Shown here in pieces: positions 1 to 64,000 of a DNA stretch of 64,000 nucleotides. Under the pieces are notes generated by a model that was not told the DNA's origin, did not search any database, and was given only the letters and a program-made list of their open reading frames with translations. The DNA comes from Sugiyamaella lignohabitans (taxonomy: Eukaryota; Ascomycota; Dipodascomycetes; Dipodascales; Trichomonascaceae): positions 2,294,001-2,358,000 of the forward strand of contig NC_031671.1 of the NCBI RefSeq assembly GCF_001640025.1. Direction: 5' to 3'. Positions within the stretch are counted from its first letter, which is position 1, and each line of letters starts with the position of its first letter. Position numbers and translations under genes: made by a program.

Positions 1-1
1 A

Positions 2-1939
2 CAAACGGCATATGTTAAGGAGGCCATTGCTAAAGGGAAAATGGACAAGTTTCTCGACAGTTTAGACGATGTTTCATCATGTGCTTGGGGTATTAATCAG
101 AAGATGCTCCAGGTTATAGATGAGATATGGTCGACAGGAAAGATGTTTTTAGACATCCCCGCCCAGCCTGAAGAAATGGAGTCTGTGCCAGATGTCTCTG
201 GAAAGCTGACTTACGAACAGAAACAGAAACTCATTCAGCAACGGGTCAGACTGTCAAACAAGCGGGCGGAAAGAAATAATCTTGGTAACGCACTAGAAAC
301 AGCCAAACTATTCGCAAAACGCGGAGATCGATTTTACTATACATATCAAGTTGATTTTCGAGGACGAGTGTACCCAGTAAGTTCTAGCATGTTTGTCCAC
401 CTAGGGCAGGATTCCATAAGGAGCTTGTTACAGTTTTGGTATTCTAAACCGCTAGGAAAAGAGGGTTTACGATGGTTGAAAATACACCTTGCAAATATGT
501 ATGGAGTAGACAAATTGTCCAATCAAGATCGCGAAGACTTTGTAAATACCCATATGGAAGACGTAATAGATTCGGCAGAAAGGCCACTTACCGGAAATCG
601 ATGGTGGACTCAAGGAGAAAACCCGTTTCAAGCCCTCGCGACTTGTATGGAAATTAATGAGGCTATAAAAAGCGGGAATCCTGAGTTGTTTCTGTCGAGA
701 ATTGCAGTAAACCAAGACGGATCTTGTAACGGTTTACAGCACTATGCAGCATTAGGAGGTGATGTTGGTGGAGCAGTTCAGGTCAATATGATTGCCAATG
801 CTACTAAACCAGGTGATGTCTATTCCGAAGTAGCCAAAATTGTTAGTGCCAAGATAGAGCAAGAGGCAGTTGAGTCGAAACCAGTAGCTGAAGAATTGAA
901 AGGAAAGATAAGCCGCAAGCTGGTTAAGCAGCCAGTAATGACGAGTGTTTATGGAGTGACAAAATATGGAATGGTTAGACAACTTGATGAGAGGTTCAAA
1001 GATATGGGGGTTGATGCTATCAGAAGATCAAGATACAGTCCATATGTAGCACAACTTATCTTAGAGGCAATTGGTGAATTGTTTTCAGGAGCCAACAAAA
1101 TTAAAGAATGGCTGAGCGAATGTACACAGCGAATCAGTGAATCAGTAAGGGCAGACGTTTACAGACGTGATATTGTGAGTGACAAGGAGTTTATGACAAA
1201 GCATGTTACAGCTATGATATGGACGACACCTCTTGGATTGCCAGTTGTACAACCTTACCGACAAACTCAGCAGATGGTAGTAAGATCAACACAACTACAA
1301 TCGATGAACCTATACAATCCATTTGCATTGAGTTTTGTAGATAAATCACGACAAAGACAAGGCATTGCTCCGAACTACATTCACAGTCTGGATTCAACTC
1401 ATATGTTGATGACAGTTCGAGAATGTGTTAAAAAGGGTCTTTCATTTGCAGCAGTTCACGACAGTTTCTGGACCCATGCGGCCTCAGTGCCGAGTATGAA
1501 TGCGATACTTCGGGAGCAGTTTGTTGCTCTGCATCAACACGACCTAATCGAGCATCTTCGCAACGAGTTCATGGCTCGCTACAGCGGATACATGCAACTA
1601 GTCCATGTGCCGATATCATACAAGTCGTACAAGGAGATCCAGAAGCTTCGAGGAACGAATAAAGAGATTACCAGTCTTCGGCACGAGTTAAATCTCGAAT
1701 TGAAGAGATTTAAAGGCGACAAGTCAATAATTAGCCCTTCCACTATCCTAGAAAACAACGGTGAACTCAGGAATTACACCCGTGTAGGTGGTCAAGCAGG
1801 AGCATTTGCCCTTGACAACACCTCAACGAGCAAGAAGACATCTCTCCGAGTGTTTGTACCACTCCAGATTCCACATGTTCCATCCCAAGGAGACTACGAC
1901 GTTGCACAAGTAAGACAGAACGAGTACTTCTTCAGCTGA
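2..1939 (+). CDS. RPO41: Mitochondrial DNA-directed RNA polymerase, 3' part (5' end outside window)
   Basis: Single-subunit T7-like polymerase that transcribes the mitochondrial genome. The frame is open to the left edge, so the N-terminus lies outside; the first in-window ATG (41) is internal. Visible T7-family motifs in order: DFRGRVYP (about nt 353), QDGSCNGLQHY (about nt 712-745, containing the first catalytic Asp), KQPVMTSVYG (about nt 925-954, the motif B/O-helix Lys and Tyr), HSLDSTHM (about nt 1381) and HDSFWTHA (about nt 1457, second catalytic Asp, motif C). The region after about nt 1640 is a divergent tail rich in Ser/Thr. The catalytic C-terminal domain looks complete and intact. 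The next gene is about 1.5 kb downstream on the same strand. Family assignment is very secure; only the start is unknown. Confidence 0.95.
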   Translation, partial: QTAYVKEAIAKGKMDKFLDSLDDVSSCAWGINQKMLQVIDEIWSTGKMFLDIPAQPEEMESVPDVSGKLTYEQKQKLIQQRVRLSNKRAERNNLGNALETAKLFAKRGDRFYYTYQVDFRGRVYPVSSSMFVHLGQDSIRSLLQFWYSKPLGKEGLRWLKIHLANMYGVDKLSNQDREDFVNTHMEDVIDSAERPLTGNRWWTQGENPFQALATCMEINEAIKSGNPELFLSRIAVNQDGSCNGLQHYAALGGDVGGAVQVNMIANATKPGDVYSEVAKIVSAKIEQEAVESKPVAEELKGKISRKLVKQPVMTSVYGVTKYGMVRQLDERFKDMGVDAIRRSRYSPYVAQLILEAIGELFSGANKIKEWLSECTQRISESVRADVYRRDIVSDKEFMTKHVTAMIWTTPLGLPVVQPYRQTQQMVVRSTQLQSMNLYNPFALSFVDKSRQRQGIAPNYIHSLDSTHMLMTVRECVKKGLSFAAVHDSFWTHAASVPSMNAILREQFVALHQHDLIEHLRNEFMARYSGYMQLVHVPISYKSYKEIQKLRGTNKEITSLRHELNLELKRFKGDKSIISPSTILENNGELRNYTRVGGQAGAFALDNTSTSKKTSLRVFVPLQIPHVPSQGDYDVAQVRQNEYFFS

Positions 1940-3410
1940 CACACTGGCATTATTTATTTATTTATTTATTTGATTATTATTTTTCATCCTATGTCTGACC
2001 TGACCCATATGTCATTACTGACAGAAACAATTGCTCTGGTACCTTGGTCCGGGAATTTAAATCCTGGAGTCTAGACCCTGGATTCCGGACCCTGGCTATA
2101 CCGGTAGTCGACAAAATGGAGGGAAATCCGACGTCCGACTCGAGCGTAGCGAGAGGAGCCATGGGGTCTGGGGCGAAGCCCCAGTCGCCGGAGGCATATC
2201 CACCACCACCCAGTACTTCTCCGCCCCGAAAAACAACACCCTCGGTAGAAAGCAATAATAATTACCAGGATGCATCTCCGGACCATCCAGGAGCCGACGC
2301 CGACCCGGTTCCCCGTGCACGGACCCGACGCTCCCCAACATTTCTGAGGGCGCAAAAAAATTTCACATTCGTGAACAGTCTCGAGAAGAACTGCTGGATA
2401 GATCTGAATAACGACGGAGTCGTATACCAAAAATCAGTAGAGAGTAGGACCGAAGTGAGGCAGGGAAGTCAGTGAGACCATCGCAGTTCACCCAGCATCG
2501 CAAATCTGCACCAAACTTTAACTTTGAGTTTCTCTCGTTAACAGTACCTTGATGGCGCGGCGCTATAACAGATTTAAGCATCCCAACAAAAAAACAAACT
2601 GAAAACCAGATGCAAGTGGTTAGAATAGAGGTTAACAGTTTCTGTTTCGAGATGAATATGTACGTACTGGGAGTCTCAACAAAACAAAACAAACGAAGAC
2701 TGATGAGCTACCGGCTGACAAGCAACATGCTCGCATCCGAGCCCTTCGGTTTACCAGGACCACTGTACAAACTGTCAGTTCATGGTTTTTAGATATATAC
2801 AAAATGGAAAAATATCTATAAGTAAATGATATAAAATTAAAGAGATTAAAATATGATACCGGAAAAACAGAAGGGAAAAATCCAGGGGTGTAACGGGCCG
2901 GATTAACCGCTGCAGTTCATGAACTTGCTACTGAGAACATGAAATGTATGCACCAGGCACCGTAAAAAGAAAACAAAAAACTGTTGACTCGGCATACAAA
3001 TCTAATCAAAGACCCCACAAACAAGAAGCGTTTTTGACAAAAGAAAAGTTGGCTCGCAGTTGACAAGAAAAAAAATCCAATTGGATTTCCTAGTAGTTTA
3101 TTACACAGAATTTACGTTTTGATCTGGAAGGTTTCAACTAAGAAAGATCTTGATAAATCCATTTCAACTAAGATCCGAGCATCCGCGCCCTTGTGTTTTG
3201 CTTTCTTGATCTGATAGATTCGCTTAGATAGATATTTGCTCGTTAGCTATTCCTGGTCAACTGAAACAACCCTGTCAGATCAATTGGATTATTGTTCTTT
3301 CATATAACTACAGGATTATTTGCCGTCATTAGAGGAAAAGTTCAACATTTGTACGCACGTTCGTTTATTTGTTTGTTTGGTCGTTGTAGAACTTATAACT
3401 TGAATTCATC
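1940..3410. other. Intergenic region, RPO41 3' flank to elongase promoter
   Basis: About 1.5 kb without a convincing gene. It starts with a TTTA-rich run just after the RPO41 stop (1951-1985), carries one solo GC-rich dispersed repeat unit (2136-2195), then AT-rich sequence. Open frames here (for example 2044-2475) run through the repeat, are rich in Pro/Arg, and are not supported. The last 400 bp before 3411 are T- and TTG-rich, as expected of a yeast promoter and leader. Confidence 0.6.
2136..2195 (+). repeat. GC-rich dispersed repeat, solo unit (copy a)
   Basis: A 60-bp unit that begins CGACTCGAGCGTAGCGAGAG and ends CGCCGGAGGC. Its core GTCTGGGGC...GCCCCAG can fold into a hairpin, and CTCGAGCGTAGCGAG is a second small dyad. 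It lies about 200 bp past the RPO41 stop. The same unit recurs at ten other loci in the window. Confidence 0.9.
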
Positions 3411-4451
3411 ATGGGTAATACAACATTCCAGGGATCATCTTACATATCCAAGCCTCCCACTCATATCTTCACGTTGCCTCTTGGCCTTGATCTGCCTCCA
3501 GGACCCCCTGCCCATACTTTTTTGGCGAGTTATTTTGAATCGTTTCTCGATATCAAGGTTCCTATCACCATTGCTGCTGTGTATGCCATATCTGTTCACC
3601 TTGCCAACCATGTTCGTAAAACCAACAAGACTCCATTGTCTATTTGCAACACCAAGCTTTTCAAGGGATTCGTGCTTGCCCACAACATTGGTCTTTGTAT
3701 CTACTCGGCTTGGACCTGTGCTGGTATGACTGCTGCCATCTACCGTACTGTATTCGAGCTGACTAAGGTTGGTATGTCTGCCAGTACCAGTGGTGAACAG
3801 GTTGCTGATTTTTTGAGCGGTCAAGCTGGTCTTCTTGGCACCAGTAAACGGGGTAGTTTTTGGAGATCTCTGTGTGATTTGAACTCGGGTATTTGGGAAC
3901 AAGGTCTTAACTACTACGGATTCTTCTTCTATCTGTCGAAATTCTATGAGGTATTTGATACAGTTATCATTCTCGCCAAGGGTAAACAATCGTCTCTTCT
4001 CCAAACATACCACCACGCCGGAGCCATGATGTCCATGTGGGCCGGTATCCGATTTGCATCTCCTCCTATCTGGATCTTTGTTGTGTTCAACTCGTTGATC
4101 CACACTCTGATGTACTTCTACTACACCCTTTCCGCCCTCAAGGTCAAGGTTCCTAAAGCCCTGAAACGAGCTCTCACCACTGCACAAATCTCCCAGTTCG
4201 TACTTGGTGGCTCTTTCGCAGTTCTCCACTTGTTTGTGTACTACTTCAATCCGAGCACCGGCAACTACTGTGCCTGTTTGAAAGACGCTGGCCAGGGATT
4301 CGCATTGCTGTTCAACGTGGTGTACCTCGCTCCTCTAACCTATCTGTTTGTGAACTTCTGGATTGACCAGTATGTCCGTTCGTTCAGAAAAGGAGCAGGA
4401 TCCCTCAAAACAGCCGCCCCCTCATCATCCCAGTCCAAAAAGACCAAATAG
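3411..4451 (+). CDS. Very-long-chain fatty acid elongase (ELO/GNS1-SUR4 family)
   Basis: Condensing enzyme of microsomal fatty-acid elongation in the ER (acyl-CoA plus malonyl-CoA to 3-ketoacyl-CoA), feeding sphingolipid and long-chain lipid synthesis. The protein has 346 aa, usual for fungal ELO proteins, with several hydrophobic segments. Family motifs: KFYEVFDT at about 177-184, the histidine box at 198-202 reading QTYHH rather than HxxHH, and a following Tyr/His-rich membrane segment (LIHTLMYFYY). The C-terminus is basic and ends SKKTK, a possible ER-retrieval dilysine-type tail. The ATG at 3411 precedes a sensible N-terminus. The QxxHH variant occurs in some elongase subfamilies, so loss of activity should not be assumed. 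Which S. cerevisiae ELO it matches is unclear. Confidence 0.9.
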   Translation: MGNTTFQGSSYISKPPTHIFTLPLGLDLPPGPPAHTFLASYFESFLDIKVPITIAAVYAISVHLANHVRKTNKTPLSICNTKLFKGFVLAHNIGLCIYSAWTCAGMTAAIYRTVFELTKVGMSASTSGEQVADFLSGQAGLLGTSKRGSFWRSLCDLNSGIWEQGLNYYGFFFYLSKFYEVFDTVIILAKGKQSSLLQTYHHAGAMMSMWAGIRFASPPIWIFVVFNSLIHTLMYFYYTLSALKVKVPKALKRALTTAQISQFVLGGSFAVLHLFVYYFNPSTGNYCACLKDAGQGFALLFNVVYLAPLTYLFVNFWIDQYVRSFRKGAGSLKTAAPSSSQSKKTK

Positions 4452-5317
4452 AAAGGACCTTAATACTGAGAGGCCGACTGGCTCGCAGATAAACAACAGT
4501 GATTTAGCTATATAAAACAATATATATAAACCTATTACGTTTGACCCGTGCACCGATCCTCGGTAAATCTTTATACAGGGAGTGACTGTGCCTCCGGCGG
4601 CTGGGGCTCCGCCCCAGACCCTGGTTGCTCCTGCTTCGCAGGAGATTCGGCTGGCATCCCCGACGTACCGACTCGAGCGTAGCGAGAGGAGCAAACAGGG
4701 TCTGGGGCGGAGCCCCAGCCGCCGGAGGCCGACCCCCATCCGCGAATACCCCCACTACAGCATTACAGCATGACGTCACATTCGCGTGAGCCCGTCCGAT
4801 AAGACAATAAAGGGGTGCATGGAGTTATCATTTCTAGGGAACGGGGATTGCCGAGTCCAGGAACCTTAATTATTTATCAATCACTACCGTAGCAAAAATA
4901 GCTTCTAAAACACGGTTCGCGATAATCATAATTGTAATCACGAGCTCTAATTTTTAGCGTTGTTCAGAAGCCAACTTTACGCCTTATATTAACTCTTTGA
5001 GTCAAGCTCGCCATCTCGTGCGGGCTATTATTGTGTGAGACGAGTACACCTTCTACTCAGCTTATTTACCACGAGGTCATTCATTCGGTCCTTGTGTACT
5101 GTACTTTTATTTTTACTTTCGACACTCGCTTTTGGCCAACTGTGCCAAATAAGGCTAAATTAGTGCCAGTTTTCACTGCTGGAACTTCCGACCTTGCATT
5201 ATTTCAGTGGGTGGATCTGATAGATCTCTCTGGGCAAGTCAAACCACTTGTGTTTTTTATTCATCTCAGTTTCTCTTATGATATATTGGAGTATATCATT
5301 GCCATAAATCTCCCAAC
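4452..5317. other. Intergenic region between elongase and sugar transporter
   Basis: Holds a complete inverted GC-rich repeat (4590-4729) in the elongase 3' flank, then about 580 bp of AT-rich sequence that should contain the transporter promoter and possibly a short first exon. A short ATG-led stretch at 5278 is discussed with the transporter. No other gene is seen. Confidence 0.55.
4590..4729. repeat. GC-rich dispersed repeat, complete inverted element (copy b)
   Basis: A 140-bp foldback element. The left arm (4590-4644) starts GCCTCCGGCGGCTGGGG and ends with hairpin CTCCTGCTTCGCAGGAG. The right arm (4669-4729) starts CGACTCGAGCG and ends CCGCCGGAGGC. The outer 32 bp of the two arms are perfect inverted repeats, separated by a 24-bp core (4645-4668) with no visible similarity to the cores of copies h and k. 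Confidence 0.92.
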
Positions 5318-7507
5318 GTGAGGTCATCATCAGATCTTGATTTGCCTCTGTACGAGGAAGCGGTGGCCTCTGATAGCAATCGGGCCAACCCATTTAGTGA
5401 CGAGCACGAAGCTGCTGAATCCAGTTCCACACCCGGTTTTCGAGAAGATCTGTCTGCGACGCAATCCAAAAGTCTTGATAGAGAACAACGACAGAGTCTG
5501 GATATCGACGATACTTTTCTTGAGCAAGAAGACTTTGAAACAAGCCATTTTTTAACTTTAAACTCGGACAACCACAACCACATCAGGCAATCCTCTATTA
5601 ACACCGGCGCTCGTTCTGGTAGTGTAATTTCAAAGACTCCTGGTGCTTATCAGATTAAAATCCCCCAGCCTGTTAAACAGCCTCCATCGTTTGGTGACCG
5701 TGTCATAGGTTTCATCATGACGGCAGGTCGAAATAAGGGCACCGGTCTCACCGGTAAACCGCTGCTCTACTTCACCACTGTATTTGTATCGCTCGGAGTG
5801 TTTCTCTTTGGATATGAACAGGGTGTCATGAGCTCGGTTATTGTGTCGGTTTATTTCAAAGATTTCTTTGATCAGCCCACCAGAGCAGAAATCGGAACTA
5901 TGATTGCCATTCTCGAAATCGGCGCTTTAATATCATCTTTGATTGTAGGAAGGGTAGGCGATATTATCGGTCGCCGAAAAACCATCTTTTATGGAGCACT
6001 GATTTTTGTCATTGGAGGTTGTTTCCAAGCATTCTGTCCTTCAATGAGTATATTGGTCATTGGACGATTTATATCCGGTATTGGAGTAGGAATGCTATCG
6101 ACAATTGTTCCTGTTTACCAGTCTGAAATCTCCCCATCGCATAATCGTGGTAAATTGGCATGTATTGAGTTCACTGGTAATATTGTAGGTTACTGCTCCT
6201 CAGTATGGGTTGACTACGCATGCAGTTATATTCATAGTGATATGGCATGGAGACTCCCACTATTTTTACAATGTGTTATGGGAACGTTATTATTGCTCGG
6301 ATCGTTGATTATTGCTGAGACTCCTCGTTGGTTATTGGATAATGACTACGATGACGAAGGAATGGTAGCGATTGCTGATCTCCACGGAGGTGGTGATATT
6401 TATAACCCACAGGCACGCCAGGAATTTAGAGAGATCAAGGAAGCAGTATTGCTACATCGAATGGAAGGTGAACGTAGTTATTCAGACATGTGGCGTAAAT
6501 ATAAGAAGCGAGTTCTTATTGCCATGTCTTCACAAGCATTTGCTCAATTGAATGGTATCAATGTGATTTCTTACTATGCTCCTCTTGTATTTGAACAGGC
6601 TGGCTGGGTCGGTCGAGATGCCATTTTAATGACTGGTATTAATGGCATTGTATATATTATGTCTACCATTCCACCATGGTACCTGTCTGATAGATGGGGA
6701 AGAAGAGTTATTCTGATTTCTGGTGCCATCGCCATGGCCATCTCCCTATCGACTATATCATATTTCATGTATGTGCAAGTATCGTACACACCTACGATGG
6801 TGGTGATATTTGTTGTGATATACAACGCATTTTTTGGATATTCCTGGGGTCCCATTCCTTGGCTTTATCCACCTGAAATCATGCCTTTATCAGTCCGAGC
6901 AAAGGGTGCATCATTATCTACCGCATCCAACTGGGCTTTCAACTGGCTTGTAGGACAAATGACGCCAATTTTACAGGAAAAAATCCAATGGCGTCTGTAT
7001 TTGATGCATGCATTTTTTTGTATTTGTTCGTTTGTCACTGTATACTTTGTCTATCCTGAGACAATGGGTGTCCAGCTCGAGGATATGGACTCACTGTTTG
7101 GTGACAAATCAATAAGGTCCTCAAGCGCATCTAGCATCGACACTCAATCACTATTATCACATGGAAATGATGATGTTGAGCCCAATTATTCTGGTCCTTC
7201 GACGTTGCAACCATCAGCTGCCGCAATTGCTCGGGGCCGAAGTATGTCTGGAGGTACTGCTCCATTTATTACAAACTCGACTGCCTTTTCGGCGGTGCTG
7301 ACTTCATCTGCTAGTGGTAGTGGTGCTATTCGAGATGAGGAAGACGACATAGAAGCCCCCAAGCCAGTGAAAGAGTCACCACCAACCGGTGGGGTCACTG
7401 GATTCCTGTATAGAGCATTTGGTGGAAAGGATAAATCAAAGGTCCCAAATACTGATGATTACAAGCCTTTGAACCGGAATAACGAATCTCCATTTGAAGA
7501 AGATTAG
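5318..7507 (+). CDS. Sugar-porter family MFS transporter with long cytosolic tails (start unresolved)
   Basis: Predicted 12-helix plasma-membrane transporter of the sugar porter family. Seen: first helix after LLYFTTVFVSLGVFLFGYEQG, loop 2-3 motif GRVGDIIGRRK, ETPRWLLDND after helix 6, GINVISYYAPLVFEQAGW in helix 7, DRWGRR in loop 8-9, and YPETMGVQLED after helix 12. Unusually it has about 130 residues before helix 1 and about 150 after helix 12, both Ser- and acid-rich; such long tails occur in sensor-like and regulated transporters. The frame opens at 5282 but has no ATG until 5716. Position 5318 is GTG. Either translation starts at 5716, which still gives the whole membrane domain, or a small upstream exon exists: ATG at 5278 can join in frame across 5291-5333, but that intron would be 43 nt with a poor branch point. 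Substrate unknown. Confidence 0.8.
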   Translation: MRSSSDLDLPLYEEAVASDSNRANPFSDEHEAAESSSTPGFREDLSATQSKSLDREQRQSLDIDDTFLEQEDFETSHFLTLNSDNHNHIRQSSINTGARSGSVISKTPGAYQIKIPQPVKQPPSFGDRVIGFIMTAGRNKGTGLTGKPLLYFTTVFVSLGVFLFGYEQGVMSSVIVSVYFKDFFDQPTRAEIGTMIAILEIGALISSLIVGRVGDIIGRRKTIFYGALIFVIGGCFQAFCPSMSILVIGRFISGIGVGMLSTIVPVYQSEISPSHNRGKLACIEFTGNIVGYCSSVWVDYACSYIHSDMAWRLPLFLQCVMGTLLLLGSLIIAETPRWLLDNDYDDEGMVAIADLHGGGDIYNPQARQEFREIKEAVLLHRMEGERSYSDMWRKYKKRVLIAMSSQAFAQLNGINVISYYAPLVFEQAGWVGRDAILMTGINGIVYIMSTIPPWYLSDRWGRRVILISGAIAMAISLSTISYFMYVQVSYTPTMVVIFVVIYNAFFGYSWGPIPWLYPPEIMPLSVRAKGASLSTASNWAFNWLVGQMTPILQEKIQWRLYLMHAFFCICSFVTVYFVYPETMGVQLEDMDSLFGDKSIRSSSASSIDTQSLLSHGNDDVEPNYSGPSTLQPSAAAIARGRSMSGGTAPFITNSTAFSAVLTSSASGSGAIRDEEDDIEAPKPVKESPPTGGVTGFLYRAFGGKDKSKVPNTDDYKPLNRNNESPFEED

Positions 7508-7598
7508 TTTTGAAAATTTGTCTGAGACAAAAAATCATTTAACACTTGAACATATACTGAATTCATTAATAGATTATTATAAATATGTCATCAAGAAC

Positions 7599-10500
7599 CT
7601 ATTTAGCAGCATTTTTCCGCTGTCTATGTTCCTTGCCAGCCTCGATGTTATGCCAATCAAGTATCCTATCTGGTGCTAAACTACGTCTAAACTCAACAAT
7701 CTCTCTTGCCAGTTCTTCAAAAGTTTTCTTGCCATTTTGCAACGGCCGTAGATGTGCAACCAGCTTCTGTCTATACTTTTTAACCTCCTCAGGGGTATTA
7801 CCAACAGAGGCACTACTTAAATACTTGAGCACAGTCTCGTCTAGATAACCCTGTTAGTACCAAAGCCACGAGATGCCTCACTCGTAGCCGAAATCTGTAC
7901 GTCAACCTGTACTTACCAGACAAAGTAAAATCGCGAACATGTAGATCTGGACAGTCCTTTTGAACACAAATATTTCCAGCACTTTCGTTTTTACAATAAT
8001 ATCTGTGTTCAATATCAGGGATCGCATATGCGCTATAGGTCAAAGATTTATGACCAGAGCTGCCTACAAAATCCGCAAAAACAGGACTGAAGTGAAACGA
8101 CTGGAAAGACTTTAGTGGTGAATCATAGCCAGTACATCTTTTTTCATTACCGTTATCCTGCAAAATATCACGTTAGTATATTAGAAGCGAGTAAAAGATG
8201 TTAGAAACAACGAGATACTGTTACTGCAGGTTTAATCTGGAAAAGTCTCATCGGAAGATAAACGATATTTGTTCATACAAGTTCAGGGGCCATATTAGCT
8301 TTTATTTCATCTGAGTCTGCAACTTTGTTATTTTTTGGTTCTTGCTTTACGGCAACCTGTGAAACATCCATTACTTGATCAGTTACTGTAGTCATTCTGT
8401 CGGCCTCTTCGTCTCGATCTTCAGAGTCACTATCTAGAAGTTCAATAATTTCCACATCTTGCGGTATCTTGTTATTTTGTTGTTGGTGTGGGTTACCTGT
8501 TGTTTGAGTGGTATTGATATGCTCTTGGCTTTGCGAAGCTTGAATGTCGGGTGAAATGTCATTCGCTTCATTGGCGTTTGACCGCTCTATTTGAGAATCT
8601 TTCGGTACTGGCAAGGATTCGTCTGACGTGTTAAGGTCCATTCCATCAGACTTATCAGCTTCAGCCACCTCTCCCTGCTCCGTATCAATATCCATTTCTG
8701 AACCATCTTGGTTTGAATTCGAATGCTTAAAGGCCTCATCCAATGAGACTTCTTGATCATTACTAGTAGATTCAACTGCTCCTTCAAATTCATTTTCAGA
8801 GTACTTATCTGATTTATTTTCCGAATAGATATTTGAGGGGTTCTCAGCGTGCGTCTCTAGATGGCCCTCAGACGTATTCTCTGATGCATTCTCCGAGGTG
8901 CTCTCTATACGGTTCTCAGCAGGGTTTTCTGAGGGGCTCTGTACCGGGCTCTCAGCAGTCTTTTCTGAGGAGCTCTCGGAGGAGCTCTCTGAAGGGCTCT
9001 CTGAGGGGTCCTGTACCTGACTCTGTACCGGGCTCTCTAAATTACTTTGTGAATCCTGCTTTCGCTTTTTACTATCCCCAAAATCCACTTCAGAGCTATG
9101 TGACCTCTTCGCAGACTTGAGACCATTGCCCCCCACATTCTGACGACGATTATTTTCATTCTCAACTAAAGATGGGCTGCTTAATTTTTTCTGGAGGCCC
9201 CTTATTAAGGTATTGACTTCACCCTGTTCTTCATCCATAAAATCCAACTGCTTTTGGACCAACTGCGCTTTCCTGCTTATAACTGTAATGCTATTTATTT
9301 TCTCTTCCAACAATGATTTGAGTTGGACAACATCATCTTTAAGTTCAGATATCGACAACTGACTCAGCTGCTCCTTTAATGCAGCACGTTGTTTTGCAAC
9401 TGCATCCTGCCTTTGAAGGACAAGATTCAAAGTGTCATTGATATCTTTAATTGCGTCGTTGTGAGTTTCTTCTTGAGGACTAGAAATATCGTTATCAAAT
9501 GACTCATCAGTAGTTTCATTCGTTAATACCCTATCATCATTCCGACGACTTTCATTAATTGCTTTGTTTGTCGCATGTTTCTCATTCTCTACAATTTCAT
9601 TAGCAATATCGGTTTTAGTCAAGAGAGTACTGTCATTCTGGTCAGTCAGGCCACTCGGCCCATTCACACTCTCCAAAACAGACGAGCTATTTGAACTGTT
9701 TATCTTACTGCTGACGACTCTAGACCCTACCTCTGTCTTGTCTGACAAATCAGCAGGGCGAGATGAAGGAGATGATGCTGAAGAAGTAAGCCCTCGACCG
9801 TTTTGCATTCTCCTTAATTTCTCTTCCATGTTTCTAATCTTAACTAATGTATCTTGAAGCTCAGACTGTCCCTCATTATGGTCTTCGTCATCACTAATCT
9901 CAAAAACAAACTTCTGAGACCATCTGTCACTACCAAATTTTATGGGCTTTTTGCCAGTACTTTTATTAGGTTCTGGAGCTGCTGAGTGAGATCGCACCCG
10001 ATCCTCTTTTTGATGCTGTGTTTGCAGTTGTGAATGTACACGGGGTAGAGAGTAGCCAGGTTGAGGCTGTTCTGCTGCTCCCTTTTCAGATGCTATAATC
10101 GATTCTAATTTCGATGCTGATAATGCAATAATTTCCGATACAGAAGCTGACGTTGCTGCAGATCCAGAAACCGGTTCCGGTGCTGACATTGTTCCTGGTG
10201 CCATTGGAGATGTTGTCGCCGTCTGGTCAAAACTTCCCGATAACAATGGCGTTGCGGGCATCATTTCTGGTGTTCCATTTCCATCTCTTGCTTGTATGTA
10301 AGTTTCCAACGCACCAGTAAACCCATAATTTTGAGCAGCAACTTTTCGAAGCTTCGTTCTGGCCTTCTTTTTGCCTGTATTATATACTGAAGAAGCATCC
10401 CTTGCCTCCTCCTGAGGAATTGGTATGCCAAAAAATCGGTAAATATCCTGCAAAAATCGGAGTTCTATATTTCCATGAAGTAAGATTTCAGTGAAAGACA

Positions 10501-10867
10501 AGCCCAGTCGCTGTAAATCGGAGAAAGCCTGTAATGCTTCAGGAGAGGGTAATTTAAGCTTTTTCTTGCTCGCTTTCAAACCAAAAGAAGAAGGCGGAAG
10601 ATGTGGTTGCGATACCATTGATGCTGGCGCCGTAGGTAGGGTAGGTAGAGATATAGGAGCTGTAGCAATAGATGATGAAGAAGCCAGCTCATTAGCTTTC
10701 GCCCAATTGATTGCTGGCTCAGAAAGTCCAGCTCTGTCTGGTTCTTCGGATCGCTGAGCATCAGGGATCTGTGCTCCATTTTCAGAACTATTAGTATCTG
10801 CGGCATTCCAGCCAGATGAGCTACTGGCCTCTTGAACAGTAGCTATAACTTCACTACTATCTACCAT
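7599..10867 (-). CDS. Red1/ZFC3H1-like zinc-finger scaffold of nuclear RNA surveillance, three exons
   Basis: Exons on the minus strand: 10867-8279, 8157-7917 and 7840-7599, giving 1023 aa. Intron 1 (8158-8278) starts GTATGA, so its donor contains the in-frame stop that would otherwise truncate the protein; it ends TACTAAC...TTTGCAG. Intron 2 (7841-7916) is GTAAGT...TACTAAC...TCTAG. Both joins keep frame. The exon 2 product carries the zf-C3H1 domain signature: YDSPLKSFQSFHFSPVFADF, SLTYSAYAIPD, then C918-x8-C927-x4-C932-x3-H936. The long N-terminal part is disordered and Ser-rich with a coiled coil near 480-570, a Glu/Ser low-complexity block near 600-690, a strong SUMO-interacting core (EIIELLDSDSED, about 806-817) and a VKQE sumoylation consensus (840-843). 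In S. pombe Red1 and human ZFC3H1 this C-terminal finger defines scaffolds that link the Mtr4-type helicase to the exosome. S. cerevisiae has no clear orthologue. Function inferred from the domain. Confidence 0.8.
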
Positions 10868-11253
10868 TAATGCCAGACCCGTGATATTGTATGAAGTATG
10901 CTATATAATGTAGATGGTAAAATATCAAATGGTTACATGATCGATATATTCATTTTAGCTATAGAGGTAAGGTTATTTTTGCTATGTAATAACACAGGCG
11001 CGAGCGCGTGATAGTCCACGCCAGTCATTCTCATGTACAGAGTACGTAAAACTTGAGAGTAATGGTTACTAAATCTAAGCTCTAGATAAGGTATCCGTAT
11101 CCTCTTATACAGTTGTGGGTCCTCGTAGGCTGAAAAAATAGATAGAGAATCTTGGTGTAGTCTGGAAATTTGCAACTCTGCGGGAGGCAATCGCCAATAT
11201 ACCAGAAATATTATATAATACAGAAAGATTGATTAAATATATTTGCCATATGC
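10868..11253. other. Intergenic region between TRM8 and the Red1-like gene
   Basis: 386 bp holding the TRM8 3' flank and the promoter of the Red1-like gene, both on the minus strand. A minus-strand frame (about 10933-11230) is open for roughly 100 codons but lacks an ATG or convincing splice signals, so it is not called as a gene. Confidence 0.45.
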
Positions 11254-12324
<1,071 letters not shown>

Positions 12325-13111
12325 TTTATACTAGATTACCAGCTAGTTTGATATTGGATAATGAAGTCAATCAACTGCCAGCTAGTTTGATATTGGATAA
12401 TGAAGTCAATCAACTGCCCTACTCGAAGCACACTGTTCAAAAAATTAAATTCAGCCGTATAATGCATGTATGTCAATCTTAAAGATAAGAATCCTTGATA
12501 AGAACCTGTCAAGTACCACCGACTGAATTTAAACTCCTCTTAAATCAGTGATAAACCAGAGTCAGAAAACAGTTGCAAAAAACGTTGATATCAAAAAATA
12601 GTCAAAAATAGTTCTAGGCTGGCAGTGAGTGTTATACAGCCCAAGATCACCTTGTTCGAGTGAGATCTTGGAAAGTCATGAAAAAACTTAAACACTTCCA
12701 CAAACCCAAGAAAAAAAGGGTCTTTGGAAGAACTCACCGTCGAACCTCGGCGCTGAGTTTCCCTTACTTCTTCCGTAAACACTGTTTCGGCCTCTATATC
12801 CAAAAACCAGTTCCATCTGATCGCCTTCGATGAGCACCTAATCGACCCCCACTTCATGGGCACGGCGCCTATCTCACGTATCGAGATGTGCATTGCGGGA
12901 CTCACTTCCCGCGTCATAAACGCAAGCCGGACTCCGTAGGATCGACTAGATTATGCAATATCAACGTAACCTTATCGAATATGGACATATATAAATAGGG
13001 CTTCAGCTGTCGCAGCAAAATCTGAAATCAAGATTCACAATTCGTTCGTTCTTGAATCGTTGGCAAACTCGGGACTTGTGATCGAGTAATTGCCTCTACA
13101 GCACAACCGAA
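12325..13111. other. Divergent promoter region TRM8 / CPS1
   Basis: About 790 bp between divergent genes. It contains the 39-bp direct duplication at 12339-12416, an imperfect hairpin (12695-12707 with 12718-12730), and a TATA-like run CATATATAAATAGG about 120 bp before the CPS1 ATG. The 108-codon minus frame at 12591-12917 has no recognisable features and is not called. Confidence 0.55.
12339..12416. repeat. 39-bp tandem direct duplication upstream of TRM8
   Basis: Two identical 39-bp copies, 12339-12377 and 12378-12416, each containing AGCTAGTTTGATATTGG and ending in TCAATCAACTG. The first copy starts 14 bp upstream of the TRM8 ATG, so the duplication sits in its leader or core promoter. 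Perfect identity suggests a recent event or an assembly duplication. Confidence 0.95.
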
Positions 13112-14890
13112 ATGGACGTAAAAACCAATATCAAGCAAGGAAACATTCTTCCTACTGAGGAGAAATCCGAGGAGCAGGCTCCTCGTCGGAGTGCCATGAG
13201 CAACAAAATTAAGGCCATTGTTGCAATTCTCATTCTCGGCTGCTACTTTTTTGGCAGCTGGTTCTCCAATTCATATGGATCGGCAATTTCTCTTGGAAAT
13301 GGTAAGCATGGTCATAAAAAGCACCGCTCACCCAAGCCTGTGGACGAATGTCCTGCTTTAGAAAAGGTGATACCAGAAGATAATTTCAAGGGCCCTGAAC
13401 AGTTTTTCACCGAAGAATACAAGAATTTTTCACTCAATTCATGGGCTGGAGCAGTCAGAATCCCGTCTATTAGTTACGACGATCTGAAAGATGTTGGCCA
13501 TGATGATCGATGGCTGGTATTTGGTGAGCTTCACAAGTACCTTGAGAAGACTTTCCCCTTGGTTTATGAAAAGTTCGATGTTGAGTATATTAATACTTAC
13601 GGCCTTTTGTTTACATTGAATGGAAACAATCCTGACTTGAAACCTGCTATTTTGATGGCACATCAAGATGTTGTCCCAGTTCCCGAAGAGACCATTTCGC
13701 GTTGGACCTATCCCCCCTTCAGCGGTCATTTCGATGGAGAGTATCTTTGGGGAAGAGGCTGTAGCGATGATAAAAATAGCTTGGTCGGTATTTTTGAAGC
13801 AGTTGAAGCTCTTTTGAAGGAAGGATATGCTCCAGAACGTACTCTTATTCTTTCATTCGGTTTTGATGAGGAAGTTAGTGGAGGTCGTGGTGCTAAGCAA
13901 ATTGCCAAGCATCTCGACGAGAAGTTAGGACCCGACTCTGTCTACATCATTGTAGATGAAGGTGGAAACGGAATCCAAAACAATTATGGCTCTTGGTTCG
14001 GATTCCCTGGTACTGGAGAAAAGGGTTACTTGGACTTGAGAATTACTCTCACAACATCTGGTGGCCATAGTTCGGTCCCTCCTGATCACACTGCTATTGG
14101 TATTATCTCACAACTAGTTAGCGCTATTGAGGCTGCTCCCTACGAGTCTGACATCACCAAGGCAAATCCTTTCTACTATCACTTGCAATGTCTTGCCAAG
14201 GAAGGAAAGACCCTGGACAAGAAACTTAGACACGATATCCAGAAGCTCGATCAAAGCCACTCTGCAAAGAAGAGAGTTATTGCTGAGTTCGAAAAGACTC
14301 CTTCATTGAAGTATGTCATGAGAACTAGTCAGGCAGTTGATATTATCAGTGGTGGTATCAAAATCAATGCTCTCCCTGAGCAGGTGACTGTCGATGTCAA
14401 CCACCGTGTAGCAGTCGAGTCTAACCTTGACTATGTCAAGCAAAAGGTCATCAAGACGGTTCAGAAGATTGCTAAGGAGTATGATTTCTCTGTAGATGCA
14501 TTTGGAGAGACAGTGTTTGGCTCTTCTGATTCCAAGGGTACTTTTGATGTCAGTGCTCTTTCGGAACTAGACCCTGCTCCAGTTACTCCAATCTTGGATA
14601 ACCCTACTTGGAACCTTGTTGGAGGTACTCTCAGACAGGTTTTCGAGGATGTTAACGGTGGTCTTGTCGACAGTTCTATTACAGTTTCTCCAAGTATCAT
14701 GACCGGTAACACTGATACCAAGTTCTATTGGAACCTTACCAAGAATATCTACCGACTGTCGCCATTTGTGGCCTCTTCGTCTTCCAACATTCACGCCATT
14801 GACGAGCACGCAACTCTCGGAGGCCACATTCACGGTGTCGCTTTCTATTATAATCTTATCCGTAACATCAACGCTCAGACTGATAACTAA
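13112..14890 (+). CDS. CPS1: Vacuolar Gly-X carboxypeptidase S (M20 metallopeptidase)
   Basis: Zinc carboxypeptidase that releases C-terminal residues from peptides with a penultimate glycine, in nitrogen scavenging in the vacuole lumen. The protein has 592 aa, close to yeast Cps1 (576). A single N-terminal membrane anchor (about residues 34-52) follows a short cytosolic tail, the type II topology used for MVB sorting of Cps1; Lys residues precede the anchor. Metal and catalytic motifs of M20 enzymes are intact: MAHQDVVPVP, WGRGCSDDKNS and FGFDEEVSGGRGA, plus the dimerisation-domain segment GGHSSVPPDHTAIG. The C-terminal part has a His-rich segment, HAIDEHATLGGHIHGV. Intronless. Convergent with the SDR gene that follows. 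Confidence 0.94.
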   Translation: MDVKTNIKQGNILPTEEKSEEQAPRRSAMSNKIKAIVAILILGCYFFGSWFSNSYGSAISLGNGKHGHKKHRSPKPVDECPALEKVIPEDNFKGPEQFFTEEYKNFSLNSWAGAVRIPSISYDDLKDVGHDDRWLVFGELHKYLEKTFPLVYEKFDVEYINTYGLLFTLNGNNPDLKPAILMAHQDVVPVPEETISRWTYPPFSGHFDGEYLWGRGCSDDKNSLVGIFEAVEALLKEGYAPERTLILSFGFDEEVSGGRGAKQIAKHLDEKLGPDSVYIIVDEGGNGIQNNYGSWFGFPGTGEKGYLDLRITLTTSGGHSSVPPDHTAIGIISQLVSAIEAAPYESDITKANPFYYHLQCLAKEGKTLDKKLRHDIQKLDQSHSAKKRVIAEFEKTPSLKYVMRTSQAVDIISGGIKINALPEQVTVDVNHRVAVESNLDYVKQKVIKTVQKIAKEYDFSVDAFGETVFGSSDSKGTFDVSALSELDPAPVTPILDNPTWNLVGGTLRQVFEDVNGGLVDSSITVSPSIMTGNTDTKFYWNLTKNIYRLSPFVASSSSNIHAIDEHATLGGHIHGVAFYYNLIRNINAQTDN

Positions 14891-14977
14891 ATAAACTGTT
14901 TGATCTCTCCATAACTTTTTGTAGCTTTAGCTATACCCTCGAGCGGTTCCACAAGTCTGTAAGTGACCGCAAAACTT

Positions 14978-15037
14978 CGACTCGGGCCAAGCGAGAGGAG
15001 CAAGGGGATCTGGGGCACAGCCCCAGTCGCCGGAGGC
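14978..15037 (+). repeat. GC-rich dispersed repeat, solo unit (copy c)
   Basis: A diverged 60-bp unit: CGACTCGGGCCAAGCGAGAG at the left end and CGCCGGAGGC at the right, with the GATCTGGGGC...GCCCCAG core hairpin. It lies between the convergent CPS1 and SDR genes, in both 3' flanks. Confidence 0.88.
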
Positions 15038-15069
15038 GAGAATAGAGACACAAAATGATTGTATTAGTG

Positions 15070-15897
15070 TTACTTCTTAATAAATGCTTCGAACTCGGAC
15101 TTGTATTCGGGTCTCCATCTACTCAAGGCGGGTCTTCCGAGGAGGATATCGTTGAGGTTGTACTGCATTCGCTTGAAATCAAGTTCAGTAGTCACGTCGT
15201 TATCTTCACAGAAGATGTAGAACTCGTCCTTATCAAGACCCTGCTCGAGTCTCTCGACGACCTGCTCGGGGTACCATGCACCAGCAGGTTTAGCAGTCTC
15301 TGCAGTTTCACGGTCACCGGTCAAGAAAGTATGAGTCCATCCAGGGACCAACAAGTGGGCCTCAACAGGAGATCCTTGAAGATCAAACGATAAGCCTTCA
15401 GCGTAAGATTTGACTGCTGCCTTGGAAGCATTGTAACCTGGGTTACCAGGGGGGTTGGTGATACCCTGTTTGGAGCCAGTAATGATGACATGGGATTCAG
15501 TAGATTGCTTCTTGAGAGTCTCGACAAAAGCAGAAACGCCATTGACAACACCGAAGAAATTGGTTTCGAAGAATGTTCGAACGGGATCTGGATGGGTGAA
15601 GTCCGATTTTCCACTGATACCCGCATTCAAGAATAGCAAATCGACAGTGCCAAACTTATCAACAACTGCCTTTTGAAAATCTTTCACCTCCTCGAACTTG
15701 GAAGCATCACCTGAAACAGAAAGAACAGTGGTTTTCGATTCCAATTCCTTGGCGAGGATCGAGAGTCTCTCCTGACTCTTATCGAACAGAGCGAGTTTGA
15801 CTCCCTGGCTTGCCCATTTACGAGCAGCAGCACGGCCAATTCCTGTAGCAGAGCCTATAATTACAGCGGTATGTCCTTGTTTCAAAGAGAATGGCAT
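15070..15897 (-). CDS. Short-chain dehydrogenase/reductase
   Basis: Classical SDR oxidoreductase, 275 aa from the ATG at 15897. A frame extension to 15954 is possible but adds an Arg-rich leader; the Met before PFSLKQG gives the normal SDR N-terminus and was chosen. Motifs: cofactor-binding GSATGIGRA (TGxxxGxG), LFLNAGISG (NAG), and the catalytic set with Ser in IITGSKQG and GYNASKAAVK (YxxxK). An Asp near the end of beta 2 (LALFDKS) suggests NAD(H) rather than NADP(H). No membrane segment. Substrate cannot be told. It is divergent from the NDUFAF7 gene across about 240 bp. Confidence 0.88.
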   Translation of the reverse strand: MPFSLKQGHTAVIIGSATGIGRAAARKWASQGVKLALFDKSQERLSILAKELESKTTVLSVSGDASKFEEVKDFQKAVVDKFGTVDLLFLNAGISGKSDFTHPDPVRTFFETNFFGVVNGVSAFVETLKKQSTESHVIITGSKQGITNPPGNPGYNASKAAVKSYAEGLSFDLQGSPVEAHLLVPGWTHTFLTGDRETAETAKPAGAWYPEQVVERLEQGLDKDEFYIFCEDNDVTTELDFKRMQYNLNDILLGRPALSRWRPEYKSEFEAFIKK

Positions 15898-16140
15898 TGT
15901 TAAAATTGTGTAACTTCTAAACCGACGATTGGAAGTACGTGAACGAACGAACATGAATCTAGTTCCCCCTCTTATCCTCGCGCATAAGCGGAGAAGTAAT
16001 CTGCGTGGGGGTCGTATGGGGGAAGTCAGGGCCCTGCGTCTATACGGCTGGTTACCACGCAGAGATGATCATGAAATAATATTATTGCGCATCAGTTCGA
16101 CCTCACCCCATCTTGTGGAGTAATATATAACCGATACATC
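15898..16140. promoter_or_regulatory. Bidirectional promoter, SDR / NDUFAF7
   Basis: A 243-bp shared upstream region. It contains CCCCCT at 15965-15970, a stress-element-like word, a G-rich stretch (16005-16031), and an 8-bp inverted pair CTGCGTGG (16001-16008) and CCACGCAG (16055-16062). These are pattern observations only; no factor is assigned. Confidence 0.4.
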
Positions 16141-17646
16141 ATGTCGACAAGTTCAGGTTTCTGGCAAATGGCTGGCAGGATTCGGGCCTGCCGATGTGCC
16201 AGTCGACAGGTTGCTAGCCAGCCAATCACTAGCAATTCTTCGCTTTTAAGGAGAGCGGGTCTTCGGCATTTCCATGAAAGCAAGCTCATATTGAACAGTA
16301 GCAGCAAGAGTGGTAAATTGTCAAATAAAAGTAGTTCTTCGAAAAAAAGTAGCGACATTTCAGTGACATCGAGTTCGAGCTCTAATACGTTAGCCAAATT
16401 TCTAGCTGAAACAATTAATGCTACTGGACCCATTTCTTTGGCTAATTATATGAAGCAATGTCTAACAAATCCCACTGGTGGCTACTATATTAATAAAGAT
16501 CCGTTTGGAGCGGGCGGTGATTTTGTAACTTCTCCAGAGATTTCACAGATGTTTGGTGAATTGGTTGGAATCTGGGTTCTAGCTCAATGGATGAGCCAGG
16601 GTCAGCCAGCAAAGTTTAGGCTCGTGGAGTTTGGACCTGGTAGAGGAACCCTGATGGATGATTTATTACGAGCCGCCAGATCATTTCCACAGTTTAATGA
16701 AGCAATTAAGGAGATTTATATGATTGAAGCTAGTCCTACATTACGGAACATGCAAAAGAATTTGCTCTGTGGAGATTCCACCATTCTCAATCCTGCTGAT
16801 ACCGGGTTTAGAGGAACTACCAAATGGAACAATCCTATTTTCTGGTATGATAATGTCAAGGAACTTCCTAGAGATGATATTGCTACTTTTATTATTGCAC
16901 ATGAATTTTTCGATGCTCTCCCTATTCTACAATTTGAGCACACTGAAAATGGGTGGAGAGAAAGAGTCGTTGATTGTACTCCATTTGGAAGAAGTGGACT
17001 GGGTTCATCAACGGGTTCATCGGCTGGTTCTGCCGCTTTAGCCATGGCCACTTCATCAAACAATACTCCAGTAAGGTTTCATATGACTATCAACCCTCAC
17101 TGGACTCCTTCAAGCAAAATCGTTCCTCAAACGCACGAGCGGTATTCAAAGCTGCCGGTCGGATCCCGAGTGGAAATCTGTCCTGAAGGATGGGACGTAT
17201 CTGCTCAAATGGCCGATGTTATTGCAAACTGTGGCGTTGGTGGTGCTTTGATTATTGATTACGGCTCATCTGACACTGTCCCAGTCGACTCTCTCCGCGC
17301 CATCAAAGACCATAAAATCGTATCACCATTCTCCACTCCTGGAGAAGCAGATCTATCCACTGATGTTGACTTCCAGGCTCTTAAAATCGCCGCTCAAGAG
17401 TCTTGTCCTGTCGATGTACATGGTCCTGTCACCCAGGCAGATTGGCTTCATACAATGGGTATCGGTGCTCGTGCTACAGCCCTTGCTAACAGTCAAGAAT
17501 CTGAAGATGGCAAAATTCGTATCTCGGAGGCATATAACCGTCTCGTTAGTAATAATGTTGGCGGAATGGGTAAAATATATAAAGTTATGGCCATCACCCC
17601 ACAAGGAAGCCCTGTACCAGTTGGTTTTGGTGGTGATGTAGTATAA
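16141..17646 (+). CDS. Mitochondrial complex I assembly arginine methyltransferase (NDUFAF7/MidA family)
   Basis: SAM-dependent methyltransferase that in animals and plants dimethylates an arginine of the 49-kDa complex I subunit in the matrix. The protein has 501 aa. The N-terminal ~80 residues are rich in Arg, Ser and Lys (a likely mitochondrial presequence). Core family motifs: GGYYINKDPFGAGGDFVTSP, SQMFGELVGIW, LVEFGPGRGTLMDDLLR (SAM loop), AHEFFDALP, EICPEGW and GGALIIDYG. A Ser/Gly insertion around 290 is likely a loop. The 3' end is only 39 bp from the convergent PPM1 stop. Its presence suggests that this yeast keeps a proton-pumping complex I. Orthology to NDUFAF7 is strong, methylation target inferred. 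Confidence 0.92.
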   Translation: MSTSSGFWQMAGRIRACRCASRQVASQPITSNSSLLRRAGLRHFHESKLILNSSSKSGKLSNKSSSSKKSSDISVTSSSSSNTLAKFLAETINATGPISLANYMKQCLTNPTGGYYINKDPFGAGGDFVTSPEISQMFGELVGIWVLAQWMSQGQPAKFRLVEFGPGRGTLMDDLLRAARSFPQFNEAIKEIYMIEASPTLRNMQKNLLCGDSTILNPADTGFRGTTKWNNPIFWYDNVKELPRDDIATFIIAHEFFDALPILQFEHTENGWRERVVDCTPFGRSGLGSSTGSSAGSAALAMATSSNNTPVRFHMTINPHWTPSSKIVPQTHERYSKLPVGSRVEICPEGWDVSAQMADVIANCGVGGALIIDYGSSDTVPVDSLRAIKDHKIVSPFSTPGEADLSTDVDFQALKIAAQESCPVDVHGPVTQADWLHTMGIGARATALANSQESEDGKIRISEAYNRLVSNNVGGMGKIYKVMAITPQGSPVPVGFGGDVV

Positions 17647-17685
17647 ATAAACTGTAAATTGCATGCTACTTTTTCGTATTTCGTT

Positions 17686-18846
17686 TCAAGCTTGCTGGCT
17701 GTTTTCTGGAAAGTCCCATTTCCAAGACTGACCGCTCCCCCAGGCTATACAGTAGTGTCTCAGAAGCAGATTGAGTTCCTCTCGCTCGTCAAGGAACTCC
17801 AGATTATCGATCCGCTCGTTATCTTCGCGAGAAAGCCAGTTGTCATGAATGAATTCCATATCAGCTGCCCTGGAATTTTCCAATCCCAACGCCACCAAGC
17901 GTTCGACTTGTGATCTAAGACTGTGATACTTGTTCAATGTTGGTAACGAAATACCTCGGACGGCCAGGTTCTGTATCATGACTCGACCAAATTGGTCGTC
18001 CAACCCAATTGGTTCGTATATAATGCAACCCATTCTGGAGAATTTGGACTTGAACCAAGACAACACTGCTGCCGACTCGGCAGGCTCCAAATAACAGAGA
18101 CAGCATTCGCTGATAACAAGAGTATCTATGCTTTGGTCCATGCCTCGCAAAATTTCAAAACTATCAGACTTGATATTACGTAGATCTTGAGCATGTAGGT
18201 GGTACGTTTCTGAATGGATCTCGTTTTCTGATTTTTCTATACCGGTGCCAATAGCACTACTAAACCTCGGGTCAGCTACAATTGCAGCTACCTTTCTGGA
18301 AGTACTAACAGGAAAGTCAATTTCATGATAAACAAGCCGATTGTGGTATTTTTCATTCGTTAACAGTTGGAATGGCCGTGTATCTGACCCAGCCCCTAAT
18401 GATATGATCTGCTTTGGACTGTCGTCTTTATTAAGAAATGCTTCAACCAACAAGTCAATTGAGTTTACTCGGATATACGTACCTTGAGTTGTTAGTCTAC
18501 ACATGACTTCTCTTTGTGTCGCTGCCACCGGCGGCTGGGGCTACACCCCAGACCTCATGGCTCCTCTCGCTTCGCTCGAGTCGTCTATTTCTGGTGTCCA
18601 CTCACCTCGATTGATTAGTGGTAGCTTCGCAATAAATGCATTATTGGTAGTACTTCCTTTGCCAGCAGTGAATTGAGCTACTAGTGGTTCTACAAATGGA
18701 TCGCGATCTTTCGAAATGTAGCCCTTTAGATATGCTGAGTATTTGGACGAAAGTGCATCAACATCTGTCGACTGTATAATGCGATCTCTTTTAGGAAGTC
18801 TCTGTGAGGTTCCACTGACTGACCGTAGGGACAGAGACGTATTCAT
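17686..18846 (-). CDS. PPM1: Leucine carboxyl methyltransferase of PP2A, two exons
   Basis: Methylates the C-terminal leucine of PP2A catalytic subunits, controlling holoenzyme assembly. Exons: 18846-18606 and 18482-17686, giving 345 aa. The intron (18483-18605, 123 nt) has donor GTGAGT, branch GACTAAC and acceptor CTCAAG, and the join gives LINRGTYIRVNSID, the conserved N-terminal segment of the family. The SAM motif ISLGAGSDTRPF is at about 107-118, followed by HEIDFP, DTLVISECCLCYLEP and IIYEPIGLDDQFGRVM. About half of the intron (18524-18583) is one unit of the GC-rich dispersed repeat, so the two unspliced frames look like separate ORFs. Sequence is otherwise intact. Confidence 0.94.
18524..18583 (-). 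repeat. GC-rich dispersed repeat, solo unit inside PPM1 intron (copy d)
   Basis: A 60-bp unit, reverse orientation on the plus strand: starts GCCACCGGCGGCTGGGG and ends CTCGCTTCGCTCGAGTCG. Relative to PPM1 transcription it is in sense orientation, 22 bp after the donor and about 24 bp before the branch sequence. Confidence 0.9.
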
Positions 18847-19367
18847 TGCTTGCTTCTTTAACTGACAATGGTCACTGAGTTCTAACTGCCTGCCGTTTGT
18901 TTATATAAGGTTTGTATATGCATCACTCTCAAACCAGTTATTTCGGGCTTGCTTCTCAGGGGTAAATCCACCCTAACCGCGACTTCAGCTAGATCTAAGA
19001 TCTGGACCTAAAAAAAATCAGTAAGTTGTGAATGTGAGCATAAGTTCCGGTTATGAGATATATATTAACTTGCTGTTTTGCATAGTCTGGTGAGTATCGA
19101 GTCGCTCTATAAATAATTGACTATTAGACTTCATTATTGGATCAGGTTATCTCGTTTTTTATGGTTCATGCAGCTCAGACATGGTTTTCTGGGGTACTTC
19201 TCCATTTGCAGATCACCTATCACCAAATAAGATACTTGTCAAATACACAGTCATTGGTCAGTTGTGTCTATTGATAGTAGTTTCTGCTTCACAAACTGTG
19301 ATCATCCGAATTTTTTTTCTTGTTTTTATAGCTTGCTCGCTGCAAGATCAAATAATTAGGTGCCAAC
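18847..19367. other. Divergent promoter region PPM1 / TMEM135-like
   Basis: 521 bp of AT-rich sequence. Several ATGs (about 19160 and 19181) precede the chosen start of the TMEM135-like gene. The frame from 19181 is open to 19396 (71 codons), overlaps that start in another frame and resembles nothing known. It might act as a uORF or lie within a leader intron; this is not decided. Confidence 0.45.
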
Positions 19368-20798
19368 ATGGCACCCACTTCATCTATTTTGGCTAGAAAG
19401 CCTAATTTGGTATTTGCAACATTACACCAGCTGCTTAAGAATGAACTTGTAAACAAGTCTGCTAAAGGTTTCCTGGCTGCATATATATATGTGCTTGTTC
19501 CTCGGTTTATTGCGATAATATCTCGAGGAATACGTAAGAAAGAGTCGGCCTTGGCTATACTGGAGAAAATGCTACGAGCACTCAGGAACGGGTTGCTACC
19601 AAATCGATTGCCTGCTTTTATTGGAAAGTTGATTGCTGCGGTATACGTTTTAAATAGTGTGATCTCACGAACCAATAGAGGAAAGAAAAATCCTCCTGCA
19701 GTTTTCTTTATTTCTGCTTTCACTTCATGTGCTGTTCTATTTTGGCGGTACAAGAAAGAACTTGGTAAAAGTGAGCAGCTCCTTCACCGTGCGGAACTTA
19801 GCGATACTGCTGACTTGACAACTATAGCGTTTGTAAGAGCATGTGATTTGCTCTTCCATACCTTGGCAATTAAGTCTGGTGTTTCTACTGACTTGTTTCA
19901 TGGAATCGCTGATGTCTCGTTTTTCACTGCCTCGTCGTTTGTAATTATGTTCTCGTGGTTTTTCTATCCCCATCGTCTATCTCCATCGTACCAGAAATGG
20001 ATCACCAGGGCTGCAAATATGGATGATGATTTTGTGACTGCTCTAAGATATATTCGCAATGGAGATGTGTACTACAATTGCGACCCTAAAACTCACCCGA
20101 AACATGACATTCTCAATGCTACCGCAGAGAAGTATGGGTTTGATCCATTATGTGCAGACTTTTCTTCGCCAGGCCCCATTCCCTGTAAATTGATTCATCA
20201 GAACAGTTTCGAGAACTGTGAACTTCATGCTCTTTGGAGGTTTTACCGGGGGTTTATAACCTCAATGTCCATCTACTTTCCTTTGAACGTCCTTCTCAGT
20301 CTTAGGTCAAAGTCTTTTGTGAAATCTTTGCCCAGGATATTGATCGGTTCATCCAGGTCTTCTGTGTTTCTAGCTGCCTATATTACTTTGAACTGGTACT
20401 CTGTTTGTCTTGTTCGTACGAGATTAGGGCCGATTCTTTTCCCTAGGGCAACGCCTCATCAGCTTGAGGACACTTATGGACCCGGCCTTGGCGCATTGAC
20501 ATGTGGTCTGAGTAAGTATTATAAAGGATTTGTCCACCGTATTTGTTTTACCTGGGAATTAGATACTAACTAACATTTAGGTTCCTTGGTAGAAAATTCC
20601 CGTCGTAGAGGTGAGCTCGCTTTATTTGTGGCTCCCAAGGCAATGATTGCTCTTCTTCCGCAACAGTTCAGCAAACTCCACCCGAAACTCGAAACCCTCC
20701 TCTTTTCACTGAGTTTCGCATTCCTGGCTCATGGAACTCGAACTAATCCAGAATATGTTCGCGGTTTTTTCCGCCGGCTGTTACAGCTTGTATTTTAA
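19368..20798 (+). CDS. TMEM135-like membrane protein, two exons
   Basis: Exons 19368-20511 and 20581-20798, 453 aa. The intron (20512-20580, 69 nt) is GTAAGT...TACTAACTAACATTTAG and the join gives GLSSLVENSRRRGELALFVAPKA, matching the conserved C-terminal element of TMEM135-type proteins (glutamate plus paired arginines before a helix). Other shared features: FYPHRLSPSYQKWI, a Cys/His-rich segment CKLIHQNSFENCELHALWRFYRGF, and a run of hydrophobic segments (about 45, 110, 175-205, 290-345). Animal TMEM135 acts at mitochondria and peroxisomes. Such proteins are common in filamentous fungi and rarer in yeasts. Function here unknown; family call is from motif pattern. Confidence 0.72.
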
Positions 20799-20962
20799 TT
20801 CATATAGCGTTCAATATAAACAACCAGCCGTTATGCTGCCATGATTCAACCTCAGGCTCTGACCTCCCCTGCTTCGAACTACAAGATGAAACTTCTGAGA
20901 TCAAGCGAGAAGCAGGCCCATTATTGCATATTTATACGATATATTATACTATTTTATATCTA

Positions 20963-23900
20963 TCAAGGTACAGCTTTAGACATCTCAATCAGTCTCTTGA
21001 CACCAGTCATCCACTGGCCACATTGTTCGCTGCGGGTGGTCAAGATGTCAACATGAAGTTGAGTGGCTGTGTTGTAGTCTTTGGCGACAAGGGATTGCGA
21101 CAATACAACTAAATCGTTGACTGTCTCATCCGAGAGGAGGTCTTCATTGTTGAGATGATCAAATAGAATGTTCAGTCTCTTTTCAGCATCAGAAACTTGT
21201 CTTTGGAAGTTTGCAGGGATTACTGGCTTGACACGCGAAAGTTCTCCACTGAGAATTTCAAAGATGGGCTGAGCATTTGCAGGAATATGACTTCTATCTC
21301 CAGGTGGATATTTAGGAGCAGGAGGCTTCTCCTCCACTGGTGGCGGTGGTGGAGGCTCTTGGTTTACAACTGGGGCACCAACTGGTGGAACCAAGTTTCT
21401 TCCTGGAGATGGAGGTGGTGGGGCTCCATAAGCTGGTCCTCCCAATTGGGAATGTCCGAAATTGTTAACACCTGGTGGTGGTTGCTGGAACTGCTGTTGT
21501 TGGCCAGGAGGTGGAGCATATGGGTTAGAAGCTCCAGGACCACTGAGTCCTGGATGTTGAGCACTTGGCGAAGGAGCATAAGGATTGGGTGGTGGAGGTG
21601 ACACAATCGATCTCGAAGGTTGAACACCTACAGGTGGTTGCTCGTTAAATCCACCATAAGGAGGATTTGGTGAGAAACTGTGGCCACTAGCACCGGCTGG
21701 AGGGGCATAGGGATTGGCAGCTGGAGGCTTTGGAGAAGCCGAAGGTGGCGCCCGTGGTGGTGGCACACCAGCAGTGGGTGGAGGTGGTGGTACGGCCGAA
21801 AACGATCCTTGTCTGGAAACAGGGTTTGATCCAACAGGAGGGCTGCTCGTTAATGGCTGGTTGGGGAATGGGCTTGCAATGGCAGTAGCAGACGAGGGTG
21901 GTCTCCTAGGAGCGCCAATAGCAGATACTGGTAAGTCGTTCCAGCCACCAGGATTCTTCTTTGGTGGAGGAGGTGCTGATGATGAAGCATTAGCAGAGTT
22001 TAGTGCTGTGACTGGAGATACCGATGATCGAATGCCTCCTACCGGTGGTGGGCCAGGGATTTGAGGAGCAGCTACAGGAGCACCTCTAGCAGGTGCTTGT
22101 TGATATCCTTGGGGTTGGTAGGGATTAGCAGGAGCACTGGCCTGAGAGTTAACTGAAATAGCAGGAACGCCAGCAGTGGGTCCTCCAACATTACTAGCAG
22201 GCGCCACTGGGGCATAAGGAGAAGCGGATGCTGGAGCAGGAACAGATGGCTTGAGACCAGCATTTGGCACAGGACCAGGAGCCTTGGCAGATGGGATATT
22301 AGAGTAGATAGAAGGAGTTGCTGCAGCAGGAGTGTTGCTTGGAACTGCACCATAGCGGGAAGTAGGAGCTCTACCAGTAGCTGTCGTGGTACTAGCAGTC
22401 TTCTTTCCAGCTTTAGCTAATCTTTCCTTTTCTAAAGAAACACCTGGATAATGTAATGGCAACAAATCCAGATATTTCTTGGCCAACTCCAGAAGTCCTT
22501 GTGACGCCACAATATTAGCATAGTCTCTGTAAACCTCGTATAATTGATCCAAGTCAGAACTGGTAGCAGCACTGCTAGGATTAATCTTTGCAGCCTCAGT
22601 AAATACAGTTACCTTTTCGATGAACAAATGAAGAGCCTTGACATGAGCAGAGTATGAACTAGCAGCTCTCTTGCTCTTGAGCTCCTCTTGTTCAGTAGCA
22701 GGGATCTCGTTAAGCCAAATAGATGCAGTCTTCTCAAGACTTGAACCAGCAATATAACATAGTAAAGCATTATTACGCAGTTCTTCAGCTTCCTTCGATG
22801 TCTTGTCGGAAATGGCACCTCTGTTGGCGAACAAACGATCACCAAGCTTTGTAGAGAGGGTCTGGAATTCTTTTTCATTGGACGAGTGGATTAACAAAGC
22901 ATTGATGGTTTGAAGCCATTCAGCTGTATCCGAGTTTTCAACCAAGTCGTCAAGATTCTTATCACTTACAGCAGCCAGCAAGCGAACAAATGGTTTAGAC
23001 TCGGCATTTTTGTTGATATAAAAATTCTTGACTCTGTCCTTAGTCTTATCGTCGGCATAAAGGGCGAGCAAGAAAGCATCTGAGAGATCACCCTGCTTAA
23101 GAGCAATCTCAACAGCTTCGTTATACTTGCCCTTGAGAATTGCTTTGCTGATGGCCTTTTCCGACTCTGATTGACCATTGGAGAAGAGGCTAAAAGACCC
23201 AGTTGGAACGTACTTACCATCAGAAATAGACAAGGAGCTCAAGAAATCGTCATCTTCAGTCTTTTCTTCACTCTTTTCATCGCTGTCATCACTAATCTCC
23301 TTGAATTTGTCTTCAAACAGAGCAGCAAACTTGCTCTTGCTGTCACCAGTCTTGCTTAAAAGAGTCTGAAGAATATCCCAGTCATATTTCTCAGTGCCCT
23401 CTTGAACATGTCCCAAACGTTCAGTGACAACCTTATTAATATCTTTAGCTTGTAAAGCAGATGCGAATTTAGTGGTCTCTTCACTCAAACTCTCGTCCTC
23501 AACAAATTTGGAAATGATAACAGTTGAAGTTTTCTTCTCGTCACCAGTGGTCTTGACGGAAACAATCTTTCCTCCAAATCCAAAGGCTGTAGAGACAGGC
23601 CTTGCCAACCACTTGGGCGCTTGTTTTAATGCAAAAGTTGGGTGTAAAGTGTCAACATAGGAAGAAGGATTCCAGAAATCATCAGGAGATCCAGACTTTT
23701 GCTTTGTTTCTGGCTTATCAACAGCGCCAACATCTTGCAAGGTTTGTACAGTGATCTTACCATCAAAAGAAGCAGAGGCAAGAATATCAGGAACCTTGGG
23801 GTTAAACTTAGTCTTGAAGTTCCAGTTGACAGCAATAGGGTATTCACCCAATTGTTCACCAGATTCAGGATTCCATAGCAAAGTACGATTATCCTTTCCA

Positions 23901-24809
23901 CCAGACAATAATAAGCCGCTGTCTTGCTTACACCAATCCAAAGATAAAACACCCTTTTCGTGACCTCTTAAGATCTTTTCAGGGGCATTTGCATTTCTCA
24001 GATCCCATAACAAGATAACTGGATTAGCATCGTCGATTGACGCCGTCATCAATTTAGTTGAGTTGTTAGGATGCCACACAACACTGCTAACAGCGCTTCG
24101 CTGACTATTGCCAGTGTTTCCCGGATTGTAGTATAAATGAAGAACCTCGCGTTTGTTTTTCAAGTCCCAGACCGAAGTGAATCCAGTGTTACCACCAGTA
24201 GCCATAATATGAGCCACGTTGTTGTTCCAAGCGACGGTTTCAATTTCATCATGGCGACTTGATTGAGTTCCAGGAGCAAATGGTGAGGCAAATTTATTAA
24301 TATCCCAGATAAAAACCTCTCCCTTTGAACCACCTGATGCTAATAAATGACTTTGAATGGGATTGAAGTCAATCGCTTTAATAGCAGCACTATGCTTCTC
24401 AGATTTTTCAACCGGACTGCTATTTCCCTTGAGAATATCTTCAGGCTTCCACACTTGCAAGCTACCAGACTCCAATGCACCTGCAATGAATCCTTGAGGG
24501 TTCGACGACGATGCACCACCCCAAGCAATATCATAGAATCTAGACAGTTAGTTTTCCACTCTTCTAAACACTGAAGTCAGTTAAATTCCTAACATACCTA
24601 GCATCAGTATCAATTGATACCTTGGGATTCAATTGGAAAGATTCAGGAGAATGGTCGAGAAGGGACAGGTCCCAAAGCTCCAATTGAGTTGTCGAAGAAA
24701 AATCCTCATCAATTGCACCTGCTACAGTACCAGTAACCAAAAGAGGTTCACTGGCACTGGGAGACCATGCAAAGGTCGATGTTCTAGGGATTTCCTTGAG
24801 TTTAACCAT
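20963..24809 (-). CDS. SEC31: COPII outer-coat subunit Sec31, two exons
   Basis: With Sec13 forms the outer cage of COPII vesicles leaving the ER and stimulates Sar1 GTPase. Exons 24809-24598 and 24539-20963, giving 1262 aa (S. cerevisiae 1273). The intron (24540-24597, 58 nt) is GTATGT...AACTAACTGTCTAG; the join restores [16 protein letters not shown] in the first WD blade. N-terminal WD40 propeller to about 330 (for example [35 protein letters not shown]), Sec13-binding and helical ACE region about 400-790, a Pro/Gly/Ala-rich disordered segment about 800-1110, and a conserved C-terminal helical domain. The Pro-rich part creates long open antisense frames that are shadows. The ends of this gene and the TMEM135-like gene are convergent, 164 bp apart. 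Confidence 0.96.
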
Positions 24810-25258
24810 TTTATTTCTGTATTGTGAATTTCAATAGACCAGACACTGTGACGCGTATTCCAGCTTTCTGTTGTCCCAGTTTAGGCTACAATTCCAATAC
24901 AACCTCAATTCGACCCAGTTCAATTCCCTCTTTTTCTACAAAAATAAAACTTTAAGTTTAAGACTTGTTTCCTTTCAACTTATTTAGTCTGTAAGAACAA
25001 GACAACGAGTCAACGTGAGAGTGATGTTGAAATATCGCAGTTCCAGCTAAATCTACTGTGACACCTGGCAGAACTCCCAATTACCATGCGGCGCCCCCTG
25101 TTTTGGTGTGGTCCCCAGTCGCGCGTCTTGGCTTGAATTATTATAAGTCGTTCATTTTGAGCGACCCCGGGTTGCTGAAAATCCCGATCGCCACATTTCT
25201 ACCGATTTATAAATGCATTCTCAGGGGAAACTGATGATGTTCGAACCGGCATATATAG
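24810..25258. other. Divergent promoter region SEC31 / PRKRIP1-like
   Basis: 449 bp with no ORF of note. CCCCGGGTT-type GC patches lie at 25160-25190, and CATATATAG immediately precedes the downstream ATG. Two small upstream ATGs (about 25213 and 25232) precede that start. Confidence 0.45.
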
Positions 25259-25795
25259 ATGAGCAGGGCAGGTCGAGCTCATAAAAATGCTTCTCCTGTC
25301 GATATTCAGAAGAGTGAATTAGAAAAGCTACTGAATAATCCAGAAAAGGCCATAAAAGCCATCAATGGGATTAAAATTGTGAAAACTGGTGATGTCACGG
25401 GTGAAACTGTGAGAAACAAGGATCAACTGGCTGTCGTTAGTTCAATATCGGCAGCAGGATCTGGCGATTTCCATCTCTATAAAAATACAAAACGACGAGA
25501 ACTGGATAAACAGGGGGAGGAGGAGAGGTTGATCCAGAAGAAACAGGATGATGAGGAATTCGAGAGAAAGAGAAAGGAAGCAGAACAACGGGATAATGCC
25601 AGAACACAGAAAAATCGCGAAAGGAGAAAAAAGAGGAGGCTGAAGGAAAATAGGCAAGATTCTGCTGGTCCCTCAGCTACCAATGGGAGTCATTCCACTG
25701 AAACTCCTTTGCAGAAGAACCATGAGAACCACAAGAAGAGCCCTCGACCCCAAAAGGACAGTGACCAAGTTCTTGTAATTGAGTCCGATCTCTAG
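25259..25795 (+). CDS. PRKRIP1-like (DUF1168) spliceosome-associated protein
   Basis: A 178-aa basic, coiled-coil protein. The segment AAGSGDFHLYKNTKRREL (about 84-101) matches the family core GAGSGEFHxYRxxRRRE of PRKRIP1, a small C-complex splicing factor in animals and fission yeast. It is followed by a long charged helix (EEERLIQKKQ through NRERRKKRRLKEN) and a disordered tail ending in a short acidic hydrophobic motif. Upstream, SELEKLLNNPEKAIKAI fits the family N-terminus. S. cerevisiae has no obvious counterpart. Consistent with the many introns nearby. Function inferred from family. Confidence 0.75.
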   Translation: MSRAGRAHKNASPVDIQKSELEKLLNNPEKAIKAINGIKIVKTGDVTGETVRNKDQLAVVSSISAAGSGDFHLYKNTKRRELDKQGEEERLIQKKQDDEEFERKRKEAEQRDNARTQKNRERRKKRRLKENRQDSAGPSATNGSHSTETPLQKNHENHKKSPRPQKDSDQVLVIESDL

Positions 25796-26025
25796 ACATT
25801 CTATATCTTATTTGTTGCTTACCCTCTATTTATACTACTAGTAGCTAGTAGCTTATGAAATTTATGGCATTCGTGCTACATTATCGTCTTTGAGTAGCAG
25901 CTTAGAATTTACTAGAGCAGTGCTACTGCAGCCGGGGAGAGGCAGATTAATAATTTACTTCGTATTCCTATTTACATGCACATTGTAATATAAACAACGT
26001 TTGGTGGTAGTTTACAGAGAACTGT

Positions 26026-26393
26026 TTAAGATTCATTGACAGTTGATGTTCTCTCATTGTTATTGTGGTTTGCCCAGCATTTCTTGAAAGCTTCCATTTC
26101 AGGGATACATTCGCGCCAATTCTTTTTCTCCGCATGACAATTTGTCAATGCCATATTTTCAGCCGAGCAGCCAGTGTCAATAATTCTTTGGTCCCTATTT
26201 ATTAGTACCATTGCTCATACGGTTTTTGGCTATATAACACAGCTACTGAACCAGGGCTTTGGATCTGGTCTGGTGACCCTTGCCCTCAGTTCAACTCGTT
26301 TTAACTCCTCGATCTTATCTCTTATACTCACCACTCATCAGGTTGGTCATCATCTTCTGAAGAATGTTGAGAATTCGTCTTGCTCTCACTCAT
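26026..26393 (-). CDS. COA4: Cytochrome c oxidase assembly factor, twin CX9C protein, two exons
   Basis: Small intermembrane-space protein needed for complex IV assembly. Exons 26393-26332 and 26194-26026, 76 aa. The intron (26195-26331, 137 nt) is GTGAGT...TACTAATAAATAG. The splice completes the Trp codon of DEWDQRIIDTGC, a hallmark of Coa4/CHCHD8. Twin cysteine motifs CSAENMALTNC and CIPEMEAFKKC are both CX9C, separated by HAEKKNWRE, as in the coiled-coil-helix-coiled-coil-helix fold oxidised by Mia40. No presequence, as expected. Without the intron the reading would begin at an intronic ATG and lose the acidic N-terminus. Confidence 0.9.
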
Positions 26394-26596
26394 ATTCCAG
26401 GCTACTCTGATCTTGTTACGATGATTAAATGGGCTTCTGAAGAAGTGGACCGATTTCAACCTAAACGGGATAAGTGCCGCGCGAGCATTTTATCGCGGCT
26501 ACTGTCCCCTGAATCCCCTGAAATTGCCTATTTAGGATGTAAAGAAAAGTAGTATTATTAGAAAGTGAGCATCAGTATAAAACTATGACAATTGCA

Positions 26597-28142
26597 TTAG
26601 TGCACTCTATCTCTATGGTAGGTATAGTTTCCTCGTTTGATAAAAACTTGTGGCTCTATACTTTTAGAAATCGTACTAAGATTGTTTTCGTTGTTATAGT
26701 TGATATGCGATGTTGAATCTGTGGTCACCAAGGACAAGTTATTGCTCATTGGGCTTGTTCTTACTTCTTGACGGAACTTTTTAACCTCCCGTCTGAGAGC
26801 ATCTACATGTAGTTAGTGACAAATGATTAAGGAATGTTGACTTTCAGCTACTTACGAAACATCCGTTCGGGCTCCAAGCTTTCAAAGTCGAAATTAAACG
26901 TTTTGGGACACTCCGGCTCGTCATCAAGATTTCGAATGGTTTCAAAAAAGGGATGGTTAAGGGCTTGTAGAACATCAATTCTTCGGTCTGGGTGATAGAT
27001 AAACATCCGACTTATTAAATCCAAGAGCTGGCTATTTGCTCCTGGATATTTTTCTTCCAAGGTTGTTCTTTTATAAGTTTGGAAAAGTCTAGTCAATTCA
27101 TGTTTTGTATCTGTTTTCGTAATATTTTGTATCCATTGTGCAGGAGGCTGGCCAAGAACAGAAATTATTTTGGCTACTTGATCATTAATACTTTGTCCAT
27201 TAAAAATAGGCTCACGACCAAGCATCTCACAAAGTATACATCCAACACTCCACAAATCAACTGAAATCCGTTAGTCTCTTTGATTTTTTTCACATGTTAC
27301 TAGGTAAACTTACTGGCTGAGGTGTATGCTGCTCTGGTGTATATTAATTCAGGTGCTCTGTACCATCTGGTTGCTACATAATGGGTCAAATGATTTGCCT
27401 TTTGAGATTTATTTGTATCTGATACACCTCTAGCAAGCCCGAAGTCACATATTTTTAATTGTCCAAACGAATTCACGAGGATATTTCCCGGTTTAAGATC
27501 TCGATGGATCACCGAAGCCGAATGAATGTACTTGACCCCACAAAGTATCTGATATCCAAAACTCTGTAGATGAATATCGGTGAAATCAACTGCCCCTTGA
27601 ATAACTTTGTTCAAGTCACAATTCATTAGTTCTATTATGATAGGACGTTAGTTTGGACAACAGTGTCTGACTATCTCCAGAGTACTTACCTTGGTACACA
27701 TATAGGCCGCTATACTCTGCCTCTGAGGTTACAAGATCTAAATCAAGAAGAGATATAATCTGGCATGATGTTAGCCAAGAGAGAAGGTGAATATATACCA
27801 ATAGCTTACATTTTTATGTCCTCTGAAATGCTTCATTAATTTCAACTCTCTATATGCTCGCTTAACAAGAGTTGTATTATTTAGAATATCACCCACTTTC
27901 TTAACTGCGATTGGTCTTCCCTCTATGTCGCCCATTAAAGTGGCTGAGCAGACCAGTCCGTAAGTTCCTTTACCGAGAAGTTCTTTTATCTTGTATCTAC
28001 TATCAATTGCAAATTTCAATCCAGGGTGTTCATGACGTTGGAGACGGATTGAAGCTACTGTCGATCCCACCGAGCGAGCAGGAGCAGGTCTTTCGGCTCT
28101 CTGAGCTGGCTGGGAAGGTTCTGTTAGACGCGGTTTACTCAT
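26597..28142 (-). CDS. SMK1: MAP kinase, Smk1-like (sporulation), five exons
   Basis: Exons 28142-27810, 27759-27690, 27631-27314, 27260-26856 and 26802-26597, giving 443 aa; four introns of 50-58 nt with GTAAG donors. Clear branch sequences are visible in all four (GCTAACAT, AACTAAC, GACTAAC, CACTAAC). Kinase features: GKGTYGLV loop, AVKKV lysine, HRDLKPGN catalytic loop (177-184), DFGLARG (197-203), activation lip T217-H218-Y219 within [15 protein letters not shown], and [22 protein letters not shown] and a C-terminal helix VKKFRQEV resemble Smk1 (NEVRKPDDEPVC, VKNFKTDL). Smk1 controls spore-wall assembly in late meiosis. The TxY is THY rather than TNY (Smk1), TEY or TGY. Divergent from JID1. 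Orthology to Smk1 is likely, not proven. Confidence 0.8.
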
Positions 28143-28390
28143 TGTTTGTAAAAGTTGTTTTAGAACAAATAATATATGACATCGAATGGGTTATATTAGT
28201 TATATTGGAGTCAAATTATGGGTGCCAGCGAATCATTGGCGACGTAGATAGTGCAGAGATCGACCTTCAGGGTCTACTGGGGCGCCGTACTATGTAAGAC
28301 AGTTAAGCATGATTAGGGTTAAATAACGCATCTCTAATATCGGAACAGATAAGATTGGACACTGGTCAGACGACCACTGGAGACTTAGCA

Positions 28391-29311
28391 ATGTTCAGAC
28401 CGTCTATAATACGCCAAATCCAGGTTTCTGAACTTTGTTATTGTCAAAAAGTGACAGTGCAATGGCAATATTTGAACAGACTATACGGTTTAGCTAAGAG
28501 TCGTTCACCCTCAATTGACAGGAGGAGATTTGCTTCAACTGTAGCAGACAGTGGAACAGAACGCGGAGAGAGTAATAGCAGTCATAATGATGCTTCACAC
28601 ATGATTCCCCCGTGGCCTAGTTCAAGTTCCCCATCACCGTATGAAATTTTTGGCACACGACCAAGTCAGTTCAATAAGAAAAAAATCCGACTTCTGTTCT
28701 ATCAAATGGCAAAGATATACCATCCGGATAGCAATAGCCATCTTGGAGAAACAGAAAACAAAGTTCGAGCTGACAGGTTTAAAAAACTTGTAGAGGCATA
28801 CGATATTTTGAAAAATGATAACAAACGACTTGCATATAATAACCGAATGGCAGCAGAGGCAAGAAGCAGGCATCATCATCGATACTCACCTCAGAGCGCT
28901 AGAACGACAAGTAGCAGCTCACACCCACACATGACCGATAACTTTTATACCCGTGGATTTCATGAAGGTTACGAAGATGAAGCCAGTAGACGGATGAATG
29001 ACCAAAAATTTCAGGAACAGCTCAAGGAAAATAGATTCAAGCTGGCAATTCTATTAGGAATTGCAGTTAGTCTTGTTGCGGCGCTACAGCTAGCAGCTAT
29101 TTTCAAGTTGGCTGAAAAGAATCAGGAGAAGCTAGACTACGCGACATGGACTGCCGAGATGGAAAACATCAGAGCTAGATCTAACTATAATCTTGGTAAT
29201 TCTGCGGATGACCGAGTATCACGATTCTTGGCGGCCCGTAATAGCAGCGGTTACTACGACAATTATCGTAACAAACCATTAGCATTACCTGAACCAAGGT
29301 CTGAAAAATAG
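28391..29311 (+). CDS. JID1: Mitochondrial J-domain protein, JID1-like
   Basis: Type III Hsp40 likely acting with a mitochondrial Hsp70. 306 aa from ATG 28391; the earlier in-frame codon at 28355 is TTG, so the ATG giving MFRPSIIRQIQ, a basic amphipathic presequence, was chosen. The J-domain spans about residues 80-145: SPYEIFG, helix II, the HPD motif in KIYHPDSN, and RFKKLVEAYDILKNDNKRLAYN. There is no G/F or zinc domain. A single membrane segment LAILLGIAVSLVAALQLAAI lies at about 220-240. This layout (presequence, J-domain with loop, one TM) matches S. cerevisiae Jid1 (301 aa). Divergent from SMK1 over 248 bp. Confidence 0.72.
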   Translation: MFRPSIIRQIQVSELCYCQKVTVQWQYLNRLYGLAKSRSPSIDRRRFASTVADSGTERGESNSSHNDASHMIPPWPSSSSPSPYEIFGTRPSQFNKKKIRLLFYQMAKIYHPDSNSHLGETENKVRADRFKKLVEAYDILKNDNKRLAYNNRMAAEARSRHHHRYSPQSARTTSSSSHPHMTDNFYTRGFHEGYEDEASRRMNDQKFQEQLKENRFKLAILLGIAVSLVAALQLAAIFKLAEKNQEKLDYATWTAEMENIRARSNYNLGNSADDRVSRFLAARNSSGYYDNYRNKPLALPEPRSEK

Positions 29312-29398
29312 CATTTTTGTTTTTTATACGGGAATGACGGGAATGACCCATTTTTATACCTGATCATAGTATTGACTGGTTTAGAAACAAATGCAAAC

Positions 29399-30175
29399 TC
29401 ACAACTCAATATACATAAAATCGTCATCAGTTTCCGAGTAGTTATCAAACTCGTATTCGGTAGTTGAGTCATTATTTAGAGATGACTCTATAAAGGAAGA
29501 ACCGGTGCTCCAACCGTCTGAATCTGCCATCGATGATATATCTGAATCTAGGGATGTCTCTGATTCGAACTCAGTGTTCGTTTCCTCTTCAGATTCAGGA
29601 AGCAATTGAGATAAAGGATTTGTATGACCTAATATATGAGGCTCATTATTGTTGAAAAATGCCTCGTCCGCGAATACATTTTCTCTTCTGTGTCGAATTT
29701 GGTGCGAATAGAGACTGCTGGTGCTACTTATGTCGATGTTACTATTGTCAATTGCGAGAAGTGGAGCTTGATTGGGACTTTGATCAGGGATTTGGTCAAG
29801 ACTTAAATCATAGTAGCCTGTTTCCATATTTGCGGTAGAAAACCTTGGACTGTAAATATTAACTAGACCTTGTAGAATGAATAGTGCACCAAAGAAAAAA
29901 GCAGCTAACAAGGCTCCTGATTCACAACTATTGCCATCACTATTGCAAGAGTAGCCACCTACCGAGATGATTAAAAATAAGACACTAAAAAAGAATGAGA
30001 AAAAACCGAAAATAAAAATATTCATGGGCCCTCGACTGAACCCTTGACTGGACCCTTGCCAGTGGAATGCAGACGTGTAATTATGGCTATGGCTGCCAGT
30101 GTTATGAGTCGAAGAAGCAGAGACATAAAAATCTCCCACTTTAACAGAGCAGAAATAAGTACCGCCTTCAGCCAT
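29399..30175 (-). CDS. Two-helix membrane protein of unknown function
   Basis: 258 aa starting at ATG 30175 (the frame extends five codons upstream to a TTG). No recognised family. Residues 1-50 are polar with possible beta character (TYFCSVKVGDFYVSASS). Two hydrophobic helices follow: NIFIFGFFSFFFSVLFLIIS and, after a Cys-containing loop YSCNSDGNSCES, ALLAAFFFGALFILQGLVNI. The last ~130 residues are very acidic and Ser/Asn-rich, ending EYEFDNYSETDDDFMYIEL. The paired Cys in the loop could form a disulphide if luminal. Convergent with JID1, 87 bp between stops. Could be a small organellar or plasma-membrane adaptor; no function proposed. Confidence 0.65.
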   Translation of the reverse strand: MAEGGTYFCSVKVGDFYVSASSTHNTGSHSHNYTSAFHWQGSSQGFSRGPMNIFIFGFFSFFFSVLFLIISVGGYSCNSDGNSCESGALLAAFFFGALFILQGLVNIYSPRFSTANMETGYYDLSLDQIPDQSPNQAPLLAIDNSNIDISSTSSLYSHQIRHRRENVFADEAFFNNNEPHILGHTNPLSQLLPESEEETNTEFESETSLDSDISSMADSDGWSTGSSFIESSLNNDSTTEYEFDNYSETDDDFMYIEL

Positions 30176-30779
30176 ACTTATTATGCTCAACCTTAGTAGC
30201 CATGAAAAAATATAAAACGGTACTCAAGAGAAAAAATCGAGACATGCCGCAGATATGTTAGTGTCTTCTGTGGCGGCGGCGAAATGTTATCATGCATACA
30301 GTATTTCTAACTCAGATGCAGTTAAGGTTCAAAGCGTGAACAGAAAGCTGTAACTGAATAGCATGTTGAAAACAGATAAACCATCAAATAGAACCAATCC
30401 ACGGAGACTTAAAATGACTCACTGAGCATAAGATCAAGATTTGATTAGCAACTGATTCTCTTAACTGGTGCTCATCTAAAATCGACTCGAGCGTAGCGAG
30501 AGGAGCAACGGGGTCTGGGGCAGAGCCCCAGCCGCCTGAGGCAAACAAACGAAAAAGAGAAATTTTAATCACCACAGAAAAAGTCTAACTACGATCAGAG
30601 AATTTATTTACTAGCATAGAAAATTTGGGTCTGCACGAATGTTTTCCCCCTGAGTTTGTCGATCATTTTGCTATAAACTGCGGTTTTTGCGATTAATGCT
30701 AGAGTCATGGATCTCGCTCCGAAGAGAGAAAAGCAGAGAGGACCATCACCGTCTATAAAAATTCACGAAAAGTGTAAAA
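30176..30779. other. Divergent region between the unknown membrane gene and ARO7
   Basis: 604 bp of mostly AT-rich sequence with one solo GC-rich repeat unit at 30483-30542, about 240 bp upstream of the ARO7 ATG. Here the repeat sits between two divergent promoters, not in a 3' flank. No gene seen. Confidence 0.5.
30483..30542 (+). repeat. GC-rich dispersed repeat, solo unit (copy e)
   Basis: A 60-bp unit with CGACTCGAGCGTAGCGAGAG at the left end, core GTCTGGGGCAGAGCCCCAG (a 19-nt dyad), and right end CCGCCTGAGGC. Nearly identical to the right arms of the complete elements. Confidence 0.92.
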
Positions 30780-31630
30780 ATGGATTTCATGAAGCCAGCC
30801 ACTGTCTTGAACCTGGGCAATATCCGTACCAGCTTGGTACGAATGGAGGAGACCATTGTGTTCAATCTGATAGAGAGAGCACAGTTCTTCCGCATGCCCT
30901 CGGTTTACAAGCCAGGTGCGATTGAAATTCCTGGCTTCGATGGCAGTTTCCTAGATTGGCTTTTACTTGAGAGTGAGAAAATTCACTGTAAGTATTGTTT
31001 AGGCAAAAAAGCAAATGATACCAGTCTACAGTTCTAAAATTTCAAGTACTAACCTGAACAGCCAAGGTTCGTAGATACGAAGCTCCAGATGAGAATGCCT
31101 TCTTCCCTGATAAGCTGGAAAAACCCATCCTGCCAGTTTTAGAGTACCCACGAGTGCTGGCCAGCTATAGCAAAGACATTAATGTGAATGATCTGATCAA
31201 AGACTATTACATTCAACAAATGATTCCCATGATCGCGAAGAGCGAGGAGGAGCAGCCAGAGAATGTCGGCAGTTGCACATTGAGCGATATCGAGCTGTTA
31301 CAGGCCATTTCGCGCCGAGTACATTTTGGCAAGTTTGTAGCCGAGACCAAATTTCTCGCCGAAAGGGAAAAATTCACTGAACTGATCAAAGCTCGCGACT
31401 CACAAGGAATCGACGAAGCCATCACCAACAGCGCCGTCGAGCAGCAGATTCTCGACCGTCTGCTGCTGAAAGCCGAAACCTACGGCACAGATCCCACTCT
31501 CCGCTACAGCCAAAAGGCCCAAGGCAACATTGAGCCCGAGGCAGTCGTCAAAATCTACAAAGAATGCATCATTCCCCTGACCAAGAAGGTCGAAGTCGAC
31601 TACCTTCTTCGCCGTCTCGAGGAGAACTAA
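30780..31630 (+). CDS. ARO7: Chorismate mutase, two exons
   Basis: Converts chorismate to prephenate, the branch point to Phe and Tyr. Exons 30780-30987 and 31062-31630, 258 aa (S. cerevisiae Aro7 256). The intron (30988-31061, 74 nt) is GTAAGT...TACTAACCTGAACAG, and the splice gives SEKIHSKVRRYEAPDE, matching the AroQ family. Active-site and allosteric features are intact: NIRTSLVRMEETIVFNLIER at the start, SRRVHFGKFVAE, and the C-terminal IIPLTKKVEVDYLLRRLEE that carries part of the active site and the Thr of the Tyr/Trp allosteric switch. The start at 30780 lies downstream of another in-frame-less ATG (30707), rejected as it gives no homology. A GC-rich inverted pair follows 46 bp after the stop. 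Confidence 0.97.
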
Positions 31631-31676
31631 CGATAATATAATGACATCATTGCCTACCTACTTTTGTCGAGGGTGT

Positions 31677-31838
31677 GCCTCCGGCGGCTGGGGCTGCGCC
31701 CCAGACCCCCCGGCTCCTCTCGCTTCGCTCGAGTCGGGCGTTGAGTCCCCCTCTCGAACATGTCATTCCCCCCGAGCCCGACTCGAGCGTAGCGAGAGGA
31801 GCCGGTGGGTCTGGGGCGCAGCCCCAGCCGCCGGAGGC
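31677..31838. repeat. GC-rich dispersed repeat, two units head to head (copy f)
   Basis: Left unit 31677-31736 in reverse orientation (GCCTCCGGCGG to CTCGAGTCG) and right unit 31779-31838 forward (CGACTCGAGCG to CCGCCGGAGGC), with a 42-bp spacer. Unlike copies b, h and k, the left arm is a full mirror of the right arm and lacks the CTCCTGCTTCGCAGGAG hairpin. It fills the gap between the convergent ARO7 and YMC1 genes. Confidence 0.92.
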
Positions 31839-31864
31839 AGCGTGTCACGTATGCAATTCGTCTA

Positions 31865-33016
31865 TTAACCGAGATATCTGATGGTGAGCTCGAAGGTGTA
31901 GAATGTACAGGCGTTGACAGGAGCAGCTCTGAGCATGGTTGGCAGGAAACCTCTGAAGAAGCCCTTGACACCATTGGTTTTGAGGATCTGGCGAGCACAG
32001 TCCAGAGAACTTTTGAATTGTCTTTCGGATTTGTTGAGCTTGTCGGTCTGCAGTTTTGACTTGATCACGTCAATGGGGTACGCGGTGATCCACATGGCGT
32101 AGCCGGCCATGGCTCCGTACGAGCACAGTCTCCAGCCAGGGATGTCTTTTCTGGCAATGTTGTTCTTACGGATGTCTCTGTCGACTAATGCCTCGAAAGT
32201 TAGGAAATAGGCACCCATACCGTGTCCTTCACGCACCAAAGTGGGCACAATACCCCGGAATAGACCACTGGTTCCAGACGCAGCAGTGATTTTTCTGATA
32301 CAGTCAATAGGGCCCTTATACAGAGCAGGACCGGCACCCTGGGTTTGAAGTCTGATACGGATATGTTCAATGGGACATGCTAAGAAACCGTTTGCCAGAC
32401 CAGCAGCAGCACCTGCTACATAAAACTGGTTATGAGTCAAACCAGGATCCTTCCAGCCCTTACGCTCGTTACTGGCAGTTAGCGTTCTCTTCATAAACTC
32501 ATTAACACCAAATTGAATTGACACACAAGCACCCACTCCTATCAATGGGGTCAGTGTTCCTTTATAGAAACCAGAGAATCCCTCTGCCTTGATAAGCTTT
32601 TTCACCACATCCAAAGTACCATTGTATGTTCCCTCGGGAGCACTTTGTAGACGCACTTTAGTAGTGTCGAACGGTTGACCACTGAGTACCTGAGCTGATG
32701 TTGTTAGTTGATCTGTTTACTTCAGTATAATATTATGCCAATAGCTCTATCTGGACAGTGTATATGGCCATTACGCCATTACGCCATTTCATTCAGTCCT
32801 AACATTCACTACAACCACAATCTAATGGTATCTGATAACAAACCTGAACAAATCACGAATCATTGTTCTAACAACAAAAAAAAAGCCAAGCAACAAACAA
32901 AAAAACAAAAAAAACTTACCAATACCACCACAAGTACCAGCAAAGACATCTTTGGCAACACGCTCATACCCACTATTGGGATCAGCCTCGACCAAATGGG
33001 CGTCAATATCAGCCAT
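31865..33016 (-). CDS. YMC1: Mitochondrial carrier, YMC1/YMC2 type, two exons
   Basis: Inner-membrane solute carrier of the SLC25 family. Exons 33016-32920 and 32694-31865, 308 aa (Ymc1 is 307). The intron (32695-32919, 225 nt) is GTAAGT...CAACTAACAACATCAG. Of several possible CAG acceptors, only this one restores CGGIAQVLSGQPFDTTKVRLQ. Three repeats with signatures QPFDTTKVRLQ, CPIEHIRIRLQ and YPIDVIKSKLQ. The N-terminus NSGYERVAKDVFAGTCGG is typical of Ymc1/Ymc2, which transport amino-acid-linked substrates (glycine/glutamate proposed in yeast). Which paralogue is represented cannot be told; the lineage may have only one. Confidence 0.92.
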
Positions 33017-34509
33017 TGTCGTGAAATCTAGATTGATCTATATACACAAATTATCAAAAAAAGGGGTAAAACCAGCTACCCAATAAATCTTTTCAAATTA
33101 GACTCCAAACAAAAAGAAACAGAACAACTGCTTCCACTCAGAGATATATAACAATATATATATTCCAAGCTCCCAATGTACAGATAGACGATGTTTTTCA
33201 CCCGGGTCGTGCGATTCAGTCACAGGGGTCCAAGCTACCTAACAAATCGAGCAAGCGCTGGCGCGCATCCACTCAGTGAATTGGTGCGATAAGCGCTTAC
33301 CGCTAGATTTGGCAAGTTTCTCCCGATATCCCCTGATCGAACTGGGTATGGTATCTACCCCAGACCCAGCCCGGGGCTACTGAACTCCCAACTGCAACTC
33401 CAGCCGGAAATGGCCATCAGGGCCGGGACCAGCCCGAAGGACCAAATATGCCCGACCCTGATTGCTGCCTCAGTTACGTCACTTCTGAATCCCAGTCTTA
33501 CTCCGACCCCATCTTCAAACCCGATATTCCCATCTTTCACTTCAAATCTCCCTTAATAATGTAAAAGGATGGCTGTGTCCCTTCCTCAAACGCAGCGAGA
33601 AGAGCTACCAGGGCCTGGGGCGGAGCCTCAGCCGCCGAAGGCAAGACAGACCCCAGCAGTCGGTCAGTCAGGTGCTGCAGCAGCTGCAAAGGTATCTCCG
33701 ACTGCATTCGCCTGTACTGGCCCTGCTGCCGCTGCCAGCCTATATCTCATTATCTACGTACTTTTTGTACTTAAACTTGACCTGCCTAAAGTTAGCATAT
33801 TTATTTTCGCCTTTCAACCCAACCAAACGTTAAACAGTATATTGGATTTATACTTTGTCCTCGGTACAGGATAGCTTGGATTAAGTTATTTACCGGATAT
33901 TTGTTATTGTCTTTTTGCGATAATAACTTCGTAACAGCAGGGAGCCGCAAGTTTGTTATTGCGATTTAGCAGGACAAAAGGAAACAGAACCCCGACCTGT
34001 CTCAGTTTATACACTTGGGTATTCTGGATAGTCACACTTGAGAACTTTATTGTATTTTTATATTTTTTATCAGCAGCGCCTTTTAACAATATTTCCAGGG
34101 CAACCATTAAAAGTAAACCACGAGGGATCCTTTCAGTGAACCTTTCAACGCGCACAGATATTTGACTTGTCCTTCCAGTAGAATCCGGAGTACCTGAGGA
34201 GCCAAGTCAACAGAGTTTGTCAAATAAGAACAGATACAAAAGATAAGAACCGATAACAAATCAGTAGAACTGAAGAACACCTGTTTGTCTATATTGCTTG
34301 TGTGATTTGAGTTGGTTCGATTACCCGATCAAACAGAGTATTTGGATCGTAGAAGTTGTATAGTGTACAATCTCTATTCTGACAAGGCAAGCTAAAGCGA
34401 CAATAGATAATCCACGAGATTGGAATCCAAAACATAATCAGTTTGAACCAAGAAGTCGATAGACAAGAGACGAACATAAGATCTCATACAGAGCACTTCA
34501 ACATATACA
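33017..34509. other. Long divergent intergenic region YMC1 / GID4
   Basis: About 1.5 kb. It contains a decayed GC-rich repeat unit (33585-33642), GC patches near 33190-33300 (CACCCGGGTCGTGCG), and a long AT-rich stretch with small open frames of no distinct character. The last 300 bp before 34510 are A-rich and probably the GID4 promoter and leader. No RNA gene was recognised. Confidence 0.5.
33585..33642 (+). repeat. GC-rich dispersed repeat, degenerate unit (copy g)
   Basis: A decayed unit: AACGCAGCGAGAAGAGC, core GCCTGGGGCGGAGCCTCAG and end CCGCCGAAGGC. Substitutions in both the dyad and the end suggest an old copy. Confidence 0.75.
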
Positions 34510-35514
34510 ATGCCTACACCAGCTGAGCAACAGAGTGAAGCTCGGCCAGAAATTGTGCCAGACACAGTGGCCGATGATAAATTGAACCCCAGACAGCCTG
34601 ACGACGACGAAGATAATATGGCTGTAGATGAGGAAAGCACGCGACCAGGTGGTCTTGATAAATCATCTAACGGCTGGTCCAAGAAGAGTTCAGACCCGTC
34701 TTCTATGAAACTGAGCAAATTAGGCAGAAGATTAAGAACAAACGCATCAAACCCATCGGGCACTACTGATACAACCGATGAAATGGATGATGATAACGAT
34801 AATGACAATGCGAACGATTTAGACAATGAGGCGGGCTCAGGATCCCTGGTTCGTCAAAAGAAGAGAGCCACTAAGAACAAACACGTTTCCTCCATCACCA
34901 ACATAGACATATACCAGCACCAGTTTTTCACCCAGCGCGACACCGCGACTACTACATCGTCCTTTTTAAGACCAGGAGCACAATTTTCCGGTTCACAGCA
35001 GTCGGGCCGATTCATATACGAAGTGAACGTAGAGCTAAAGCGAGTCGATATGGAAAATGCATTTATCTGCGGATACCTCCGGATAGAAGGGCTGACTGAA
35101 GAGCATCCATGTTTGATTACATATTTCGAAGGCGAAATGATCAGTGAAAAGCATTCATTCTACACCAAGCGAGAGGACTGGGGTGCTGACGACAAGGCGG
35201 ATATCGCCCACTGGGCGCGCTTCACGCCCTGGAGGACCATCTCGAAAGAAGCCAAGGACCCTAAATACGTCCACAAGAACTATGCCGAGAAATCGCACAT
35301 TTACATGAGATGGAAAGAGTGTTTCCTGGTTCCGGACCACCGCATCATCGACATCCAAGGAGCCTCGTACGCCGGCTTCTACTATATCTGCTTCGACCAG
35401 TCGAACGGCTCGTTCAACGGGTTCTACTTCCACCGACGGTCCGAGCGATACCAGCAGCTGGATCTCGCATACTGCCAGAACTCCGGCCAGTACCCGCGAT
35501 ACGAATTCCGCTAA
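34510..35514 (+). CDS. GID4: GID/CTLH E3 ligase substrate receptor Gid4 (Vid24)
   Basis: Recognises N-terminal proline degrons on gluconeogenic enzymes (Fbp1, Mdh2, Icl1 in yeast) and delivers them to the GID ubiquitin ligase on return to glucose. 334 aa. The first ~115 residues are disordered and acidic with a KKRATKNK basic patch. The Gid4 beta-barrel follows (about 130-334): VNVELKRVDMENAFICGYLRIEGLTEEHP, TYFEGEMI, HWARF, IYMRWKECFLVPDH, GASYAGFYYICFD and FNGFYFHRRSERYQQLDL. The last motif, with its conserved SERYQQL, is diagnostic. Intronless. Convergent with DLD1, with a complete GC-rich element between the stops. Confidence 0.96.
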   Translation: MPTPAEQQSEARPEIVPDTVADDKLNPRQPDDDEDNMAVDEESTRPGGLDKSSNGWSKKSSDPSSMKLSKLGRRLRTNASNPSGTTDTTDEMDDDNDNDNANDLDNEAGSGSLVRQKKRATKNKHVSSITNIDIYQHQFFTQRDTATTTSSFLRPGAQFSGSQQSGRFIYEVNVELKRVDMENAFICGYLRIEGLTEEHPCLITYFEGEMISEKHSFYTKREDWGADDKADIAHWARFTPWRTISKEAKDPKYVHKNYAEKSHIYMRWKECFLVPDHRIIDIQGASYAGFYYICFDQSNGSFNGFYFHRRSERYQQLDLAYCQNSGQYPRYEFR

Positions 35515-35639
35515 GACCACCTCTCCTGTTACATCTGCATCTCACTTTTCATGATGGCGAATATCGCTGTTTTTATGTAAATGACCACATTGACGACCCG
35601 GGCGCTTTTAAATATATCATGTTTTTACACACGTCCGCT

Positions 35640-35777
35640 GCCTCCGGCGGCTGGGGCTCCGCCCCAGACCCTGGTTGCTCCTGCTTCGCAGGAGATGGCC
35701 GGGACCGTCGACAGAACGACTCGAGCGGAGCGAGAGGAGCAACCAGGGTCTGGGGCGGAGCCCCAGCCGCCGGAGGC
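35640..35777. repeat. GC-rich dispersed repeat, complete inverted element (copy h)
   Basis: A 138-bp element. Left arm 35640-35694 (GCCTCCGGCGG to CTCCTGCTTCGCAGGAG), 22-bp core 35695-35716, right arm 35717-35777. The outer 43 bp of the arms are perfect inverted repeats, the longest in the window. It occupies nearly all of the space between the convergent GID4 and DLD1 stops. Confidence 0.93.
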
Positions 35778-35807
35778 AGCGTGGCAGAGCAGAGAATGTA
35801 GTTTAGA

Positions 35808-37589
35808 TTAGCTTTCTTCGAGGATGTTTCCTTGGAGAGACTCTTTAGTAAAAATCTTTCCTGGATTGAGCAGCTCGAAGGGATCGAGTGCGAGCTTGAT
35901 AGTTCTCATGAGCTGCACTGGTTCAGGGCCCAGTTCCAGAACGAGGGACTTGACTTTGCCGGCACCGACGCCATGCTCTCCCGTACAGGTACCTTCGAGC
36001 TCAAGACCCTTGCGGACGAGGTTGTCGGCAATTTTTTTGACTTTGTCGTAGTCTTTGGCTTCGTAGGCTATGGTAGCGTGGAAGTTGCCGTCTCCAACAT
36101 GGCCCAAACAGGCGCCAAAAATGCCAGAGGCCGCAAGGTCATCGTCCGTGTTCTTGACAAGGTCAGCCAATTTGGACATGGGAACAGCGACATCGGTAGT
36201 ATAAGCTTTGCTATTTGGTGGTCCTAAAGCGAGGATGGACCAGAACGCTTCCTTACGAGCAGACCACAATTGGTGCTGCTCTTCTTTATCAGAAGCAAAC
36301 TCAAAACTGTGACCAGAATTGCGTTTGGTGATCACATTGGACTGCTGAATCTGCTCTTTAATATAAGCTTGAGTTCCGGCAAATTTGAACATAAGAGTTG
36401 GCTTCTCTTCCCACTTTCGAGACGTGTATCCAGCTTTATTTACACAGGCCATTTGGAGTCCGTCCATAAACTCGACACATTGAACAGGAATACCAGCACG
36501 GACTATTTCACAGGCAGCTTCAGTTGCATCACGGACTGTGGGGAAAGTAGCTACTGCTACACTGGTGTTTTCTGGCACAGTGTGCAGTTTTAAGGTAGCT
36601 TCGGTAATCAAACCTAGAGTACCTTCAGATCCACAGAACAAGTGATTTAGATTGTATCCAGCAGACGACTTTCTAGGACGACGCTTGGTTTTAATTATTG
36701 TACCGTCAGCTAAAACGACAGTGAGATTGACAACATGATCGCGCATAGGCCCATATTTAACACAGTTTGTTCCTGAACAAGAGGTTGCAATCATACCTCC
36801 GATCTTGGCAGTTGGACCAGGATCCACTGCAAAAAACAAATTATGACCCAACTTTTCTAAATGTTCATTCAGGGCCATCCATCCAACTGCAGGTTGTACC
36901 GTGACATCCATATCTTCTGGACGAATGGACAGGATCTTGTTCATATTCATAAAATCAATGCAAACTCCACCGAACGAAGCACTGAAATGTCCCTCTAAAC
37001 TCGAGCCACCAGAAAATCCGATCATTGGCAACTTGTATTTATGACAGATTTTTGCGATTTCAGACACTTCTTCAGTGCTTTTAGGATATACTATAGCAAT
37101 CGGGTTTGTATCGATGTTATAGGTCGACCAGTCAGAATAGCCATGTGCTTTCAGATCTTCTTGATCGGTAGACACGCCATCCTTTCCAACAATAGCCTCG
37201 AGTTGAGGAAGGGCTTCGAGAAATTCTGCTTTACCACCATATTTAGCATCTTCCCAATTCTTCTCAATTGAAGCACCTCTCTTTTCAGTCTGATAGACGG
37301 TTTTAGCTGTCAAAAATGAAACTGTGCCTGCAATTGCAGTCACTCCTAAATAAGCCCAAACATTCGAGTTACCACCGGTCTTGCTATTGTTCTCACCACT
37401 ACCACTACCACTGGAGTTGATATTTGAGCCATTGTCAGCGGCAGAATTGGAAGCGGAGCTGGACCGGGGACTTGGTTCACCTCCGTTAACCTGCTGGTGA
37501 AGAACAGGGAATCTAGAAAACGATCTGGTAGAACCCGACAATTGCCTTCCAGAAGATCTGAGAGCAATTCTTAAATTGACCCCTCTCAT
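35808..37589 (-). CDS. DLD1: D-lactate dehydrogenase (cytochrome c), mitochondrial
   Basis: FAD flavoprotein oxidising D-lactate to pyruvate and passing electrons to cytochrome c in the intermembrane space. 593 aa from ATG 37589; the frame runs to 37613 but that codon is TTG, and the ATG yields MRGVNLRIALRSSGRQ, a basic presequence. A Ser/Asn/Gly linker and one membrane segment (VWAYLGVTAIAGTVSFLTA) follow, fitting a bipartite targeting signal. FAD domain (VAO/PCMH fold): PMIGFSGGSSLEGHF, FFAVDPGPTAKIGGMIATSCSG and GYNLNHLFCGSEGTLGLITEA. Catalytic cap: CLGHVGDGNFHATI and GTCTGEHGVGAGK. Length agrees with yeast Dld1 (587). A TCACGTGA palindrome is 74 bp upstream of the ATG. Confidence 0.95.
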   Translation of the reverse strand: MRGVNLRIALRSSGRQLSGSTRSFSRFPVLHQQVNGGEPSPRSSSASNSAADNGSNINSSGSGSGENNSKTGGNSNVWAYLGVTAIAGTVSFLTAKTVYQTEKRGASIEKNWEDAKYGGKAEFLEALPQLEAIVGKDGVSTDQEDLKAHGYSDWSTYNIDTNPIAIVYPKSTEEVSEIAKICHKYKLPMIGFSGGSSLEGHFSASFGGVCIDFMNMNKILSIRPEDMDVTVQPAVGWMALNEHLEKLGHNLFFAVDPGPTAKIGGMIATSCSGTNCVKYGPMRDHVVNLTVVLADGTIIKTKRRPRKSSAGYNLNHLFCGSEGTLGLITEATLKLHTVPENTSVAVATFPTVRDATEAACEIVRAGIPVQCVEFMDGLQMACVNKAGYTSRKWEEKPTLMFKFAGTQAYIKEQIQQSNVITKRNSGHSFEFASDKEEQHQLWSARKEAFWSILALGPPNSKAYTTDVAVPMSKLADLVKNTDDDLAASGIFGACLGHVGDGNFHATIAYEAKDYDKVKKIADNLVRKGLELEGTCTGEHGVGAGKVKSLVLELGPEPVQLMRTIKLALDPFELLNPGKIFTKESLQGNILEES

Positions 37590-37662
37590 TTTAAACTCTG
37601 ACAAAGATGACAAAACTTGAAATCAACTGGATTAGCTCCCAGTAAATACCCGACCATCTTTG

Positions 37663-37670
37663 TCACGTGA
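37663..37670. promoter_or_regulatory. TCACGTGA palindrome upstream of DLD1
   Basis: A perfect 8-bp palindrome containing the bHLH core CACGTG (bound in yeasts by Cbf1-type factors), 74 bp before the DLD1 ATG. An identical octamer precedes TOP3 at 43816. Binding is inferred from the core only. Confidence 0.4.
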
Positions 37671-38002
37671 GAGTAACCAATATCGGCCCTGCAGCGAGAT
37701 GCCTAATCTGGCATGATAAGGCCGACGGGCCTAGTCGGCTATTTGGGAAACCGACGAGAAATCTACGAGTTGATTTTTCCAATCAAACGTAATCCAGAAA
37801 TTGCCATGCCAACTCCCAATCTTTATATAATCCGGCAACTGCATCTTGCAACTTGAAACGGAATTTGTTCGATTTCTGTGCATGACCATCTGGATTGAAC
37901 CCGCTGGCGCTACCTGCATCAGATACGACAGGAACGAGATAAGCGACAGCTGTGCAGGTGGCCGATAGACACCTGGAGCGACCTATTCTCCATGCCAGGC
38001 CT

Positions 38003-38225
38003 GCCTCCGGCGGCGGGGGCTTCGCCCCAGACCCCACTGCTGCTCTCGCTTCACTCGAGTCGGGCGAGGGGGGCCAGTGCAGAATTTAGCGAGTCTAGAG
38101 CCGGGCATTCCAGCTTAGCCAGCGGTACCGAGAGAAAAAAAATAAATGGGAAGGGATCCCACACCCGACTCGAGCGAAGCGAGACGAGCAGTGGAGTCTG
38201 GGGCGAAGTTCCAGTCGCCGGAGGG
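38003..38225. repeat. GC-rich dispersed repeat, two units head to head with long spacer (copy i)
   Basis: Left unit 38003-38062 (GCCTCCGGCGGCGGGGG to CTCGAGTCG, reverse) and right unit 38166-38225 (CGACTCGAGCGAAGCGAGAC to CGCCGGAGGGC, forward), separated by 103 bp. Both units have several substitutions. The arrangement resembles copy f with a longer spacer. Confidence 0.87.
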
Positions 38226-38475
38226 CAGGTCTGGCCCAGCAACATGTCAAGGGGTCCCTGCATGAGATCTGACAGATGATCGGCGATGCGAAACGACGAA
38301 CCCGACAGCTCGTGTACAGATAAGATCAGACCACTGAGTTAGTATGCAGATCGAATCAACACTGAAATATAAATAGCAAAATGTTTTCAAGATTTTATGA
38401 GCAGCGAGAAACGTCTTTTAAGAACCGAGAAGACCGGATATAAAGCTACAGAGGAACAAGAGAGATTTCTGAATA

Positions 38476-39389
38476 ATGGAGTATGTACATTTTATTTATA
38501 GTAGTAGAGTCGACAGTGGTACTAACATGAAAACAGGACTAGTAATATCACTCTCACTCAGTTGGATACACTCCCTTCTTTCCAAAGTTTGAACTACTTT
38601 GAAAGGGCATGGGCTCGCTACTTCAGCTCGTTTGATAGCCCGCTAATTGCTACGGGACTATTACTCTTAATATCGCATGAGCTGGTATACTTTGGACGCT
38701 CCATACCGTGGGCCATTATTGATATGATCCCATACTTCCGCAAATATAAAATCCAAGACACTAAAATACCAACTACCAAGGAATACTGGGAGTGTCTGAA
38801 ATCAGTTCTACTATCTCACTTGTTTGTAGAAGCCATTCCTATTTTTGGATTTTATCCAGTTTGCGAGTATTTCAACATCAGCATTGGAGTGCCATTTCCT
38901 AGCTGGAAGGACTGGGCCATTCAGACAGCGACTTTTTTTGTTTTAGAAGACACTTGGCATTACTGGGGACATCGTCTTTTACACACTAAGTATCTGTATA
39001 AGAGAATCCACAAACAGCATCACAAGTATGCCGCTCCATTTGGCTTAACGGCTGAGTATGCACATCCAGTTGAAGTAGCTTTTACTGGAACTGGTACAGT
39101 AGGCAGTCCACTACTATGGGCATATGTTTTTGGAAATTTACACTTAATTACTGTTCTTACATGGATTGTACTTCGCTTATTTCAAGCAATTGATTCCCAT
39201 TCTGGATATGAGTTCCCTTGGTCCCTGGATCATTTCTTACCAGTGTGGTCTGGTGCCGACCACCATGATGACCACCATCGCTATTTCACTGGCAACTACG
39301 CATCATCGTTTAGATGGTGGGATTATTTCTTGGGAACAGAGACAAACTCCACTGTTAAAAAGAGACTTGAATCTAAGAAGAAGAAATAA
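38476..39389 (+). CDS. ERG25: C-4 methylsterol oxidase, two exons with a 5-nt first coding exon
   Basis: Diiron ER oxygenase removing C-4 methyl groups in ergosterol synthesis. Exons 38476-38480 (only ATGGA) and 38537-39389, 285 aa. The intron (38481-38536, 56 nt) is GTATGT...TACTAACATGAAAACAG. The downstream frame has no ATG near its start (a TTG at 38562), while the splice gives METSNITLTQLDTLPSFQ. Histidine boxes: HRLLH (147-151), HKQHH (160-164) and HHDDHH (244-249). Hydrophobic segments at about 35-55, 95-110 and 190-215. The C-terminus ESKKKK is a dilysine-type ER-retrieval tail. Slightly shorter than S. cerevisiae Erg25 (309), mainly in the N-terminus. Confidence 0.95.
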
Positions 39390-40115
39390 TCTCATTGCAG
39401 TATTATAATTTATATACATATATATATTGTCTATGTAACAGACCTAAGTAATAAAGTTATAATTTAAAAAAATTGAAGTTGATGATCAATTTTTTTGCTA
39501 AGTATTTCTGCCAAATATTTTGCCTGTGAATTAACATCGTGGATATATTATCTAATCTGAAACTATGTCAACGTATTCTGTACATGACGTACAGATCAAC
39601 ACAATGCCGCTGCAGATACAGTTAGGATAACAATTAGCTACTCTGTATCTTGCATGTAAACGCATCAACCGCCCAACCCCTATGAAGAAACAAGAAGAAC
39701 AAAGTCGCGCGTTTAGCTTAATTGGCAAAGCGACTATCTTAATAACTACTACTGCCCAAATAATATCTGACTAGCTGAGCTTCACAGATGTCAAAACGAC
39801 GCTCGGCTATGCCACAAGTCACCTCACGAGAAGCTTGGGACACCTGAGATTCCAGGGGGTACTAGTACTAAGGCCTTAATATATCATGAAAATATAAGTA
39901 AACCTAATTGCGATATATATGGTCATTATCAGTTATTTCTTTATATCTGATGACTTTTAATTTACTAGATTCTACAAGCCTGACAGCTGCGGCTGGCCCT
40001 AATTAAGCTATGCACGAAGAAGCACCTCTTTAGAAACTAAATAATATCGATATTAATCCACACTACAGATCTGAAATATCTGCATACAATGGGGTTAGAA
40101 ATTAACCTTCATCCC

Positions 40116-40174
40116 ACTCTGGCGAACCGCGAGGGACCACGGGGTCTGGGGCAAAGCCGCAGACCGCCGGAGGC
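40116..40174 (+). repeat. GC-rich dispersed repeat, degenerate unit (copy j)
   Basis: A truncated and diverged unit: GAACCGCGAGGGACCACGG, then GTCTGGGGCAAAGCCGCAG and CGCCGGAGGC. The left CTCGAG dyad is lost. Confidence 0.75.
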
Positions 40175-40278
40175 TTCTTATGTATCTAACTAGCTCAGAT
40201 CTATTTAACAACTCAATTCACGTTCCTCGCCATTCCTCAGAAATTAATGACCCACCAATATACTGATTCTGAAAACTG

Positions 40279-40394
<116 letters not shown>

Positions 40395-40404
40395 CCAACA
40401 CTCT

Positions 40405-42642
40405 TTAATAAAAATATCTTCTTCTTTTTTTTCGACGCTTTTCCTTCGGGCGGTTCTCAAATTTCTTAAACAGCACTTTCAACTTTTTCCAGTCAACTGA
40501 AAAGTCAACATCTTTACTAACTTCTGTAAAACTATACTGGAAATTCGCGAGAACAACATTATTAGCAGCACGAACCATAATACCATCCTTTTTACCATAC
40601 TTATGGAATACGCCCAGTTCATGTATTTGTTGGTAGTTCTCTTTGACCGTTTTATACAAAAGTTGCAGATCTCGACGAACTTTGACCTCTTCTTCAACTG
40701 AGATATCTGGACGCTTGAGCTCACTTGCCAATCTTTCCATAAAATCGATGATAGGAATGTATTCATTCATACTTTCGGTTACAATGATATTAATTTCGCC
40801 TTCTTTTAATACCTCGTAAATATGGGGAATAATACTTCCTTGAACACTGGCTAGCTTCTCAAATGCCAATTTTTCGGCAGAGAAAAGATGTTCCACACAC
40901 TTCGGGTAACATCTAAGCGTGGAAAAAGTTCCATTCACTGTGGCGAACTCCTGAATAATAGGCATATAACTTGTCATCACTTTAATCATCAATTGATCCC
41001 AATCAGCGTGGAATTGAAAGCGCCCTTGATCAGACTTTGGTCTAACCACCCGCTCCAGCCTTTGCAAATTCAAGTTGATTGGAGGCAGTCGTCTCTCCTT
41101 ATCGTGTTCATCAGGTATAAAGAACTCAGTGTGACGAGTGATATTAACCGGGGAAAACTCCATGGCATTGGCGGCTGGAAGAATTGAATACGGATTCGGC
41201 TCCATCTTTATTTCCATTGCAATGGACTTACCCCGTTTGACGGGATCTTTTTCGTTTGACCAGTATGCTAAATAAGCAGCTATCGCGTGTCTGACAGTTG
41301 GTTCCGTAGAGTCGTAATTAAGGCGGAATATATCGTAATTCAGCCGACCATCCTTGTATCCAGTGATATCAATGAAGAATGTTTCATAAAAACTGGATAC
41401 TATGTAATGAATAAGATTGGATTTTATTAGATGGAAGCGAAGCTCATCCATTACCAAATACCAATGTGGACTACTATAGCATAAATTTAAATCGGAGCTA
41501 GACTGAAAATAAATTAATCCCACTATTGTCTGATCCTGATCATCCAATGACTCTATGTCTTTTATTGAATGGATGGAATCAATCAAGATTACATCCACGA
41601 AAACATATTTAGCCCCTTTGTCGATATGCCGATATTTGTCGACCTGGAACGACACATCATAACCGAGGTTGACATTACTATCTTCATCAAATAACAATGG
41701 TGTTAAAACCAAGTTGCAGATGGCCAAAAATAAACACGGGAGTAATTCATCTGTGTCATAAGATTTGAACTCTGACGGAACTGAGGAGTCTCTCTCGTCC
41801 AGGTCATTTTCGGCATAATCTGAGCTAAGATCATTCTCGTAGATTTCTTCACTGACTCTGTTCAACCGAGAATTAAAACTATCAATAAACAAGCTCTTAA
41901 ATTCATCTCTGCTTACTTCCCTTGCATTATATCCGTAGCCACCAACCGTCTCAATTCGAACCAAACCATTACGGTGCCAATTGTGAATAACATCTTCTAG
42001 AGGTAGCTGAAGATAGACTTTGACTGCATGTGAAGACCAGCGACCACCCTTCCAGTCTTGTCCAGTACATAGTAATTTCTCTGGGTTGAGGAATCGGTCA
42101 AAGTCTTTGTATGGGCCCTGATTTATGAACTTTTGATAGTCCGAAGCAGCGCGACTCTCAAGCAGATATCGCTCTCCCATTCTCGCATACTTTACATCAT
42201 AGACATGCTTAGCAGTAGCCCACTGAGTGTGAAAGTCACGTCTTAATTGCTGTAAAACTGGGTTACTGTCAGTGATTTGACTTATAACCTTTTTTTTACC
42301 CTTCTCCTGTTCCTCCTCCCATACCGCTACAGGTTCAATACAATTATCCAATTGGGGATAAATTGAGCCGTCAATGTATTCTTCGGTCGATGGCTTCCAT
42401 GTATAACGGGTAAATTGCAGAGTACGGAGATCAGACTTGAGTTCGGCCTGGATGCGCCCAGATTGAGCCAAAAGACTGTTATCATCAGCTTTTACTTTGT
42501 AAAGCTGCAAATCATATTGATACTCAAGCTGGAAGGGAGTCAAGAAAGCCTCGCTGAGAATCGGCACAACTTTGTACTCACCGTCAACACAATCATATAT
42601 TCGGCGTGTAACCGGGGGACGAGAGGGATTTTTGTCAGTCAT
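40405..42642 (-). CDS. Large protein of unknown function with a degenerate kinase-like C-terminus
   Basis: 745 aa, single exon, good ATG. No family recognised over most of its length. The last ~180 residues resemble the architecture of fungal protein-kinase-like (FunK1-type) domains: CVEHLFSAEKLAFEKLAS (αC-like), IPHIYEVLKEGEINIIVTE (β4-β5), then a helix and QIHELGVFHKYGKKDGIMV at the catalytic-loop position, where an active kinase would have HxD, followed by VLANFQYS at the DFG position. Both the catalytic and metal-binding Asp are absent, so if the fold is right it is a pseudokinase. The N-terminal ~550 residues are acidic and mixed alpha/beta. The tail KEKRRKKRRRYFY is strongly basic (possible NLS). 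Fold call is inference only. Confidence 0.6.
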   Translation of the reverse strand: MTDKNPSRPPVTRRIYDCVDGEYKVVPILSEAFLTPFQLEYQYDLQLYKVKADDNSLLAQSGRIQAELKSDLRTLQFTRYTWKPSTEEYIDGSIYPQLDNCIEPVAVWEEEQEKGKKKVISQITDSNPVLQQLRRDFHTQWATAKHVYDVKYARMGERYLLESRAASDYQKFINQGPYKDFDRFLNPEKLLCTGQDWKGGRWSSHAVKVYLQLPLEDVIHNWHRNGLVRIETVGGYGYNAREVSRDEFKSLFIDSFNSRLNRVSEEIYENDLSSDYAENDLDERDSSVPSEFKSYDTDELLPCLFLAICNLVLTPLLFDEDSNVNLGYDVSFQVDKYRHIDKGAKYVFVDVILIDSIHSIKDIESLDDQDQTIVGLIYFQSSSDLNLCYSSPHWYLVMDELRFHLIKSNLIHYIVSSFYETFFIDITGYKDGRLNYDIFRLNYDSTEPTVRHAIAAYLAYWSNEKDPVKRGKSIAMEIKMEPNPYSILPAANAMEFSPVNITRHTEFFIPDEHDKERRLPPINLNLQRLERVVRPKSDQGRFQFHADWDQLMIKVMTSYMPIIQEFATVNGTFSTLRCYPKCVEHLFSAEKLAFEKLASVQGSIIPHIYEVLKEGEINIIVTESMNEYIPIIDFMERLASELKRPDISVEEEVKVRRDLQLLYKTVKENYQQIHELGVFHKYGKKDGIMVRAANNVVLANFQYSFTEVSKDVDFSVDWKKLKVLFKKFENRPKEKRRKKRRRYFY

Positions 42643-42931
42643 TAGATTGTTGCAAAGTTCATAATTGTGAAGTACTAACTGTTGTTTATGGGCACAGGGC
42701 GAAATGCGAGTAGTGCATTAAACTTTCAATGAAGTTGCTACATGGCAGGCAGGTAAATACTATGATGTCCCACAACTTTAATTTATTTTTATGCCGTTCC
42801 GTTTCTGAGTCTTGTCTATTACATTCATAACAAGCATTATGTTTGAACTTTAAACATCAGAACTATAGACCATAGACTAGACTAGTCAACAAACGTAATT
42901 TTTAACCAGCAAAATCAGTATACAAGTATAG

Positions 42932-43424
42932 ATACTTACTCACCTGCTCCAGGTTACGATCCAAAACTACTCAGAGAGCCAGTTAAACGAGCAGCCGCTC
43001 AAAGCGAACCCGAAGTTTCACACGCAGGAGCAAGAAACCTTTTCATATCAGTACAGGAAACACCATTGTCATCAAAATGAAGAATTCTTTACTATGTTCC
43101 CCCTGAAAGAAAGAAAACTAACCAAAGTCAGTGATCCGTCAAAATTCCACAGGGCTCATCGAAAAATGGGCCAGATTGTTACTCATGATACCACGCTACT
43201 TCAGACCCTCATGAGCTAATCAGATGTGGAGCAATGAGTCCAAGCCATATTGACAAACCTTATATGCTAATGAACTCACTTTTGGATGATAAATATGAAA
43301 AGAAGCTGACAAGAAACTACTACAAGCTGGACTCAACATTGTGATCGATAAATTTCAAGATGAATGCAACACAATCGAGTCACTCCCGACACCACTAAAA
43401 TTAGAAATAGAATGTCTTAAATAA
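42932..43424 (+). pseudogene. Possible gene relic: three consecutive open frames joined by apparent frameshifts
   Basis: Three plus-strand frames without ATG starts follow one another with small overlaps: frame 2 open 42932-43216 (95 codons, containing FFTMFPLKERKLTKVSDPSK), frame 1 open 43189-43340 (about 50 codons, containing DKPYMLMNSLLDDKYEKKL) and frame 3 open 43299-43420 (about 41 codons, containing LQAGLNIVIDKFQDECNTIE). The amino-acid composition is protein-like and each frame closes soon after the next one opens, as expected of an old gene with several indels. No family recognised. Chance open frames or unrecognised introns remain possible: CTAACCAAAGTCAG near 43117 looks like a branch plus acceptor. 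Confidence 0.35.
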
Positions 43425-43815
43425 GCACAAAGATAATACACTGCTCCTGACACACTTTGATGTGGAATATGAAGTGCCTCTAACTGTTGCGTCAGGATGA
43501 TTTCAATATTGTACATCTACTAAAAACACTGTCAGAGAAATGAGAAAAGCCTCTTAAACATTTTTGAAGTTACAATTAGAAGGAAAAGATAGTTTATCAA
43601 TTTACTCGTTTTCGGCCTATAACGGAAAACATGAGAAAACTTGGTTTTAGAATTATTGGTAAGTCCACCTTTAATAATTCTCGGAGAACCTCTGATGTTT
43701 GAATTTAGAATGAGATTTCGTAAGAACAATCCATCGAATTTATCCTTCCAATGTTCCTAAGAAATACTCACGAAGTACCTGCCTGCGTTTAAGCCCTGAA
43801 TATTGAAATCTCCCA

Positions 43816-43823
43816 TCACGTGA
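43816..43823. promoter_or_regulatory. TCACGTGA palindrome upstream of TOP3
   Basis: Perfect octamer with the CACGTG bHLH core, about 215 bp before the TOP3 ATG; same octamer as upstream of DLD1. Candidate Cbf1-type site; no direct evidence of use. Confidence 0.4.
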
Positions 43824-44000
43824 CAAATTATCTGCATCCCCCTTAACACCCCAGATATTATCCCGATATAAAATCGAATTGGACATCCAGACTATATCAG
43901 ATGTCTGATAAATAGGTGTCTATCTCGTTTGTGTGTGAGATTATATATCTACAACCACTTTTTGCTCCAGGAAATCGAAAAGATCAACGTGTGTTGTTTC

Positions 44001-44028
44001 GCGTTAATAACGCGTTGATCTAGATCAA
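44001..44028. promoter_or_regulatory. Two adjacent palindromes and an ACGCGT box next to the TOP3 start
   Basis: GCGTTAATAACGC (44001-44013) is a perfect 6-bp inverted repeat with a one-base centre, and TTGATCTAGATCAA (44015-44028) is a perfect 14-bp palindrome. ACGCGT (44010-44015), the yeast MCB core that marks G1/S genes, lies at their junction. All of this is within 36 bp of the ATG at 44037, so it may act in DNA or as leader-RNA hairpins. Confidence 0.45.
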
Positions 44029-44036
44029 GCGTGGCA

Positions 44037-46084
44037 ATGAGAGTACTCTGTGTAGCTGAAAAGCCTTCAATTGCCAAAAGCATTGCGGAAGCGCTTGGCG
44101 GTGGACAGATCAGAAGGGTAGGTAATCAGCAATGGCCGTACCAGAGGCCAGGTTTGCTCAGATCAGAAGAGTTGTTACTAGATTCCTAGAGGAGCATGTA
44201 GTTTAGATCAAAGCTCAGCCGACAGAGATAGTAGTCCCAAGCAAAACTAACCGGATTTTAGAGAGAAGGCAAAAACAGATATTGCAAGAACTATGATATA
44301 TCATACAACTTTAGAGAATGGGGCCCCTGCGAGGTTACTATCACAAGCGTCTTGGGACATATTTTTGGACTGGATTTCCCTGACCAATATCGTAACTGGC
44401 AAATGTGGGACCCTGTGATGATGTTTGAAGCTCCCGTAGTTCGTGTTGAGGCTCAACCTACTGTGTCCTCTAATATTCAAGCTGAAGGAAGGAGAGCTGA
44501 TAAGCTGTTCATTTGGACAGATTGTGATCGAGAAGGAGAGAACATTGGCTGGGAAATATCTCAAATTGTCAAGGCCGCTAACCGTAACTTGGGAGACAGA
44601 GATATTAAACGGGCTATATTCAATAACACAGATCCAGATCATTTACGGCAGGCTACATTAAGACCAGCTAATCTGGATTTGAGACAGGCCGATGCAGTCT
44701 CAGGAAGGTCGGAATTTGATTTAAGAACTGGTGTAGCTTACACGAGATTCTTAACACTGACATTAAAATCAAATGTTCCAGCTTTGAAGGAAGAGAAAGC
44801 GATAAGTTATGGATCCTGCCAGTTTCCAACGCTGGGATTTGTCGTTGATAGATATAAACGGGTCAAGGATTTTAAACCAGAGCCTTTCTGGTATATCGAT
44901 ATTAAAGTCAAGAAAGGAAGAAAGCCTGTAGTTTTTTCATGGGAAAGAGGAAGACTGTTTGACAGACTGGCTACGACAGTCATCTTTGAGCAGTGTCTTA
45001 ACAGGTCTTCTACTGCAACAGTGGTCAAAGTCAATAGCAAACCAGCTACAAAATACAGGCCCTTACCACTGACAACAATAGAATTACAAAAGCAAGGTGC
45101 AAGATGGCTTAAAATGAGCTCGAAAAAGATCATGGACGTAAGTTTAAATGTTAATAGGTTAAACTTGTCATGTTCTAACTAACAACTATTAAGGTCGCCG
45201 AGAAGCTATATAATATGGGATACATATCCTATCCAAGAACAGAAACAGACCAATTCGATAGTTCGATTGATTTGCACAAGTTGATAGAAAAGCAGACCAG
45301 TGATGGACAATGGGGAGAGTATTCATCTGCGCTGCTATCCGGCAAGTTCTGTATTCCTAGGAAGGGAAAGCACGATGATAAGGCCCACCCTCCAATTCAC
45401 CCGATCAAGGGAATAGGGGAGGGAGCATTAGATGCAGACCAGAAAAAGGTTTATGAGTTCGTGACCAGACATTTTCTAGCTTGCTGTAGTAATGATGCAA
45501 AGGGTCAAACTACCTCGATTCAATTGGATTGGGGCGGTGAAAAGTTTAATGCCAGTGGTTTGGTAGTCCTAGAAAGAAATTTTCTTGACGTCTACCCATA
45601 CATTAAATGGGAAACCAATGAGCTACCAGAGTTTGAACTGAACCAAGTGGTGGCAGTTGACGAGGCTATGATAAAGGATGGCCAGACCTCGCCACCGAGC
45701 CACTTGACTGAACCTGAACTTATCGCTCTGATGGACGCAAACGGAATCGGCACTGATGCTACAATGGCAGAACATATCGAAAAGATTATTTTAAGAGGTT
45801 ATGTAGTCAAGCATCCTCAGGGTGGTAGAAATGCTCTCCCGTTGTTGATTCCCTCTAACTTGGGAATAGGACTGGTAGATGCTTTTGATGAAATCGGGTT
45901 TGATATGGCTCTCACTAAGCCATTCTTGAGAAAGGAGACTGAAGATTTAATGCAGAAAATTTGTGACGGACAACTCACTAAAGACCAGTTTCTTCAGAGA
46001 AGCATCGAACAATATAGAAATGCATATGCTTTGGCAACTCAAAATCGAAACAATCTCGTAAGAGCAGTCAAGAAATATTTCTAA
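44037..46084 (+). CDS. TOP3: DNA topoisomerase III, three exons
   Basis: Type IA topoisomerase that, with Sgs1 and Rmi1, dissolves double Holliday junctions. Exons 44037-44117, 44262-45137 and 45194-46084, 615 aa (S. cerevisiae 656). Intron 1 (44118-44261) is GTAGGT...AACTAACCGGATTTTAG; intron 2 (45138-45193) is GTAAGT...CTAACTAACAACTATTAAG. TOPRIM domain: LCVAEKPSIAKSIAE in exon 1 and FIWTDCDREGENIGWE. Active-site Tyr332 lies in GYISYPRTETD. Later motifs: HPPIHPIKG, LIALMDANGIGTDATMAEHIEKI and GYV. It lacks a zinc-finger tail, as does yeast Top3. Intron 1 interrupts the TOPRIM coding region, so the gene is not readable as one ORF. Confidence 0.96.
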
Positions 46085-46211
46085 CCTTGCATCTAGTTAT
46101 TTATTGATCTAATCATATTATTAATTATTAATTGTATTTTTATCATTTATCATAATTCGTAATCTGAGGAGGGTAAGATCACAGTGAGAAAACCCATCGG
46201 TTTCATTTACT

Positions 46212-48455
46212 TTATCTACAGGAAATGGGTGGTGGGATTTCAGGGATCTCTCCAAGGGCGAAACTTGGTGAGTTGAACGCTTCCTGGAACTCACGACTAA
46301 GTTGGTCCATAGTAAGCAGAGTCTCAGTACCGTTTCCTTGGACGTATGGCTCAGAGCTAGATTCAGGCTTGTGAGAACCAGAAGTAGTTGATTGTTGAGG
46401 CTGGCCAAAGGGGGAAGTAGCAGGAGCTTTTCCAAAGGGTGAAGCAGTCGGAGCTTGGCCGAATGAAAAAGCAGAAGTAGCTTGACCAAATGAGGAACTT
46501 CCAAAAGCCGACGATCCGTTTGTTTCAGCTGGTGTTGAAGATTGGCCAAAAGGAGAGGCCGACGCACCAGTCTGACCGAGTTGTCCGAATGGAGAACCAG
46601 AGGTCGTAGATGATAGCTGACCAAACGGTGAGGTTGTAGAGGGTTTCCCAAATGCTGAAGATGTCGAGTTTGAACTATTCTGGCCGAAAGGAGAGGAGGA
46701 AGTCATGACACTTTGACCAAATGCTGAAGATGCTGGTTTCTGAAATGGAGAAGTAGTAGACTCCTCTTTTGTATTATTTCCACCCAATGAAAGTGATCCG
46801 AATGGTGACACAGAATCAGAGGGTTGGGAACCATTTTGATTACCGTTCGTTGTAAGTGAACCAAATGGTGAAGCCGATGCTCCAAAAGCTGAGGTAGTTC
46901 CCCCAGTGGCAGTAGAGGGGGTAGTTGAAGAGGTGGTTTCTGATTTACCTGACTCATCAGCAGATGCGAGTACATCAAACGGATTCGAACTACCGGTGGT
47001 TTTAGATGCTAATTGACCAAATGGCGATGCTGGTGTAGAAGATGCTGCTTGATTACTGTTCTGACCAAAGGCCGACGCTGTGGAAGTGCCCGTTTGGCCA
47101 AATGGCGATGGGGTCCCAGCAGTGGATGCAGTAAGTGCACCAAACGGCGAAGCAGCAGGCGAGTTTCCAAACGAATGCTGCCCAAATGCAGAGCCGGTTG
47201 ATGATGTGTTAGTGGTAGTACCTAAGGTGCCAAACGGAGAGGGATTTCCAAAAGTAGTCGACGAACCACTTGGAGTGGAAGTCTGCCCAAATGCTGAGGT
47301 GGAAGCAGGAGAATTCGTTTGCCCGAAAGCCGAAGTGGAAGCAGGAGAAGCAGTCTGTCCAAATGCAGAGGTGGATGCGGGAGAAGCTGTCTGTCCGAAT
47401 GCTGAATTGGATGCAGATGAAGAGGTTTGTCCAAATACTGATGTCGAAGATGGGGTAGAAGGCTGTCCAAATGCCGAGGAACCTGCAATAGTACCGGTTG
47501 TGGTGTTGCTGTTGCTACTACTATTATTAGCACCGCTGCCAAATATAGAGTTACCAGTAGATGCTAACGAACCAAAAGCAGAGCCACTATTGCCAAACGA
47601 TGATCCACTGCCAAATGGCGTCGATTTTGAACCACTACCAAACGCATTACCAGCTGCGGTGCTAGTATTTACCAAAGACGATTGGCCAAACCCATGGCTT
47701 CCAAAACCAGAACTGCCAAATGCGCTTCCACCACTGGAAGCAGTGCCACTGGCATTGGCTGTATTTGTACTACCAAAGCCCGAACTGCCTCCAAAAGCAG
47801 AGCTACCGAACCCTCCAGAGCTGCCAAATCCACTTCCACCAAACGAGCCCGACGTACTGCCAAAGGCACTGTTCCCAGATGAACCGGAAGTATCTCCAAA
47901 ACCCCCAGATGATTTAAAAGCATTGGATCCAAAACCTGTACCGCCTGTAGAACCAAACGCCGAACCTGAGGATCCAGTGGAACCAAATGATCCAGTGGAG
48001 CCAAACCCTGAGCTAACCGAAGATTCTGGTGGGCCATAGGGCTTCATTGATTGCGTTTCGGATTTTTCCAAATATCGTCCAGCTCGTCTTGTATCATCCT
48101 TCACGTACTTTAGCTTGGCAATGAAATCTCGCTCCTTGGTACGAAGGTCATTTTCGTATTCCTGAAAAGTATTATTCTGACGAGCTTCATAGGCCTTGAA
48201 TCTAAGTTCTTCTGGTGATTGGTCACAGCCATTAATAAGATTCGTATGTAGAGGAAGTGAATATGAACTATATTTCCAGGCTATTGGATGTCTTAGATCA
48301 TCCGCTACTTCACGACCATACACTTCGAATATATTGGGTCTGTTACTGTTACCTTTGTGTGAATATTTGGTAAGTGTATCTACGTGCAAAAAATTGCAGT
48401 TCTCTCCTTTATTGCATCTTCCTTGAGCGTAATAAATACATGACCCATTCGACAT
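46212..48455 (-). CDS. NUP42: FG-nucleoporin with N-terminal CCCH zinc finger (Nup42/NLP1/Amo1 type)
   Basis: Cytoplasmic-side nuclear pore protein that helps mRNA export through Gle1 and Dbp5. 747 aa, single exon. A CCCH finger starts the protein (C6-x7-C14-x5-C20-x3-H24), as in human NUP42 and S. pombe Amo1. A conserved helical block follows (to about 140), then more than 550 residues of FG repeats of the AFG, SPFG and GFG types with Ser/Thr/Gly linkers. The C-terminus SPSFALGEIPEIPPP matches the short Gle1-binding motif of this family. The simple composition makes long shadow frames on both strands (for example 47080-48039 plus). The ATG at 48455 directly precedes the finger. Divergent from the EST1-like gene. 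Confidence 0.9.
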   Translation of the reverse strand: MSNGSCIYYAQGRCNKGENCNFLHVDTLTKYSHKGNSNRPNIFEVYGREVADDLRHPIAWKYSSYSLPLHTNLINGCDQSPEELRFKAYEARQNNTFQEYENDLRTKERDFIAKLKYVKDDTRRAGRYLEKSETQSMKPYGPPESSVSSGFGSTGSFGSTGSSGSAFGSTGGTGFGSNAFKSSGGFGDTSGSSGNSAFGSTSGSFGGSGFGSSGGFGSSAFGGSSGFGSTNTANASGTASSGGSAFGSSGFGSHGFGQSSLVNTSTAAGNAFGSGSKSTPFGSGSSFGNSGSAFGSLASTGNSIFGSGANNSSSNSNTTTGTIAGSSAFGQPSTPSSTSVFGQTSSSASNSAFGQTASPASTSAFGQTASPASTSAFGQTNSPASTSAFGQTSTPSGSSTTFGNPSPFGTLGTTTNTSSTGSAFGQHSFGNSPAASPFGALTASTAGTPSPFGQTGTSTASAFGQNSNQAASSTPASPFGQLASKTTGSSNPFDVLASADESGKSETTSSTTPSTATGGTTSAFGASASPFGSLTTNGNQNGSQPSDSVSPFGSLSLGGNNTKEESTTSPFQKPASSAFGQSVMTSSSPFGQNSSNSTSSAFGKPSTTSPFGQLSSTTSGSPFGQLGQTGASASPFGQSSTPAETNGSSAFGSSSFGQATSAFSFGQAPTASPFGKAPATSPFGQPQQSTTSGSHKPESSSEPYVQGNGTETLLTMDQLSREFQEAFNSPSFALGEIPEIPPPISCR

Positions 48456-48684
48456 AGTTGAGATCTGGTGGTGGAGACGAAGATGATTTTTGAATTACTC
48501 AGTATGTACAACATATTCATCAATCGGTAGCCGCGTATTATCTTTGCAGTGAAACAGGGATCAATATCGATCATCACAATACGCATATCCGAACTCAGGG
48601 GAACTCTGTGACTTGAGGGACCGCACCTGGTGTGGATTCAGCAGTTTTTTTATTGCATTGTTTTTTTTTGATTTTTGCATTGAG

Positions 48685-50288
48685 ATGTCCTCATACTTCA
48701 AGGAGTATTCGACCAAAAATTTTGAATATCTTTCGTCAGAGTACTTTGGTTTGTTACGATCAAGAGATGAGTGGACGCGAATAGTGCTCCAAACGACTCC
48801 GACTCCTGATTCAGTACCGGCAATAGAAGAACTTAATAGCATCGATAAAAAAATTCTTGGTGCATTCACGTTTATTGAAGCATCTCTGACGAACTGGATA
48901 TTCAGGGATTTTGAAAAGGCCCCAGATCTGCTAGAATCTGTAAAGGAACGAATATTCTTGAAAACAATCAGAGTGTATTGTAAAGATATTGAGTCTTTAC
49001 GAAACTCTTACAAAACTTTTCCTGTAATATATCAGAAAGCTTACGATAGGTTATTGAAAGTTTGTAAAAACTTGACGGTATTCTATAGAGAACTTATCAA
49101 GCAGATTTTGGAAATTTATGGTTCCACGGGGGATATCAACAAGCTATTAGGGCCGCTATCACTCGTTCCAAATCAGGAAAAAGCAAGACCAGGCTCAGGT
49201 TCTCTCGACAGCACTGATCTTGACTTGAGTGAAAATGACAATGAAGTGTCTAACAAAGGCACTAAAATAGCTACAGTTAAACATGAAAGACTGATCCGAA
49301 ATATTCTTCAGTTATGTTTGTGTGCTTTGGGTGAAACCTATCGATATCGGGGTAGAATGAACCTTACAGGAAAAGTTAAGACAGGCGTAGACCCATACAA
49401 GCAGTCATGGATTTATTATCGATTGGCTATTAATATAGACAGTTCCAAAGCGACCCCATATCTCGGATTGGCTAAAAACAAAAGAGAAGAAAACCCACAG
49501 GCATATTTTACCATTTTATATTGGACACTTCGGGCATCAATTGTAATGAAGACAATTGATGAAACCCGTCTATTCTTCCAAATGAAGAGATTTAACAGCT
49601 TCATGCCAAGTATGGAGGCAATGGATCCCGAAACTTGGGTGTATTGTCTCGATGCCAGGAGCATGAATGAAGAGATGAACATGTATATTAATTGCTTTAA
49701 AGCAATGTGTGCATTACTATTACGCGAAGATCAGGAGGATAGTATGGCCACTGATACTTTGCTGGTTTATTTCAAGGCCGAGGTTATTGAAAAGAGAACC
49801 CTGAGAAGCGAGGCATTGATCAAACTGGGTCAGTTTCTCATGATGTTTCAAATAGTCTCTGAGAAGCTTTCGAGGAATAGTGATCAGTTTTTGAAACTGA
49901 ACCTGTCTCTTCTCAAAGAAATGATGATCACAGCTACCACCGGTATAACAAGCGAAAACAAATCAGAGAAATTAAGACTCAGACTGATATTACCGAGTCT
50001 GCGGATGTATGTTAGTTGGTTTCGTGCTTTGCTTTTAAAGAAGGATCGAACGAAGAAAAAGCTGTTGGAAACAGGTTTAATAGAGGCAGTGAATGACCTA
50101 TTACCTCTTGCTGAAGCTATCCGGAAAAGATATGGGTTTGCGTATAAGGACACTACGAATGTGGGTCCCATCCAAAACTTGGAAGATCTGGGTCACCTTT
50201 TAGAAGAAGAAAAGAACTGTCTCAGTTTTGATCCCATCAAAGTTACCAGCAGCATCAGCAGCAGCATCAGCAGCATCAGCAGCAGCAT

Positions 50289-50319
<31 letters not shown>

Positions 50320-50550
50320 TCCAAAAACAGTGATGGAATGACTCTACTAAAAGACTGTCCTAATCTAATAGCAAGGCCATACATTCCCGATAAAGGGCGT
50401 AGCTATGAGCAAGCTGATGAGAAAATCGACTACTATAGAATGCAGTGTATACTATTTTGTGTTTTGCAGATGTCCAAAGAGCCATCTGCTCCATTTCGCT
50501 TACATGAAGCAGGCTTCAAGCGAACAAAAGTAATTTTAAAGAAAAAATAA
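48685..50550 (+). CDS. EST1/SMG5-7 family protein (14-3-3-like TPR domain)
   Basis: 621 aa from ATG 48685; the frame is open from 48613 but that codon is TTG and the extra residues are Phe-rich. The N-terminal half is helical. LCLCALGETYRYRGRMNL, followed by QSWIYYRLAINIDSSKATPYLGLAKNKREENPQAYFTILYWTLRAS, matches the core of the EST1/SMG domain (residence and RYRG, then YYxxAxxLxPxxGxPYxxLA). Family members bind telomerase RNA (Est1) or phosphorylated Upf1 in mRNA decay (SMG5/6/7, Ebs1). No PIN domain is present, so it is not SMG5/6-like. A Ser/Ile tract encoded by AGC-ATC repeats (nt about 50249-50321) lies near the C-terminus. Whether it is Est1 or Ebs1/Esl-like cannot be decided here. Confidence 0.65.
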
Positions 50551-50752
50551 TGACTAATATATTAAAACAAGGCATCAAACAATAAATATACAAACCAAAA
50601 ACAAACAGGACTCATCATGGTACCACCGACAGTAGAACGTATCACTGAAAGGGACCAAAAACGAGCAACATAAATCGAAATTAAAAAAAAGAAGGATAAA
50701 ACGCAAATTCAAGCGAGACTTCATAATAACATTGCAAAACAATGCCAGTTAA

Positions 50753-51187
50753 CTAATTTCTAAACAACTTTCTAGCCTTACTAAGTAACGACTCTTGGTT
50801 TCTTGCAGCATTCACATTACCATAACCACCTCTACCAATCGAAGAATTACTCTTGACAGTAAAAACATCATTATTAAAGGCACCATCACCGACATCCTGA
50901 GCAAGCCTAGCAGTTTTCTCATCCTTGTTTTCTCTCATGTTTCCCATACCACCTCGACCTGTGGTATACACCTTCTGCTTGATAGTAGGAACACCCTCTC
51001 CAAGTTTGCCTTCAGTTGGATGAGGATGCTCGTCGCCATGTTTGATATTTCCAGCACCACCTCTTCCAGTAGAATAGGCGAACTTTCCAGGAGATGGGGT
51101 TCTCTCGTGATTCGCGCTTTTATGAGGAGCCAGAGGGCTTCCGCGTCGTGGGGCCGGTGATATCGACGGTGACAGAGATCTCGACAT
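50753..51187 (-). CDS. PAR32: PAR32-like DUF3602 protein with GRGG repeats
   Basis: 144-aa disordered protein. Three copies of the family motif are seen: STGRGGAGN, TTGRGGMGN and IGRGGYGN, separated by charged linkers, plus an N-terminal Ser/Pro-rich stretch with SP sites (SRSLSPSISPAPRRGSP). In S. cerevisiae Par32 is phosphorylated when TORC1 is inhibited and restrains the ammonium transporters Mep1 and Mep3, where the repeats matter for binding. The C-terminus SLLSKARKLFRN is a short basic amphipathic helix that could contact membrane. Intronless. A 12-bp tandem array lies about 50 bp upstream of the ATG. Confidence 0.82.
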   Translation of the reverse strand: MSRSLSPSISPAPRRGSPLAPHKSANHERTPSPGKFAYSTGRGGAGNIKHGDEHPHPTEGKLGEGVPTIKQKVYTTGRGGMGNMRENKDEKTARLAQDVGDGAFNNDVFTVKSNSSIGRGGYGNVNAARNQESLLSKARKLFRN

Positions 51188-51233
51188 TGTCTTTTAGTGG
51201 TTTCTGTTCCAGCAGCTATTTTGCAATGGTTCC

Positions 51234-51293
51234 AGCAGTTGGTCTAGCAGTTGGTCTAGCAGTTGGTCTAGCAGTTGGTCTAGCGGTTGGTCC
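51234..51293. repeat. 12-bp tandem array, five units, upstream of PAR32
   Basis: Five consecutive copies of AGCAGTTGGTCT (last copy AGCGGTTGGTCC), 47 bp upstream of the PAR32 ATG on the opposite strand. Copy number is likely to vary between strains, and the array lies in the promoter or leader. Confidence 0.95.
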
Positions 51294-51749
51294 TTATTAC
51301 CACTGTATTTGCACTATAGGACAGTGAAGTTCGTAGCTCCTGTCGATTTTTCGATGTTTCTAAACACGCTACAACCTCAGTAGTATCCAGGCGGACAGTC
51401 GCTATCTGTTCAAACAAAGCCTATTTCAATAAATATTGGCAGCTTTTTTCACCACCTGAGCCAACAGTCCAAACGTAAAAGAATTTTATACAGAAAGCGT
51501 AGAAAGCTCCAAATGGCAATAATTAACGCCTCAGATAGACCCGCATCCGTCGCATCCCATCGCTTTCTGCAGGCAGCATCCTCGGCAGCGCCGCGTATCC
51601 TATCGATAAGTGATACATATCTCTACCCAGTTAATATGCATTCTCAGACATAAATGGATAACTGATAAGGTGACCGAGACACAGCGTCTGCAGACCTATC
51701 TATTGCAGCATGATCTATAGATCGCGGCACTCACTTGAGGGAGGTGTTT

Positions 51750-51885
51750 GCCTCCGGCGGCTGGGGCTCCGCCCCAGACTCCGTTGCTCCTGCTTCGCAG
51801 GAGATAGTTGGGGATCCCAAGGTACCGACTCGAGCGAAGCGAGAGGAGCCACGGGGTCTGGGGCAGAGCCCCAGCCGCCGGAGGC
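51750..51885. repeat. GC-rich dispersed repeat, complete inverted element (copy k)
   Basis: A 136-bp element. Left arm 51750-51803 with the CTCCTGCTTCGCAGGAG hairpin, 22-bp core 51804-51825, right arm 51826-51885 (CGACTCGAGCGAAGCGAGAG to CCGCCGGAGGC). Same architecture as copies b and h; core sequence not similar to theirs apart from an initial AT and a GTAC end shared with b. Confidence 0.93.
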
Positions 51886-51936
51886 AGGACGACCCTGGTG
51901 TTAATTTAATTCATTGCATCTATTCATTATATTCCG

Positions 51937-53082
51937 TTAGTTGTTGTAAAAGGCGTTTTTGAGAGCACCGGTGGTTTCTTTGACGAGACGGCGGCCCTGG
52001 GTCAGGACGTCGTCCATGACCATGACAGTGTGAGGGACTCCTGGGTAGATGACCAGTTCGGCGTCGACACCTGCTTCTTGGAGTTTGGCAGCGTATTCCT
52101 CACCTTCGGTACGGAGGACATCACAAGCAGCCACTGCAATGAAGGCAGGTGGACAGTTCTTGAAGCTTTCAGCAGGGTAGAAATATGGACTGGCAACTGG
52201 GTTGTTCCAGTCCTCTTTGTTAGGCAAGTACAGGTTCCTGTACCAGAACATCTTGTCTCGGGGCAATTGTACGGTGTTTCTGAACTCCTTGTATGACAGA
52301 TGAGTATCACTGTCAGCAGTATTATCACATACTGGAACAATCAGCAATTGGAATGCTAATGGGTGATACGACTTGCTTATTGGGTCAGAAGCATACTTGT
52401 GGGTCAGAACAGCGCTGATATTACCGCCAGCAGACGAACCAGCGACAGCAATCTTGGAATTATCGATATTGAACTTGGATGCGTTCTCATAGATATGTAA
52501 CAGAGCCTCGTAGGAATCGTCAATGCAGGCGGGGAATGGGAACTCAGGAGCAAGTCGATAATCCACCGAGATCACAATGCACTTGGCATTATCAGCAATA
52601 TGTGAACAGTATGAGTTCTCAGTGTCAATACTGCCTAATACCCAACCACCTCCATGGTACCAGACAGTGCAGGGCCATCCTTTCTCGGGGGCTTCACCAA
52701 CAGGAACAAAAACTCTAGCCGGGATAGTAGTATCAGCTTTGGTGTATTTTCTAGGAATCTGAATATCATAGGTGGATTTCAGTGGGGCCAAAGGACTTTG
52801 ACCAGGGATCACATTACCACCAGCCTTGATCTCTTGTAAATTACCCAAGTGGGTATACAAAAGATTAGTGGCTCTGGTCAAATGACTGTTGAAAAAGTTG
52901 ACATACTCTTTATCAAATTTGCCAATGATCGAGGGATCAATTTGATATGGAGCAGGTGGGATAGCTTGTTGTACACTCATGTCGCTTGTGTTATTAGTAG
53001 ATTCTAAGGTGGACTTAGTGGGGATTTCCAATTTTTCTGATACAGAATTAAATGTCTTAGATATATCAGTCTCAGCAGTCAT
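51937..53082 (-). CDS. Alpha/beta hydrolase, hormone-sensitive lipase-like (esterase/lipase)
   Basis: 381 aa, single exon. Oxyanion-hole motif HGGGWVLGSID (about 144), then CIVISVDYRLAPEFPFPA, nucleophile elbow AVAGSSAGGN with the catalytic Ser, acid residue in AVAACDVLRTEGEEYA, and catalytic His in VIYPGVPHTVMV. These define the HSL family of bacterial and fungal esterases. No signal peptide; the N-terminus is Ser/Thr-rich. Likely a soluble carboxylesterase acting on short acyl esters; the substrate is unknown. It is divergent from the RidA gene across a G-rich promoter. Confidence 0.88.
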   Translation of the reverse strand: MTAETDISKTFNSVSEKLEIPTKSTLESTNNTSDMSVQQAIPPAPYQIDPSIIGKFDKEYVNFFNSHLTRATNLLYTHLGNLQEIKAGGNVIPGQSPLAPLKSTYDIQIPRKYTKADTTIPARVFVPVGEAPEKGWPCTVWYHGGGWVLGSIDTENSYCSHIADNAKCIVISVDYRLAPEFPFPACIDDSYEALLHIYENASKFNIDNSKIAVAGSSAGGNISAVLTHKYASDPISKSYHPLAFQLLIVPVCDNTADSDTHLSYKEFRNTVQLPRDKMFWYRNLYLPNKEDWNNPVASPYFYPAESFKNCPPAFIAVAACDVLRTEGEEYAAKLQEAGVDAELVIYPGVPHTVMVMDDVLTQGRRLVKETTGALKNAFYNN

Positions 53083-53443
53083 TTTGAACCAGATCTAACC
53101 TATATATATAGTTTTGATTTCTAGTCAGTCATTAATGCCAACCGGTGATTATATTATCCCGCCATGGACTGCAGATCTCGATGCACAACCTGCTTATCGA
53201 CGAAGTGGGGGTGATGGGGGGGGAGGTTCTCGGGGGTTGAGGGGGGGGATTGTCCCCTTGGCGGGGGCGTGCGGGGGTACGCTTGGCGGCAATCAGTCCG
53301 ATCTATTTAGGACTTAGCAGTTAGTGGATCAATTGTGTGATTATCTTATTCAATATATTTAAGTTTGGCATTCCCAGTTGGATCTCTACTTTACTATAAC
53401 AAACTCGGTTATTTCATAAAAAAAGTCGATTAATAACTCAACA
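53083..53443. promoter_or_regulatory. Bidirectional promoter, hydrolase / RidA, with G-tract cluster
   Basis: A 361-bp region. Between 53205 and 53280 the plus strand has more than ten runs of three or more G, enough for G-quadruplex formation. It includes GGGGGTTGA (53232-53240), CCCCTT (53254-53259) and GGCGGGGGC (53260-53268). The two G-words recur upstream of DSD1. GCGGGG resembles the core bound by Mig1-type zinc-finger repressors. Confidence 0.5.
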
Positions 53444-53886
53444 ATGGTTTACAGACAACAAGTTCTTACCACTGAGGCTCCTGCCCCCATTCCTGTGCTT
53501 TCTCAAGCTCTTATTCACAATGGACTTGTCTACTGTTCTGGTCAAGTTGGTGCTGACCCCAAGACTGGAAAATTGATCGAGGGAACTGTTGCTGACAGAA
53601 CTGTAAGTATTTCAATTAATCTTGTGAGTTGTTCACATACTAACTGACGATCTAGAAACAAGTTTTGGAGAATCTCTCTGCTGTCTTGAAGGCTGCTGGT
53701 ACCAGCATTGACAATGCTATCAAGGTCAATATCTTCCTTGACGACATTGAGAACTTTAGTGCTGTTAATGAGGTATACGCCAAGTACTTTGCTGAGCCCA
53801 AGCCTGTCAGAACCTGTGTTGCTGTCCACCAATTGCCATTGCACACCGATGTTGAGATCGAGTGCATTGCTGCCCTTCCTAAATAA
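53444..53886 (+). CDS. MMF1: RidA/YjgF family 2-iminobutanoate/2-iminopropanoate deaminase, two exons
   Basis: Hydrolyses reactive enamine/imine intermediates released by PLP-dependent dehydratases. Exons 53444-53602 and 53656-53886, 129 aa (typical RidA size). The intron (53603-53655, 53 nt) is GTAAGT...TACTAACTGACGATCTAG; the join gives VADRTKQVLENLSAVLKAAG. Family motifs: SQALIHNGLVYCSGQVG, DNAIKVNIFLDD, the catalytic Arg in PVRTCVAV, and VEIECIA. No long presequence is visible, so it may be cytosolic (Hmf1-like) as well as or instead of mitochondrial (Mmf1). Its convergent neighbour is D-serine dehydratase, an enzyme that makes the substrate of RidA. Confidence 0.94.
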
Positions 53887-54095
53887 ACAAACTACATGTA
53901 AAAATTAATAGACTTTTAATAATAGTAATAAAATCGTTATCTCGATAGTTCAAATCAATTAACTGTAGTAATTGACCATCTGTCAACTGCTAGGTGGTCT
54001 TGAAGAAGTAACAACTCCATACATCTATGATGCAATTTCAGATGCAAAAAATTTATAATAATATTAATATTAGTAATATTAAATCTATAAGCTAT

Positions 54096-55337
54096 CTACC
54101 ATCCTCTCCAGGTGCCCCAGATGTCAACAACCTTGTCGTCGTCATCAGTGATATAGTACCAATGATAGGCATTGGCAGTGATACAAGAATGCTGAGGGAT
54201 GATTTGGAGTCTGTCACCGAGTTCCGGGAATTCTGGAGTAGCAGCTTTTTCTCCGGGAACGAGAATTCCGTGCTCCTGGCTCACACGGCCAACAAACCAT
54301 CCTTCATGACCAGGAGTAACGACTTGTCCAAGACCGGGAATTGGACCAGGTTCTCTAGCGAGAGCGATAACGCCTGCATTGACAAGCGTCTCTCCTGGAG
54401 CTAAGGTGCCTCTACCAGCATAGCAGGAAGCGACCTCAGCAAGAACAGTGCAAGCAACATTGTCCTTTGTAATGCAGTTCGTGGCAATTTGTTGTAAATC
54501 GCAGAATGGATAGTTGCCAGCATGGAGCTCAAGATGAGCAGACAGGTTGGCAAGCTTGTCCAGCTCAACAGCCTCGGAGGAATGACTTGTAGGCGTGGAT
54601 CCTACTGAAATCACCAGATCTAAATCTGGCTTGAGAGACTTGGCAATAACAGCAGCCTTATCAGCAGCCTCAATTTCTTGATATAGATATTTCTTGGCCT
54701 CGTCTTGACTGGATGATGCATATGAATGTCCTGCATGGCAGTAGAAACCGTATAATGATACAGCTTTGGTACTATCTAAAGCCTTTTGGATCAGTTTCTT
54801 TAGTTCTTCAGACTCACTGATAACACCAGCTCTATTAGTACCCATGTTCACTTTAATGAAAATAGACCAGGGCTTTTCACCGGTCTTCTCATTGTATGAA
54901 TTTAGGACATCAACTTGACTGGGGTGGTCAATCATGAGACGAAGTTCAGCAACCTCTTTTCTTAAAGCAGAAAGCTCATCAAGACGAGATTTCACTACTG
55001 GGAGACCATATAAGACATCTTTAATTTGACCACTCTTGTAGAACGGGATCATTTTCCAGGCCTCCATAAGAGTTGATACGACCACTCTATCGCACTGTCC
55101 ATCAGGACCCAATTGTAGAATTACTCCTTCATCACACTTGTGGGTCTTAACGTGTGCACGAAAAGCAGCCTTCATATTGGCAGCTCGTTGCAACATTGTA
55201 TCACAATTCTTCTTCATGACTTTGCGGTTGACAATGAAAGCTGGTGTGGGGATATCAGCCAGAGTCTTGCCAACATACTGCTTCCTCAGAGCAGCAACAT
55301 CAGGAGAGGGGTGAAAGGCAGAAGAGAATGTAGCCAT
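54096..55337 (-). CDS. DSD1: D-serine dehydratase (PLP and zinc dependent)
   Basis: Converts D-serine to pyruvate and ammonia through a 2-aminoacrylate intermediate. 413 aa, single exon (S. cerevisiae Dsd1 428). Fold-type III PLP enzyme of the D-threonine aldolase-like group: TPAFIVNRKVMKKNC, the Schiff-base Lys in AHVKTHK (about Lys64), IKVNMGTNRAG, YGFYCHAGHSY, and SVGSTPTSH for phosphate binding. The C-terminal zinc site is IPQHSCITAN (His and Cys). ELHAGNYPFCD is also conserved. The stop is 209 bp from that of RidA. Its upstream region is G-rich and shares two 9-bp words with the RidA promoter. Confidence 0.94.
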   Translation of the reverse strand: MATFSSAFHPSPDVAALRKQYVGKTLADIPTPAFIVNRKVMKKNCDTMLQRAANMKAAFRAHVKTHKCDEGVILQLGPDGQCDRVVVSTLMEAWKMIPFYKSGQIKDVLYGLPVVKSRLDELSALRKEVAELRLMIDHPSQVDVLNSYNEKTGEKPWSIFIKVNMGTNRAGVISESEELKKLIQKALDSTKAVSLYGFYCHAGHSYASSSQDEAKKYLYQEIEAADKAAVIAKSLKPDLDLVISVGSTPTSHSSEAVELDKLANLSAHLELHAGNYPFCDLQQIATNCITKDNVACTVLAEVASCYAGRGTLAPGETLVNAGVIALAREPGPIPGLGQVVTPGHEGWFVGRVSQEHGILVPGEKAATPEFPELGDRLQIIPQHSCITANAYHWYYITDDDDKVVDIWGTWRGW

Positions 55338-55924
55338 TTTGATAGAGTAAAATATGAGCAGTAATAGCCTAGAAACAGATCAATTGATATTTGCGGACTG
55401 GCTGTGTTAAGTAGACTTATCTTTAGCTGCTACATTCTACTGGCTGAGATCACGCAGGGGGGGTTGAAGATATGCCCCCGCCAGATCAGCTTCTCCGCGC
55501 TTATCAGCTGGTGGGGGTTCCAGCGGTAAAGGCATGCATCTGGGGTACTGACAGGGTCAGGACGGGGTCACGTCGGGGTTGGGAGGGGGGCTAGAACCAC
55601 CAGGGGACTAGACAAGATTGGTGGGGAACAAACAAACTCGAAATTATAGAAATTATGAAGGGGGTCAAATGCCTATTCGATAATATCCGCTGAACAATGC
55701 TCTCAAGCGAGCTGGTAATATTCACAGTCTCGTCACCAGTAAAACGTTTCGTTGTAATGGCCATATTCTCGAAGAGCAAAACAAATAGTCCACCAGGAAA
55801 AGAATATGAATTATGTCTATCACATCAAGTTATATACAAGTACTGATCTAAATACCTCTATCTCTGAGTAGAATGATCGTCCCCACTTAATCACTGATCT
55901 AATGATAACGGTTAGGGTTTTCAT
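55338..55924. promoter_or_regulatory. DSD1 upstream region with G/C tracts; 3' flank of SET gene
   Basis: 587 bp. DSD1-proximal part has GCCCCCGCC (55474-55482, i.e. GGCGGGGGC on the DSD1 strand), GGGGGTTGA (55459-55467) and G runs up to 55590. A 57-codon minus ORF from an ATG at 55764 has no recognisable features and is not called. Confidence 0.45.
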
Positions 55925-57553
55925 TTACTTATCGCTAATAACAGTGTCCTTGAGTCCCTTATTTACTTCGTCAAGGTTAACGTGTGACTTCAAATTGGAG
56001 ACTTCTTGTTTGTGATGTTCAATGCCTTTGATAGTTTCCTCGATCAGAGCGATCTCTAATTTAATCAGCTCGTGTTGGCTTGTTCTGGGAATATCTGCAG
56101 AGGAGCCAATCTCACCACCCAATTCAATTTGCGTCAAAACAGCTTGCAGAAACTTCTCAGCCAATGAATCAGCTCGAGGAACAATCTCAGTTAAAAATTT
56201 GGTTCTATCAACTGCCAGTAAAAATCGTTCAACATCATTGAGATCAACTTCGTATCCGCTATAATACAACTCGAGGTACCCTTCTTCGTCATTCTTATGC
56301 ACAAGCAAGTTATCTTCACAAGCCAGAAGAAAGAGAAGATCATCATGCCATCTTGGATAAGGAGACTCTGGTGATGGGTAAGAGATCTGAAACCGATTCA
56401 CTGGTCTATCCAGGAAGTTCGTCAGAAAAGCATAGGGAATGCGATCTTCACTCTTGGAATAGTTATCAGGGTCCAATAGTTTTACGATATTCGTATCCTC
56501 AACTGAATAAAATCGAGATAATTCTTTAGCTGTTTTGTATCCCTCAGGAATGAATCCATATGTAAACAAAAACTCTCCAGCACTCTTATCAGATCCATAC
56601 GAAATTGTAATTTCTTTGTCTGTAAGCTTTTCAATGTCCTCAATTGAAAGATTGTCTCTGAAGAGCAGGACAACGTTTCCCTCATCTTCAACTTCATAAC
56701 GAGCATTGGCATCAGTCGCATGGTTACACATATCAAGTATAGGAACAAGAGCGATTTCTAGTTCAATTTCATCTTCATTTTCATTTTCATTTTCATTGTC
56801 TTCGTCTTGTTCATTTTCAGCACGCTCATTGTCTTTACTTTTTCCGTTTTCATTTGAAGTACCTTTACTAGTTATGACTGGTAGATTCAGACTTCTAGAT
56901 AAAATCCACTCTTCAACCAGCTGCCAATCGTGATATGTAACCTCTGTATCAATCTGACGGAGGTTTTTGTTCTCACCAGAATTAACATATTCAGCAATTT
57001 GCTTTCTAAAGTCAGCATTAGAAAAAAAGTCTTCGTAGGATAGTCTTAAATTGGTCTTCTTAGCAATAACTGCATCGAAAATACTGGATCTCTCAATCTC
57101 GTCTAAATCGTCGTCGGGATATGTAAAAGGCAAATCAATGTCTTTACCTGGAGGTAAAAGGGCCAGCCATGAGCCAAATTCATAATCTGGAGTTCCTCTA
57201 CGAGAACTTAATATTAGATAAATTAAGAATCTTGCCAAGCTTTGTCTAGCGTTGGGAGCTTCGGGTGTAGTAGTTTGCTGATTGTCGCCAGTATTTGTCT
57301 TGTATAATAAATTTTTGAGGAATGGACGAGTTTCGGCCAATTGAACAATCCGATCTTTTGTAATAATCAATTGCTTGGGTATTTTTAATAATGGATGCTC
57401 GATGTCGCTACCGTCAAGTTTCTTGTCAGAGCGGAATCCTTTAAAGAACACACCATTCCCACTGTTCTCGGTCTTCCGAATTTCACAGTTGTTAAGTTCA
57501 ATACCAGATTCCTTGGCCCATTCAACAAGTGTTGACGAAGAGTCTGTTGACAT
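55925..57553 (-). CDS. SET-domain protein lysine methyltransferase (SETD6/Efm1-like)
   Basis: 542 aa, single exon. Split SET domain with Rubisco-methyltransferase-type layout: the N-terminal part WAKESGIELNNCEIRKTENSGNGVFF, the inserted helical I-SET region (ARFLIYLILSSRRGTPDYEFGSWLALLP), the SET core VPILDMCNHATDANARYEV with the NHA motif, EITISYGSDKSAGEFLFTYGFIPEG (catalytic-region Tyr), and a C-terminal substrate-binding helical domain. A Glu/Asn-rich insert (about 225-265, encoded by TTTTCA repeats) splits I-SET from SET. Fungal relatives methylate lysines of ribosomal proteins or elongation factor eEF1A (Efm1, Rkm family). The precise target is unknown. Confidence 0.85.
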   Translation of the reverse strand: MSTDSSSTLVEWAKESGIELNNCEIRKTENSGNGVFFKGFRSDKKLDGSDIEHPLLKIPKQLIITKDRIVQLAETRPFLKNLLYKTNTGDNQQTTTPEAPNARQSLARFLIYLILSSRRGTPDYEFGSWLALLPPGKDIDLPFTYPDDDLDEIERSSIFDAVIAKKTNLRLSYEDFFSNADFRKQIAEYVNSGENKNLRQIDTEVTYHDWQLVEEWILSRSLNLPVITSKGTSNENGKSKDNERAENEQDEDNENENENEDEIELEIALVPILDMCNHATDANARYEVEDEGNVVLLFRDNLSIEDIEKLTDKEITISYGSDKSAGEFLFTYGFIPEGYKTAKELSRFYSVEDTNIVKLLDPDNYSKSEDRIPYAFLTNFLDRPVNRFQISYPSPESPYPRWHDDLLFLLACEDNLLVHKNDEEGYLELYYSGYEVDLNDVERFLLAVDRTKFLTEIVPRADSLAEKFLQAVLTQIELGGEIGSSADIPRTSQHELIKLEIALIEETIKGIEHHKQEVSNLKSHVNLDEVNKGLKDTVISDK

Positions 57554-57970
57554 TGTTTATCTACCAGATTCGTTTGTTTCTATTAATCTGTTGACAATGT
57601 CACTGACACGAGTAACAACAGCATCTGCAGCTCCTTCGCAGATACCTTTACAGACATGAGAGCTCTATCACGCAGCATCTCTATGCACGGCTAGATCAGG
57701 GCAAGGATAATTTTTCAAAATAGTGGGTTAAATCAATTAACGCTGCAACTGTCTGAAGAATCTCAAATTTTCTGTATTGACCTCATTTAAGAGAGCATAT
57801 CTCAGTCAACCAGCTGTTGATTCAACACAAATCTCAAGGATATTACTGCGAGAAACCTATAATTTCAAAAACCCCAAATAAACTGGTGTGAAGTTATATA
57901 CCGACATCTCCTCTTTTAGTTTGGTATTTTAATCGACTCTCACTGGAATTTTGTAATTATATTAGTCAAC
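57554..57970. other. Divergent promoter region SET gene / HCR1
   Basis: 417 bp, AT-rich, no open frame or repeat of note. The T-rich stretch just before 57971 is a normal yeast leader. Confidence 0.45.
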
Positions 57971-58708
57971 ATGTCTAACTGGGATGATGAGGACTATGAA
58001 GTCCCTGTTTCCGCTGTGCAAGGAAAGTTCGACGATGAAGAAGAAGATGGAGTTTTAGACGACTGGGAGGCTGCTGGAGAATCCGAAGAAGAATCCACTC
58101 CTGCTGGACCTACTCGTGTCAGAGTTCCCATGGCCCAAAGAGTTGCTGAAAGAGAAAAAAAGGAACAAGAAGCACGTGAAAAGGCAGCTCTTGCCAAGTC
58201 TGAAGAAGATGCTGCTGCTAAAAAAGAAAGACTGCGAAAGGCTGAGGTCGATAGTGATCTTAACAACGCAGCTGCTCTCTTTGGTGCTGTCGACATTCAC
58301 CCCCGTGCTGCTGCCACTGCTAATGCTAATGCCGCTGCCGCTGCTAGTGCCGCAACCCCTGGTAAACTCTCTGATTTAACGATTTTCAAGCCTAATACTA
58401 AGGCCGAGTTTGACGCTCTCCGCAAGACCCTGGTTCCTATCTTGACCGATTTGTCTGAGAAGTCAACTCTTCAATTCGCCAACTTCATCACCGACTTTGT
58501 CCGTGACGTTTGCAAGCCCTTGACTTCTGATCAAGCTAGAAAGGTTACCAGTACATTGAACGCTTTGACCAATGACAAGCAACGTGAAGAGCGTGCTAGC
58601 AGAGGTAAGAAGAAGCCCAAGCCAATTGCCAAGGACACTTCTCTTAAGATCGATGCCAAGAAGGATACTACAAACTACGATGAGTTTGATGATGATGATT
58701 TCATGTAG
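57971..58708 (+). CDS. HCR1: Translation initiation factor eIF3 subunit j (Hcr1)
   Basis: Substoichiometric eIF3 subunit that promotes 40S binding, start-codon selection and termination/recycling; also linked to 20S rRNA processing. 245 aa (S. cerevisiae 265). The N-terminal acidic segment starts MSNWDDEDYEVP, the conserved eIF3j motif that binds the eIF3b RRM. A long charged helix (about 55-95), an Ala-rich linker (about 112-132), LSDLTIFKPNTKAEFDALRKTLVPIL, and the C-terminal KKKPKPIAKD...DDDDFM follow. Codon use is strongly biased towards preferred codons, as for an abundant translation factor. Confidence 0.94.
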   Translation: MSNWDDEDYEVPVSAVQGKFDDEEEDGVLDDWEAAGESEEESTPAGPTRVRVPMAQRVAEREKKEQEAREKAALAKSEEDAAAKKERLRKAEVDSDLNNAAALFGAVDIHPRAAATANANAAAAASAATPGKLSDLTIFKPNTKAEFDALRKTLVPILTDLSEKSTLQFANFITDFVRDVCKPLTSDQARKVTSTLNALTNDKQREERASRGKKKPKPIAKDTSLKIDAKKDTTNYDEFDDDDFM

Positions 58709-59210
58709 TTGATCTCGCGTGACGTATAAAATAGCTCACGATTATTGAATCAGTGGTGGTGTAGTTACCGATTCCATCCAGTTGCTTTTGACTTGCTGAC
58801 ACAACTCGTTGAAAAATTACAGCTTATAGAACCAACAAGTTGTCGAGCAGGTCTCTTTCACGGGGTCTACACCTGATTTTTGCATGTGAGATACTACATC
58901 TACCCTATTTAATCACTAATGCCTATGATGATTATAATCTCAGGGACAGAAGAAACGGATGGGGCAGCGCCTCATTTCCGTTTTTATCGCTTGTGAGTTT
59001 ACCATCAGCCCAATTCCTTGACTGTGATTATACAAGTCAGCCTTTTTTTATCCCCAGATTAAGTACAATCAACTGAGCTGAGATCGGATGTTAGAATCAG
59101 TATCTACTGGCATATACTTTTCATACCTGTATGGAAAACTGGGTAAGGGCAAACTGGGCAAGTAGAAAGTCGTGAAGCTGATGTTGTAATTCCCCTGAGA
59201 CAGCTGCGGT
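58709..59210. other. Intergenic region HCR1 to ARV1
   Basis: 502 bp between same-strand genes. A 78-codon frame at 58840-59076 has no protein-like features. No repeat or RNA gene recognised. Confidence 0.4.
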
Positions 59211-59918
59211 ATGATTTGTATCGAGTGTACTCATACGGTGAGCTCACTGTATGTCTCCTACTCCCCTACCAACATTAGGAGCACAACATGTCCGAATTGT
59301 AATAAATTTGCCGACAAGTACATAGAGTATGACGGGGTGGTTATCGCCATCGACTTGCTGCTTCTCAAACCACAAGCCTATAGACACATGGTATTCAATG
59401 TATTATCGCCCTCAGAAAATAGCGATAAATTGCATCCTCAGGCCAGACGAATGTGGCTACTTATAACTCTGTTTGATGTCTACCTGACATGGGCACGTGC
59501 CGAAAAAAGCACCAATCCATCGCCAGTCAATGCTGTGATTCTTCGCCAGCCGGTGCTAATGCAGTACCTGATATATCTAGTATATTGTATCTTGGACACA
59601 GTGGCTGTTCATATTACAATACGGTTTCTTGCATCGAGGCTGGTCGGTTGGAAGAGGCCAAATGCGCTTTCGACAGCTATTTTAATTGCTTCGCTATCTA
59701 AACTGTTTCCAATTCTCATGTTGATCTGGTCATATGATGTACCGTTTGAGGAGAAACTTGTAGGTTGGGCTGTCAATTTCAATATAGCTGAGGTATTGAC
59801 GATAATACTCGGATGTGGCTACTTCATTGCCATTGGAATTACTGCCAGTGCTATCGTGCTAAAAAATTTGTGTTGCGACTATTTATTCACGTCCTTACTT
59901 ATGGCTATTTGTACCTAG
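59211..59918 (+). CDS. ARV1: ER sterol/GPI homeostasis membrane protein Arv1
   Basis: ER protein needed for sterol distribution, sphingolipid balance and GPI anchor synthesis. 235 aa, shorter than S. cerevisiae Arv1 (321). The N-terminal ARV homology domain is present: a CIEC pair at residues 3-6, CPNC about 20 residues later, then FADKYIEYDGVVIAIDLLLLKPQAYRHMVFN, the family's most conserved segment. Three or four membrane helices follow (around 85-105, 120-145, 150-175, 195-230), with hydrophilic loops. The ATG begins immediately before the zinc ligands, as in relatives. Confidence 0.92.
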   Translation: MICIECTHTVSSLYVSYSPTNIRSTTCPNCNKFADKYIEYDGVVIAIDLLLLKPQAYRHMVFNVLSPSENSDKLHPQARRMWLLITLFDVYLTWARAEKSTNPSPVNAVILRQPVLMQYLIYLVYCILDTVAVHITIRFLASRLVGWKRPNALSTAILIASLSKLFPILMLIWSYDVPFEEKLVGWAVNFNIAEVLTIILGCGYFIAIGITASAIVLKNLCCDYLFTSLLMAICT

Positions 59919-60131
59919 TCAATAGACGTTCATTAATGGTACTTGATATCATTAATATTTAATGAGTTATGAAAAAATTTAAAGATTTGATGTGATGCTG
60001 TATAAGAAATAAAAAATAAGCATTAATTACAATTAGTATTAAAAATGAAGCAGCTACATAAAACCAGCTGTTAGGTAAAAAAAAAATTTAAATGACCAAA
60101 AATGGTATTAAAAAAATGCAAAAAAGTCCAA

Positions 60132-62783
60132 CTATTCCCACTCCTCAAACCTCACTTTCCTCCTTTGGGTTCCTTCGCTACCAACAAATATCACTTCATC
60201 ACCCTCTAGACCAATCCATGGTCCATCTAGTGGTCGGACAAGATTTGGATTTATGTATGTCTGAAATCTTTCCCGCTGTTCATCCAATGTTTTGCTCTTC
60301 GACCGTTGCCTACGAACTAAAGAGGCCCACTGAGGTGAACTTCTCGAAGGTAACGAGCCTCGAACAAGACTGAATGTATGCGATCCAAACCCATCTGAGT
60401 TAGAATCATCTGAATCTTCTTCCTCAGCAATGGCATTATCAGATAGCTGAGCGCCTTGAACGCTATTGCCGGCACTTCCTTTTGTTTCAATTGCACGTAG
60501 AGCAATGAAATGGAGAAGTGGAGCTGTACTCTTCTCAAAATTATACCAATATCCAAAAGTCATAATCGGTAGAGGAGCCAGCATCGTTGCTAGGAAATAT
60601 GCTTTTTGAAGAGCCAGAATACCAGCCATGGCCAAATGAAACAAGACAATACCAACGCACACCCTGCGGAAAATAAGCGGCCAAGCTTGTCCAGTCGAGT
60701 GCTGAGGGTGAACCATCGAATATATGAGCTGGTACTTGTAAGTGAAATAACCAAATATAAAATAGATGGTTCCAAATGCAAGAATCTTGGTTGACAGCAC
60801 ACTGTACAGCAGAACAATTATGAGAATTGATAACGGTTGTGGCAAATGGATACCAGTATTAAATATTGCTGGTTTATACAAATCTCGATAATCCCGGGGA
60901 GTCCTGCACTGAGCAGCAAATAGAGGGAATCGTAAAACACTTCCCATTTGAAGTAGTCTCAAAGGAAACATACCGATGCCCTGAAGAATAATCAAGTCAA
61001 CATAAAACAACGAGAGTTGACTCATCTGTTTGGCAAGCTCATATGCAATCTGCGTGGTATCTTTAAGGTAGGACCAGTAGCTTGCACCTGCAACAGTCAA
61101 GAATAAGAACAGATTATAGAACACATAGAAAAAGTTCTTACTAATCACAGACAACTCGACCTCCCCATGTGAGACAAATCCTTGCAAGGTTGAAAGATAT
61201 CCATAGAAGTAAGGCATTATTACGTTAAATAGCGTCAACAAGAGTGGAGGCAGAATACCTGTAACAAATGCCAATGCCCATTCTGATTTTTCAAGCAACT
61301 GAGCCAAAGCTGGCCATATCTTCTTGATGGAGTCGAACTGTAAAAATGAAGCCAACGATGTGATTGGCACCAAACTTGCAACAGTTAAAATTGCAATTGC
61401 AAATGTAATCGAGTATGTACGAACGATTTGTTCGCCTTTGCTCATATACAAATTTCTCCATACCACATCATGAGGTGCTGGTGCTGTATCGGCAATTAAT
61501 TTGTAGGGTCTTGGATCAAGGACAGCTTGTGCAGTCATTTGTGCGCTGGCCACTGAATCCATAGTAACAAATGCCGTGCTTGTGGCAGGAAACTCTTGCT
61601 GACGAACTTCAGCAATCTCAGCATCCAGCTCTTCCAGTCTAAATGTATACTTGTCAATGACATCAACTCGGGGCCCGAACCAACCAAAAAGACCCTCTCG
61701 TTCAGTTGGTCTAGTAAATCCTCTATTTTTCGAGCCAAGCTGCAATGCACTTTGTCTGGGAAGTAACAAACTTGAATGCTCATTAGTATCAATTAAATCC
61801 TCGTAATCAGATTCATAATCTTCTACTCCATTTGCCACCCGTTGACCAATAGACACACGAGAGCTGCTATTTGATTCTGATGGTGACGGAGTGGGTAATC
61901 CATGCTCACTCTCATCCCATGTAGGGCCCAAATATTCGCTCCATGCTCTTTCAAGTTTATTGATAATAACCTCTCTCTCGTCGAACAAACGATCAAGTTT
62001 ATTCCAGTCTCGACAAATGCTGACTGATCTTACTGTTCCAATGCCCAAGTTTTCTATATGTTCTTTAATAGCAGCTTCTGTTCTAAGTCGAGGAGAAATA
62101 CCAGCAACTCTAATAGTTCTATCGGTAATGGAATTTTGACCTCCAAGATACTTTTGACGCACTCGCAATACCTTTAGAGTTTGTCGTAACATCACAGCAG
62201 CTGCGAATATTGTGAATAAATATGTGAAGACGACATATACCCATAAATAGGGAGGATAGTCCTCAGGTGAAGAGCCATCCCCTCCTTTGTGTTTCTTGCC
62301 ATTATTAGCATACCCATCAAGATATGTTGTTCGTGGTAAAATAGCCATCATAGACCTTCTCACCAAAGTCATGGTATCATAGTCTTCACCCTGGTCATAT
62401 TTTCCAGTGTAATGCAATCGAATGGGGCTAATGACCGTCACAGCGCACACTGTGCAAAGCGACAGAAGTTGGATCGAAGCTTTGAAAAAGCCTAGAAATA
62501 CAAAAGCATCTAATCCAGCATAATCGAGAATCTCTTGTTCCGTGATATTATACAATGCAATTAACCACCCGAAAAGTGACTGTGGAAGTGGCGGAATACC
62601 CTTCTTCCTAGCAGTCCTGGCTGCATATAACTTGGGCCATCGGTATCGTAGTATACAAAATGATAGGAAAGATATACTCCCTAATGCCACAGCAATTGCT
62701 ATTTGAGTACCCAAGACTCTAGTTGAAGGTTTTCTAGGGTCAAAGTCCGAGTCGGGCGAATCAGGGGACTTCTCGTCAAACAT
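60132..62783 (-). CDS. CSC1: CSC1/TMEM63/OSCA-type osmosensitive cation channel
   Basis: Calcium-permeable mechanosensitive/hyperosmolarity-gated channel of the plasma membrane (DUF221 family). 883 aa, single exon. N-terminal helix IAIAVALGSISFLSFCILRY, ARKKGIPPLPQSLFGWL, EQEILDYAGLDAFVFLGFF (helices 1-2), a third helix YLWVYVVFTYLFTIF, then a cytosolic domain with RTIRVAGISP and AFVTMDSVASAQMTAQA, and the C-terminal 7TM module starting VVWRNLY with FLQFDSIKKIWP, LPPLLLTLFN, YFYGYLSTLQG and QCRTPRDYRD. Closest in layout to Csc1 (YLR241W) rather than the longer Rsn1/Phm7 group. The tail is charged and Ser-rich. Confidence 0.9.
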   Translation of the reverse strand: MFDEKSPDSPDSDFDPRKPSTRVLGTQIAIAVALGSISFLSFCILRYRWPKLYAARTARKKGIPPLPQSLFGWLIALYNITEQEILDYAGLDAFVFLGFFKASIQLLSLCTVCAVTVISPIRLHYTGKYDQGEDYDTMTLVRRSMMAILPRTTYLDGYANNGKKHKGGDGSSPEDYPPYLWVYVVFTYLFTIFAAAVMLRQTLKVLRVRQKYLGGQNSITDRTIRVAGISPRLRTEAAIKEHIENLGIGTVRSVSICRDWNKLDRLFDEREVIINKLERAWSEYLGPTWDESEHGLPTPSPSESNSSSRVSIGQRVANGVEDYESDYEDLIDTNEHSSLLLPRQSALQLGSKNRGFTRPTEREGLFGWFGPRVDVIDKYTFRLEELDAEIAEVRQQEFPATSTAFVTMDSVASAQMTAQAVLDPRPYKLIADTAPAPHDVVWRNLYMSKGEQIVRTYSITFAIAILTVASLVPITSLASFLQFDSIKKIWPALAQLLEKSEWALAFVTGILPPLLLTLFNVIMPYFYGYLSTLQGFVSHGEVELSVISKNFFYVFYNLFLFLTVAGASYWSYLKDTTQIAYELAKQMSQLSLFYVDLIILQGIGMFPLRLLQMGSVLRFPLFAAQCRTPRDYRDLYKPAIFNTGIHLPQPLSILIIVLLYSVLSTKILAFGTIYFIFGYFTYKYQLIYSMVHPQHSTGQAWPLIFRRVCVGIVLFHLAMAGILALQKAYFLATMLAPLPIMTFGYWYNFEKSTAPLLHFIALRAIETKGSAGNSVQGAQLSDNAIAEEEDSDDSNSDGFGSHTFSLVRGSLPSRSSPQWASLVRRQRSKSKTLDEQRERFQTYINPNLVRPLDGPWIGLEGDEVIFVGSEGTQRRKVRFEEWE

Positions 62784-63335
62784 GTCGAACTGCGGTTGTC
62801 ACTGACGATTTTCTTTAACGATAACAAAATTAAAGGTGCGATATGCGAGACAAAATCAATCTCACCACTGCTGCCAATAGACAGATTACCTAAATGTAGT
62901 TAAAATAAAAACGCGTGAACCCTTTACTTTGCCCCAAATTCTGATTGCTGTTTTATTATTTATCAAATATTATGGTTCGCAATAATTAGGGGCGTGATGT
63001 AATGGGCCATGCACACCAGTATGGTTGGCACGGCTGTGCTCTGCGAGATAGAAAGTTTAATTTTTCGCATGTGACAATTGTCGGGGTCCGGAGATGCCTG
63101 ACTTTCAGGACCGGGTGTATCAAGCCTAGGTTGTAATTTAAATTTATTTATATAGAATAATCGATTAATCACGAGCAGAAACAGGGACTAGTTGCCATAG
63201 GATTACGGCCTTGAGATGAAACCCCAAGCTGTTTGGAGAATTATCGTAAAATAGATAACAAATTAAATAGTATTAACAAAAAAATTTAGCAAAATAAATT
63301 AAATGGATCGTTAGCTGACATAATAGTGGGGAAAT
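62784..63335. other. Intergenic region between CCCH gene and CSC1
   Basis: 552 bp upstream of CSC1 and downstream of the CCCH gene, both on the minus strand. AT-rich with one ordinary GC patch (63070-63120). No gene or repeat seen. Confidence 0.4.
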
Positions 63336-64000
63336 TTAAGGCCCCTCATGAACATTTTTGCACTTTTCGCCAAATTTGCAAGTACCTCTGGCGAAAAATG
63401 AGCAAGGCTTATTGTAAGAGTCATGCCCTTTGTAATTACGAACATAAGGACGAACATCGCGAGAACGTAGTTGCTTAATCCTGTCATCATCATCTTGACC
63501 ATGGGACCCGTGCCATGAACTATTGTCATTCCCACTCTGTGGCGGTGGTGGTGCAATAAATCCTGAGCGGGATTGTATAGGAGCAAGATTGCCAAGAAAC
63601 TTGAAAACATCGCTGAGGTCAGGAATTCCAGCAGGAGGAACTGATGGTGGTGGAGGAGGTGGAGGTAAAGGTGGCAATGCAGATTTGTTGGAAGTATTAG
63701 TAGTGGAGTCTGTTTGGGGAGGTGATTGAGAACTGAGTTTTGTAACTTCTCCGAGAATCTGGCTTGCCTGTTCAATCTTCTGCCGTATAAGTAATTCATC
63801 GTTGAACTTGAGCACAATAGGATTCAGTTCGAGCTCTTCTGGTAACCTGATAATAACCAGATTACCATTGGTTTTTAGATCATTTGCTTCATCTGATGCA
63901 TCTGGCGGTGATGGATTATCCGGTACATCATCAACAGAGGTATATACAGCGATGAGAGCATGAGACTCACGAGCCTTTTGTATCTTTGCCTCCTCACTTT
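63336..64000 (-). CDS. CCCH zinc-finger protein, C-terminal part (5' end outside window)
   Basis: The frame is open to the right edge with no ATG needed, so only the last ~220 residues are visible; the apparent start at 63815 is a GTG inside the protein. Order seen: a charged helix (EEAKIQKARES), an acidic/Pro linker, NPIVLKFNDELLIRQKIEQASQILGEV (helical), a polyproline stretch (PPLPPPPPPPSVPPAG), an HGSHGQDDDD linker, and a C-terminal finger CSFFARGTCKFGEKCKNVH (C-x7-C-x5-C-x3-H) 4 residues before the stop. CCCH fingers of this form bind RNA. The polyPro plus terminal single finger arrangement is seen in some RNA-processing and phosphatase-targeting (PNUTS-like) proteins, but no family is claimed. 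Confidence 0.7.
   Translation of the reverse strand, partial: SEEAKIQKARESHALIAVYTSVDDVPDNPSPPDASDEANDLKTNGNLVIIRLPEELELNPIVLKFNDELLIRQKIEQASQILGEVTKLSSQSPPQTDSTTNTSNKSALPPLPPPPPPPSVPPAGIPDLSDVFKFLGNLAPIQSRSGFIAPPPPQSGNDNSSWHGSHGQDDDDRIKQLRSRDVRPYVRNYKGHDSYNKPCSFFARGTCKFGEKCKNVHEGP

Follow-up and report, generated by a model that had tools for sequence, protein, structure and literature searches.

Gene model of the locus

The window, i.e., the whole 64,000-nucleotide stretch of Sugiyamaella lignohabitans DNA that was analyzed, carries on its minus strand an 864-codon frame (10867..8273) whose closing TGA lies within the hexamer GTATGA (8278..8273), as a reading made from the letters alone (here referred to as the sequence-only reading) had described it. 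The junctions proposed by that reading (8279/8157 and 7917/7840), with a TACTAAC in each intron, also fit the sequence: joining the exons 10867..8279, 8157..7917, and 7840..7599 gives a single open frame of 3072 nt that encodes 1023 aa plus a stop codon and contains 0 internal stops. The features of this gene, whose splicing and expression are predicted, are the following:

8279..10867, minus strand: exon 1, residues 1-863; scaffold of low complexity that contains an HTH candidate, an acidic motif, and a stretch predicted to form a coiled coil
10415..10543, minus strand: Red1-type HTH candidate, residues 109-151; the equivalent in S. pombe Red1 is the Iss10-binding domain
9848..9952, minus strand: residues 306-340, acidic motif (...WSQKFVFEISDDED) that aligns with the VIIDISDDE segment of the fungal relatives
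9179..9478, minus strand: predicted coiled coil, residues 464-563, from an AF2 single-sequence model
8158..8278, minus strand: intron 1, 121 nt; donor GTATGA (contains the TGA stop; donor uncertain), TACTAAC at 8178..8172, acceptor TTGCAG
7917..8157, minus strand: exon 2; Mtr4-arch-binding stretch (by homology) and zinc finger
7939..7995, minus strand: zinc finger C918-x8-C927-x4-C932-x3-H936 (CX8CX4CX3H)
7841..7916, minus strand: intron 2, 76 nt; donor GTAAGT, TACTAAC at 7859..7853, acceptor TTATCTAG; homology unbroken over the junction
7599..7840, minus strand: exon 3; residues 944-1023, which form the C-terminal tail, followed by the stop codon

Judged from its sequence, intron 2 is secure. 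Among the 13 AG positions tried as its acceptor, the one ending at 7841 yields a long tail that aligns with the relatives described below, two others yield long tails in a different frame, and the remaining 10 run into a stop within about 25 residues; moreover, the hhalign alignment is ungapped at this junction. The intron is also typical for the genome, since GTAAGT with a TACTAAC 40-70 nt further on is strongly enriched (127 occurrences genome-wide vs. 20 for the backwards pattern). TACTAAC by itself, as present in both introns, is weak evidence, because its count in the window (11, with 5.1 expected) was reached in 2 of 100 shuffles. The genome searched amounts to 15.93 Mb in 4 contigs; for S. 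lignohabitans CBS10342, PMC5499181 gives 16.0 Mb, 4 chromosomes, and introns splitting 5% of the genes.

An upstream exon, and hence some intron 1, is needed because exons 2 and 3 (residues 864-1023) contain no Met. The joining of exon 1 to exon 2 rests mainly on this lack of Met and on the TAA that the frame upstream of exon 2 reaches after five codons. The acceptor at 8158 preserves the frame, and the later in-frame acceptors at 8110 and 8101 would truncate the conserved dock. It also follows from the sequence, as had been foreseen, that intron retention would give a form without the finger; along with the finger, the entire predicted Mtr4 dock would be missing from this form of 864 aa.

Donor of intron 1

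GTATGA is, by its sequence, a weak donor for this genome. GTATGN followed by TACTAAC is barely enriched (60 matches genome-wide vs. 42 backwards controls, both for the whole pattern), and the 60 matches consist of GTATGT (24), GTATGG (14), GTATGA (12), and GTATGC (10). Candidate donors with at least 4/6 matches were examined in the interval between 600 nt upstream and 60 nt downstream, and three in-frame alternatives, namely 8386 GTAACT, 8374 GTAATG, and 8350 GTAAAG, all give open frames. It is conceivable, if still unlikely, that the same Red1 gene uses one of these, in which case the product would have 987, 991, or 999 aa, all named domains would be retained, and the TGA would be merely intronic. 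GTAACT ties with GTATGA at 5/6 in donor scoring and is closer to the genome-favored GTAAGT, and four introns identified by visual inspection of conserved genes begin with GTAGGT, GTGAGT, GTAAGT, and GTAAGT; these introns belong to Mago and to genes that we take to be TIA1/Pub1-like, SF3b14-like, and Cus2-like. However, the three alternatives lack the usual G at +5, and GTATGA is preferred here because it is the only one of the four in-frame candidates that has it. As for the earlier claim that the stop codon sits inside a splice donor, the TGA within GTATGA stands, and the use of GTATGA as the actual donor is, on sequence grounds, likely.

Homology of the C-terminal domain

A Pfam search of the joined product returned only zf-C3H1 (PF10650), at residues 918-938 with E 0.023; the 14.9 bits lie below the cut-off of 20.9 bits, so by this check alone, which the sequence-only reading had suggested, its claim would have failed. 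The same search of the unspliced 864-aa frame gave no match. As the PF10650 model has 22 positions, a longer profile of the C-terminal domain was preferred for deciding on Red1 membership. The last 165 aa match the PDB Red1 chains of the Mtr4-Red1 crystals 6yfv/6ygu (E 9.4e-7 and 1.2e-6). Of the 208 candidates from a database search with residues 860-1023, two reached E<=0.01, and each is a Coccidioides protein carrying PF10650 (E 2.4e-9 and 3.1e-9, 34% identity). A search from one of these proteins yielded 295 candidates, 192 of them within E 0.001; the 120 listed among the 192 (P0001-P0120), one of which is named 'protein red1', were used as relatives and are, where named, presumably Pezizomycotina, i.e., filamentous fungi.

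Run against a set of 2127 targets, the profile of the C-terminal domain of these 120 relatives scores the joined product at 75.1 bits (E 5.7e-22); the ORF of unspliced exon 2 reaches 54.5 bits, from which it follows that exon 3 contributes roughly 20 bits. At E<=100, the matches of this profile included neither exon 1 by itself, nor any of 1000 shuffled sequences, nor any other of the 1125 window ORFs (stop to stop, at least 30 aa). With hhalign and a fungal Red1 profile built from 41 full-length relatives, residues 868-1001 align at E 1.2e-17, and identity over the C-terminal domain is 33-38% in the seven relatives compared. Genome-wide, the C-terminus is matched solely by the two downstream exons of the gene itself (2 candidates scored). 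The assignment of approximately residues 866-1001 to a Red1/ZFC3H1 module for Mtr4 docking, with its zinc finger, is thus supported at the level of sequence.

Predicted Mtr4 dock and zinc finger

The finger residues C918, C927, C932, and H936 were found where the sequence-only reading had placed them, so that the C-terminal finger of the Red1/ZFC3H1 family (CX8CX3-4CX3H) is present; the predicted arch-binding stretch adjoining it is present as well by sequence match and sits immediately before the finger. PMC8187409 names 20 residues of Chaetomium thermophilum Red1 in its crystal structure (6yfv/6ygu), which comprise the stalk and KOW contacts, the zinc ligands, and a U-shaped element. Of these 20, 15 are identical in the joined protein, namely Y874, S876, P877, L878, F881, F884, F890, V894, S901, T903, Y904, C918, C927, C932, and H936; by class, these are 11/11 stalk, U-shape, and hydrogen-bond residues and 4/4 zinc ligands. 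The five hydrophobic KOW contacts differ (0/5 identical) and are replaced here by A908, Y917, S922, V937, and F940. The C. thermophilum protein therefore shares the Mtr4-arch-binding stretch and the C3H finger, although its finger is CX8CX3CX3H rather than CX8CX4CX3H; the spacing seen here is that of S. pombe Red1 (MTREC/NURS). PMC9402713 describes a predicted small helical domain next to the segment of ZFC3H1 and Red1 that binds MTR4; exon 3 may, by analogy, be its counterpart.

Exon 1 and alternative explanations

Weaker traces of Red1 architecture were also detected in exon 1. After the C-terminal domain, the second-best local hhalign match pairs residues 306-340 with the fungal VIIDISDDE segment, and the third-best pairs residues 111-151 with the fungal Red1 HTH. 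For these two places, which were selected post hoc, 400 block shuffles attained the score of the acidic segment in 0/400, that of the HTH in 4/400, and both together in 0/400, each at its own place. A fungal HTH profile from 5 sequences had S. pombe Red1 (7quu_B, E 0.011) as its sole match in the PDB, and AF2 without an alignment models residues 100-154 as three short helices (pLDDT 77). For the HTH candidate, HMMER gave no domain, phmmer against the PDB gave no Red1, and Foldseek gave no match at E<=0.001. Residues 464-563 are modeled by AF2 from the single sequence as two long helices (mean pLDDT 91); S. pombe Red1 dimerizes via a coiled coil that precedes its finger, according to PMC9402713. 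By analogy with S. pombe Red1, the position of the acidic motif suggests a counterpart of its Pla1-binding region (cf. PMC9922296). Taken as a whole, exon 1 is consistent with the Red1 order of HTH, acidic segment, and coiled coil, which is not proof.

These data also bear on three further explanations of the locus. It is improbable that exon 1 is a separate gene, with exons 2 and 3 belonging to another gene or to a Red1 remnant: a sequence search with residues 95-345, covering 3196 candidates, gave no homologue at E<=1, and the HTH match fails in HMMER, but such a division would leave exons 2 and 3 without a Met and with the nearby TAA above them, and it would not account for the second- and third-best Red1-profile matches falling within exon 1 in Red1 order, nor for a coiled coil predicted where Red1 has one. 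Acquisition of the Red1 gene from a filamentous fungus, instead of its retention from a yeast ancestor, appears slightly less probable still. The listed relatives are filamentous fungi where named, yet the low C-terminal identity and the N-terminus without detectable homologues are unlike a recent transfer. Least credible is a zinc-finger protein of another family that resembles Red1 merely at the finger. The modest Pfam E-value would fit it, but the homology spans about 130 residues that flank the finger on both sides and most of the Mtr4-contacting residues are kept; on sequence evidence, this explanation has already been largely refuted by the result with the 120-relative profile. The Red1/ZFC3H1 identity given in the sequence-only reading accordingly has support beyond the finger, in the dock stretch, the exon 3 tail, and the weaker collinear traces in exon 1.

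Candidate partner genes in the genome

One strong and one weak Mtr4-type place are present in the genome. The strong one scores 213.6 bits with PF13234 and has as its best PDB matches the helicase DOB1, which we take to be S. cerevisiae Mtr4. A relative of Pab2/PABPN1 is encoded by a 195-aa frame with an acidic N-terminus, an RRM, and an RGG tail; it scores 123.5 bits vs. 48.6 bits for the next place, and its RRM is 61% identical to that of the human query. A six-frame genome search with PF04959 and PF12066 gave no match for Ars2, and ERH was not detected either; no control genome gave a match in these searches, which leaves the absence of the two genes unproven. The Ars2-docking motif on Red1 is [ED][ED]GE[ILV] according to PMC9402713. 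This motif occurs in 115 of the 120 listed relatives, within the first 300 residues of each, and is absent from the joined 1023-aa protein, in which the nearest sequence is EQGEV (twice). The undetected Ars2 gene and the missing Red1 motif agree with each other; because of these observations and the undetected ERH, part of the known MTREC/PAXT complex seems, from the sequence, to be absent here.

The sole YTH-domain place found (G000:C1:5661323-5661895) lies in a frame that also carries an RRM. It matches YTHDC1 at 67 bits vs. 30 bits for 'Methylated RNA-binding protein 1' and 26 bits for ZYRO0G01672p, and Mmi1 is not among the matches listed for it at E<=0.001. Human YTHDC1 and ZFC3H1 are linked in nuclear mRNA retention, as stated in PMC11629677.

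Comparison with known systems and proposed function

With S. pombe Red1, the protein described here appears to share the order of HTH, acidic segment, coiled coil, and dock, although the parts in exon 1 are weak; it differs by the lack of the Ars2 motif, and the genome has one strong Mtr4-type place where S. pombe has Mtr4 and Mtl1. With the listed fungal Red1-like proteins, the C-terminal domain is shared and the Ars2 motif is not. Human ZFC3H1 (PAXT) has 1989 aa (PMC9402713) vs. 1023 aa here; the scaffold role would be shared by homology, and the genome analyzed also encodes counterparts of MTR4 and PABPN1. In S. cerevisiae, the same job of passing cryptic transcripts to the nuclear exosome is done via the Nrd1-TRAMP route (PMC4455066). 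The absence of Red1/ZFC3H1 from S. cerevisiae, on which the sequence-only reading had drawn, is indeed stated in two papers, with no apparent homologue of Red1, Red5, Rmn1, and Ars2 in PMC4455066 and MTREC absent in PMC9922296. A literature search at the level of titles and abstract openings found no report of Red1/ZFC3H1 in Saccharomycotina.

With a probability of roughly 90%, the locus is a two-intron protein-coding gene whose product is the Red1/ZFC3H1 scaffold in a nuclear exosome adaptor resembling MTREC/PAXT. In such an adaptor, partners would be gathered by the long N-terminal part of low complexity, the coiled coil would probably dimerize the scaffold, and the module encoded by exons 2 and 3 would dock on the arch of the Mtr4 helicase (stalk and KOW). 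Docking on Mtr4 would then lead to the passing of bound transcripts, the putative RNA targets, to the nuclear exosome.

The presence of the gene argues that MTREC/PAXT was lost within the budding yeasts. If it is expressed as read, this loss occurred piecewise: an Mtr4-Red1-Pab2 core remains, the Ars2-binding motif of Red1 is gone, and Ars2 is undetected. The species would then be a living intermediate between RNA-surveillance systems, and the replacement of one such system by another would become testable. A more far-reaching proposal, which is rather doubtful when all its parts are taken jointly, combines an Ars2-free reduced PAXT in early-branching budding yeasts with a Red1 output set by splicing and a decoy or feedback role. 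The reduced PAXT would consist of Mtr4, Red1, Pab2, and perhaps the YTHDC1-like protein noted above. Splicing of the weak-donor intron would determine Red1 output, with the unspliced 864-aa form being a scaffold without an Mtr4 dock; this form may act as a decoy, or the pre-mRNA may be targeted by the complex itself, which would create a feedback loop. Fission-yeast MTREC destroys unspliced pre-mRNA, as described in PMC4455066. The value of the locus lies in the history of nuclear RNA decay and in an additional member of the Red1/ZFC3H1 family, in a budding yeast; it also illustrates that a short Pfam model and intron-blind gene calling can hide such genes.

Other features of the window and genome

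A 206-aa frame at window positions 11254-11874 (minus strand) carries PF02390 (Methyltransf_4), which we take to be the tRNA guanine-N7-methyltransferase family. It is shorter than yeast Trm8 and is for this reason possibly an incomplete gene model. A 1080-aa frame at 20963-24205 (minus strand) combines WD40 repeats with a C-terminal SRA1 domain, presumably the arrangement of Sec31. Mago nashi is encoded by an intron-split gene at G000:C3:2387367-2388055, about 30 kb past the window end; S. lignohabitans keeps Mago and Y14, as given in PMC6351623. A GC-rich element 136-162 bp long, which has inverted arms, is dispersed in the window at positions 4590-4729, 31677-31838, 35640-35777, and 51750-51885, in addition to more single arms. 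Its arms have 14 matches in the window (<=2 mismatches) vs. 0.01 expected, and an exact arm is present in 34 of 78 loci (some overlapping), in one case within an intron (L078). It resembles a small palindromic mobile element present in abundance.
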